From Tissierellia bacterium (GTDB taxonomy: Bacteria > Bacillota > Clostridia > Tissierellales > Tissierellaceae), in contig JAAYHU010000070.1 of the NCBI GenBank assembly GCA_012735245.1, positions 1-40,014 on the forward strand: DNA of 40,014 nt, read 5' to 3'. Within the stretch, counting starts at the first letter, position 1, and the number at the start of each line of letters is the position of its first letter. Both the position numbers and the translations under genes were made by a program. Below the pieces are notes generated by a model. It saw only the letters and a list, made by a program, of their open reading frames with translations, searched no databases and was not told the origin of the DNA. Shown here in pieces: positions 1-40,014 of this stretch.

Positions 1-78
1 ACTAGGCCTCAAGGAGGAATGCTACGACCTCTATCTGTACAAATATTATCTCACAAGAAGAGTGAGATAGAAAAGTAA
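1..78 (+). CDS. C-terminal end of an unidentified gene (cut by window edge)
   Basis: Frame 1 is open from the first base to a TAA at 76-78 and encodes 25 residues ending in a lysine-rich tail (SHKKSEIEK). It lies 44 bases upstream of yedF in the same direction, so it may be the end of an upstream gene of the same operon. I do not recognise the family from this short tail. An 8-bp inverted repeat (47-54 with 62-69) falls inside it but is not followed by a T-run, so I do not call it a terminator. The frame could also be open by chance. Confidence 0.35.
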   Translation, partial: TRPQGGMLRPLSVQILSHKKSEIEK

Positions 79-122
79 ATATAGTTTTTAACTACAACAT
101 TATTATACGAGGAGGAATAATA

Positions 123-761
123 ATGAGGATAGAAGTTGATGCTAGGGGACAAGCATGTCCAAAACCAGTTATAATGACTAAAAAGGAATTAGATAGTATT
201 AAAAGTGGAGTAGTTACCACTATAGTAGATAATGAGGTAGCTAAGGATAATGTATCTAAGCTGGCCATGTCCTATGGATATAGTTTTATTATAGATAAGG
301 GCAAGGATAATGAATACTATATTCATATTACAAAGGGAGGCCTTGAAGGCAATATAAGCCTTGCAAAAACAGAGGCTAAAGCTGAGTCAAAGGAAGCTGC
401 TATATGTATACCAGATACCTTTAAGGATTTGACTATAGCCATAGGCTCAGATAGAATGGGAAATGGAGAAGAAAAACTTGGGAAAATCCTGATGAAATCC
501 TTTATTTATACTGTAAGGGAAACTACCCCCCTTCCAGCAACTATGGTCTTTTACAATTCAGGAGTTTACTTAACCTGTGAAGGTTCAGAAGTCTTAGAAG
601 ATTTAAAGGCCTTAAAGGATGAAGGAGTTGAGATTATTTCCTGTGGAACATGTTTAGACTATTATAACTTAAAGGATAAATTACAAGTTGGAGAAATTGG
701 AAATATGTACACCATATATGAGAAAATGAGGAATGCAAACAATACAATAACATTAGGATAG
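123..761 (+). CDS. yedF: YedF-type sulfurtransferase-like selenium metabolism protein
   Basis: 212 residues in two domains. Residues 1-75 are a TusA/SirA fold with the motif GQACPKPV, whose cysteine in CPxP is the persulfide- or selenide-carrying residue in this family. Residues about 100-205 are a DsrE-like domain with a conserved SDRMGNGEEKLG segment and a CGTC motif near residue 179. Proteins of this two-domain architecture are associated with selenium use in clostridia, usually beside selD or selenium-dependent molybdenum hydroxylase genes. No selD or selenoprotein gene is visible here, so the selenium role is inferred from the family. The start is supported by GAGGAGG about 6 bases upstream. 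A DUF3343 gene follows after 9 bases and is probably co-transcribed. Confidence 0.85.
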   Translation: MRIEVDARGQACPKPVIMTKKELDSIKSGVVTTIVDNEVAKDNVSKLAMSYGYSFIIDKGKDNEYYIHITKGGLEGNISLAKTEAKAESKEAAICIPDTFKDLTIAIGSDRMGNGEEKLGKILMKSFIYTVRETTPLPATMVFYNSGVYLTCEGSEVLEDLKALKDEGVEIISCGTCLDYYNLKDKLQVGEIGNMYTIYEKMRNANNTITLG

Positions 762-770
762 GAGATAAAA

Positions 771-1037
771 ATGAACAAGGAAGTTTATGGAGTAACTACT
801 TTTAAATCTACCCACCATACTATTCAAGCAGAGGGAACTTTTAAAGAAAAGGGTATAAGTTTTAGGACCATACCAACTCCTAGGGAAATCACCCTTAGCT
901 GTGGCTTAGCCATTATATTTGCCCTAGATGATTTAGATAAGGTAAAGAAAATGGTAGATGACGGTGAAATCAATATAGCAAATATCTATAAATATATTAA
1001 GGAAGGAAATCACAGTAGGGTAGAAAAGATAATATAA
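771..1037 (+). CDS. DUF3343 protein, putative Se/S carrier
   Basis: 88 residues, the usual length for DUF3343. The single cysteine sits in the family motif LSCGLAIIF (residue about 44), followed by a helix with many charged residues. DUF3343 proteins are small single-domain proteins found next to yedF in anaerobic Firmicutes and are thought to carry sulfur or selenium on that cysteine. No biochemical activity can be read from sequence. It begins 9 bases after yedF with a GGAGA site, so the two are almost certainly one transcription unit. The MscS gene follows 14 bases later in the same direction. Confidence 0.8.
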   Translation: MNKEVYGVTTFKSTHHTIQAEGTFKEKGISFRTIPTPREITLSCGLAIIFALDDLDKVKKMVDDGEINIANIYKYIKEGNHSRVEKII

Positions 1038-1051
1038 TTATAGGTGATAAA

Positions 1052-1906
1052 ATGGAAAGTTTAATGGCCATAATAGACTATTATTTCAAAGATAGTAGTG
1101 GAGATTTAAATATTTTTGGGAAAATCAGCAAGATCATATTGATTCTAGCAATAGTAAAACTTGTATCCTATTTGACCAATAGGCTAATAGATAGGATCCT
1201 AAAGAGTAGAAGTGAATTAAATTTTTTTGCCAACAATAAACGGGCCAGTACCATAGGAAGCATACTAAAAAATATTTTTAAGTATACCTTGTATTTCATA
1301 GGAATTATTATGATCTTGGATGTATTTAATATAAATACTACTTCCATCATAGCAACAGCAGGAATAGGAGGCTTAGCCATAGGTTTTGGAGCCCAGTCCC
1401 TAGTAAAAGATGTTATTACGGGTTTTTTTATTCTTATAGAAGACCAGTATGCAGTGGGTGATTTCGTTATAATCAATTCCTATCAAGGAACTGTTGAGGA
1501 AATGGGTTTAAGGGTTACTAAATTAAGGGATTTCTCTGGAGATCTTCACATAATCCCAAATGGTATTATTCAAGTTGTAACAAATAAAACTAGGGGAGCC
1601 ATGAGGGCCTTAGTAAGGGTCCTAGTTACCTATGATGAAGATATAGACAGGGTAATGAAAATACTAGAAAAAGTGATAATGGAAGTTAAAGCTACTAATG
1701 AAGAAATTTTAGAGGGCCCCAATATATTAGGCATTACTGACCTAGGAGAGTCATATGTAACCATTACCATAGTAGCCAGAACAAAACCTATGTCTCAATG
1801 GTCTGTTGAAAGGGAAATTAGGAAAAAAGTTAAGGAAGCTTTCCAAAGGGAGAATATAAAAGTTCCCTATAGAAAAATAGTAATTGGAGGTAGTTATAAT
1901 GCTTAA
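1052..1906 (+). CDS. Small-conductance mechanosensitive channel, MscS family
   Basis: 284 residues, close to the E. coli MscS length (286). Hydrophobic segments fall at about residues 20-40, 70-90 and 95-115. The third is the glycine- and alanine-rich pore helix (GIGGLAIGFGAQSLVKDVIT) typical of MscS TM3, and the following segment (ILIEDQYAVGDFVII) begins the beta domain. The C-terminal part (residues 180-275) matches the MscS cytoplasmic cage. The channel would sit in the cytoplasmic membrane and release solutes during hypo-osmotic shock. AGGTG lies 7 bases before the ATG. The last 8 bases overlap the start of the DUF951 gene, so translation of the two is probably coupled. Confidence 0.9.
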   Translation: MESLMAIIDYYFKDSSGDLNIFGKISKIILILAIVKLVSYLTNRLIDRILKSRSELNFFANNKRASTIGSILKNIFKYTLYFIGIIMILDVFNINTTSIIATAGIGGLAIGFGAQSLVKDVITGFFILIEDQYAVGDFVIINSYQGTVEEMGLRVTKLRDFSGDLHIIPNGIIQVVTNKTRGAMRALVRVLVTYDEDIDRVMKILEKVIMEVKATNEEILEGPNILGITDLGESYVTITIVARTKPMSQWSVEREIRKKVKEAFQRENIKVPYRKIVIGGSYNA

Positions 1907-2138
1907 GTACGAAGTAGGAGATATTATTACTTTAAAAAAAGGTCATCCTTGCGGAGAGAATAAATGGGAGATTTTAAGAACAGGTGTTGATATAAAGCTT
2001 AAATGTTTAGGCTGCGATAGGCAGATTTGGTTAACTAGGATTGAATTTGAAAAAAGGGTTAGAAAGATTTTGGTAGGTGAAAAATGGATAAGCATAGTCC
2101 ACTACAAGGGCAAAGACCATGACCATACTGAGGAATAA
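1899..2138 (+). CDS. DUF951 domain protein
   Basis: 79 residues, unknown function. It has the family hallmarks: an N-terminal VGDIITLKKGHPCG segment, a central KCLGC pair and a GCDRQIWLTR motif. Three cysteines in this layout could bind a metal or nucleic acid, but that is inference. I chose the ATG at 1899 because GGAGG at 1886-1890 lies 8 bases upstream. A TTG at 1884 would be inside that ribosome binding site. In other Firmicutes this gene is often found next to an MscS gene, as here, or near ychF and rpsF, which suggests a housekeeping role. It is the last gene before a new promoter at 2160. Confidence 0.8.
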   Translation: MLKYEVGDIITLKKGHPCGENKWEILRTGVDIKLKCLGCDRQIWLTRIEFEKRVRKILVGEKWISIVHYKGKDHDHTEE

Positions 2139-2159
2139 GACAAATGTAATGGATTATGA

Positions 2160-2187
2160 TTGACATTTTTCATATGAAACGTATAAA
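2160..2187 (+). promoter_or_regulatory. Sigma-A type promoter for the CNNM gene
   Basis: TTGACA at 2160-2165 and TATAAA at 2182-2187 with a 16-base spacer (TAAAAT two bases further gives 18). It lies about 48 bases upstream of the start at 2235. Confidence 0.65.
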
Positions 2188-2234
2188 ATAGTATTAACTA
2201 TATAATTATTATTTTCATAATTAGGAGGAGTAAA

Positions 2235-3590
2235 ATGGACGAAGGGTCTGGGGGCACGATAACTGGACAATTACTTTTAATTTTTTTATTAACTATGGTA
2301 AATGCTTTTTTTGCAGCATCGGAAATGGCCATGGTTTCAGTAGACAAGAAAAAACTAAACATTGAAGCAGAAGAAGGGAATAAAAAATCTAAAATGTTAT
2401 TGGATCTATTAAAAGAACCTTCACGGTTTTTATCCACCATACAAGTAGGGATAACTGCAGCAGGTTTTTTTGCATCTGGATCCGCAGCAATAGGTCTTTC
2501 AGATGATTTTGGAAGACTACTAACAAGATTTGGTATTCCTTTTGCTAAGGATGTTGCTTTCATATTAATCACTATAATCCTGATGTATTTTAATTTAGTT
2601 TTTGGGGAACTTGTACCTAAGAGGGTAGCACTTAAGTATTCTGAAAAGTTTTCCAAATTTTCCATAAGAGCAATAAACATAGTTTATAAAATAATGCGTC
2701 CTTTTGTTGCTTTTCTATCCTTTTCAACAAATTCAGTTTTGAAGCTCTTAGGCATTGGAACAGAAGGAGTAGAAGAAAAGATTACTTTAGAAGAAATACG
2801 TTCCATGGTAGAAGTTGGACAAGAGCAGGGAATTATTAACCCAGTAGAAAGGGATATGATAGATGGCGTTATAGGATTTGACGATAAGCTTGCTGAAGAA
2901 ATAATGACAGCTAGGACAGAAGTTTTCATGATAGACTTAGAAGATCCCCTAGAGGAATATCTTGATGATTTATTGCAATTAAAATATTCAAGGATTCCTG
3001 TATATGAGGGATATGTAGACAATATTTTAGGAATACTATATCTTAAAGACCTACTGCTAGAAGCCTATAAAGTAGGCTTTGATAATATAGATATAAGAAA
3101 AATCCTTAGGCCAGCCTATTTTGTCCCTGAAAGGAAGAATATCAACGAGTTATTTAATGAGCTTCAAATGAAAAAACAACACATGGCAATTCTAATAGAT
3201 GAATATGGCGGTTTCTCAGGAATAGTAACTATGGAAGACTTAATAGAGGAAATAGTTGGAGACATTGAAGATGAATATGACCATGATGAGCCAGAACTTA
3301 GGAAGATAGATGAAAAAACATTTATTGCTAAGGGTACAATTTCCATAAGAGAGCTGAATAATAAGTTAGATATTGAACTAAACGAGGATTCAGAGGACTA
3401 TGATACCCTTGGTGGATTTTTAATAGATCAAATAGGTTATATACCTGAAGATGGCCAAAAGGTCGTTGTAGAATATGAGAACTTAGAATTTCATATAGAA
3501 GAAATATGTGATAAACGAATATGTTGGGTTCGCATCATTATAAATGAAATTGTAGATGAAATGGAAGACGACTTAAAAGACGATGATTAA
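2235..3590 (+). CDS. CNNM/CorC (HlyC) family membrane protein with CBS pair
   Basis: 451 residues with the three expected modules. Residues 1-190 form the DUF21 (CNNM) transmembrane domain with about four hydrophobic segments and the conserved FFAASEMAMVSVDK and FGELVPKR motifs. Residues about 200-335 form a CBS pair (GIINPVERDMIDGV, then IMTARTEV and HMAILIDEYGG). Residues about 350-435 form the CorC/HlyC C-terminal domain (AKGTISIRELNN). These proteins are often annotated as hemolysins, but homologues work in magnesium or cobalt efflux. The substrate here cannot be read from sequence. AGGAGGAG sits 5-6 bases before the ATG. It is probably monocistronic, with a promoter at 2160 and a terminator at 3594. 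Confidence 0.9.
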   Translation: MDEGSGGTITGQLLLIFLLTMVNAFFAASEMAMVSVDKKKLNIEAEEGNKKSKMLLDLLKEPSRFLSTIQVGITAAGFFASGSAAIGLSDDFGRLLTRFGIPFAKDVAFILITIILMYFNLVFGELVPKRVALKYSEKFSKFSIRAINIVYKIMRPFVAFLSFSTNSVLKLLGIGTEGVEEKITLEEIRSMVEVGQEQGIINPVERDMIDGVIGFDDKLAEEIMTARTEVFMIDLEDPLEEYLDDLLQLKYSRIPVYEGYVDNILGILYLKDLLLEAYKVGFDNIDIRKILRPAYFVPERKNINELFNELQMKKQHMAILIDEYGGFSGIVTMEDLIEEIVGDIEDEYDHDEPELRKIDEKTFIAKGTISIRELNNKLDIELNEDSEDYDTLGGFLIDQIGYIPEDGQKVVVEYENLEFHIEEICDKRICWVRIIINEIVDEMEDDLKDDD

Positions 3591-3593
3591 GAT

Positions 3594-3631
3594 AAAAGCC
3601 AAATACATTTTAACAATGTATTTGGCTTTTT
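3594..3631 (+). terminator. Rho-independent terminator
   Basis: A perfect 15-bp stem (3594-3608 with 3616-3630) and a 7-base loop, followed by a T-rich tract. It begins 3 bases after the CNNM stop codon. Confidence 0.9.
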
Positions 3632-3703
3632 GTTTTTGTATTATATGACATTTTTGCTTAAATTTAAATCGAGCTTTCAGAAGTTAAATTAACATTGTAC
3701 ACT

Positions 3704-3786
3704 AAATTGTCAATATTTTCATAATATTTGCAATAGAATAACTTTTTTATTTTGCCATTAAATTGTACTATAATATTGGACAATTT
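3704..3786 (+). promoter_or_regulatory. Promoter region of the aminotransferase with a split inverted repeat
   Basis: A TATAAT hexamer lies at 3769-3774 without a good -35 at the normal distance. Two copies of a 14-15 base motif lie in opposite orientation at 3704-3717 (AAATTGTCAATATT) and 3772-3786 (AATATTGGACAATTT). They match except for one base missing in the first copy, and the second overlaps the presumed transcription start. This looks like a candidate operator. No regulator gene is adjacent. Confidence 0.35.
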
Positions 3787-3842
3787 AAATATTAAATAGT
3801 AAACTATAACTGAGGTAATAAAACTTAAATTTGGAGGTGCAT

Positions 3843-5030
3843 ATGATGTCGTTAAATTATGCAAAGCGTATGGACAACATTAGGGCGTCAGAAATTAGAG
3901 AACTACTAAAACTTACTCAGCAGCCACATATCATATCATTTGCAGGTGGAATGCCAGCACCTGAGTCATTTCCCATAGAGGAATTCAAAAAAATTAACAA
4001 AGAAGTTCTAGAAAGCAATGGAGCCTTAGCCTTGCAATACGGCCCAACAGAAGGTTATTATCCTCTAAGGGAAGCAATAGCAAAAAGAATGAAAAAACTA
4101 GATGTAGATGCAAAAGCAGAAAATGTTTTAATTACCAGTGGCTCGCAGCAAGGACTTGATTTTGCAGCAAAAATATTTATAAACCCTGGAGACATCATAG
4201 TGTGCGAAAGTCCTACTTACTTAGGTGCCATAAATGCTTTTAAAGCCTATGAACCTAAGTTTATAGAAGTATCTACAGATGACCAAGGAATGGATATGGA
4301 TGAATTGGAAGAAGTTTTGAAAGCTAATGATAATGTTAAATTCATATATGTTATTCCAGATTTCCAAAATCCATCAGGAAGAACTTGGTCTATTGAAAGA
4401 AGAAAGAAATTAGTTGAATTAGCAAATAAATATAATGTAGCAATAATAGAAGATAATCCTTATGGAGAATTGAGATTTGAAGGTGAGATTTTACCAGCCA
4501 TTAAGCATTTTGATACTGAAGGCAGGGTGGCCTTTTTAGGAACTTTTTCAAAGATTCTATGCCCTGGCCTGAGGCTTGGTTGGGTAGTTGCAGATACTGA
4601 CTTGTTAAGTAAATTTATATTGGTAAAACAGGGGGCCGATTTACAATCTAGTACTGTTTCTCAAGTGGAAGTAGCTAAGTTTTTAGAAAGATATGACTTA
4701 GATGAGCATATCAAGAAAATTATAGATTTATATAAACATAGACGAGATGTTATGATGGATGCCATAGAGAAAGAATTCCCTAAGGAAGTAAAATATACCT
4801 ATCCCGAAGGAGGACTCTTTACTTGGATAGTACTGCCTGAATACATGAATGCTAGGGAATTGGCCAAAAAAGCCTTAGAATACAATGTAGCCTATGTACC
4901 TGGAGGCTCCTTCTTCCCCAATGGAGGCAATGAAAACACAGCTAGATTAAACTATTCAAATATGAATGATGAGAAGATTAGAGAAGGTATAAAGTCCCTT
5001 GGAAAGGTTATAAAGGAATCCCTAAGATAA
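3843..5030 (+). CDS. PLP-dependent aminotransferase, fold type I (2-aminoadipate/aromatic type)
   Basis: 395 residues, the full length for class I/II aminotransferases of the LysN/AraT-like group. Visible landmarks are ISFAGGMPAPESFP near the N-terminus, ITSGSQQGLDF (cofactor phosphate loop), YVIPDFQNPSGRTW, EDNPYGELRF (the aspartate that contacts the pyridine ring) and GTFSKILCPGLRLGW, which holds the Schiff-base lysine. The C-terminal arginine that binds the substrate carboxylate is in ENTARLNYS. Family members transfer amino groups from aromatic, branched or 2-aminoadipate donors to 2-oxoglutarate, and the exact substrate is not decidable here. GGAGG lies 5 bases before the ATG at 3843 and 8 bases before the ATG at 3846, so either could be used. 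It stands alone between terminators. Confidence 0.88.
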   Translation: MMSLNYAKRMDNIRASEIRELLKLTQQPHIISFAGGMPAPESFPIEEFKKINKEVLESNGALALQYGPTEGYYPLREAIAKRMKKLDVDAKAENVLITSGSQQGLDFAAKIFINPGDIIVCESPTYLGAINAFKAYEPKFIEVSTDDQGMDMDELEEVLKANDNVKFIYVIPDFQNPSGRTWSIERRKKLVELANKYNVAIIEDNPYGELRFEGEILPAIKHFDTEGRVAFLGTFSKILCPGLRLGWVVADTDLLSKFILVKQGADLQSSTVSQVEVAKFLERYDLDEHIKKIIDLYKHRRDVMMDAIEKEFPKEVKYTYPEGGLFTWIVLPEYMNARELAKKALEYNVAYVPGGSFFPNGGNENTARLNYSNMNDEKIREGIKSLGKVIKESLR

Positions 5031-5060
5031 AATAATCCCCTCAATTGAGGGGATTATTTT
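5029..5060. terminator. Bidirectional terminator between convergent genes
   Basis: A perfect 32-base palindrome with 16-base arms at 5029-5044 and 5045-5060. It has A- and T-rich ends on both strands, so it can act in either direction. It overlaps the stop codon region of the aminotransferase and the last codons of phoR on the opposite strand. Confidence 0.88.
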
Positions 5061-6109
5061 GGTAAATGGACTTCTATAGTAGTTCCTTCTCCTACTTTAC
5101 TAGATAAATCTATTTTTCCATTATGGAATTCTACAATATGTTTTACTATTGAAAGTCCTAGGCCAGTGCCTCCCACCTTTTTAGATCGAGACTTATCAAC
5201 CCTATAGAACCTTTCAAATATTCTACTTTGGTCTTCAACAGGTATCCCTATGCCAGTATCACTAACCCTAATAACTGCCCAATCACCTTTGGGATAAATA
5301 TTTATACTTACCTCTCCCCCAGGCTTATTATAATTTATAGCATTGTCTATAAGATTATATAATAAGTCCTCTATCATTCTCCTATTAGCTTCCACCACTG
5401 TTTTACTACCATGAAGACTTAGGGAAATATTTTTTTCCTTTGCCTTGGGTCTTAAGTTGGTTAAAACTGTTTCTCCAACGGGATAGATATCTAAGGGGGC
5501 AAATTCTTTTTCCACATTAATATCTTCCAATTGGGATAATTTGATAATGGAATCTATTAAGTCTAAAAGCCTATTTCCTTCCTTTCTAATGATGGCAGCA
5601 GATTTCATGGCATCTTCACCCTTAGCCGTGCCAGTTTCAATCATTTCTGCAAAGCCATTTATGGATGTTAAGGGAGTTTTTAATTCGTGGGAAACATTGG
5701 CAGTAAATTCCCTTCTTATTTTTTCTGCTTCCTTTAGTTTCCTGATATAGGCTTCAATTTCCTTTTTCTGTAATTCAATGGTTTCAATAAAGGGCTTAAG
5801 CTCCTCATAAACCTCTGGGATTTCCACTTTTTCACCAGATAGGATGCTTTCAATATTTTGGGTCGTGAGTTTAATTGGTTCAATTATTTTTGCAGTTAAA
5901 ATAGAAGAAATTAAGTATAAAAATAATAAAATAAAGACTAGGAGGCCAACTATGGCAGGTAAAATTCCGATAAAAACAAATTTTATATTTTCTATTGAAC
6001 TAACCATAGGACTATAAAAATCGTGAAGCAAAAATACTAGTACTATAGAAGTAACAACTGCTGTTATACTTGCAATCACTGCAAGGGTATAATATAATCT
6101 TCTTTCCAA
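5054..6109 (-). CDS. phoR: PhoR-type phosphate sensor histidine kinase
   Basis: 351 residues. Two transmembrane segments fall at about residues 8-30 and 43-70 with only about a dozen residues between them. A short coiled linker follows, then the HisKA domain with NVSHELKTPL (phospho-accepting histidine near residue 142) and the HATPase domain with NLIDNAINYN, VSDTGIGIP and GGTGLGLSIVKH. It is much shorter than B. subtilis PhoR because it lacks both a large external domain and a PAS domain. Signal input probably comes through the Pst/PhoU complex rather than direct phosphate binding. The start is a TTG at 6109. AGGGGGA, overlapping the phoB stop, is correctly spaced from it, and no ATG is near. 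It follows phoB by 2 bases. Confidence 0.88.
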   Translation of the reverse strand: MERRLYYTLAVIASITAVVTSIVLVFLLHDFYSPMVSSIENIKFVFIGILPAIVGLLVFILLFLYLISSILTAKIIEPIKLTTQNIESILSGEKVEIPEVYEELKPFIETIELQKKEIEAYIRKLKEAEKIRREFTANVSHELKTPLTSINGFAEMIETGTAKGEDAMKSAAIIRKEGNRLLDLIDSIIKLSQLEDINVEKEFAPLDIYPVGETVLTNLRPKAKEKNISLSLHGSKTVVEANRRMIEDLLYNLIDNAINYNKPGGEVSINIYPKGDWAVIRVSDTGIGIPVEDQSRIFERFYRVDKSRSKKVGGTGLGLSIVKHIVEFHNGKIDLSSKVGEGTTIEVHLPK

Positions 6110-6111
6110 AT

Positions 6112-6789
6112 CTATCCCCCTATCTTATAACCTACATTTCTAATTGTCTGGATATACTTGCCTGCCTCTCCTAATTTTAATCTGAGGGTCCTAATATGGA
6201 CATCTACTGTTCTGCTTTCTCCTTCAAAATCTGTCCCCCAAACTTCCAACATTAACTTATCCCTAGACAAGACTACATCCTTGTTTAGCAAAAGGTAGTA
6301 TAGGAGCTCAAATTCCTTATATGTCAAGTTTACCTCCCTGCTATCTACAGTTACAATACGTTTATCTATGTCTAGGACTAGGCTACCTAGGGACAAGATG
6401 TTTTCACTGCTTTTCCTCCTATTACTTCTTCTTAAAACAGCATTGATTCGAGAAATCAATTCCATAACTCCAAAGGGCTTAGTGATATAGTCATCAGCCC
6501 CCATATCCAGGCCCTTTACCTTATCGTATTCGCTTGTTTTTGCAGATATCATAATGACGGGAATATCCTTAGTTTTAAAATCACTTCTCAATTTATCTAA
6601 AATCCTATAGCCATCATCTCCTGGCAGCATAATATCCAATAGTATTAAATCAGGGATTTCCTCTTCCATTTCCTTAGATAGTTCAGACCAGTTTTCAAAA
6701 CTCTTAGCCTTTAAATTATTGTTGTTTAAGGCATAGACTATCAATTCCCTGATACTCTCATCATCTTCAACACAATAAATAATTGGCAC
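6112..6789 (-). CDS. phoB: PhoB/PhoP-type response regulator
   Basis: 225 residues. The receiver domain (1-120) has the acidic pocket VEDDES, the phospho-acceptor aspartate in LILLDIMLPGDDG, and the conserved lysine in YITKPFG. The C-terminal winged helix of the OmpR/PhoB family (about 130-225) has SRDKLMLEVWG, SRTVDVHIRTLR and TIRNVGYKIGG. It should bind Pho boxes such as those upstream of pstS. The start is probably the GTG at 6789, because the GGGTGG site is only 1 base from the TTG at 6792. phoR follows immediately, and phoU and the pst genes lie upstream in the same direction. Confidence 0.92.
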   Translation of the reverse strand: MPIIYCVEDDESIRELIVYALNNNNLKAKSFENWSELSKEMEEEIPDLILLDIMLPGDDGYRILDKLRSDFKTKDIPVIMISAKTSEYDKVKGLDMGADDYITKPFGVMELISRINAVLRRSNRRKSSENILSLGSLVLDIDKRIVTVDSREVNLTYKEFELLYYLLLNKDVVLSRDKLMLEVWGTDFEGESRTVDVHIRTLRLKLGEAGKYIQTIRNVGYKIGG

Positions 6790-6836
6790 CAAACCACCCT
6801 TTCATTTTCAGTGAATAGTGAAAAGCTATTAATTAG

Positions 6837-6864
6837 ATTATACCCTTTTACAATTATATAACAA
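6837..6864 (-). promoter_or_regulatory. Promoter of phoB-phoR
   Basis: Reading the minus strand, TTGTTA (6864-6859) and TATAAT (6842-6837) are separated by 16 bases, about 50 bases before the phoB start. The -35 lies inside the T-tract of the phoU terminator, so phoBR can be expressed independently of the pst operon. Confidence 0.6.
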
Positions 6865-6894
6865 AACCAAGAGATTTTTATATTTCTCTTGGTT
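6861..6894 (-). terminator. Terminator at the end of pst-phoU
   Basis: A perfect 10-bp stem (6885-6894 with 6865-6874) followed on the minus strand by TTTTGT. It overlaps the last codons and stop of phoU and separates pstSCAB-phoU from phoBR. Confidence 0.8.
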
Positions 6895-7549
6895 CATCGT
6901 ATTTCCTTTCATAATGTTGGCCTGCAATGGAATAATAAACCCATTCAGCAATGTTTTCTGCGTGGTCTCCAATTCTTTCAAAATATTTAGCTATCATGAG
7001 AAAGTCTACTGCTTGCTCACCGTTGTCTGCGCTTTCCCTAATGAGGGCAATGACTTCGTTTTTTACAATATTAAATAGATTATCTACAACATCATCATAA
7101 TATATAACAGATACTGCCAAATCTAAGTCCCTTTTTACAAAGGCGTCTATACTATCCTTTACCATCTTTATGGTGGCCTTAGCCATTTGAGGTATATGGA
7201 CAATTTCCTTTAAATATTTTACATTAGCCAATCTAAGGGTTATTTCTGAAATATCTGAGGCTTGGTCTCCAATTCTTTCCATATCCGTAATCATCTTTAA
7301 GGCAGAAGAAATCATTCTTAAATCACTGGCTACAGGCTGCTGTTGAAGTAGGAGTTTTAAGCATCTTTTTTCAATATCCTTTTCTATATCATTGATTTCC
7401 TTGTCTCCTTCGATTACCCTCCTAGCCAAATCAACATTTTGCTCAATTAAGGCAGTAACAGCTGCCTCTATGGAGCTTTCAATGGCATTGCCCATTTCAA
7501 TTAACTCTTCATTTAATAATTTTAACTCCCTATCAAATCTATTCCTCAC
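6878..7549 (-). CDS. phoU: Phosphate signalling protein PhoU
   Basis: 223 residues forming two tandem PhoU repeats of three helices each. Each repeat has a metal-site motif: KMITDMERIGDQASDI in the first and AKYFERIGDHAENIAEW in the second. PhoU connects the PstSCAB transporter to PhoR and is needed to repress the Pho regulon when phosphate is plentiful. The GTG at 7549 is the best start, giving the typical MRNRFDREL N-terminus, with GAAAGGA about 10 bases upstream. It follows pstB by 27 bases on the same transcript, and its stop lies inside a terminator. Confidence 0.93.
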   Translation of the reverse strand: MRNRFDRELKLLNEELIEMGNAIESSIEAAVTALIEQNVDLARRVIEGDKEINDIEKDIEKRCLKLLLQQQPVASDLRMISSALKMITDMERIGDQASDISEITLRLANVKYLKEIVHIPQMAKATIKMVKDSIDAFVKRDLDLAVSVIYYDDVVDNLFNIVKNEVIALIRESADNGEQAVDFLMIAKYFERIGDHAENIAEWVYYSIAGQHYERKYDEPREI

Positions 7550-7576
7550 AAATATCAATCCTTTCGCAAATAACCA

Positions 7577-8236
7577 TTAACCAAATCTACCAGTAATATA
7601 GTCTTCAGTACGCTTGTCTTTAGGATTGGAAAAAATATCTTCCGTATTATCGTATTCAATTAATTCACCGCTTAGGAAAAAGGCTGTTTTGTCTGATACC
7701 CGAGCTGCCTGCTGCATATTGTGGGTCACCATAACAAGGGTATATTCCTTTTTCAATTCCACTACTAGGTCTTCGATTTTAAGTGTAGAAATTGGGTCAA
7801 GGGCATTTTTCTTTAATCTGTCCTTTACCTCATCCCATATGGCTGCATTTCTCAAGCTTCTTTCTACTATTTCATCAAGTTTGGCCTTAGATTTAATACC
7901 ATGGGTTCTGGGACCATAGGCTATATTATCATATATGCTCATGGGAAAGGGGTTAGGTTTTTGAAATACCATTCCCACCCTTTTTCTTAACAAGTTCACA
8001 TTTATATTTCCATTTTTGTATATATCTTGGCCATCTAATAGGACTGAACCTTCAATTCTACAATTTTCAATCAAGTCATTCATGCGGTTTAAGGTCTTAA
8101 GAAAAGTTGACTTACCGCAACCGGAAGGTCCAATGAAGGCAGTTATTAGATTTTCTTCTATACTCATATTTATATTTTTAAGAGCATGAAAGTCTCCATA
8201 ATATAGGTTTAAATTTTCTACTTTAATCTTATCCAT
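7577..8236 (-). CDS. pstB: Phosphate ABC transporter ATPase PstB, lacking signature and Walker B
   Basis: 219 residues, against about 250 for normal PstB. Walker A (GPSGCGKST, residues 36-44), the Q-loop region ([12 protein letters not shown]) and the H-loop ([13 protein letters not shown]) are intact, and the C-terminus ends with the usual [10 protein letters not shown]. Between VKDRLKK and ALDPIST the whole segment that should carry LSGGQ, the following helix and the Walker B aspartate and glutamate is absent. About 32 residues are missing and the reading frame is kept. The junction is at 7799-7804, at a GCCCTT encoding AL, where family members have AL on both sides of the missing part. As written the protein should not hydrolyse ATP. 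The ATG at 8236 has AAAGGAG 7 bases upstream and overlaps pstA by 8 bases. Confidence 0.9.
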
Positions 8237-9056
8237 TAACATTCTCCTTTGAAAATCTTTTTGCTACATAGCTAGATAAACCATTTATTCCAATTACCAC
8301 TAATAGGAGTATTACTGCAGTGGCATAAGCCTTGTTGGTGTATAAGCCTTCACTAGATAGGACATACATATGAATTGCCAAAGTCCTACCTGATGAAAAC
8401 AAATTGTCAGGTATTTGAGGCACTGTACCTGCAGTATAGATAAGGGCTGCAGTTTCACCTACTATTCTGCCTATGGCAAGGATAATACCTGTAAGTATTC
8501 CTGGCATAGCACTGGGCAAGACTATCCTAAATATGGTTCTTAACTTACCAGCACCTAGGCCAAAGCTTGCTTCCCTAAGGCTATTAGGGACTGCAATCAG
8601 GACCTCCTCTGTTGATCTGATTATAAGGGGAAGTATCATAATACTTAGGGTGAAGGCCCCTGCAATCAATGAAAAACTCCAACCAAGGGCAGTAACAAAG
8701 AATAACAATCCAAATAGGCCATATACAATAGATGGGATTCCCGATAAGGTTTCCGTAGTAAGCCTTATTATCTCAACGACCTTATTCCCAGATTTGGCAT
8801 ATTCTACAAGATAAAAGCCTGTAAAAACCCCAAGTGGACAGGCAATTAATAGGGATAAAAATATCATCATCAGTGTAGTTATAATTGCAGGAAATAAAGA
8901 TAGGTTTTCCGTACTAAACTCTAAGGCAAATAAAGAAGTATCCATATGGGGAATTCCTTTTATCAATATATAGCCAATTAATATAAGCAAAACTGAAAAG
9001 GTAAGTATTGCAGATAATATGACAAAGCCTTTAATAATCTTGGTATACTTATTCAA
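8229..9056 (-). CDS. pstA: Phosphate ABC transporter permease PstA
   Basis: 275 residues with about six membrane segments and the ABC permease coupling motif around residues 165-185 ([16 protein letters not shown]). [17 protein letters not shown] is typical of PstA. With PstC it forms the channel across the cytoplasmic membrane for phosphate delivered by PstS. The start is a TTG at 9056, directly adjacent to the pstC stop. An AGGAGG 9 bases upstream lies within the last codons of pstC. No ATG occurs in a comparable position. Coupled translation with pstC and pstB is likely. Confidence 0.92.
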
Positions 9057-9914
9057 TTAGTTCATCCTCCTTTTCAGTATCAAAAATATCCCATTAATCA
9101 ATAGTATAAATACAAATAAGACTACTCCCGTTGCGATTAGGGCCTCCCTATGAAGGTCAGCTGCATATCCCATTTCCATAACTATATTGGCTGTTAAGGT
9201 ACGAATTCCCCTTAAGATACCATTGGGCATTCGGGCTTGGTTTCCAGCCACCATAACTACAGCCATGGTTTCCCCTATGGCCCTGCCTATTCCCAAGACG
9301 ATGGAGGCTAAGATTCCACTTTTTGCAGCAGGAACTACTGTAAACATAACTGCTGTTTCATGGCTGGCACCTAGGGCTATGGCACCTTCATAATAGGATT
9401 TTTGCACAGAATTAATGGCTGATTCTGAAAGGCCTATAATAGTGGGTAAAATCATAATTCCAAGAAGTATGGAAGCGGTCAATATGCTATTGCCATTTCC
9501 TCCAAATACATTGCTTATAAAAGGCACCAGCACAACCATACCAAAGAAACCATAAACGATAGATGGGATCCCTGCCATGAGATTGACAGCAGGTTTAATA
9601 TATCTATATATTTTCCTAGGACAAAACTTAGATAAAAATATTGCTGTTAACACCCCAATAGGGACCCCAATTATGATGGCCCCAAGGGTTACATAGATAC
9701 TTCCCAATATCATGGGAAAAATTCCAAATGATGGCGGCACATTGGAGGGTGACCATTTCCTACCAAATATAAAATTAAAAAGCCCTATTTCCCTAAGGGC
9801 AGGTATGCCACCTGTAAACATAAAGACACAAATAAGGATTACAGATATAATAGAAGCAGTGGCGGAGATAAAAAATACTATCGCCATAAATTTTTCAAGA
9901 AAATTTTTCTTCAT
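9057..9914 (-). CDS. pstC: Phosphate ABC transporter permease PstC
   Basis: 285 residues with a long first membrane helix and about five more. [30 protein letters not shown] and the coupling helix GAIALGASHETAVMF followed by GRAIGETMAVVMVAGN are all characteristic of PstC. It is the partner of PstA in the phosphate channel. ATG start with AGGTG about 8 bases upstream. It lies 15 bases downstream of pstS and touches pstA. No defects are visible, so pstB is the only damaged member of the transporter. Confidence 0.93.
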   Translation of the reverse strand: MKKNFLEKFMAIVFFISATASIISVILICVFMFTGGIPALREIGLFNFIFGRKWSPSNVPPSFGIFPMILGSIYVTLGAIIIGVPIGVLTAIFLSKFCPRKIYRYIKPAVNLMAGIPSIVYGFFGMVVLVPFISNVFGGNGNSILTASILLGIMILPTIIGLSESAINSVQKSYYEGAIALGASHETAVMFTVVPAAKSGILASIVLGIGRAIGETMAVVMVAGNQARMPNGILRGIRTLTANIVMEMGYAADLHREALIATGVVLFVFILLINGIFLILKRRMN

Positions 9915-9929
9915 GGATTTTCACCTACT

Positions 9930-10811
9930 TTATTTAATATGGCTCCATCTGGTTATTTCCCCTATAAATATCTTGGTAACATCTTCTAAGGATAGATTGT
10001 CTATAGTATTTGCAGGATTGTTTATAACTGCAATACCGTCTATAGCTATTGCCATATAATCTAAGTCTGCCTTTTCACTGTCCTTTAAGTCTCTGGACGC
10101 CATACCTATATCAGCTGTGCCATTGATAACAGCTTGCATACCTGCTGAGGAACCTGTTGAATGAATTTCAATTTCTGCCTCAGGATTTATTTCTAAGTAT
10201 GCTTCTCTCAATTTTTCCATAACAGGAGTTACTGAAGTTGAACCAGCTATTATGATTTTTCCTGAGGGTTTAGAACCAGCATAAGGTGCAGCATTATCAT
10301 CTACTGCTATAAAGTCTTCAGAAACTATTTCTTGACCTTCCTTGCTCATTATAAAATCAATAAAATCCTGTGTGATTTCAGTTAAATTTCCTTTTGTTGC
10401 AATATTAAAGGGTCTTGCAATTTTGTAACTACCATTCTTAATATTTTCTGTAGTAGGCTCTACTCCATCAATCTTTAGAGCTCTTACAGTTTCGTTCAAA
10501 GAACCAGTAGATACATAGCCAATTGCATATTCATTTCCAGCTACTGCTGTTAAGACTTGGTTTGTACCATTGTAAACTATAGCTTCTTCATAAGTTCTGT
10601 CTACAGTATTTCCTAGTTCATCCTTTGCTTCTATTCCTGTAATTTCAACAAAGGCACCCCTAGTACCTGACCCTTCTTCCCTTGAAATGACTACGATTTC
10701 CTTGTCTAAATTAAAACCCTTGCCGGAATCTGTTGAATTATTGGCACCACATCCTCCTAATATAGAGGCTCCTAAGATTAAAATTATGCCTATGGTTAAT
10801 ATCCTTTTCAT
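9930..10811 (-). CDS. pstS: Phosphate-binding lipoprotein PstS with swapped halves
   Basis: 293 residues. A lipoprotein signal (LGASILGGC, lipidated cysteine near residue 21) is followed by a short polar linker. The mature protein begins with the half that normally comes second: VVISREEGSGTRGAF, then GNEYAIGYVSTGSL and FIDFIMSKEGQEIV. A linker (about residues 165-180) leads to the half that normally comes first: IIIAGSTSVTPVMEKL, STGSSAGMQAVINGTADIGM, and an ending at IFIGEITRW. Both phosphate-binding loops (GSTSVTP and SREEGSGTRGAF) are present, so binding should be intact. This is a circular permutation of the E. coli or B. subtilis PstS order. It is first in the pst operon, with Pho-box repeats upstream. 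Confidence 0.88.
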   Translation of the reverse strand: MKRILTIGIILILGASILGGCGANNSTDSGKGFNLDKEIVVISREEGSGTRGAFVEITGIEAKDELGNTVDRTYEEAIVYNGTNQVLTAVAGNEYAIGYVSTGSLNETVRALKIDGVEPTTENIKNGSYKIARPFNIATKGNLTEITQDFIDFIMSKEGQEIVSEDFIAVDDNAAPYAGSKPSGKIIIAGSTSVTPVMEKLREAYLEINPEAEIEIHSTGSSAGMQAVINGTADIGMASRDLKDSEKADLDYMAIAIDGIAVINNPANTIDNLSLEDVTKIFIGEITRWSHIK

Positions 10812-10860
10812 TTACTATCCTTCCTTTCGATTTTTTCCTTCTTATTTTTCTCAATACCAG

Positions 10861-10915
10861 TGTAAAATATGAATGTTAAATCTAAGAACATATTAATGTT
10901 AAATCTATGTAAAAT
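10861..10915 (-). promoter_or_regulatory. Tandem Pho-box repeats upstream of pstS
   Basis: Read on the minus strand, five hexamer-like units occur at 11-13 base intervals: TTTTACA (ending 10909), TTTAACA (10897), TGTTC (10886, degenerate), TTTAACA (10874) and TTTTACA (10861). This matches the direct-repeat layout bound by PhoP/PhoB regulators in Gram-positive bacteria (TTnACA type units about one helical turn apart). They lie 50-104 bases upstream of the pstS start. A -10 element is not clear. TATTGA just downstream is a possible one. Confidence 0.6.
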
Positions 10916-10945
10916 ATAATTTTATTTATTAACCAGAATACAATC

Positions 10946-10974
10946 TTGACATTAACCTGATAAAGTTATAAAAT
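10946..10974 (+). promoter_or_regulatory. Sigma-A type promoter for the threonine operon
   Basis: TTGACA (10946-10951) and TAAAAT (10969-10974) with a 17-base spacer, pointing towards the aspartokinase gene and divergent from pstS. Confidence 0.7.
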
Positions 10975-10996
10975 GGTAAAAATATGAATAGGGCTT

Positions 10997-11027
10997 AACA
11001 CTCGTCTTTTTTGATGGGTGTTTTTTT
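10997..11027 (+). terminator. Leader hairpin with T-run upstream of aspartokinase
   Basis: A 10-bp stem with two G-U pairs (10997-11006 with 11013-11022) and a T6 loop, followed directly by TTTTT. It lies between the promoter at 10946 and the aspartokinase ribosome binding site, so it is either an attenuator or a block to read-through. The transcript preceding it would be only about 15-20 bases long, leaving no room for a leader peptide or riboswitch. Confidence 0.6.
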
Positions 11028-11049
11028 ACATATTATTGGAGGTGTAAAA

Positions 11050-12375
11050 ATGGATAGGATAATAGTAGCAAAATTCGGCGGAAGTTCGTTGGCAGACAGT
11101 GCTCAATTTAAAAAGGTAAGGACTATAATAAGGGAAAACCCAAATAGAAAATTTATAGTGGTTTCAGCCCCAGGGAAAAGATATAGGGGAGACCATAAAA
11201 TCACTGATTTATTATACATGTGCCATCAGCTTTCATCTCACGGAATTAACTTTGATGAGGTATTTCAACTTATTAGGGAAAGGTATGTAGGAATTTGTAA
11301 AGAACTTGAATTAAATACACCAATAGAAGAAATTCTGGAGGAAGTATATGAGAATATACTCAGGAAGGCAACAAGGGATTATTGTGCAAGTAGGGGAGAA
11401 TATATAAATGGGATTTTACTTGCAGATTTTCTAGATATACCCTTTGTTGATGCAGCGGAAGTAATCAGGTTTAAAGCAAAGGGTGATTATGATGAAGAGA
11501 TAACTGAAAAACTCCTTTCAGAAAGGCTATCTAAACTTGATGCTGCAGTCATACCAGGCTTTTATGGTGCTGATAAAGATGGAAATATTTTCACCTTTTC
11601 AAGAGGGGGCTCTGATATAACTGGTTCCCTAGTGGCAAATGCAGCAAATGCAGGTCTTTATGAGAATTGGACCGATGTGCCAGGCTTCCTAATGGTAGAT
11701 CCAAATATAGTTGAAAATCCAAAGCCTATAAGGGAAATAACCTATGAGGAGCTAAGGGGCCTATCCTATATGGGGGCACCAGTCCTCCATGAAGAGGCAA
11801 TTTTCCCAGTAAAAAAGAAGGGAATTCCAATTCAAATTAGAAATACTAACAAGGTTGAAGATGAAGGAACCCTTATTGTCCATAGTAGACTGTCTAAGAC
11901 TAAACATGGCAAAATTACAGGAATTGCAGGCAAAAAAGGCTTCACCGTATTATCTATTGAAAAGACTTTTATGACAAGTGAAAAGGGATTTCTTAGAAAG
12001 CTGGTATCAGTATTTGAGTCAAATGATATTTCCATTGAGCATATGCCTTCAAGTATAGATTCCATATCTGTTATTGTAGCAGAGGAGGATATAAAGGGGA
12101 AGCTGGATAAGATAATAGAAGAGGTTCGAATTTTTTGCAAGCCTGATAGTATAACTACCTATACAAATATGGCACTTCTAGCAGTTGTCGGAAGTGGTAT
12201 GATAAGGACTAAGGGCATTAGCGCAAAGATTTTTACAGCCCTGTATGAAAGCGATATTAATATTAGGATGATTTCACAAGGGTCTAGTGAGCTAAGTATA
12301 ATAATTGGAATAGAAAATGAGGATTATGAAAAGTCAGTAGCAGCCATATATAATGCATTTGTAGATGAAGTGTAG
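11050..12375 (+). CDS. lysC: Aspartate kinase (class III/YclM type)
   Basis: 441 residues. It catalyses the ATP-dependent phosphorylation of aspartate, the first step to lysine, threonine and methionine. The amino-acid kinase domain (residues 1-280) has KFGGSSLAD at the N-terminus and FYGADKDGNIFTFSRGGSD in the active site. Two ACT domains follow (about 300-370 and 375-440, with VSVFESNDISIEHMPSS and FTALYESDINIRMISQGSS), which normally bind the feedback inhibitor. The gene order (aspartokinase-hom-thrC-thrB) suggests a threonine-dedicated enzyme like B. subtilis YclM. The start is the ATG at 11050, with GGAGG 7 bases upstream. A TTG at 11011 lies inside the leader hairpin and is unlikely. 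Confidence 0.92.
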   Translation: MDRIIVAKFGGSSLADSAQFKKVRTIIRENPNRKFIVVSAPGKRYRGDHKITDLLYMCHQLSSHGINFDEVFQLIRERYVGICKELELNTPIEEILEEVYENILRKATRDYCASRGEYINGILLADFLDIPFVDAAEVIRFKAKGDYDEEITEKLLSERLSKLDAAVIPGFYGADKDGNIFTFSRGGSDITGSLVANAANAGLYENWTDVPGFLMVDPNIVENPKPIREITYEELRGLSYMGAPVLHEEAIFPVKKKGIPIQIRNTNKVEDEGTLIVHSRLSKTKHGKITGIAGKKGFTVLSIEKTFMTSEKGFLRKLVSVFESNDISIEHMPSSIDSISVIVAEEDIKGKLDKIIEEVRIFCKPDSITTYTNMALLAVVGSGMIRTKGISAKIFTALYESDINIRMISQGSSELSIIIGIENEDYEKSVAAIYNAFVDEV

Positions 12376-12425
12376 GCATAACCAAATCTATAAATCGAAA
12401 AATCACTGGTAATTGAAGGAGGGAT

Positions 12426-13622
12426 ATGGTGGTAAATATTGGATTATTGGGTTTTGGAACTGTTGGACAAGGACTTGCTCATATATTAAATAATAAATCA
12501 GAAGCTACCCCATTAAAAGATATAAATATCAAAAAAATCCTAGTCAGAAATCTTGAAAAAGAAAGAAAGGTCAAGGTTTCAAAGGATAAACTTACTCTAA
12601 ATCCTCAAGAAATAATGGAAGATAAGGAAATAGATATAATAGTTGAAGTTACAGGGGATGTGGATTTAAGCTATAGGCTAGTAAAGGAGGCGTTAAATAA
12701 TAAGAAACACGTAGTAACTGCAAATAAGGCCTTGGTTTCTAAACACTTTGAAGAACTTTCACTCCTGGCTGAAGAAAATGATGTTTATTTTCTTTATGAA
12801 GCAAGTGTAGCAGGTGGAATTCCAATATTGAAGCCTTTAAAAGACCAAATAAGGGTAAATAATATTTCAAGGCTTAGGGGAATTCTAAATGGTACCTGTA
12901 ATTATATCTTAACCAAGATGACAGATGAAGGTTTAGACTATGGACAAGCCCTAAGGGAGGCACAGGGCTTAGGCTATGCTGAGGCAGACCCATCTTCGGA
13001 TGTGAAAGGGTTAGATACTTTGAGAAAGCTGAGAATCCTATCCACATTGGCCTTTGGCTCAGCCATAAGAGAGGAAGATATAATCTGCCATGGAATAGAC
13101 AAATTATTAGCCTTAGATATTAAGCTTTTGAAGGAAAGGGAGATGGTAATTAAGCTCATAGGTGAAGTCGTTGAAGTTGATGGAGGATATCAAGCAATTG
13201 TACAGCCAAAGGCCTTTAAGGATGGCAGCTACTTTACTATGATAAGGGAAGCATATAATACTGTATCCATAGAAGGAGACTTTTCAGGCGTATTAAACTT
13301 TTATGGGCCAGGTGCTGGAATGTATCCAACTGCAAATGCAGTCCTAACAGATATTATAGATTGTGTAATGAATATTCAGGATAAGAAAAATCCCCTAGGA
13401 AATAGGAAGCTTGAAAATAAAAATGAGGACATCCGAGGAAAATACTATATAAGAATTTCCAATTGGAAAGACTATGAAGTCGACCTCGGAGGGGTAATAG
13501 AAGAAAAAGTCTTTGAAGATGATAAAGATTTTGCAATTATAACAAAAGAGGTAAGATTATCTGATATACTAAATATATTAGAGGGAGTAGAAAACCTAGC
13601 CTTAGTGAATTTGGAAGATTAG
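12426..13622 (+). CDS. hom: Homoserine dehydrogenase
   Basis: 398 residues. It reduces aspartate semialdehyde to homoserine. The Rossmann motif IGLLGFGTVGQGL is at the N-terminus, VTANKALVSKH and EASVAGGIPILKPL follow, and the catalytic homoserine dehydrogenase domain (about 125-310) includes LNGTCNYILTKM and AEADPSSDVKGLD. The last 75 residues occupy the place of an ACT domain but are short and poorly conserved, with only KYYIRISN and the final helix resembling one. Feedback control by threonine may therefore be altered. The AGGAGGG site is very close to the ATG at 12426, so the GTG one codon later is an equally good start. thrC follows after 10 bases. Confidence 0.92.
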   Translation: MVVNIGLLGFGTVGQGLAHILNNKSEATPLKDINIKKILVRNLEKERKVKVSKDKLTLNPQEIMEDKEIDIIVEVTGDVDLSYRLVKEALNNKKHVVTANKALVSKHFEELSLLAEENDVYFLYEASVAGGIPILKPLKDQIRVNNISRLRGILNGTCNYILTKMTDEGLDYGQALREAQGLGYAEADPSSDVKGLDTLRKLRILSTLAFGSAIREEDIICHGIDKLLALDIKLLKEREMVIKLIGEVVEVDGGYQAIVQPKAFKDGSYFTMIREAYNTVSIEGDFSGVLNFYGPGAGMYPTANAVLTDIIDCVMNIQDKKNPLGNRKLENKNEDIRGKYYIRISNWKDYEVDLGGVIEEKVFEDDKDFAIITKEVRLSDILNILEGVENLALVNLED

Positions 13623-13632
13623 GAGGACTGTT

Positions 13633-15108
13633 ATGAGGTACTTTAGCACTAGAGATAAAAACAATATAGTTTCTTCTAAGGAAGCTGTTATAAAGGGTAT
13701 TTCAGAGGAAGGAGGCTTATTCGTTCCAGAAACTTTTCCCTCCCTTCCATCCTTAGAGGAATTAATAGACCTAAGTTATAAGGAAGTAGCTTACAAAATC
13801 CTAAGCCTGTATTTTACAGATTATACTGAAGAGGAATTATGGAAGGCGGTAAATGGGGCCTATGATGAAAAGTTTAGAAAAGAGAGTGTAATTGAAATAA
13901 AAAGCACTAAAAAGGCACATTTCCTAGAATTATTCCATGGACCTACCTTGGCCTTTAAAGATATGGCCCTAACTATACTTCCCTACCTTTTAAAGGCTGC
14001 AGTAAGGACTAGAAACATAGATAAAAAAATAGTAATCCTTACTGCAACTTCAGGAGATACAGGAAAAGCTGCCTTAGAAGGCTTTAAAGATATTGAAGGC
14101 ATAAATGTTATAGTTTTCTATCCAGATGGGGGAGTAAGCCCCATTCAAAGGCTTCAAATGGTTACCCAAAGAGGCAACAATACCTTTGTCTCAGCTATTA
14201 AAGGTAATTTTGATGATGCTCAAAGTGGGGTTAAGGAAGTATTCTCCGATGTTGATTTCAATGGCTTTCTTGAAAAGCAGGGTTATATCCTATCATCTGC
14301 CAACTCCATAAACATAGGCAGGCTTATACCCCAAATAACCTATTATGTGTATGGCTATATAGAATTACTTAGGAGAAAAGTTATTTCAAAGGGCGAAAAG
14401 ATCAATATTGTAGTTCCTACAGGGAACTTTGGAAATATCTTAGCTGCATATTATGGAAAGAGAATGGGGCTACCTGTAAATAGGCTTATATGTGCATCAA
14501 ATAACAACAAGGTCTTGGCTGATTTCTTTAACACTGGCATATATGATAAGGAAAGAGACCTAATTCTCACCTCATCGCCTTCCATGGATATTTTAGTATC
14601 CAGCAACCTTGAAAGATTTTTATTCCATATATCAGGCAATGATGAAAATATTACAAGGGAAAAGATGACTGAACTAAGGGAAAGGGGAAAATACTATTGG
14701 GATGATTTCAAAGAGAATATATACGGAAACTTCACAGACGAAGGAGAAACATCTTATTGGATTAAGAGGGTATATGAAGGGGAAGATTACATAATAGATC
14801 CCCATACTGCTGTTGCATACGGAGTCTATATGAAATATTTAGAAGAAGAAAAGGATGAAACTAAGACCCTAATTGCATCAACAGCAAGCCCATTTAAGTT
14901 CCATAAAAAGGTGCTAACTTCCATTGGAAAGGGAATTACAGGGAAGGATTTTAGAGACTTAGAGGGGCTGGCAAAAGTCTCCAATACCAAAGTCCCCAAG
15001 CACTTAGCAGAATTGGAAGTCTTACCTGAAATCCACAATACCCTGTGCCAAAAAGATGAAATGAGGGATGTAATATTAAAATTTTTGAAGGTGAATAAAA
15101 ATGATTAA
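13633..15108 (+). CDS. thrC: Threonine synthase
   Basis: 491 residues, the long form of the enzyme. It uses PLP to convert O-phosphohomoserine to threonine. Landmarks are the N-terminal threonine-synthase domain (MRYFSTRDKN, GISEEGGLFVPE), the PLP lysine in GPTLAFKDMAL, the cofactor phosphate loop TATSGDTGKAALEGF, YPDGGVSPIQRLQM, and VPTGNFGNILAAYYGK. The final segment (IDPHTAVAYGVY, TASPFKFHKKVL) is also typical. It starts at an ATG with AGGAGGA spaced 5-6 bases away, 10 bases after hom. The last 8 bases overlap thrB, indicating coupled translation. Confidence 0.94.
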   Translation: MRYFSTRDKNNIVSSKEAVIKGISEEGGLFVPETFPSLPSLEELIDLSYKEVAYKILSLYFTDYTEEELWKAVNGAYDEKFRKESVIEIKSTKKAHFLELFHGPTLAFKDMALTILPYLLKAAVRTRNIDKKIVILTATSGDTGKAALEGFKDIEGINVIVFYPDGGVSPIQRLQMVTQRGNNTFVSAIKGNFDDAQSGVKEVFSDVDFNGFLEKQGYILSSANSINIGRLIPQITYYVYGYIELLRRKVISKGEKINIVVPTGNFGNILAAYYGKRMGLPVNRLICASNNNKVLADFFNTGIYDKERDLILTSSPSMDILVSSNLERFLFHISGNDENITREKMTELRERGKYYWDDFKENIYGNFTDEGETSYWIKRVYEGEDYIIDPHTAVAYGVYMKYLEEEKDETKTLIASTASPFKFHKKVLTSIGKGITGKDFRDLEGLAKVSNTKVPKHLAELEVLPEIHNTLCQKDEMRDVILKFLKVNKND

Positions 15109-15955
15109 GGTAAAAGTTCCTGCCACCAGTGCCAATCTTGGTCCAGGCTTTGATGTCCTAGGCCTAGCCATCGATAGGTACAACATATTTACATTTGTTG
15201 AAAGTGCTGAAAGCAAAGAGGAAAACTTAATATATAAATCATATAGAAGGGTCTTTGAATACCTAGGGAAGCCTTTGATACCAGTGAAAATCCAAGTAAA
15301 TGACAATATTCCAATAGCCAGGGGCTTAGGTTCCTCTGCAGCCTGTATAGTTGGAGGAATTATGGGGGCCAATGAAATCCTAGGAAAGCCCTTAGATAAA
15401 GAGGATATACTAAAATTAGCTACAGAAATTGAAGGCCATCCTGATAATGTGGCTCCTGCAATCTATGGAGGCTTAGTAGTATCAGTTATGGAAGGAGATA
15501 AAATCCACATAGCTAAGCTGCCTATAAAAAACAAGCTGAACTTTATAGCCTTAGTTCCAAACTTTGAGCTGTCCACTTCAAAGGCAAGGGAAGTCCTTCC
15601 CAAGAGAATAGATTTTAAGGATGGAATTTACAATGTAAGCAGGGTAAGCATCCTCCTTACTGCCCTTGCAACAGGAGATAGTGGCCTAATAAAATTGGGC
15701 CTCCAAGATAAATTCCACCAGCCCTACAGGGGTAAATTAATTGAAGGATTTGATGAAATTATAAGTGCTGTAAACCAAAAAGGTGCCTTAGGCTGCTACT
15801 TAAGCGGTGCAGGCCCCACCATAATGTGCATAGGGCCAGGGGAGGATAATAGGTTAATTAAGGATATTCAAGAGTATGTTAAAGATGAGTATCCGGCTTG
15901 GGAGGTCTTTGTTCACAAGGTAGATAATATTGGTGCCCTATCATATATTGATTAA
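15101..15955 (+). CDS. thrB: Homoserine kinase
   Basis: 284 residues, GHMP kinase family. It phosphorylates homoserine, supplying the substrate of threonine synthase. The N-terminal VPATSANLGPGFDVLGLA is diagnostic for ThrB. The ATP loop is PIARGLGSSAACIVGGI, and the third GHMP motif is GALGCYLSGAGPTIM. It is soluble and dimeric in the family. It overlaps thrC by 8 bases. The asparaginase gene follows within 35 bases. The four genes from aspartokinase to thrB together make threonine from aspartate, except for aspartate semialdehyde dehydrogenase, which is not in this window. Confidence 0.95.
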   Translation: MIKVKVPATSANLGPGFDVLGLAIDRYNIFTFVESAESKEENLIYKSYRRVFEYLGKPLIPVKIQVNDNIPIARGLGSSAACIVGGIMGANEILGKPLDKEDILKLATEIEGHPDNVAPAIYGGLVVSVMEGDKIHIAKLPIKNKLNFIALVPNFELSTSKAREVLPKRIDFKDGIYNVSRVSILLTALATGDSGLIKLGLQDKFHQPYRGKLIEGFDEIISAVNQKGALGCYLSGAGPTIMCIGPGEDNRLIKDIQEYVKDEYPAWEVFVHKVDNIGALSYID

Positions 15956-15990
15956 TGGTCAAAGGGATTATTTTGGAGGGGGCGATTTTT

Positions 15991-16974
15991 TTGAAAAGAA
16001 TTGCATTAATTTCAACAGGTGGAACCATAGCCATGGAGGCAGATAAATCAGGCTTAGCAGTTCCCACTGCTGGGGCTAAAGACTTGCTTGACTCATTGAA
16101 TAATATAAAAAAAGAATTTATTATTGATGCCATTGATTTTATAAATATTCCTAGTGCCCATATGACAATCAAGGATTTAATAGGGTTACGAAATCTTGTT
16201 ATGGACATAAGCAGGAAAGGCTATGATGGAATCGTAATTACCCATGGAACAGACACCATGGAAGAAACAGCTTATTTCTTAGATTTGACAACGGATTTAA
16301 ATATTCCTATTGTACTGACAGGTTCACAAAGAAACTTATCTGCCATAAGCTCCGATGTAGCTATAAATATTATGGATTCAATAAGGGTTGCTGCTGATGA
16401 AATGGCAGCAGAGATGGGGGTCTTGATAGTATTTGCATCGGAGATAGTACCTGCAAGGGAAGCTACCAAAACCCATAGAACAGGATTGGACACCTTTAAA
16501 TCATTGGAGTTTGGACATATAGGTACCATAGATAATAATCGGGTCCTATGGTTCAGAAAACCAATCATAAAAGAGACTTATGGCTTAGGGAATATTGACA
16601 ATATTGTTGTAGATATAATACCTTCCTACCTTGGCTCAGATTCTAGGAATATAAGAAATAGTATTAGGGATGGGGTAGATGGGATAGTATTGCAGTCCTT
16701 AGGAGCAGGCCATATTCCAAAAGCTATGTTAGATGGTATAAGTGAAGCCATAAGTCTTTCAATACCTGTAGTATTAACCTCTAGGACCATTAAGGGAAGA
16801 TTTTTTACTAATACTTATGGATTTGAGGGTTCCGAAAGGCATTTAAGGAGTTTGGGAGTAATATTTGGAGAAGATTTGCCATCACAAAAGGTCAGGATTA
16901 AACTAATGGTATTATTATCCTTAGGCTATGATTATGATAGAATAAAATACGAATTTGAAAAGAATTATTATTAA
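15991..16974 (+). CDS. L-asparaginase, type I/II family
   Basis: 327 residues. It hydrolyses asparagine to aspartate and ammonia, which would feed aspartate into the threonine pathway encoded just upstream. The first catalytic threonine is in ISTGGTIAM and the second in VITHGTDTMEETAYFL. The substrate loop LTGSQRNLSAISSD and the C-terminal VVLTSRTIKGR region are intact. There is no signal peptide, so it is cytoplasmic. The start is a TTG at 15991, with GGAGGGGG 9 bases upstream. An ATG at 15955 overlaps the thrB stop, but it would add a tail unlike other asparaginases, which begin at this MKRIALISTGG. It is probably co-transcribed with thrB. Confidence 0.88.
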   Translation: MKRIALISTGGTIAMEADKSGLAVPTAGAKDLLDSLNNIKKEFIIDAIDFINIPSAHMTIKDLIGLRNLVMDISRKGYDGIVITHGTDTMEETAYFLDLTTDLNIPIVLTGSQRNLSAISSDVAINIMDSIRVAADEMAAEMGVLIVFASEIVPAREATKTHRTGLDTFKSLEFGHIGTIDNNRVLWFRKPIIKETYGLGNIDNIVVDIIPSYLGSDSRNIRNSIRDGVDGIVLQSLGAGHIPKAMLDGISEAISLSIPVVLTSRTIKGRFFTNTYGFEGSERHLRSLGVIFGEDLPSQKVRIKLMVLLSLGYDYDRIKYEFEKNYY

Positions 16975-16977
16975 GGC

Positions 16978-17006
16978 TTGCATACAAAGCCTACAAGTGA
17001 TATAAT
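16978..17006 (+). promoter_or_regulatory. Promoter of rpsF-ssb-rpsR
   Basis: TTGCAT (16978-16983) and a perfect TATAAT (17001-17006) with a 17-base spacer. The -35 begins 3 bases after the asparaginase stop. A weak GGCTT/AAGCC hairpin overlaps it, so asparaginase has no convincing terminator of its own. Confidence 0.75.
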
Positions 17007-17010
17007 ACTT

Positions 17011-17060
17011 TGGTAATCCTTGCTCTAAGATAATAGAGCCGATAGTCCATAAGGAGGTGA
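17011..17060 (+). ncRNA. Candidate S6:S18-binding leader of rpsF
   Basis: A 6-bp hairpin (17022-17027 with 17034-17039, GCTCTA/TAGAGC) is followed directly by CG, giving a CCG at 17039-17041 just upstream of the rpsF ribosome binding site. TGG and CCA flank it as a possible outer stem. The known autoregulatory rpsF leader that binds the S6:S18 complex has a conserved CCG beside a hairpin in this position. The match here is by eye. Confidence 0.45.
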
Positions 17061-17065
17061 AAGGT

Positions 17066-17350
17066 ATGAGAAAATATGAATTATTAGTTATCTTCTACCC
17101 AAATGAAGAGGAAAAGAGAACCCAAGTCCTAGAAAGATTTAAAAACATAATAACTGAGGACGGGGGCAATATTACAGACCTTAATGAGTGGGGAAATAGG
17201 AAACTAGCATACGAAATCAACGACCATACTGAAGGATACTATGTAATCATCAACTATGAAGGAACACCAAAGATTACTGAAGAATTAGACAGAATTGCTA
17301 GGATTTCCGACAGCGTTATGAGACACATGATCGTTAGGGAAGATGAATAG
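17066..17350 (+). CDS. rpsF: Ribosomal protein S6
   Basis: 94 residues, the normal bacterial S6 length. The start MRKYELLVIFYPN, the internal LNEWGNRKLAYEINDHTEGYYV and the C-terminal RHMIVREDE are standard S6 features. S6 binds S18 on the platform of the 30S subunit, and the pair may also repress this operon through the leader. The ATG at 17066 is the right start, with AGGAGG 8 bases upstream. A GTG at 17057 overlaps that site. First gene of rpsF-ssb-rpsR. Confidence 0.96.
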   Translation: MRKYELLVIFYPNEEEKRTQVLERFKNIITEDGGNITDLNEWGNRKLAYEINDHTEGYYVIINYEGTPKITEELDRIARISDSVMRHMIVREDE

Positions 17351-17368
17351 TCTAAGGTGGGTGAGAAT

Positions 17369-17800
17369 ATGAATAATGTTGTATTGATTGGAAGGTTGAC
17401 TAGAGATCCAGAGCTGAGATATATACCTGTGACAGGAAATCCTGTTACAAGATTTACCCTGGCAGTTGATAAAGGCTTATCTAAAGAGAAAAAGCAGGAA
17501 ATGGAAGCTAGAAATCAACCGACTGCAGACTTTATAAACATAGTAGTATGGGGTAAAGCTGCAGAAAATTGCGCTAATTATCTAGCTAAAGGTAGATTAG
17601 TGGCAGTTCAAGGAAGAATTCAGACCAGCTCCTATGAAAAAGACGGCATAAGGAGATATGTGACAGAAGTTGTAGCAAATCAAGTTGAATTCTTAGAATG
17701 GGGAGACACCAATAGAAATCAAGGTTTTGACGACTCTGGACTAGATTTTGGAGATATAGAAGGATTCCACCCAACCGACAACGACGATATTCCATTCTAG
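17369..17800 (+). CDS. ssb: Single-stranded DNA-binding protein
   Basis: 143 residues. An OB fold (1-110) begins MNNVVLIGRLTRDPEL and contains FINIVVWGKAAENCANYL and GRIQTSSYEKDG. A short acidic tail ends in DIPF, the peptide that recruits replication and repair partners. The tail is shorter than in many SSBs. The start is the ATG at 17369. A GTG at 17357 would put extra residues before the conserved N-terminus. It lies between rpsF and rpsR in the order conserved across Firmicutes. Confidence 0.96.
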   Translation: MNNVVLIGRLTRDPELRYIPVTGNPVTRFTLAVDKGLSKEKKQEMEARNQPTADFINIVVWGKAAENCANYLAKGRLVAVQGRIQTSSYEKDGIRRYVTEVVANQVEFLEWGDTNRNQGFDDSGLDFGDIEGFHPTDNDDIPF

Positions 17801-17815
17801 AAGGAGGGTAAGAAG

Positions 17816-18040
17816 ATGCAAAGAAGATATAAGCCAAGAAAAAGAGTTTGTAGCTTTTGTGTAGAAAAGATAAGTCATATAGATTACAAAGATGTAAGCA
17901 GGCTTAAAAAATATATAACAGAAAGAGGAAAAATTCTTCCTAGAAGAATTTCTGGAAACTGCGCAAAACATCAAAGAGAGCTTACAACTGCTATAAAGAG
18001 AGCAAGACAAGTAGCATTATTACCATATAGCGCAGACTAA
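17816..18040 (+). CDS. rpsR: Ribosomal protein S18, zinc-binding form
   Basis: 74 residues. The RNA-binding core is [20 protein letters not shown], and the end is [16 protein letters not shown]. It keeps CSFC near the N-terminus and CAKH later, the four ligands of the zinc-containing paralogue form. Growth may therefore depend on zinc for this copy unless a zinc-free S18 exists elsewhere. An AAGGAGGG site precedes the ATG. It is followed directly by a terminator. Confidence 0.96.
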
Positions 18041-18064
18041 GAGAGGTCATCCTCTCTTTTTTTA
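18040..18064 (+). terminator. Terminator of rpsF-ssb-rpsR
   Basis: A 7-bp stem AGAGAGG/CCTCTCT (18040-18046 with 18051-18057), a 4-base loop, and seven Ts. It begins at the last base of the rpsR stop codon. Confidence 0.9.
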
Positions 18065-18131
18065 TTTGACTTATCCTTCTATACTTTGTATTATTTTAAT
18101 AAGGCTAAATATAATTAAAGGATGGGGGAAA

Positions 18132-18452
18132 ATGCAAAACAAAGATATAGATATTATAAAGAATATGAGGACCATAGAATGGCTCAAGGCTCAATTGTTA
18201 AGCTCCATTGCAAGCCTTTACAATACCTTAGCCAATGGAGAAGAATACACAAAGGAAAATCTTGAAGACCTAATTTCCAATATAATCTTAGAAGCCTTAC
18301 TGTTGGGTAAAAGGCTTGGGCTTAAATATGAAGACATAGAAGCAGCCTTAAGAGAAAATATAAAAATAAACCTAATAGAAGAACACAAAATAGAAAAATG
18401 GTATGGAGATTTAAGTATACTCCTTGAATTTATTGATAAAGATAAGAATTAG
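18132..18452 (+). CDS. MazG-like family protein
   Basis: 106 residues, helical. It resembles the short MazG-like proteins found in clostridia between rpsR and the DUF2232 gene. It has a TIEWLKAQLLSSIASLY helix and an acidic NLEDLISNIILEALLLGKRLG segment that occupy the place of the MazG metal-binding helices. The full EExxE nucleotide-pyrophosphatase signature is not obvious, so catalytic activity is doubtful. The ATG at 18132 has GATGGGGG about 4-5 bases upstream. In-frame codons further upstream lie in the AT-rich spacer after the rpsR terminator and are unlikely to be coding. The next gene follows after 11 bases. Confidence 0.72.
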   Translation: MQNKDIDIIKNMRTIEWLKAQLLSSIASLYNTLANGEEYTKENLEDLISNIILEALLLGKRLGLKYEDIEAALRENIKINLIEEHKIEKWYGDLSILLEFIDKDKN

Positions 18453-18463
18453 AGGTGAAATTT

Positions 18464-19417
18464 TTGGATAATAATGGCAAGATGAAAAAAGGCATAATAG
18501 AAAGTTTAATAGTAATATCTATTATGGTTATGTATGCAGTATATGGAATCCACTTTTTACCGTCTTTAATGATATTTATTCCCCTACCATTTATAATATT
18601 AGGAATAAGAAATCATATATATAATAATATATTTAGTATAATTATTGCATCTTTAATTATCCAACTGCTTTTAGGCAGCAGCTATGGGGCTTCTCTAGTC
18701 CTATTATTTGCACCTTTAAGTGTTGCAATTAATTATTGTATAAAGCATAAGAAGAAAAGTATGGAAACCATATTGATCTCAACTGCAGTATTTGTTCTCT
18801 CCTTTCTATTAATTATATCCTTGGGAGAGAGGGTATCAGACTTTAATTTTACAGCTCAAATAGAAGATTTCTTATCCCAATCTATAAACATGCAAATCGA
18901 AATATTTAAAGAGCTAGGAGTGTCAAATGACGATTTAGCTAGATTGTCTGAATCCTTGGAAGATCAAAATAGGACTATCATGGTTCGTATCCCTTCCTTA
19001 TTGATAATAATCTCCTTTTTAATTAGCTATATAAATATATTCTTTTCATCCTTTGTACTTAGGAAAATGGGATATGGATATGTACCTGAACAAAGATTTT
19101 CAAGGTTTAGATTGCCCAATAATATTATTCCTGGTATTGGCATTATGTTTTTAGCAGCTTTCATTATGAAAAGCCTAGAGGTCCAGTATCATGGAGCCTT
19201 ATTGTTAAACCTTACATTCTTAGTAAGCTTCATATTTATCGTACAAGGATTGGCAGTAATAGATTTTCTACTAATTAGGCTTAAGATGAAGTCGGTATTT
19301 AGGTTTTTGATATTGGCTTTAAACATCTTTATCTTGCCTACCAGTACCATACCATTTTTCATCGGAGTAATAGACAGCATATTTGATTTAAGGAAACTAA
19401 GAATGCAAAAATCCTAA
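18464..19417 (+). CDS. DUF2232 (YybS-like) membrane protein
   Basis: 317 residues with about eight hydrophobic segments, typical of the DUF2232/YybS family. This family sits just upstream of gdpP and rplI in many Firmicutes. It has no assigned biochemical function, but co-location with gdpP is a strong and widespread pattern. The TTG at 18464 has AGAGG 8 bases upstream and is the likelier start. The GTG at 18455 overlaps that site. gdpP follows after 13 bases. Confidence 0.82.
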   Translation: MDNNGKMKKGIIESLIVISIMVMYAVYGIHFLPSLMIFIPLPFIILGIRNHIYNNIFSIIIASLIIQLLLGSSYGASLVLLFAPLSVAINYCIKHKKKSMETILISTAVFVLSFLLIISLGERVSDFNFTAQIEDFLSQSINMQIEIFKELGVSNDDLARLSESLEDQNRTIMVRIPSLLIIISFLISYINIFFSSFVLRKMGYGYVPEQRFSRFRLPNNIIPGIGIMFLAAFIMKSLEVQYHGALLLNLTFLVSFIFIVQGLAVIDFLLIRLKMKSVFRFLILALNIFILPTSTIPFFIGVIDSIFDLRKLRMQKS

Positions 19418-19430
19418 TGGGAGGATTATT

Positions 19431-21428
19431 ATGAAAAATAAAATATTAAAATGGTTAAACGATTATTTATACCTATTAGTAATCGGAGTATTAAACATAA
19501 TAATAGGATTTTACCAGCCAATACTAGGGACCATAGGTGGAATTTTATTAGGCTATTTAATTTACCATAATATAAAAAATATAAGGAAGAAAAATGATGA
19601 ATTTAAAAAGTTCGTAGAGGGCCTGTCAGATGAATTTGAATCTGCAACAAAACATGCCATATTTAATATGCCCTTTCCACTAGTTATGGTAGATGATAAG
19701 GGAAGTATTCGTTGGTATAATACGCCTTTTCTAAAGATGGTTAATGATCCGGATATACTTCATCAGGAAATAGTAAACCTAATACCAGGATTTAAAATAG
19801 ATGATATATTGGAGGAAGAAGAACTAAGACCAATAGATATAAAATACAAAGAAAAACATTACAAGGTCTACCCAAACTTAGTAGATACAAGTAAAACCAG
19901 CAGTCCCAACAATAGAATAGTAATGCTTTATTGGGTTGATAATACAAAATTTGTTGAACTAGCACAAAAATACATCAATGAAAAATTGGTAGTAGCCCTA
20001 GTATATGTAGATAACTATGACGATGTAAAGAACAATACTCCAGAGGTAAATAGGCCTTTAGTATTGGCAGAAATCGATAAAAATATTAACTCCTACTTTG
20101 CCAAATATAACGGTATAGTTAGAAAATATGAAAACGATAAATACCTTGTAATTATAGAAAACTATGGTTTTAAATGTATAGAAACTAAGAAATTTGACAT
20201 ATTAGACCAGATGAGGGAGCTGGACCTAGGCAATACTATACCCATTACTTTAAGTATTGGAGTTGGAGCTGATGGCAATAATCCTAATAACGCCTATACT
20301 AAGGCCAGGGCTGCCATTGACATTGCCCTAGGTAGGGGTGGAGACCAGGCAGTAGTTCAAGTAGGGAATAACCTAAGCTTTTATGGCGGTAGAACAAAGG
20401 CTGTTGAGAAACGCAACAAGGTAAAGGCCAGGGTTATTGGTTATGCCTTAAGGCAGCTTATAGACCAGGCAGATAGGGTATTTGTAATGGGTCACAAAAA
20501 TCCAGATATGGACTCCTTCGGAGCAGGAATAGGAGTCTTAAGGGCAGTAATGGATAGGGGAAAAGAAGGCTATTTAGTTCTAAAGGGAGAAAACCCGTCT
20601 ATTAAAAACATATATGAAAGAATGAAAAATGAGCAGCCTGAGCTATTAGAAAGTATAATCACCCCAGACTTAGCCTTAGAAATGGCCAATGACAATTCCC
20701 TCTTAATTGTAGTAGATAACCATAAGCCCAGCTTTACAGAAGAACCTGAACTATTGGAGATTATAGACAAGGTAGTAGTTATAGACCATCATAGAAGGGG
20801 AGTTGAATTCATTCAAGACCCAGTCCTTATCTATCTAGAACCCTATGCATCTTCCACCTGTGAGTTGGTCACAGAAGTATTGTCCTATATGAGTGAGAAA
20901 ATCAACTTAACTAAATTTGAAGCAGAAGCTCTACTTGCTGGTATAGCAGTAGATACAAAGAACTTCAGCTACCAAACTGGAGTTAGGACCTTTGAAGCAG
21001 CCTCTATTTTAAAAAGGGCTGGAGCTGATACTACTGTAGTTAGACAATTGTTTAGGGACGATTATAATATATTCCTATATAAGGCAGAGGTAATAAAATC
21101 TTCAAAGATAATATTTGATAAAATAGCCATTGGTAGATTGGAAAGGGAAATGGAAGATTCCGTTTTAATTGCTGCCCAAGCAGCCAATGAATTGTTAAAC
21201 ATCAATGGAGTAGAGGCTTCCTTTGTATTGACCTATATGAATAAAAAAATTCATATTTCCGGTAGGTCAATTGGCAACATAAGTGCCCAGTTGATTTTAG
21301 AAAAACTGGGAGGGGGAGGCCATTTAACTAGTGCAGGTACCCAAGTGAATAGTACCGATATGGATGAAGTTGAAAAAACCCTTATTAATGTAATAGATGA
21401 ATACTTAAAGGAAGGTGAAGAGGAATGA
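19431..21428 (+). CDS. gdpP: Cyclic-di-AMP phosphodiesterase GdpP
   Basis: 665 residues. Two membrane helices (about 10-55) are followed by a PAS-like domain (about 80-160), a degenerate GGDEF domain (about 175-305) and DHH/DHHA1 domains (about 340-660). The DHH active site is complete: [21 protein letters not shown] and VVIDHHRRG supply the manganese ligands, with AVDTKNF and [12 protein letters not shown] in DHHA1. It breaks c-di-AMP to pApA at the membrane and so affects osmotic balance and wall stress. ATG start after GGGAGG. It overlaps rplI by 4 bases (ATGA). Confidence 0.95.
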
Positions 21429-21871
21429 AAGTAATATTGTTGAAGGACGTAAAGGGCTTAGGTAAGGCAGGAGATTTGGCTAATGCCAAGGATGGCTATG
21501 CTAGAAACTTTTTATTGCCAAAGGGTTTAGCTGTAGAAGCAACACCTGCCAACTTGAAAAAATGGGAAGAGCAAAAGGCAATTGAAGCCAAAAAGAGAGA
21601 AGAAGAATATAATGAAGCCTTGGAGTTAAAAAAGAAAATAGAAAGCATTACTGTTGAAATCAAAGCAAAGGCCGGAGAAGGAGGCAGGCTTTTTGGTTCC
21701 ATAACATCAAAGGATATAGCTGATGCTTTAAAATCTCAATATAAGATAGATATAGATAGAAGAAAAATCGAATTAAAGGATAATATAAAATCCCTAGGCA
21801 ATACCCAAGTAGACATAAGGGTCTATACCGAATTGGTGGCCAAGCTTAATGTAAAAATAACTGAACAGTAA
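21425..21871 (+). CDS. rplI: Ribosomal protein L9
   Basis: 148 residues, the standard length. The N-terminal domain [17 protein letters not shown] with [13 protein letters not shown] is the rRNA-binding part. A long connecting helix (about 45-75, rich in E and K) leads to the C-terminal domain ([17 protein letters not shown]). It overlaps the gdpP stop by 4 bases, with AAGGTGAAGAGG upstream as ribosome binding site, so its synthesis is coupled to gdpP. dnaB follows within 4 bases. Confidence 0.96.
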
Positions 21872-21875
21872 GGAG

Positions 21876-23216
21876 TTGGTTCAAATAGATAGTCAAGTAA
21901 TTGGGCGAATTCCACCCCATAGTATCGAAGCTGAGCAATCTGTACTTGGGGCCATGATTTTAGACAAGGAAGCCATAAACATGGCAGTAGAAATGATTAA
22001 GCCAGAAGATTTTTATAAGGAAGCCAATAAGGAAATCTTTGAAGCCATAATAAACCTATACAATAAAAACGAGCCTGTAGACTTGATAACCTTGGCTGAA
22101 GAGCTAAAAAGGCGAGGTACATTGGAAAGTGTAGGTGGGGTTACTTATCTTGCCGACCTTTCCAGCGGTGTAGCCACAACTGCCAATACAAAATATTATT
22201 GTAAAATAGTGGAAGAAAAATCCATACTAAGAAGGCTTATTAAATCTTGCAATGAGGTAATATTAAAATCCTATGAGGATTCAGAAGAAGTAAATGCCAT
22301 AATTGAAAAGGCTGAAAAATCAATATTCGATATTACCCAAGGCAGGCATAGGGAAGGATTCGCACCCCTTAATGAAGTATTATTGAAAAGCTTTTCAAAA
22401 ATTGAAGAAAGGGCTGCCAACCAGGATGCCCTAACAGGGATTACTACTGGCTTTATAGACTTAGACTACAAATTGTCTGGACTCCAAAAATCAGACCTAA
22501 TTTTGGTGGCAGCAAGGCCTTCTATGGGTAAAACAGCCTTTGCTTTAAATATTGCAACTAATGCAGCCCTTAAGGGTGGAGCAAAGGTAGCCATATTTTC
22601 TTTGGAAATGTCAAAGGAACAATTAGTCCAGAGAATGATTTCTGCAACTGCCCATGTAGACCTTCAAAAGATTATATCTGGCAGATTATCAGAAGATGAA
22701 TGGATACAGGTTATAAATGCCATGGGGCCCTTGTCCCAAGCACAGATCTTCATAGACGATACTGCTGGAATATCCCTTATGGAAATGAAGGCAAAATGCA
22801 GGAGGCTTAAAATAGAGAAGGGCTTAGACCTGATTTTAATAGACTATCTTCAGTTAATGCAATCTGAAAGCCGTCATGAGAATAGGCAGCAGGAAATATC
22901 CGCCATATCTAGAGGCTTGAAGGCCTTGGCCAAGGAATTAGAATGTCCTGTAGTGGCCTTATCCCAGTTAAGCCGTGCCCCAGAACTCAGGTCCGACCAT
23001 AGGCCAATCCTGTCTGACCTTAGGGAGTCTGGAGCCATTGAGCAGGATGCAGACGTGGTCATGTTCTTATATAGGGATGAATATTATAATCAGGATACAG
23101 AGAAGAAAAATATAGGTGAAGTAATCATTGCTAAGCATAGAAATGGACCAACAGGCAGTATAGAGCTAGTATTTAAAAAGGAATTTACTAAGTTTGTTAA
23201 TATGGCAAGAGAATAA
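21876..23216 (+). CDS. dnaB: Replicative DNA helicase DnaB
   Basis: About 446 residues. The N-terminal domain (PPHSIEAEQSVLGAMILDK) contacts primase. The RecA-like C-terminal domain has Walker A in AARPSMGKTAFALN, Walker B in LDLILIDYLQLM, and LSRAPELRSDHRPILSDLR near the arginine finger. It unwinds DNA at the fork as a hexamer and is loaded by the DnaD and DnaC/DnaI-type proteins encoded downstream. The start is unclear. The TTG at 21876 directly abuts the AAGGAG site, the correctly spaced codon is ATA at 21885, and no ATG or GTG lies in frame nearby. The conserved sequence starts near IGRIPPHS, so either start preserves it. Confidence 0.93.
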   Translation: MVQIDSQVIGRIPPHSIEAEQSVLGAMILDKEAINMAVEMIKPEDFYKEANKEIFEAIINLYNKNEPVDLITLAEELKRRGTLESVGGVTYLADLSSGVATTANTKYYCKIVEEKSILRRLIKSCNEVILKSYEDSEEVNAIIEKAEKSIFDITQGRHREGFAPLNEVLLKSFSKIEERAANQDALTGITTGFIDLDYKLSGLQKSDLILVAARPSMGKTAFALNIATNAALKGGAKVAIFSLEMSKEQLVQRMISATAHVDLQKIISGRLSEDEWIQVINAMGPLSQAQIFIDDTAGISLMEMKAKCRRLKIEKGLDLILIDYLQLMQSESRHENRQQEISAISRGLKALAKELECPVVALSQLSRAPELRSDHRPILSDLRESGAIEQDADVVMFLYRDEYYNQDTEKKNIGEVIIAKHRNGPTGSIELVFKKEFTKFVNMARE

Positions 23217-23227
23217 AATAATACACA

Positions 23228-23264
23228 ATGCACAATTCACAGTTCACAATTGGGAATTGTGCAT
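23228..23264 (+). terminator. Hairpin after dnaB, terminator-like
   Basis: A perfect 11-bp stem (23228-23238 with 23254-23264), a 15-base loop and a weak following TTATCT. It lies 12 bases after the dnaB stop. The arms contain CACAATTCACA-type units, so it may be a repeat element acting as the terminator. Confidence 0.45.
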
Positions 23265-23275
23265 TTATCTATTAA

Positions 23276-23362
23276 ATAGTGAATAGTCAATAGATGCTAG
23301 GTAAAGCTTGGAGAAGTAAATTGAGCAGCTAATTTATTCGGCGTTACGAAACTATTCACTAT
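23276..23362. repeat. 87-bp element with 12-bp perfect inverted ends
   Basis: ATAGTGAATAGT at 23276-23287 is repeated as its exact reverse complement at 23351-23362, enclosing 63 bases with no open frame. The same unit recurs as inverted ends around 28161 and 28302 and once near 6811, so it looks like a small dispersed non-coding repeat. No transposase is nearby. Confidence 0.5.
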
Positions 23363-23394
23363 AATTTCCCAATTGATTAATTGAGGTGGTAGGG

Positions 23395-24000
23395 TTGGAG
23401 ATAAAAGGAAAAAGGGTCACAATAAGAGACCTTCAACTGGAAGATGTATTTGAAATGAGAAAATGGGGATACCATGACAATCCCTTATTGGAGGACTATA
23501 ACTTTCCTCAAATGTCTGATAAGGAGATAGAGTTATGGTATAAGATGAAGGCAAATGGCATATTTAACAAATATTATGGTATTAGAAATGAAAATAATGA
23601 GCTGATTGGCTATATGGGAATTAAGGGGATAAAAATTATTAGAAGGGAAGCTACCTTAGGCATAGTTCTAGATCCAAACCACATAAATAAGGGATATGGG
23701 ACAGAGATTTTAGATACCTTCCTTCATTTTTATTTTACAAAGATGAAGATGAGAAAGATGATCTTAGAAGTGGCAGAATTCAACAAGCGGGCCTATAGGG
23801 TATATGAAAAGATAGGCTTTCAGCCAGTAGGATACTACCTTGATGATTTCTTCAATCAAGGCTTAGATTTAACAAACCCCTATTATTTAGAAGAAAAATC
23901 TTCTTTTGTAATTGATGGGCAAAAGATATATAATTATATTTATAAAATGATATTGTCGAAAAAGAGATTTTTTCAGGTGAGAAATAAACTTAGGAGCTGA
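23395..24000 (+). CDS. GNAT family N-acetyltransferase
   Basis: 201 residues. The GNAT core is visible: an N-terminal strand (KGKRVTIRDLQLED), GYMGIKGI, LGIVLDPNHINKGYGTEI (acetyl-CoA pyrophosphate loop) and ILEVAEFNKRAYRVYEKIGF near the C-terminus. It resembles the RimJ/RimL branch. The acceptor (protein N-terminus, antibiotic or metabolite) cannot be predicted. The start is a TTG at 23395 with GAGG 8 bases upstream. A GTG at 23386 lies inside that site. It lies just upstream of dnaD and probably shares its transcript. Confidence 0.85.
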   Translation: MEIKGKRVTIRDLQLEDVFEMRKWGYHDNPLLEDYNFPQMSDKEIELWYKMKANGIFNKYYGIRNENNELIGYMGIKGIKIIRREATLGIVLDPNHINKGYGTEILDTFLHFYFTKMKMRKMILEVAEFNKRAYRVYEKIGFQPVGYYLDDFFNQGLDLTNPYYLEEKSSFVIDGQKIYNYIYKMILSKKRFFQVRNKLRS

Positions 24001-24004
24001 TTAT

Positions 24005-25099
24005 ATGAGCTTTTTCCTAGAGACTACAGATATGGATTTTGGAAATACTCCCATAGAGAACATATTTATTAACGATTATATGCCAATGGCAAACGGTACC
24101 TATGTTAAAGTATATTTACTGGGATATAAATATGCCTATGATAGGGATGCAAAAGTAGAAGTAAACAATCAAATTATAGCCAAACATTTAGAAATCCCCT
24201 TAGAGGATGTTTTAAGAGCCTGGGATTTTTGGGAAAGCAAAGGAATTATAGAAAAAATACATGTAGATGAAAATGACAAATATAACTATAAGGTAAAATT
24301 TCTGAATCTAAAACAATTGTACATAAAAAACAACCTTAGCCTATTTAGTACAAAGGAGGAAGAAAGGAAAATTCCAACAACTGCATCTCCTAATGAATTA
24401 ATAGAAGCCAACCAGAATCCCATGATAAATAGGATGTTCAATAATATAGACTATATAATTCGAAGGCAAACTTCCACTACTGAAAAACAGAAAATACTTT
24501 CTTGGTTAGCACATTATAATATGAATCCAGATGTCATAGAAGCAGCCTTTACCTATGGATTTGAAAGAAAAGGAGAAAGAAGAAACATTAATTACTATGA
24601 ATCAATAATTAGAGCTTGGTACGATGAAGGTTTAACCAATATGGAAGCCCTGCTTGAGTATTTTAAGACTAAGGATGAAAAGTACTATAGGTATCAGCGG
24701 GTAATGAAGGCCCTAGGCTTTAATAGGCTTGCTGCTGAAAGTGAAATGAAAATAATAGATAAATGGTTTGATGAATATAAATTTTCCATGGAAATGGTTT
24801 TAAAGGGATGTGAAGGGGCATCTAAGACTGCCAATCCAAGTATCAACTATATAGACGGCATCCTTACATCTTGGTACAATAAAGGAATAAAGGCAGTGGA
24901 AGAAATTGAGGAAAAGGATAAGCCTAAGGAGAAAAAGGAATACAAAAAGCCAAAAGCCATAGAGAAAAAACCTACCCCTATTAAGACTAGGTTCCACAAC
25001 TTTAAACAAAGAACAGACGACTATTCAGCAGATGCCTTAGAAGACATAGCTAGAAAGAAGAGAGAAGCCTATCTAAAAAGGTTAGAAGGAGAAGCTTAA
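24005..25099 (+). CDS. dnaD: DnaD-type primosomal protein with two DDBH2 domains
   Basis: 364 residues. The N-terminal DDBH1-like winged helix (1-110) contains MPMANGTYVKVYLLGY. Two DnaB_2/DDBH2 repeats follow, each with the YxxxIxxxW signature: YYESIIRAW (about residue 200) and YIDGILTSW (about residue 282). The C-terminal tail is lysine-rich and probably binds DNA. This protein remodels DNA and helps load DnaB helicase at origins. Translation starts 4 bases after the GNAT stop with AGGAG upstream. The helicase-loader gene follows after 1 base, matching the conserved clostridial dnaD-dnaC pair. Confidence 0.9.
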   Translation: MSFFLETTDMDFGNTPIENIFINDYMPMANGTYVKVYLLGYKYAYDRDAKVEVNNQIIAKHLEIPLEDVLRAWDFWESKGIIEKIHVDENDKYNYKVKFLNLKQLYIKNNLSLFSTKEEERKIPTTASPNELIEANQNPMINRMFNNIDYIIRRQTSTTEKQKILSWLAHYNMNPDVIEAAFTYGFERKGERRNINYYESIIRAWYDEGLTNMEALLEYFKTKDEKYYRYQRVMKALGFNRLAAESEMKIIDKWFDEYKFSMEMVLKGCEGASKTANPSINYIDGILTSWYNKGIKAVEEIEEKDKPKEKKEYKKPKAIEKKPTPIKTRFHNFKQRTDDYSADALEDIARKKREAYLKRLEGEA

Positions 25100-25100
25100 T

Positions 25101-26084
25101 ATGTATAAGGATATGATAAAGGAAATACTAAGCGAATATGAGAAAAAAAGGGATAGAAAATTACAAGAACAGAGGCTGAGAAAAGAAAAGGTATATAGGG
25201 CAATCCCTGCCATAAAAAAGATAGACGAAGAAATATTTAGAATAGGCCTTAGGATGTCTAAAAATATCCTCAACAATCCAGATAATTATAAAGAAATGGC
25301 AGAAGAGGCAAGAAAGAAAATAGAAAAACTTAAGATGGAGAAGGCCTATCTAATGACAGAATCAAATATACCAGTAGATTATATGGATATAAAATATGAC
25401 TGTGACTTATGTGAAGACACCGGATACCTGGAAGATGGAAGCCAATGTAATTGCCTAAAACAGGCCTTAGTTTCCCGTGCATATAAGATGTCAAATATTG
25501 AAAATGTCCTGAAGAAAGAGAATTTCCAAACCTTTAATATCAACTTGTTTAAGGATGAACCCTTTGAAGATGAACCCTTAACACCAAGGGAAAACATGAG
25601 GTTAATAGTAAGCATAGCAGAAGGCTTTGTCAACAATTTCGATGAAGATAATGGAGAAAACCTGTTATTCTATGGGACTACAGGCTTAGGCAAGACCTTC
25701 CTATGTAACTGTATAGCAAAGTCCTTATTAGATAAAAACAAAATCGTAATCTACCAAACAGCCTTTACTATTTTAGAATTAATAGAAAAATACAGGTTTA
25801 ATAAAGATAATAAGGAAGCCTACAGCAAAGAATATGATTTACTATTTGAAGCAGACTTGCTGATAATAGATGATTTAGGTACAGAAGTTGCAAACACCTT
25901 TACCACTGCAGAAATCTTTAATATAGTAAATACTAGAATATTGGCAGCTAAGAAAACTATAATTTCAACCAATTTGGATTTCAAGGAAATATCAGAGATT
26001 TACACTGATAGGGTAACTTCTAGGATACTAGATAAATTCATACCCCTAAAATTCTATGGAGAAGATTTAAGGTTTGAAAAGTAA
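25101..26084 (+). CDS. dnaC: DnaC/DnaI-like helicase loader ATPase
   Basis: 327 residues. The N-terminal part has a charged coiled coil and a four-cysteine cluster (CDLCEDTGYL, then CNC) that probably binds zinc, as in DnaI. The AAA+ domain has Walker A YGTTGLGKTFLCN, Walker B LLIIDDLGTE, sensor 1 IISTNLDF and an arginine in DRVTSRI. It loads DnaB, encoded 3 kb upstream, onto single-stranded DNA. The ATG lies 1 base after the dnaD stop, so the two are co-translated. DnaI is an equally valid name. Confidence 0.9.
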   Translation: MYKDMIKEILSEYEKKRDRKLQEQRLRKEKVYRAIPAIKKIDEEIFRIGLRMSKNILNNPDNYKEMAEEARKKIEKLKMEKAYLMTESNIPVDYMDIKYDCDLCEDTGYLEDGSQCNCLKQALVSRAYKMSNIENVLKKENFQTFNINLFKDEPFEDEPLTPRENMRLIVSIAEGFVNNFDEDNGENLLFYGTTGLGKTFLCNCIAKSLLDKNKIVIYQTAFTILELIEKYRFNKDNKEAYSKEYDLLFEADLLIIDDLGTEVANTFTTAEIFNIVNTRILAAKKTIISTNLDFKEISEIYTDRVTSRILDKFIPLKFYGEDLRFEK

Positions 26085-26102
26085 GTAGAAAGGAAAATTC
26101 AT

Positions 26103-26627
26103 ATGGATGGAAATGAAAGAAGAGAAAAAATACTCCATATCCTTGAAAAGGCCCAAGACCCCATTAAGGGAACAGACTTAGCTGAAAGATTAGAAGTAAG
26201 CAGGCAAGTAATAGTACAGGATATTGCCCTATTAAGAGCCAAGGGAAAGAATATTCTTGCCACCCCTAGGGGTTATATATTGCCTAAATCCTATGAAAAG
26301 AGTAAGCTGATAAAGACCATAGTTTGCGTCCATGAAAGCATTGAAGACTTAGAGGAAGAATTGAGAATAATAGTCGATTTAGGGGGGAAGATAATAGATG
26401 TAATAGTGGAGCATCCACTATACGGGGAAATAAAATCACAACTACAAATAGGTTCTAGATACGATTTAAAATTATTCATGGATGAATTTAGAAAAACTAA
26501 GGCAGAACCCCTATCCTCCTTAACAGGAGGTGTACATCTCCATACAATAGAAGTAGAAGATGAAGAAAGCTTTTTAAGAATAAAAAAGGAACTATCAAAG
26601 AAAAGACTATTGATAGAAGAAGACTAA
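26103..26627 (+). CDS. niaR: Niacin-responsive repressor NiaR
   Basis: 174 residues. The N-terminal HTH_11 winged helix (1-60) contains TDLAERLEVSRQVIVQDIALLR. The C-terminal 3H domain carries its conserved histidines in DVIVEHPLYGEI and GGVHLHTIE, which bind a metal with nicotinate. NiaR represses NAD synthesis and niacin-uptake genes when niacin is present. It sits after the helicase-loader gene with AAAGGA upstream and no clear own promoter. The next gene, an EIIC-like membrane protein, has a possible NiaR operator in its upstream region. Confidence 0.9.
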   Translation: MDGNERREKILHILEKAQDPIKGTDLAERLEVSRQVIVQDIALLRAKGKNILATPRGYILPKSYEKSKLIKTIVCVHESIEDLEEELRIIVDLGGKIIDVIVEHPLYGEIKSQLQIGSRYDLKLFMDEFRKTKAEPLSSLTGGVHLHTIEVEDEESFLRIKKELSKKRLLIEED

Positions 26628-26650
26628 GATGGTATATTTATAACTAGAGG

Positions 26651-26667
26651 TGACAAGACAGCTGTAA
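26651..26667. promoter_or_regulatory. Possible NiaR operator
   Basis: TGACAAGACAGCTGTAA lies about 28 bases upstream of the EIIC-like gene. It contains the palindrome ACAGCTGT, and read on the other strand it gives TTACAGCTGTCTTGTCA. As I recall it, this resembles the ACACCTGTCTTGACA-type sites of NiaR in bacilli. No alignment was run. Confidence 0.4.
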
Positions 26668-26694
26668 TTACACTTTTGTTGAGGAGTGATTCTT

Positions 26695-27717
26695 GTGTCA
26701 AAATCTAAGGGTGGTATTAGAAATTATCTTGTAAAAATACTAAATGGTATGGCCTTAGGCTTATTTTCATCCTTATTAATAGGGCTTATAATCAGACAGA
26801 TAGGCAGTTTGTTTGATATAGGTTTCCTTGTTACTTTTGGAAATATTGCTCAAAAACTAATGGGGCCTGCCATAGGGGCAGGAGTAGCTTACAGTGTAGG
26901 AGCCCCACCTTTGGGCATATTTGCATCTGTAGTAGTAGGGGCAATTGGGGCAGGCAGCATCAGCTTTGATGGTGCAACTGCAATTATAAATACAGGAGAA
27001 CCTGTAGGAGCCTTTGTTTCTGCCTTAATTGCAGCTGAGTTTTCAAAACTAATTAGTGGAAAAACAAAGGTGGATATAGTATTGGTGCCTTTTAGTGCAA
27101 TCCTGGTAGGTGGCTTAGTGGGGACCTATATAGGCCCCTATATGGTTATGATAATGAATTTCTTTGGAGGTATAATCAATAGGGCTACAGAGCTACATCC
27201 AATACCTATGGGAATAATAGTATCTGTAGTCATGGGAATAGTCCTTACCCTGCCTATTAGCTCGGCGGCCCTAGCCATATCCTTAGGCTTATCTGGATTG
27301 GCAGCTGGAGCCAGTACAGTTGGATGTGCAGCCAATATGATTGGATTTGCAGTTGCCTCCTTTAGGGAAAATGGAATAGGAGGTTTTATAGCCCAAGGCA
27401 TAGGGACCTCCATGCTTCAAATGCCCAATATTATAAAAAATCCCCTAATTTGGATTCCTGCCATAGTTGCATCTGCCATTTTAGGGCCAATTTCCACTAG
27501 GATTTTTCAAATGGAGGGTACTCCCATGGGGGCAGGTATGGGTACCAGTGGCTTAGTAGGCCAGTTTGCTACCATAGATGCAATGGGGGCAAGCCCTAGG
27601 ACCTTAATCTTAATCTTATTAATGCATTTTATCCTACCGGGTTTAATTTCCTTTATTGTATCTGAATGGATGAGAAAGAAGGGATTAATAAAACCAGGGG
27701 ATATGAAATTAAGCTAG
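26695..27717 (+). CDS. EIIC-like membrane protein (PTS_EIIC_2 family)
   Basis: 340 residues, nearly all hydrophobic, with about nine or ten membrane segments rich in glycine and alanine. The N-terminal KILNGMALGLFSSLLIGLII and the later GAPPLGIFASVVVGAIGAG and GMGTSGLVGQF segments match the EIIC_2-type family of putative sugar transporters. No EIIA or EIIB gene is nearby, so it may not be a true phosphotransferase component. Its position after niaR and the candidate operator at 26651 suggest a NAD-precursor transporter, which is inference only. The GTG at 26695 has GAGGAG 8 bases upstream. Confidence 0.75.
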   Translation: MSKSKGGIRNYLVKILNGMALGLFSSLLIGLIIRQIGSLFDIGFLVTFGNIAQKLMGPAIGAGVAYSVGAPPLGIFASVVVGAIGAGSISFDGATAIINTGEPVGAFVSALIAAEFSKLISGKTKVDIVLVPFSAILVGGLVGTYIGPYMVMIMNFFGGIINRATELHPIPMGIIVSVVMGIVLTLPISSAALAISLGLSGLAAGASTVGCAANMIGFAVASFRENGIGGFIAQGIGTSMLQMPNIIKNPLIWIPAIVASAILGPISTRIFQMEGTPMGAGMGTSGLVGQFATIDAMGASPRTLILILLMHFILPGLISFIVSEWMRKKGLIKPGDMKLS

Positions 27718-27736
27718 ATTTCTAAAAGTTAATGTT

Positions 27737-27765
27737 TTGACAAGTGTTTCCGTGGTATATATAGT
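27737..27765 (+). promoter_or_regulatory. Strong promoter in the intergenic region
   Basis: TTGACA (27737-27742) and TATAGT (27760-27765), spacer 17. There is no coding region downstream of it before the terminator at 27850. Confidence 0.75.
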
Positions 27766-27767
27766 CT

Positions 27768-27905
27768 GGGAGGACAAGCTCCCATACAAAAGATGAAGAA
27801 GATTTAGAAACTAAAGATGAGATGAAGTATTTAAGGAACAAAAGATGAGAAATAGCAATTAGAAAAGCCAAGAACCTTAGCTTTTCTAATTGCTATTTTA
27901 CTTTT
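27768..27905 (+). ncRNA. Candidate small RNA, about 135 nucleotides
   Basis: Between the promoter at 27737 and a strong terminator lies a stretch with no usable open frame. A 5-bp GGGAG/CTCCC hairpin (27768-27772 with 27779-27783) sits at the predicted 5' end. It is followed by about 65 mostly purine bases containing three copies of AAAGATGA (27788, 27813 and 27841), then the terminator stem. This is the layout of an independently transcribed small RNA with a single-stranded core. I do not match it to 6S, SRP or RNase P RNA. It could also be the 3' end of the upstream mRNA. Confidence 0.5.
27850..27899 (+). terminator. Strong intrinsic terminator
   Basis: A perfect 19-bp stem (27850-27868 with 27880-27898), extended by AAG/CTT inside the loop and followed by T-rich sequence. 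It serves the candidate small RNA and the EIIC-like gene. Confidence 0.9.
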
Positions 27906-27909
27906 TCCC

Positions 27910-27937
27910 TTGACAATATCTCCCATTTTGCTATAAT
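27910..27937 (+). promoter_or_regulatory. Promoter of the serS T-box transcript
   Basis: TTGACA (27910-27915) and TATAAT (27932-27937) with a 16-base spacer, directly upstream of the T-box leader. Confidence 0.8.
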
Positions 27938-27944
27938 ATCCTTA

Positions 27945-28136
27945 ATTAAATACTAGGCAATGAAGGGACATAGTAAATATGGAGCTTTTATAGAGAGCCA
28001 ATGGATGGTGGAAATTGGTAAAGCGAAGTATTGAATCCATCCCAGAGCCTTTTACAATTAGAGTGAGCCTTTGGGCTAACTAGGGTGGCAACGCGGGAAA
28101 TACTCTCGTCCCTAACTTTGGGATGAGAGTTTTTTT
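27945..28136 (+). ncRNA. T-box leader of serS (serine)
   Basis: Stem I has AGTA (27972-27975) on one side of the specifier loop and GAA (28033-28035) on the other, closed below by GGGA/TCCC (27965-27968 with 28040-28043). The triplet after GAA is TCC (28036-28038), a serine codon, as expected for serS. The antiterminator bulge is GGTGGCAACGCGG (28084-28096). Its TGGC pairs with a tRNA ending GCCA, and tRNA-Ser has discriminator G. The terminator is ACTCTC-GTCCC with GGGAT-GAGAGT (28102-28130) plus seven Ts. Uncharged tRNA-Ser would favour read-through into serS. Confidence 0.88.
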
Positions 28137-28138
28137 AT

Positions 28139-28320
28139 AGTGTATAGCTAATATAGTGATTAGTGAATAGCTAATAACTAATAATGAATAGTTGATATAA
28201 GATGGCTTGTTAAAAGTAATTTTCATACAGTAAGACCAATGGCGGTTTTCTCTCAAGATTATTCGTTATCATTTAGAATCTCTAGTTATTCACTATTCAC
28301 TATTGACTATTAACTAATAT
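28139..28320. repeat. Inverted-repeat element between T-box and serS
   Basis: The left end (28161-28180, TAGTGAATAGCTAATAACTA) is an imperfect reverse complement of the right end (28283-28302, TAGTTATTCACTATTCACTA). Further TAGTGA/TCACTA/TTAACTA units lie outside and about 100 bases without a long open frame lie inside. The ends share the ATAGTGAATAG unit of the element at 23276. It is not part of the T-box and leaves serS with an unusually long spacer after the terminator. Confidence 0.5.
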
Positions 28321-28327
28321 AAATTAG

Positions 28328-29610
<1,283 letters not shown>

Positions 29611-29611
<1 letters not shown>

Positions 29612-29643
29612 AAAAACCATCCTAAAAATTGGATGGTTTTTTT
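29611..29643 (+). terminator. Terminator of serS
   Basis: A 12-bp stem AAAAAACCATCC/GGATGGTTTTTT (29611-29622 with 29631-29642), an 8-base loop and a T-run. It overlaps the last base of the serS stop codon. Confidence 0.9.
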
Positions 29644-29665
29644 ATGAAAATAATTATTTTTGTTG

Positions 29666-29694
29666 TTGCATTAATTGAATAAAGTGTATATAAT
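29666..29694 (+). promoter_or_regulatory. Promoter of the TAXI transporter operon
   Basis: TTGCAT (29666-29671) and TATAAT (29689-29694) with a 17-base spacer, about 45 bases upstream of the binding-protein start. Confidence 0.65.
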
Positions 29695-29738
29695 ATAAAG
29701 CAATATCGAAAAAATTTAGAAAATTGAAGGAGGCTACC

Positions 29739-30701
29739 ATGAAAAGAGTCATTTTTATAACAATAATCCTATTATTATCCACTTTTATCCTTACAGGATG
29801 CAACTCTGGGAGCAAAGAGATTTATATTTCCATAGCTACAGGGGGACCAGCAGGGACATATTATCCCTTAGGAGGAGCATTGGCCAAAATTTTCAATGAC
29901 AATATTGAAGGAGTCAATGCCAATGTTCAGTCTACAGGAGCATCTGTAGAAAATGTAGGATTAATAGCTAAAGGGGAGGCAGAAATAGCCTTTGTTCAAA
30001 ACGATATTACTTATTATGCCATTTCTGGAACAGAAAACTTTGAAGGAAAAGAAAAAGTGACAAATTTAAGAGGCATGGCAATGTTATATCCAGAGGTAGT
30101 TCAAGTAATTGCCACTAAAGACTCTGGAATAAAATCCATAGGAGACTTAAAAGGCAAAAGGGTTGCCATTGGTGCCCCAGGTTCAGGAGTAGAGGCCAAT
30201 GCAAGACAAATCCTAGCAGTTCACGGCATGACCTATGACGATTTAGGAAAGGCAGACTACCTATCCTTCAATGAAGCAGCAGAGCAGTTGAAAAACAAAC
30301 AAATAGATGCTGCCTTTATAACAGCAGGTATTCCTACTTCAGCCGTAACAGAAGTGGCACAAACAGCAGATATAGTAGTTGTACCTATTGAAAGTGAGAA
30401 GATAGAGGAACTGAATAAAGACTATCCCTTCTATACAGAAGTAGTCATACCAGCCAATACCTATGGAGGACAAGCCTCAGATATAACCACTGCAGCTGTT
30501 ATGGCAATGCTTGTAGTACCAGAAAGTTTAGATGAAGACCTGGTCTATAACCTAACTAAGGCCATGTTTGACAACAGGCAGGTTATTATAGATACCCATA
30601 GCAGGGGTAATGATATTAAGCTAGACACAGCATTGAAGGGAATGCCTATAGACTTACATCCTGGAGCTAAAAAATACTATGATGAAATGGGTATTAAATA
30701 G
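29739..30701 (+). CDS. TAXI family TRAP transporter solute-binding lipoprotein
   Basis: 320 residues. A lipoprotein signal ends in FILTGC (lipidated cysteine near residue 21). The mature part has the TAXI landmarks ISIATGGPAGTYYPLGGALA, QSTGASVENVGLIAKGEAE, KGKRVAIGAPGSGVE and DAAFITAGIPTSAV. It captures a small organic acid or amino acid outside the membrane for the TRAP permease encoded downstream. Glutamate or dicarboxylates are typical TAXI ligands, but this one is unknown. The start is the ATG at 29739 after AAGGAGG. A TTG at 29724 lies in the site. It overlaps the next gene by about 20 bases. Confidence 0.92.
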   Translation: MKRVIFITIILLLSTFILTGCNSGSKEIYISIATGGPAGTYYPLGGALAKIFNDNIEGVNANVQSTGASVENVGLIAKGEAEIAFVQNDITYYAISGTENFEGKEKVTNLRGMAMLYPEVVQVIATKDSGIKSIGDLKGKRVAIGAPGSGVEANARQILAVHGMTYDDLGKADYLSFNEAAEQLKNKQIDAAFITAGIPTSAVTEVAQTADIVVVPIESEKIEELNKDYPFYTEVVIPANTYGGQASDITTAAVMAMLVVPESLDEDLVYNLTKAMFDNRQVIIDTHSRGNDIKLDTALKGMPIDLHPGAKKYYDEMGIK

Positions 30702-31251
30702 AAAACCTTTTAAAAGTGGAGGTATTGAAAATTCCATCAATACCTCCACCCTATATCCTTATATTCTTTTTATACTAATTATTATTTTACTAGTATTATT
30801 TTTGCCAATTAAGGTATTATTAGCCACTGACTATAAAACAAATATATATATGAAAGCCTGGAAGGTAAAGGAAGATACCTTTTCCATTATATATACCCAT
30901 TCAGTCCAGCTTACTGAGGTTATTGAAACCTATGACATACATGGGGAGGAAATAATATTAAAGGAATCATACTTTAAATCCTATGGGGCAGGCTTACCTG
31001 CCACAACTCCCTATAGTTTTGAAATTACAGATAGGGGATTTAGAATATATAACATTAATGAAACAATGGATAACCTCATCTATCGGACAGGTGCGGAAAT
31101 AGCAAACCATAGAATAATTATAGGAAATGAAGAATATAAGTTTTTAGATTTTTCAAAGCCAAGATCAGGAATAAAATTTAGGATAAAAAGGATTCCCTTA
31201 GGAGTTTATATAGTAAAGGAGTGCATAAGATGGACGACAAAAAACTCATGA
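30682..31251 (+). CDS. DUF1850 protein of the TAXI-TRAP operon
   Basis: 189 residues. One membrane helix (about residues 25-50) is followed by the DUF1850 domain with FSIIYTHSVQLTEVIETYDI and YFKSYGAGLPATTPY. DUF1850 genes recur between TAXI binding protein and fused TRAP permease genes, so it is probably an accessory subunit, of unknown function. There is no normal ribosome binding site before the ATG at 30682 or 30679. Initiation is probably coupled to the overlapping upstream gene. A 13-bp perfect hairpin (30716-30749) lies inside its first codons. It overlaps the permease gene by 22 bases. Confidence 0.82.
   Translation: MKWVLNRKPFKSGGIENSINTSTLYPYILFILIIILLVLFLPIKVLLATDYKTNIYMKAWKVKEDTFSIIYTHSVQLTEVIETYDIHGEEIILKESYFKSYGAGLPATTPYSFEITDRGFRIYNINETMDNLIYRTGAEIANHRIIIGNEEYKFLDFSKPRSGIKFRIKRIPLGVYIVKECIRWTTKNS
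30716..30749 (+). other. 13-bp perfect hairpin in the early DUF1850 coding region
   Basis: The arms GTGGAGGTATTGA (30716-30728) and TCAATACCTCCAC (30737-30749) pair perfectly around an 8-base loop. It begins 14 bases after the binding-protein stop codon, with no T-run, so it is not an intrinsic terminator. It could stabilise the 3' end of the binding-protein message. Confidence 0.7.
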
Positions 31252-33221
31252 CAGAATCAGAACTAGCATTGGATGTTGATAAATTAATGGAGGAATTCGA
31301 TTCGGAAGCTTCGAAAGTTAGAAAATTAACAGGTATTTTAGGCAAGGTAACTGCAGTTATTGCTATTATTATGTCCTTATTTCATCTTTATACAGCAGGC
31401 TTTGGAACCCTATTGTCAGCAAAGCAAAGATCCCTCCATATTATCTTTGCTTTTTCCCTAGGCTTCTTATTGTTTCCAGCTGGGAAAAAGTCTAGGAAAG
31501 ATAGGGCTTCCATTCTAGATATTATATTTGCAATTTTAGTAGTTATAGTATTTGGATATTTATTTGTTTTTGTAACAGAAATTGCCAATAAAGGCGGGGA
31601 TCTAAATACAATAGACTTAATTTTTGGCAGTCTTGCCATCTTAATTACCTTGGAAATTACAAGAAGGGTAGTAGGGCCGGAACTTCCCATAGTGGCCATA
31701 ATATTTCTCTTATATGCAAAGCTTGGCCCCTATTTACCAGGAGTTTTAGGCCATAGGGGCTATTCCTTTGAAAGGATCATATCCCATATGTATCTAACCC
31801 TGGAGGGTATCTTAGGCATTCCCATAGGAGTATCAGCAACCTATGTATTCATGTTCATCCTATTTGGTTCCTTCTTGGATAAGACTGGAGTTGGGAAGTT
31901 TTTCATTGACCTGGCCTATTCCATAACTGGCCATACGAAAAGTGGACCAGCCATGACAGCAGTAGTTGCTTCTGGTTTAATGGGTTCCATATCAGGTAGT
32001 TCTGTAGCCAATACGGTAACTACAGGAGCCTTTACTATACCGCTGATGAAAAAAACTGGATATAAGCCTTATTTTGCAGGGGCAGTTGAAGCTGCAGCCT
32101 CCACAGGAGGTCAGATTATGCCACCAGTAATGGGTGCAGCAGCCTTTATAATGGCAGATTTTACAGGAATAAGCTACAAATATATTATTGCGGCTGCAGC
32201 AATACCAGCAATCCTATATTATTTTGCCGTAGGTACCATGGTTCACTTAGAAGCATCTAAACTAGGCCTAAAAGGCCTACCTAAGGAAGAATTGCCTAAA
32301 CTAAGCAAGATACTAAAATCAGATGGATATCTCTTACTTCCACTAGTTTGTATTATATTTTTCCTAGTTAAAGGCTATACACCTACCTTAGCAGCTTTTT
32401 ATTCCATAATCATAAGCGTCCTAATGGCCATTGTTGTTAATTTTATAAAGAAGGATAAGTCCTTTGGAGTAAAGGAATTTTTTGAAGCCTTAGAATTAGG
32501 TGCCAAGGGTTCTATTGGTGTAGCCTGTGCCTGTGCTTGTGCTGGAATGGTAGTTGGAGTAGTTACCTTAACGGGCTTAGGCCTTAAGGTTGCAGAGCTC
32601 ATAGTAACCTTGGCACAAGGAAAACTATTATTGACATTGTTCTTTACTATGGTGGCATCTATAATCCTTGGTATGGGCCTGCCTACAACGGCCAAGTATA
32701 TAGTCTTGGCTACAATGGCAGTACCTGCCCTTCTAAAATTAGAAGTAAATTTAATGGCTGCCCACCTATTTATACTCTACTTTGGAGTAATAGCAGATAT
32801 TACACCACCAGTTGCCCTAGCGGCCTATGCAGGAGCAGGTATAGCTGGAGCCAATTCCATGCAAACGGGTTTTCAAGCAGTAAAACTTGCCTTAGCAGCC
32901 TTTATAGTTCCATATATATTTGCAATTGATCCTTCTTTAATCTTAGTTGAGGATGTAGTTGAAACGGCGGTAACCTTTATACCTGTAATAGATGCTATAC
33001 CAGTAGTCATAACAGCCATTTTAGGCATATTGTGTTTAGCTGGCGCAGTGGAAGGCTATTTAGTAGACTATTGCAAAATCCATGAAAGAATCTTATTAGG
33101 CATTGGGGCCTTACTACTACTTAAGCCAGGCTTACTAACAGATGCCTTTGGCTTAGTAGTTTTAATAGGCATATATTTAATACAAAAGAAAAGACAAAAG
33201 AATTTGAAGTTGGTCGGATAA
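31230..33221 (+). CDS. Fused TRAP transporter permease (DctQM-type, 4TM/12TM)
   Basis: 663 residues with about 16-18 hydrophobic segments. The first part is the small (Q-like) membrane domain (about 35-170). The rest is the large DctM-like permease with GSISGSSVANTVTTGAFTIP, AAASTGGQIMPPVMGAAAF and GMGLPTTAKYIVLATMAVPA, characteristic of TAXI-associated fused permeases. It uses the sodium or proton gradient to import the ligand of the binding protein encoded upstream. The ATG at 31230 has AAAGGAG 8 bases upstream. The GTG at 31221 overlaps that site. Last gene of the three-gene operon. Confidence 0.94.
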   Translation: MDDKKLMTESELALDVDKLMEEFDSEASKVRKLTGILGKVTAVIAIIMSLFHLYTAGFGTLLSAKQRSLHIIFAFSLGFLLFPAGKKSRKDRASILDIIFAILVVIVFGYLFVFVTEIANKGGDLNTIDLIFGSLAILITLEITRRVVGPELPIVAIIFLLYAKLGPYLPGVLGHRGYSFERIISHMYLTLEGILGIPIGVSATYVFMFILFGSFLDKTGVGKFFIDLAYSITGHTKSGPAMTAVVASGLMGSISGSSVANTVTTGAFTIPLMKKTGYKPYFAGAVEAAASTGGQIMPPVMGAAAFIMADFTGISYKYIIAAAAIPAILYYFAVGTMVHLEASKLGLKGLPKEELPKLSKILKSDGYLLLPLVCIIFFLVKGYTPTLAAFYSIIISVLMAIVVNFIKKDKSFGVKEFFEALELGAKGSIGVACACACAGMVVGVVTLTGLGLKVAELIVTLAQGKLLLTLFFTMVASIILGMGLPTTAKYIVLATMAVPALLKLEVNLMAAHLFILYFGVIADITPPVALAAYAGAGIAGANSMQTGFQAVKLALAAFIVPYIFAIDPSLILVEDVVETAVTFIPVIDAIPVVITAILGILCLAGAVEGYLVDYCKIHERILLGIGALLLLKPGLLTDAFGLVVLIGIYLIQKKRQKNLKLVG

Positions 33222-33278
33222 ATATTTTTTCACTCATAAGCAAATATTAATAGTTAGAATAATATACTTAGGAGTGAT

Positions 33279-34793
33279 ATGGTGAGGAGGAAAAGAAATC
33301 TAGTTCTAGTCCTAGCAATATTCATAGCACTGCTTCTAGTAGGATGTGGAAAAGAAAAAATAAAAGAGCCCATAAGTGAAGATATAAGTGAAGCAAATCT
33401 ACTGAAGGAAATCAATCTAGATAGGATAAGCCAATACATTATAGACGTAGAATTAAATCCAAGCGATATGACTTATAAGGGGAAACAAAGAGTAACCTAT
33501 ATAAATAAGACAGGCCTAGATTTAAAAGAAATCTATTTTCATCTTTATCCCAATGCCTTTAACAGTTTAGAGGATGCTCCCATATTATTTAACATTGGTG
33601 AGAAGATGGATAAAAGAACCTATACACCCGGATATATAAATATAGAAAAGGTAAATGTAGATGATAAAGAATTACAGTGGAATATAGAAGGAGCTAAAGA
33701 TACTATACTTCGGGTTGAACTCCATAAGGCTTTGGAGAAGGATGGGAAAATTGAAATCTATTTAGAATATACAGTAAAACTTCCCAGTACAAAGGATAGG
33801 TTTGGCTACCATAACAATGGTATAAACTTGGGAAACTGGTATCCCATCTTGGCAGTTTACGATGAAGAAGGCTGGAACCTAGACCCTTATTATAAAATTG
33901 GGGACCCCTTTTACAGTGAAGTAGCCAACTATAAGGTCTCCATTACAACTCCAAAGGAATATATAGTAGCTGCCAGTGGAAAAATCTTATCAGAAACTGA
34001 AAAGGATGGAAAAACAACTTATTATATAGAAGGCAATTTAATAAGAGATTTTGCCTGGGCTGCCAGCAAAGATTTTTCAGTTAAGGAAAGAGATGTAGAC
34101 GGGATTAAAATTAAACTTTATTCCATAGATGGCAATGATAGCTTAATAGATGAAGCCTTAACCATAGGGGAAAACTCCATTAAGGTTTTCAGTAGGATAT
34201 TTGGGAACTACCCCTATGAGGAATATTCCATAGTAATTACTGAGTTTCCTTCTGGCATGGAATATCCTACCATAGTCTTTATATCTAAAGATTATTTTTA
34301 CAAGCCCCTATTAAATATATTGGAAAAGGTAATAGTCCATGAGACAGCCCACCAATGGTGGTATGGCTTAGTAGGCAATGACCAAATAGATGAAGCTTGG
34401 CTAGATGAAAGCCTGGCTACCTATTCTGAAGTCATATATACCAATGAAATTCATGGAAGTAAAGCTGGAGAAGATTATTTCAATGAAAATATAAAATTAG
34501 GATATGAATATATGGTGGAGTATCTTGGAGGGGAAGAAGTAGTCAATAAGCCTTTGCCAGAATTCAATGGCTGGGATGATTATTCCCTCTTAGTCTATAT
34601 AAGGGGGGCCATGTTTCTAGATAAGATTAAGGAAGAATTTGGGGAAGAAATCCTCTATGAGATACTAAGGACCTATTATGATAGATATAAATACCAAATA
34701 GCCAATACGGAGGACTTTATAAGGGTTTGTGAAGATATAACCAAGACCTCCTTCCAATCCCTAGTAAATGAATATCTATATGGAAATAAATAG
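33279..34793 (+). CDS. M1 family zinc metallopeptidase, lipoprotein
   Basis: 504 residues. A lipoprotein signal (LVLAIFIALLLVGC) is followed by an N-terminal beta domain (about 50-230) and the M1 catalytic domain. The zinc site is HETAHQWW with the third ligand in WLDESLATYSE, 18 residues later, and the substrate-binding GAMEN position is PSGMEYP. It is shorter than aminopeptidase N because the large C-terminal helical domain is absent, as in many bacterial secreted M1 proteins. It would act on peptides at the outer face of the membrane. The ATG is 4 bases from AGGAG and a GTG follows at the next codon, so the start may be either. Confidence 0.9.
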   Translation: MVRRKRNLVLVLAIFIALLLVGCGKEKIKEPISEDISEANLLKEINLDRISQYIIDVELNPSDMTYKGKQRVTYINKTGLDLKEIYFHLYPNAFNSLEDAPILFNIGEKMDKRTYTPGYINIEKVNVDDKELQWNIEGAKDTILRVELHKALEKDGKIEIYLEYTVKLPSTKDRFGYHNNGINLGNWYPILAVYDEEGWNLDPYYKIGDPFYSEVANYKVSITTPKEYIVAASGKILSETEKDGKTTYYIEGNLIRDFAWAASKDFSVKERDVDGIKIKLYSIDGNDSLIDEALTIGENSIKVFSRIFGNYPYEEYSIVITEFPSGMEYPTIVFISKDYFYKPLLNILEKVIVHETAHQWWYGLVGNDQIDEAWLDESLATYSEVIYTNEIHGSKAGEDYFNENIKLGYEYMVEYLGGEEVVNKPLPEFNGWDDYSLLVYIRGAMFLDKIKEEFGEEILYEILRTYYDRYKYQIANTEDFIRVCEDITKTSFQSLVNEYLYGNK

Positions 34794-34822
34794 AAGCAAG
34801 GGAAATCCTTGCTTCTATTTAT
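34786..34822. terminator. Bidirectional terminator between convergent genes
   Basis: A perfect 16-bp stem (34786-34801 with 34807-34822) and a 5-base loop, with AT-rich ends on both strands. It spans the stop codons of the M1 peptidase (plus strand) and the miniprotein (minus strand). Confidence 0.75.
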
Positions 34823-34932
34823 CTTCTATGCCCTCCAAAGCCATTACTAAAAAGTATTACTAAGAGTAGGAAGAAGAATAATAGACTAGCATCATCTTCT
34901 CTACCAAAGCCTCTGCCCCTATTTTCTACCAT
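34819..34932 (-). CDS. 37-residue membrane miniprotein
   Basis: A minus-strand frame from ATG at 34932 to TAA at 34819. AAGGGGGA lies about 7 bases before the ATG. The product has a charged, glycine- and arginine-rich start (NRGRGFGREDD), one hydrophobic helix (SLLFFFLLLVILFSN, about 16-30) and a GFGG-HRR tail. Small glycine-rich single-helix proteins of this build are common in spore formers (YjcZ-like and similar), but I cannot assign a family. The stop lies inside the shared terminator, as expected for a real convergent gene. It would explain the spacing between the M1 and DacF genes. Confidence 0.65.
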   Translation of the reverse strand: MVENRGRGFGREDDASLLFFFLLLVILFSNGFGGHRR

Positions 34933-35045
34933 TTATAAATCCCCCTTGTATAATTATTCTCTACTCCTAATATAAATATTAGGAATATCTAATACATTAT
35001 ATAAATGAGGTTATAAATTTGTTACAATATAGGGGGAGGAATGTT

Positions 35046-36242
35046 ATGAGAAGGAATTATTTTATACTACTTATGGCATTAATCATTATAATTAATCCTA
35101 TACTGTCCTATGGAAAAGACAATTTAGAAAACCCTAAGGTATATACCCTAAATGATCTAAAAGAAGGATTAAGGTCTTACCTCTTAGCAGATTATGAAAC
35201 AGGTCAAATACTGGAAGAACATAATATAGATGAAGTAGTGGAAATAGCCAGTATTTCAAAGCTCATGTCCTTTATAGTGGTTATGGAATGGGTTGAAGAA
35301 GGTAAAATCTCCCTTCAAGATACAATAAAAATAGACAAGGATACTACAAGAATAAAGGGTTCGAGTTTTAAACTGAGGGAAGGAGAAGAATTTACAGTAA
35401 GGGAGCTTCTTGAAGCAGCCATAGTAATATCGGGGAATGATGCAACCTATGCCCTGGCAAAGCATGTGGCAGGTACAGAGGAAGAGTTTGTTAAGTTGAT
35501 GAATGAAAAGGCTAAGGAGCTGGGGCTAGACAATGCAGTATTTTACAACTCTACTGGCTTGCCAGTAAATGGCACCGACGTACAAAATAAGATGACTACT
35601 AGGGAGATTCTGAAACTTTCCCGATACATAATTAAACACCATCCAAGTATCCTTGATATATGTAAAATAAGGGCCATAGAAGTAGAGGAAAGGGATTTTT
35701 TCCAAATCAATACCAATCCCCTTTTATTTGAAATAGAAGAAGTAGACGGATTGAAAACTGGTTTTACAAATAAAGCTGGATATTCCTATGTATCTACTTT
35801 TAAAATAAAGGGGATAGAAGGACAGACTAAGGACCTAAGGCTGATAGCCATAGTCATGGGGGCAAAGGATTTAGGAGAAAGAAACCAAATGGCCAAGGTA
35901 TTGGTAGAACATGGCCTCAACAATTTCTCCCATAGGATTATCTTAGATGAAAAGATACCCATAAAGACCCTATATTTTCCAAAGGGAGATATAACTGAGG
36001 CAGAAATCTATCCAGAAAAGGAATTCTCAAAATTACTGAGGAAGGGTACTAAAATCACCTTAACCTTAGACTTAGATGATGTTAATCTACCCATAAGGAA
36101 GAACTCCAAATTAGGCAAGGTCTATGTAAAGGAGGATGGGAAGATAATATTTGAAACCAATGTTTTGATAAGGGAAGATATAAATAAGGCTAAGTGGTAT
36201 GTTCTACTTTGGAGGTTTATTAGGAGCTTATTTGGAAATTAG
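35046..36242 (+). CDS. dacF: D-alanyl-D-alanine carboxypeptidase, DacF type (S11)
   Basis: 398 residues. A signal peptide (about 1-25) is followed by the penicillin-binding domain with the serine of SxxK in EIASISKLMSF, the second motif SGNDATYALA and the KTG motif DGLKTGFTNKAGYS. A C-terminal beta domain and a terminal amphipathic or hydrophobic segment (WYVLLWRFIRSLFG) would anchor it to the membrane, as in low-molecular-weight PBPs. It removes the terminal D-alanine from peptidoglycan side chains. The ATG at 35046 has GGGGGAGG about 7 bases upstream. In-frame TTG further upstream precedes that site. No obvious operon partner. Confidence 0.92.
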   Translation: MRRNYFILLMALIIIINPILSYGKDNLENPKVYTLNDLKEGLRSYLLADYETGQILEEHNIDEVVEIASISKLMSFIVVMEWVEEGKISLQDTIKIDKDTTRIKGSSFKLREGEEFTVRELLEAAIVISGNDATYALAKHVAGTEEEFVKLMNEKAKELGLDNAVFYNSTGLPVNGTDVQNKMTTREILKLSRYIIKHHPSILDICKIRAIEVEERDFFQINTNPLLFEIEEVDGLKTGFTNKAGYSYVSTFKIKGIEGQTKDLRLIAIVMGAKDLGERNQMAKVLVEHGLNNFSHRIILDEKIPIKTLYFPKGDITEAEIYPEKEFSKLLRKGTKITLTLDLDDVNLPIRKNSKLGKVYVKEDGKIIFETNVLIREDINKAKWYVLLWRFIRSLFGN

Positions 36243-36286
36243 ACCTTAGACTTTGGCTAAACTTCAACTACTTAAGGGGGAAGAAC

Positions 36287-36400
36287 ATGTCAGATACTAT
36301 AAACATAGCCATATGTGAAGATGAAAAAATACAGGTAGACCTTTTAGAAGAATATGTGAAAAAAATGGGCTTCAAGCGGTGGAATGAAGTACAGGTTTAA
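36287..36400 (+). pseudogene. Truncated response regulator (LytTR/AgrA-like N-terminus)
   Basis: An ATG with AAGGGGG upstream starts a 37-residue frame. MSDTINIAICEDEKIQVDLL is the beginning of a receiver domain of the type found in LytTR regulators. After residue about 27 (YVKKMGF) the sequence leaves the receiver fold and stops. The aspartate to be phosphorylated, the rest of the receiver and the DNA-binding domain are gone. Its ribosome binding site and start are well preserved, so the truncation looks recent. It runs straight into the ABC transporter fragment. Confidence 0.75.
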
Positions 36401-36737
36401 GTATATTATTGAGCAGGTAAAAAAAGTTGTAGATACAGACTATGAAAATATAGATGGGCCTCAAGGCCAAAATAAACTTATGAAAGCCTTAATGGCAACC
36501 CAGAGCAACAGTTCAGGCACAGAAGCCATAACAAAAACCTTGGTAGAATATTTGTCCAATAGTATGGGATTAATCTTATATGGAAGTATTATATTTACTA
36601 TTCATCCACTCCTAATAACTTTTATAATTTTGGCTTCTATTATTAACTATTTTGTAGGGAACTATGCCAACAAATTTGAGCACAGAAATAGGGATAATTT
36701 GGCTCCAATAGAAAAGAAGCTTAGGTATATGATGTAA
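36369..36737 (+). pseudogene. Fragment of an ABC exporter membrane domain
   Basis: A different frame from the previous fragment. The translation YIIEQVKKVVDTDYENIDGP and SNSMGLILYGSIIFTIHPL, ending in NKFEHRNRDNLAPIEKKLRY, corresponds to the middle of the transmembrane domain of bacteriocin or peptide type ABC exporters. Neither the N-terminal half nor the ATPase domain is present. The frame ends at a TAA where homologues continue. With the regulator fragment it suggests a former peptide-responsive regulator and exporter locus collapsed by deletions. Confidence 0.75.
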
Positions 36738-36898
36738 ACGGAAAATACTACCAACTATGGCATTCACAAGCTCAATACTATAGGGAAGAAGCAGTTTAAA
36801 TATGATATAATTTTAGATACACAAAGCAGAAAGGTATTTAAAAATAAGTCCCTTTGAAGATGAAATAAAAAATAGCTATGAACTATATTTATAAATTA
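36738..36898 (+). pseudogene. Unidentified gene remnant with a frameshift
   Basis: An open stretch encodes NYGIHKLNTIGKKQFKYDII to a TGA near 36857. A neighbouring frame then gives ISPFEDEIKNSYELYL before a stop at 36896. Joined across a frameshift near 36840, the two look like the C-terminal end of one protein. I do not recognise the family. It has no start and no ribosome binding site. Confidence 0.4.
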
Positions 36899-36915
36899 TT
36901 TAGAGGAAATCTTTT

Positions 36916-37315
36916 ATGGAGATAATAGGACAGAAAGTAATTCTTAGGGATTTTATCGAGGAAGATATAGATGATAATTACTGTTATATCCAAGATAATG
37001 GCAAATTGGCCATAGGTATTGTTATCCCAGACTTGGCTTCCCGTGGAAAAGGATATGCAGCGGAGGCATGGTGTCTATATAAAATATCTCTTAGACAATG
37101 GTATTGAAGAAATTTATACCCAAATCTGGTCAGGGAACTATAGGGTCATAGGTTTAATGGAAAAGGTTGGCTTTGTAGAATGTCATCGAGAAAAGAATAC
37201 TTGCAGAGTTAGGGGAAAATTATATGATGACATAGCCTTTAAATTAAATGTGAAAGTATTTAAAGAATTTATAAGACACAACAACATTATTAGCAATTTT
37301 AGAATTAACAAGTAA
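36916..37315 (+). pseudogene. GNAT acetyltransferase pseudogene with deletion and frameshift
   Basis: The start MEIIGQKVILRDFIEEDI is the normal N-terminus of a GNAT subfamily whose members are about 190 residues long. It jumps directly to NYCYIQDNGKLAIGI, skipping roughly 70 residues of the expected core. The reading then continues to IPDLASRGKGYAAEAW (acetyl-CoA loop), where a shift of one base near 37075 moves the rest into another frame: IKYLLDNGIEEIYTQIWSGN, then YRVIGLMEKVGFVEC. The ending KLYDDIAFKLN is also typical. Both lesions make it non-functional. No close functional copy is in the window. Confidence 0.82.
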
Positions 37316-37329
37316 TAAATCAATTGAAA

Positions 37330-37374
37330 TACGACAAGATAGGGGAATTAACAGCCCTCTTGTCGTACTTTTTA
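37330..37374. terminator. Terminator after the pseudogene region
   Basis: TACGACAAG/CTTGTCGTA (37330-37338 with 37359-37367) extended by AGGG/CCCT, followed by TTTTTATT on the plus strand. It also ends next to the response regulator stop at 37372 on the minus strand. Confidence 0.75.
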
Positions 37375-37983
37375 TTGATTTTTCGATGATTTATAGTAAT
37401 ATATTGCTAACTGTGTTCTATCCCTCAGATTTAACTTCTCCAGCATATTAGAAATATAATTCCTAACAGTTCCTTCACTTAAATACAATTTTTCTGCAAT
37501 TTCCTTGTTATTATAGCCTTCAGCTACTAAGAGAAGAATGTCTATTTCCCTGTCTGTCAATTCTTCATGGAAATTCCTCCTAGCAGGTTTTTGAAAGCTT
37601 GACACTATCTTTGAATCGAATACTAGATTACCAGAATAAACTGCATTTATGGCAGGAATAATCCCTTCTATATTTTGCTTCAGTATATATCCCTTACAGC
37701 CTAAGTTGATGGCAGATAGTATATATTCATCATCTTGAAAGGTTGTGATTAAAAGTATCTTGGCCTCAGGGTCGTATTCTATTATTTCCCTTGTTGCTTC
37801 TATGCCGTTCATCTTTTCCATCCTAATATCCATAAGGATTAAATCAGGTTTATGCTTTTTATAAAGGTCTACTGCTTGGATTCCATCATATCCTACAGCT
37901 AGGACTTCAATGCCGCTGGCATTTACTATGGTCTTTAAAGAATTAACTACTAAGGGGTCATCATCTACTATAATAATCTTCAT
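37372..37983 (-). CDS. NarL/LuxR family response regulator
   Basis: 203 residues. The receiver domain (1-120) has VDDDPLVVNS, the phospho-acceptor aspartate in LILMDIRMEKMNG and the conserved lysine in GYILKQN. The C-terminal LuxR-type HTH (about 140-200) has ELTDREIDILLLVAEGYNNK and LSEGTVRNYISNMLEKLNLR. It pairs with the histidine kinase encoded 4 bases upstream. Its likely target is the divergent ABC transporter promoter, where a TGACA-AA-TGTCA dyad lies at 39108. The kinase stop overlaps its AAGGGATGA ribosome binding site. Confidence 0.92.
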   Translation of the reverse strand: MKIIIVDDDPLVVNSLKTIVNASGIEVLAVGYDGIQAVDLYKKHKPDLILMDIRMEKMNGIEATREIIEYDPEAKILLITTFQDDEYILSAINLGCKGYILKQNIEGIIPAINAVYSGNLVFDSKIVSSFQKPARRNFHEELTDREIDILLLVAEGYNNKEIAEKLYLSEGTVRNYISNMLEKLNLRDRTQLAIYYYKSSKNQ

Positions 37984-37987
37984 AAAA

Positions 37988-39031
37988 TCATCCCTTCATC
38001 AAAGTCATATGAATTTTAAACCCATTATCAAATCCATAGTTTACAAAACCCTTGTATTTACTGGCTATTTCCTTCATGGAAAGTAGCCCAATACCCTTAT
38101 CTGATAGGTTGCCAGTACTGTCTATCCTGCTTCCATTATCAATTATGACTATTGAATGGAATTTTGGCTGGCTTAGCAGGGTAATCCTTAGCTCAGTGGC
38201 ATTGGAATGCTTGACGCAGTTGGTAATGGCCTCCTTTACCACTGATAAGATATCAAATTTCAAATCATAGGGCAGGTTGTCATCCATCTTATATATAAGC
38301 TTAATATCTATATTAGATATTTCATGGCAAAGATCTTCTATCCTACTTTTTAAATCTAAGGACTCATTATATAGGTTATGGATGCTCTTTCTAATATCAT
38401 CCATACCATTTCTTAAAGTGTTTTGAAGAAGATTTAAGCTTTCCTTAATATTATCATCGGCCACTACTTTTAATGCTTCTACCTGCAGGATACTACTACT
38501 AATACTATGACCTATGGAGTCATGGAGCTCCCTTGCAATACGGTTTCTCTCAGTTAGTATGGCAATATGGATATTCTTTTCCCTGTCTATTTTCAACTGC
38601 TCATTATACTTTCTTAGGTATATGGTATCTTCCTTCAGTTCATCCCTAACAGCCTTATTTTCTCTCAACAGCACTTCAAATTTTTCCGTCATCATGGTTA
38701 AATACAGGGATATAACGGAGTTTATTAGATTGATTAAGGAAAAATCTAAGAAGATTAAAGGTAGGGCTAATAGGGAATAAGCCTTAAAATCTAAATACAG
38801 ATTATACAGTATTAAGGGAATGTAATAGACAAATAGGGGGTCGTAGATTAAAAGACCTAAAAAGCTTAGATAAAAGAAAAGCCTAGCTAGCCTTTTAGGG
38901 AATAAATCTAAGGCTACAGATATTATTAAAGATATTAAAAAATAAAAGACTAAGTCTATAGTTGGATTGACCTTATAGGTATTAAACAAACAAAATAATA
39001 TGATTATGGACTTCTCAATAAATTTTCTCAT
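37988..39031 (-). CDS. Membrane sensor histidine kinase (HisKA_3, LiaS/DesK type)
   Basis: 347 residues. Four to five hydrophobic segments occupy residues 1-120 with very short loops, so the sensor is intramembrane, as in kinases that detect cell-envelope stress or peptide antibiotics. A coiled coil (about 120-165) is followed by the phospho-accepting histidine in RIARELHDSIGHSI. The HATPase domain has VVKEAITNCVKHSNA and SDKGIGLLSMKEIA. The ATG at 39031 has AGGAGAG about 5-6 bases upstream. It forms an operon with the NarL-type regulator and is divergent from an ABC transporter. Confidence 0.9.
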   Translation of the reverse strand: MRKFIEKSIIILFCLFNTYKVNPTIDLVFYFLISLIISVALDLFPKRLARLFFYLSFLGLLIYDPLFVYYIPLILYNLYLDFKAYSLLALPLIFLDFSLINLINSVISLYLTMMTEKFEVLLRENKAVRDELKEDTIYLRKYNEQLKIDREKNIHIAILTERNRIARELHDSIGHSISSSILQVEALKVVADDNIKESLNLLQNTLRNGMDDIRKSIHNLYNESLDLKSRIEDLCHEISNIDIKLIYKMDDNLPYDLKFDILSVVKEAITNCVKHSNATELRITLLSQPKFHSIVIIDNGSRIDSTGNLSDKGIGLLSMKEIASKYKGFVNYGFDNGFKIHMTLMKG

Positions 39032-39107
39032 AAGAACTCTCCTATCCTAAAACTCCACCCCTGTAAACTAATTATATATTTATTTATTACTTTATACAAT
39101 TAATACC

Positions 39108-39171
39108 TGACAAATGTCATATTAGATTGTGATTTTAAACACTACAAAGGAAATTTCCTACTTCATATAAT
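39108..39171 (+). promoter_or_regulatory. Promoter and dyad upstream of the ABC ATPase
   Basis: TATAAT at 39166-39171 with a poor -35 (TACAAA at 39143-39148), suggesting an activator-dependent promoter. TGACA-AA-TGTCA at 39108-39119 is a short dyad in the intergenic region shared with the two-component system, a plausible site for the NarL-type regulator. Confidence 0.45.
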
Positions 39172-39202
39172 AAAGTTGAAAGATTGCTAGGGAGTGATTT
39201 AT

Positions 39203-40014
39203 ATGATAGTTAAAGTAAATAACTTAGTAAAAAGATATAAGGAGCTTATAGCCCTAGATCATTTTAATATGGAGGTTGAGGAAGGAGAAATCCTAGGCCT
39301 ATTGGGGCCAAATGGTTGTGGCAAGACTACTGCCATAAATTGTATCTTAGCCTTATTAACTTATGATAAAGGGGAAATTCAACTATTTGGTAAAAAAATG
39401 ACCCCAAATTCCTATGATATAAAAAGAAAGATTGGCCTAGTGCCACAGGAAGTATCAGTATTTGACAATCTCACGGTAAAAGAAAATATAGATTATTTCT
39501 GTGGCCTCTATATCCATGACAGGAGTTTAAGAAAAAAATATGTGGAAGAAGCCATAGAATTTGTTGGCCTAAGGGATTATGAAAAGTTTTATCCAAAAAA
39601 ATTAAGTGGAGGCCTTAAGAGAAGATTAAATATAGCCTGTGGCATAGCCCATAAGCCAAAGTTGATATTCTTGGATGAGCCTACAGTGGCAGTGGATGCC
39701 CAAAGTAGAAACTTTATATTAAATGGAATAAAGGAATTAAACAAGGAAGGAAGCACTATTATTTACACCACCCACTATCTAGAAGAAGTAGAAATGCTTT
39801 GTAAAAGGATTATTATAATGGATAATGGAAAAAACATAGTCTCTGGTACAAAGGAAGAGCTAAAGGACATGATAACTACAACGGAAAAAATAGTAGTCAG
39901 CTTTATGGCCATAGATGAGGAAACTGAAAGGAAGATGAAAAACATCCCCCATGTAATAGATGTAGAAAGGAATGGAGAAGACTTTGTCATCAAGTTTGAA
40001 AATGGCTTTAATAA
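39203..40014 (+). CDS. ABC transporter ATP-binding protein (partial, runs off window)
   Basis: 270 residues visible, open at the window end. Walker A GPNGCGKTTAI, Q-loop IGLVPQEVSVFDNLTV, signature KLSGGLKRRLNIACG, Walker B LIFLDEPTVAVD and H-loop YTTHYLEEVE are all present. It belongs to the NatA/BcrA-like drug- or sodium-export group, which normally pairs with an ABC-2 permease. That permease is expected just beyond the window. GGGAG lies 8 bases before the ATG. Its divergence from the HK/NarL pair suggests a regulated antibiotic-peptide or toxic-lipid export module. Confidence 0.92.
   Translation, partial: MIVKVNNLVKRYKELIALDHFNMEVEEGEILGLLGPNGCGKTTAINCILALLTYDKGEIQLFGKKMTPNSYDIKRKIGLVPQEVSVFDNLTVKENIDYFCGLYIHDRSLRKKYVEEAIEFVGLRDYEKFYPKKLSGGLKRRLNIACGIAHKPKLIFLDEPTVAVDAQSRNFILNGIKELNKEGSTIIYTTHYLEEVEMLCKRIIIMDNGKNIVSGTKEELKDMITTTEKIVVSFMAIDEETERKMKNIPHVIDVERNGEDFVIKFENGFN

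Follow-up and report, generated by a model that had tools for sequence, protein, structure and literature searches.

An intergenic element between a PTS gene and the serS leader

The stretch of DNA analysed here (hereafter the window) is 40,014 nucleotides long and comes from a draft genome of 2.1 Mb in 184 contigs that is 87% complete (G000 below). On its plus strand, a gene for a NiaR-like 3H-domain regulator (26103-26627; PF02829 and PF08279) precedes a gene for a PTS_EIIC_2 membrane protein (26686-27717; PF13303), and serS follows at 28340-29611. A T-box leader of serS, identified by its match to RF00230, occupies 27951-28116 of the same strand. Between the PTS_EIIC_2 gene and this leader, which is a separate neighbour lying outside it, is the element under study (27734-27906).

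The element opens on the plus strand with a sigma-B-like promoter (27734-27759), in which a -35 box GTTTTG (27734-27739) and a -10 box TGGTATA (27753-27759) are separated by a 13-nt spacer, and from which transcription is predicted to start at about 27766-27768. The initial annotation had instead named a sigma-A-type promoter, TTGACA-17-TATAGT. This match is present at 27737-27765 and agrees with the consensus at 11 of 12 positions, but it is specific to the window's genus and overlaps the conserved sigma-B-like promoter. At the predicted 5' end of the RNA lies the hairpin GGGAG-GACAAG-CTCCC (27768-27783), as had been described, and its C-rich stretch CTCCC (27779-27783) is a candidate seed for pairing with Shine-Dalgarno sequences.

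Downstream of the hairpin, copies of a motif occur at 27786-27796 (ACAAAAGATGA), 27810-27820 (ACTAAAGATGA) and 27838-27848 (ACAAAAGATGA again, adjoining the terminator stem). The three copies of the word AAAGATGA reported earlier are found at 27789, 27813 and 27841, and three within 60 bases form a cluster, in a window where the word is common (13 copies versus 3.1 expected). The number three does not extend to the 11 relatives described below, each of which has two motif copies: the middle copy belongs to an extra unit present only in the window's genome, which makes the element 28 bases longer than its relatives.

The element ends in a putative intrinsic terminator (27850-27906), whose stem (27850-27898) folds with about 20 pairs and is followed by a T-rich tail. 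While the terminator stem of the initial annotation therefore folds as described, a terminator scan left it unlisted on the plus strand and flagged the minus strand only, so that the evidence for a plus-strand terminator is the fold together with the tail TTTTACTTTTT; on this strand the stem has one C-A mismatch and the T run is broken by AC. Folding of 27770-27903 gave a z-score of -5.2 relative to shuffled sequences, mostly due to the terminator stem. In agreement with the earlier statement that the unit lacks an open frame, the longest ATG frame read in the core has 8 codons.

Relatives of the element are found in two families of the order

Homologues were sought by several routes; in all, 12 of 249 genomes in the order are known to carry the element: nine of 28 in family f1 and three of 20 in family f6. 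When 27690-27950 was compared by blastn with 60 genomes, its own included, strong matches were obtained in two genomes of the window's genus (G001 and G002) and partial ones in G010, G020, G005, G025 and G014. A covariance model (R1) was built from these seven relatives, leaving out the window and the promoter. Among the 28 genomes of the family, R1 recovered the window with 67 bits and, with 61 bits, a further locus in G003; in the window the match starts at 27791, inside the first motif copy, because of the extra unit, and the true 5' hairpin is not aligned. Reading of 16 weaker loci in the family led us to accept only that of G003; one downstream of hcp in G010 (L144) was set aside as an independent case of motif and terminator, and a weak R1 match of G000 on contig C81 fell in sequence without such an RNA.

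The element of Clostridium sp. Cult3, counted as G240 and lying at about 1515-1660 of L234, was spotted by reading the region upstream of serS, and a search for the two-motif pattern added G242 and G243. As the latter two were chosen by the motif pattern, motif conservation there is partly a product of selection and its figure is inflated; in f1, loci came from whole-sequence similarity or R1 and not from this pattern. The promoter formed part of neither R1 nor the two-motif pattern used to find loci. A combined pattern of -10 box, motif, spacing and motif matched 11 of the 249 genomes, in every case at a true element locus, compared with two matches for its reversed control; G002 is one base off this pattern, hence missed by it, and was included through blastn and R1.

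At an E value of 0.02, R1 reported 19 of the 249 genomes. Nine of these are the f1 loci and the match in G242 is real, while the other nine genomes (loci L190-L192 and L194-L200) were judged on reading to be chance matches, mostly to terminators; at this threshold R1 missed G240 and G243. A modified pattern, whose reversed control gave three matches and which more divergent relatives would escape, revealed no further element in a class-wide set of 391 genomes, 372 of which lie outside the order. It matched G000, G005 and three others, of which the one in G388 lies inside a coding frame and is not the element. Those in G386 and G618 were first read as having the architecture of the element and were then rejected, since what lies there is a ACAAAAGA-like array flanked by mraZ and rsmH, and the GGTATA falls within the last part of mraZ. 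In these arrays (L282 of G386, about 1501-1830; L281 of G618, minus strand), roughly ten ACAAAAGA-like copies follow one another and no frame is conserved, which is an observation in its own right; no match to Hfq was found in either genome, both of which belong to another family.

The initial annotation had recognised no known RNA family, and the scans agree: at gathering score, Rfam 15 returned only the T-box for the whole window, the element and 13 related loci (T-box matches in the window and in seven of the 13). Sub-threshold matches of the element (E up to 10) were mostly to miRNA models and some sRNA models, almost wholly on the long hairpin.

A sigma-B-like promoter is conserved at all loci

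All 12 loci carry (G/A)TTWKR-N13-(G/T)GGTATA, with a spacer of exactly 13 nt whose sequence varies freely. The -10 box reads GGGTATA in nine loci and TGGTATA in the three of the window's genus. By comparison, the sigma-A-type TATAGT is confined to the window; G001 and G002 have TATAGG, and the nine other loci lack it.

To place this promoter, it was compared with published SigB consensuses. For B. subtilis, the consensus in the excerpted source is GTTTAA-N15(+/-2)-GGGTAT (PMC9847131). Its -10 box GGGTAT is matched exactly in nine of the 12 loci and with one mismatch in three, and the -35 boxes differ from GTTTAA at one to three positions; the window has two mismatches in the -35 box and one in the -10 box (others, 1-3 and 0-1). 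With its -10 box written as (G/T)GGTAWA, and in this form only, the C. difficile SigB consensus is matched by eight of the 12 loci. As printed in the excerpt of PMC7494833, that consensus is WGWTT-N13-17-(G/T)GGTWA, which none of the 12 loci matches; it was also looked for in PMC11481553 and is not printed there. Because of this comparison we have slightly lowered our confidence in sigma-B-type control of the element, which, as inferred from the promoter, we still hold to be somewhat more probable than not.

The window's genome encodes a candidate factor. Behind gyrA, G000 has a SigB-like gene together with rsbV- and rsbW-like genes, and it also encodes SigF and SigG. The SigB-like gene scores above the cut-off of the SigB/F/G subfamily and below that of the SigB equivalog (201.5 of 315 bits), and the RsbW-like gene below the RsbW equivalog cut-off (86.7 of 145). 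Three genes of the SigB/F/G family above cut-off are present in 11 of the 12 carriers, and two in G002 (84% complete); genomes lacking the element also have SigB-family genes. As a yardstick, the region before the sigB operon of G000 was searched for a sigma-B-like promoter; none was found, and the operon shows a sigma-A-like one. Together with the additional SigF and SigG and the wider occurrence of SigB-family genes, this counts against sigma-B-type control. In the window, both kinds of polymerase may act at the overlapping promoters, and in its genus the sigma-A-type promoter may add basal transcription.

Among the 28 genomes, GTTTWA-N12-15-GGGTATA occurs 85 times versus 50 for the reversed control (1.7-fold); five of the 85 are the element, and none is in G000. 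We read 30 of these loci. Single ones precede hpf (G027), a Usp gene (G008) and a DnaJ-type gene (G004), all in genomes without the element, and others lie before a DUF302-like gene (just under the Pfam cut-off) in G001 and G002; no clear stress gene was seen at the remaining loci read. Separately, loci in G022, G011, G015 and G007 (L258, L262, L272 and L273) share GTTTAA-N12-GGGTATAATAT followed by about 300 bases with no long open frame and no Rfam match. Their similar starts suggest another RNA with a sigma-B-like promoter.

Two motif copies dominate the conservation of the predicted RNA

The most conserved sequence behind the promoter is the motif ACAAAAGAYRA, which the 11 relatives carry in two copies 22-24 nt apart. 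Across the 12 loci, mean pairwise identity is 0.86 for the first copies and 0.92 for the last, compared with 0.39, 0.53 and 0.46 for the flanks (the first of these being the 11 nt before the first copy) and 0.33 expected by chance at this composition. Between f1 and f6 the contrast is sharper, with 0.86 and 0.89 for the copies and 0.22, 0.49 and 0.22 for the flanks. In structure predictions the first copy is mostly unpaired (0.57-0.97). The last copy is able to pair with the terminator tail, with unpaired probabilities of 0.27-0.53 in seven of the 12 loci (G002 was folded on a shortened piece), and its conservation may partly reflect this pairing.

The flanking hairpins are kept in shape while their sequences change. 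The 5' hairpin has five or six pairs with differing stem sequences in all nine f1 loci, with two-sided changes at three of five pairs (by reading only), and is longer in f6. The terminator stem likewise differs in sequence between relatives with its pairing kept. In all 12 loci, reading showed a C-rich stretch, for example CUCCC, CCUCC or CUUCC, that stops 0-5 nt short of the first motif copy. It forms the 3' arm of the hairpin in f1, where its predicted unpaired probability is 0.00-0.34, and lies behind the hairpin in f6 (0.47-0.85). The initial annotation had stated that its reading would fall if relatives failed to keep the promoter, repeats and terminator; this was looked at, and the reading stands.

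Motif pairs with similar spacing occur in other noncoding sequence

Matches to AAAGAYRA-N6-34-ACAAAAGAYRA across the order were re-read in their context, giving 128 pairs. A spacing of 22-25 nt was found for 12 of 20 noncoding pairs versus nine of 108 pairs in open frames of at least 70 codons. Without the known element loci, five of 12 noncoding pairs fall in this bin (p = 0.005), although the numbers are small and the bin was chosen after sight of the known loci and an earlier spacing count. This shared preference hints at a common protein-binding module. Three of the five adjoin a terminator, namely those behind hcp in G010, a rubrerythrin-like gene in G228 and a response-regulator-like gene in G025 (the latter two genes named by reading their translations only), and the other two (L232 in G025 and L390 in G247) lie in spacers before genes. 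One may imagine that ACAAAAGAYRA, in pairs with a spacing of 22-25 nt that frequently precede a terminator, works as a portable module in RNA and is recognised by a dedicated RNA-binding protein, which would tie together the element sRNA, a second conserved RNA (described next) and the 3' ends behind hcp and the rubrerythrin-like gene. We regard this as an improbable proposal, and as one worth testing despite the small numbers.

Several of these loci may be described individually. Behind the response-regulator-like gene, a second conserved intergenic stretch recurs in G001 (L237, contig C227), G002 (L238, C39) and G025 (L233, C23), with GGACARATGTACCTA, GGACAAAATTC and then ACAAAAGATGA followed by a terminator-like hairpin. 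Two copies 22 nt apart precede a terminator-like hairpin behind the hydroxylamine reductase gene hcp (L185, about 1920-2000; G010, C1), as do two copies 25 nt apart behind the rubrerythrin-like gene (L242, about 1600-1720; G228, C20). In G025 (L232, about 1517-1650; C1), two exact and further near copies occupy the spacer between SDR-like and transporter-like genes, both named by reading only.

A possible stress-induced regulator of translation

Taking these features together, this intergenic stretch of an uncultured anaerobic bacterium is most likely a small regulatory RNA gene kept in related species. We consider it likely that this gene specifies an independent non-coding RNA, about 100-135 nt long. 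The best explanation of the whole, to which we assign a probability of roughly 0.55, is a trans-acting sRNA under a SigB-like factor, with A-rich Hfq sites and a C-rich seed. Under stress, a SigB-like factor would be released by a system of the RsbV-RsbW-SigB kind and the RNA would be made; its A-rich motif copies would be bound by Hfq or some other RNA-binding protein; and, as in Staphylococcus aureus RsaA, translation of target mRNAs would be lowered by pairing of the C-rich stretch with their Shine-Dalgarno sequences. The combination of Hfq binding with a C-rich seed is the tentative part of this proposal, and we would put it at clearly less than even odds. The position of the C-rich stretch within the hairpin stem in f1 and the potential pairing of the last motif copy with the terminator tail count against the proposal.

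The initial annotation had offered pairing of AAAGATGA with TCATCTTT-type targets or binding of a protein. At the 38 gene starts of the window, duplexes with the motif segment were no better than with shuffled sequence (mean -9.06 versus -10.21 kcal/mol, sd 0.87), and those with the C-rich segment hardly better (-9.49 versus -8.73 kcal/mol, sd 0.85). By this measure the motif makes a poor anti-ribosome-site sequence and the C-rich segment an uncertain one; of the two options, putative protein binding by the motif fits better than TCATCTTT-type pairing.

Hfq, which all 12 carriers encode, is a candidate. Hfq-binding small RNAs of the ChiX kind carry A-rich sites for the distal face, and the element resembles them in its A-rich stretch upstream of a terminator. 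The distal face of Gram-positive Hfq takes adenine-linker repeats, according to the excerpt of PMC5379935, and ACAAAAGA, as a candidate site, fits this (A-L)n rule only partly. Alternatively, the RNA might be a decoy or sponge, with no mRNA targets of its own, whose A-rich copies would sequester either pyrimidine-rich small RNAs or a protein that binds RNA. Such a role would suit a motif conserved in both sequence and spacing, the 22-25 nt clustering of noncoding pairs in the order and the occurrence of the motif before terminators of other transcripts. However, two or three sites per RNA are few for titration and the C-rich stretch is conserved too, and we consider a sponge unlikely.

The trans-acting sRNA that we favour has parallels among described RNAs. 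The excerpt of PMC3961350 describes RsaA of S. aureus as a small RNA that depends on SigB and acts on a Shine-Dalgarno sequence, and by that description the element is like it in being a small RNA with a C-rich stretch and, as inferred here from the promoter, alternative sigma control. It differs in that no Rfam family matches it at gathering score, that its conservation is dominated by the two ACAAAAGAYRA copies and that it belongs to another bacterial class. In Clostridioides difficile, promoters probably recognised by SigB have been predicted before a few ncRNAs (excerpt of PMC7438776). The element shares with these a clostridial-type host, the sequences being compared by Rfam scans only, and differs in that it was seen in just two families, both belonging to the order of the window. 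Among the matches listed in our literature searches there was no paper on small RNAs of Tissierella-like clostridia, and no title on this RNA under the motif letters, CsfG and sporulation sRNAs, or SigB-dependent sRNAs. Through a conserved RNA whose promoter is of a stress-sigma-like type, the SigB-like system of Tissierella-like clostridia would be linked to post-transcriptional control. The simple bipartite motif of this RNA would also offer a handle on the function of Hfq or another RNA-binding protein in Gram-positive anaerobes, where the matchmaker role of Hfq is called poorly defined in the excerpt of PMC13350326.

The element is kept when its neighbours change

A more conservative reading is that the element is only the 3' UTR and terminator of the PTS_EIIC_2 operon, without a promoter of its own. 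The PTS gene does lie directly 5' in 11 of the 12 loci, and no plus-strand terminator is listed between its stop at 27717 and the element. In G003, however, a MarR gene and the dihydrolipoyl dehydrogenase gene lpd separate the PTS gene from the element by about 2.8 kb, and it is lpd that precedes the element, so attachment to the 3' UTR of one mRNA is not constant. We consider a mere operon tail less likely still than a sponge because the fixed-spacer promoter, for which an mRNA tail has no need, is kept in 12 of 12 loci. On the other side, serS is directly 3' of the element in eight of the 12 loci, begins 3.9 kb away in G020 and was not found in the downstream stretch examined in G014 (about 2.7 kb), G025 (about 3.5 kb) and G242 (about 1.6 kb). 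The unit remains whole when either neighbour is exchanged, as would be expected of a gene in its own right. That promoter, hairpin, motifs and terminator are all kept across 12 genomes despite such exchanges supports the independent transcription unit that had been proposed.

Small RNAs of type I that overlap a 3' UTR have their own promoter. The element resembles them in its position in the tail of a protein gene, whose terminator it probably shares; this terminator probably also stops read-through from the PTS operon. The element differs from them in not being bound to one mRNA, as the gene in front of it in G003 shows.

The remaining explanations concern single parts of the element. The last copy (ACAAAAGATRA) could be the T-rich tail of a bidirectional terminator serving transcripts of the other strand, since the minus-strand stem is followed by TTTCTCATCTTTTGT, the scan flags that strand only, and in several relatives pairing of the last copy with the plus-strand tail is possible. 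We regard this as very unlikely: conservation is about as strong in the first copy, which lies 22-24 nt away, no minus-strand ORF of at least 80 codons reaches the element, and the promoter and 5' hairpin are left unexplained. A small mRNA for a short peptide, suggested by ATG codons within the window's AAAGATGA copies, is scarcely credible given the 8-codon limit on frames read there and the lack of a conserved frame, relatives having GATAA or GACAA copies without ATG. Least credible of all is a part of the serS regulatory leader (an attenuator or upstream T-box part), as serS with a T-box follows in eight of the 12 loci but was not found adjacent in the other four, and the T-box has a promoter match of its own, TTGACA-16-TATAAT (27910-27937, plus strand), behind the element's terminator.

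Finally, the spacer of 200 bases between the T-box terminator and serS (28120-28340) contains near-repeats around TAGTGAATAGCTAATAACTAAT, seen by eye only.
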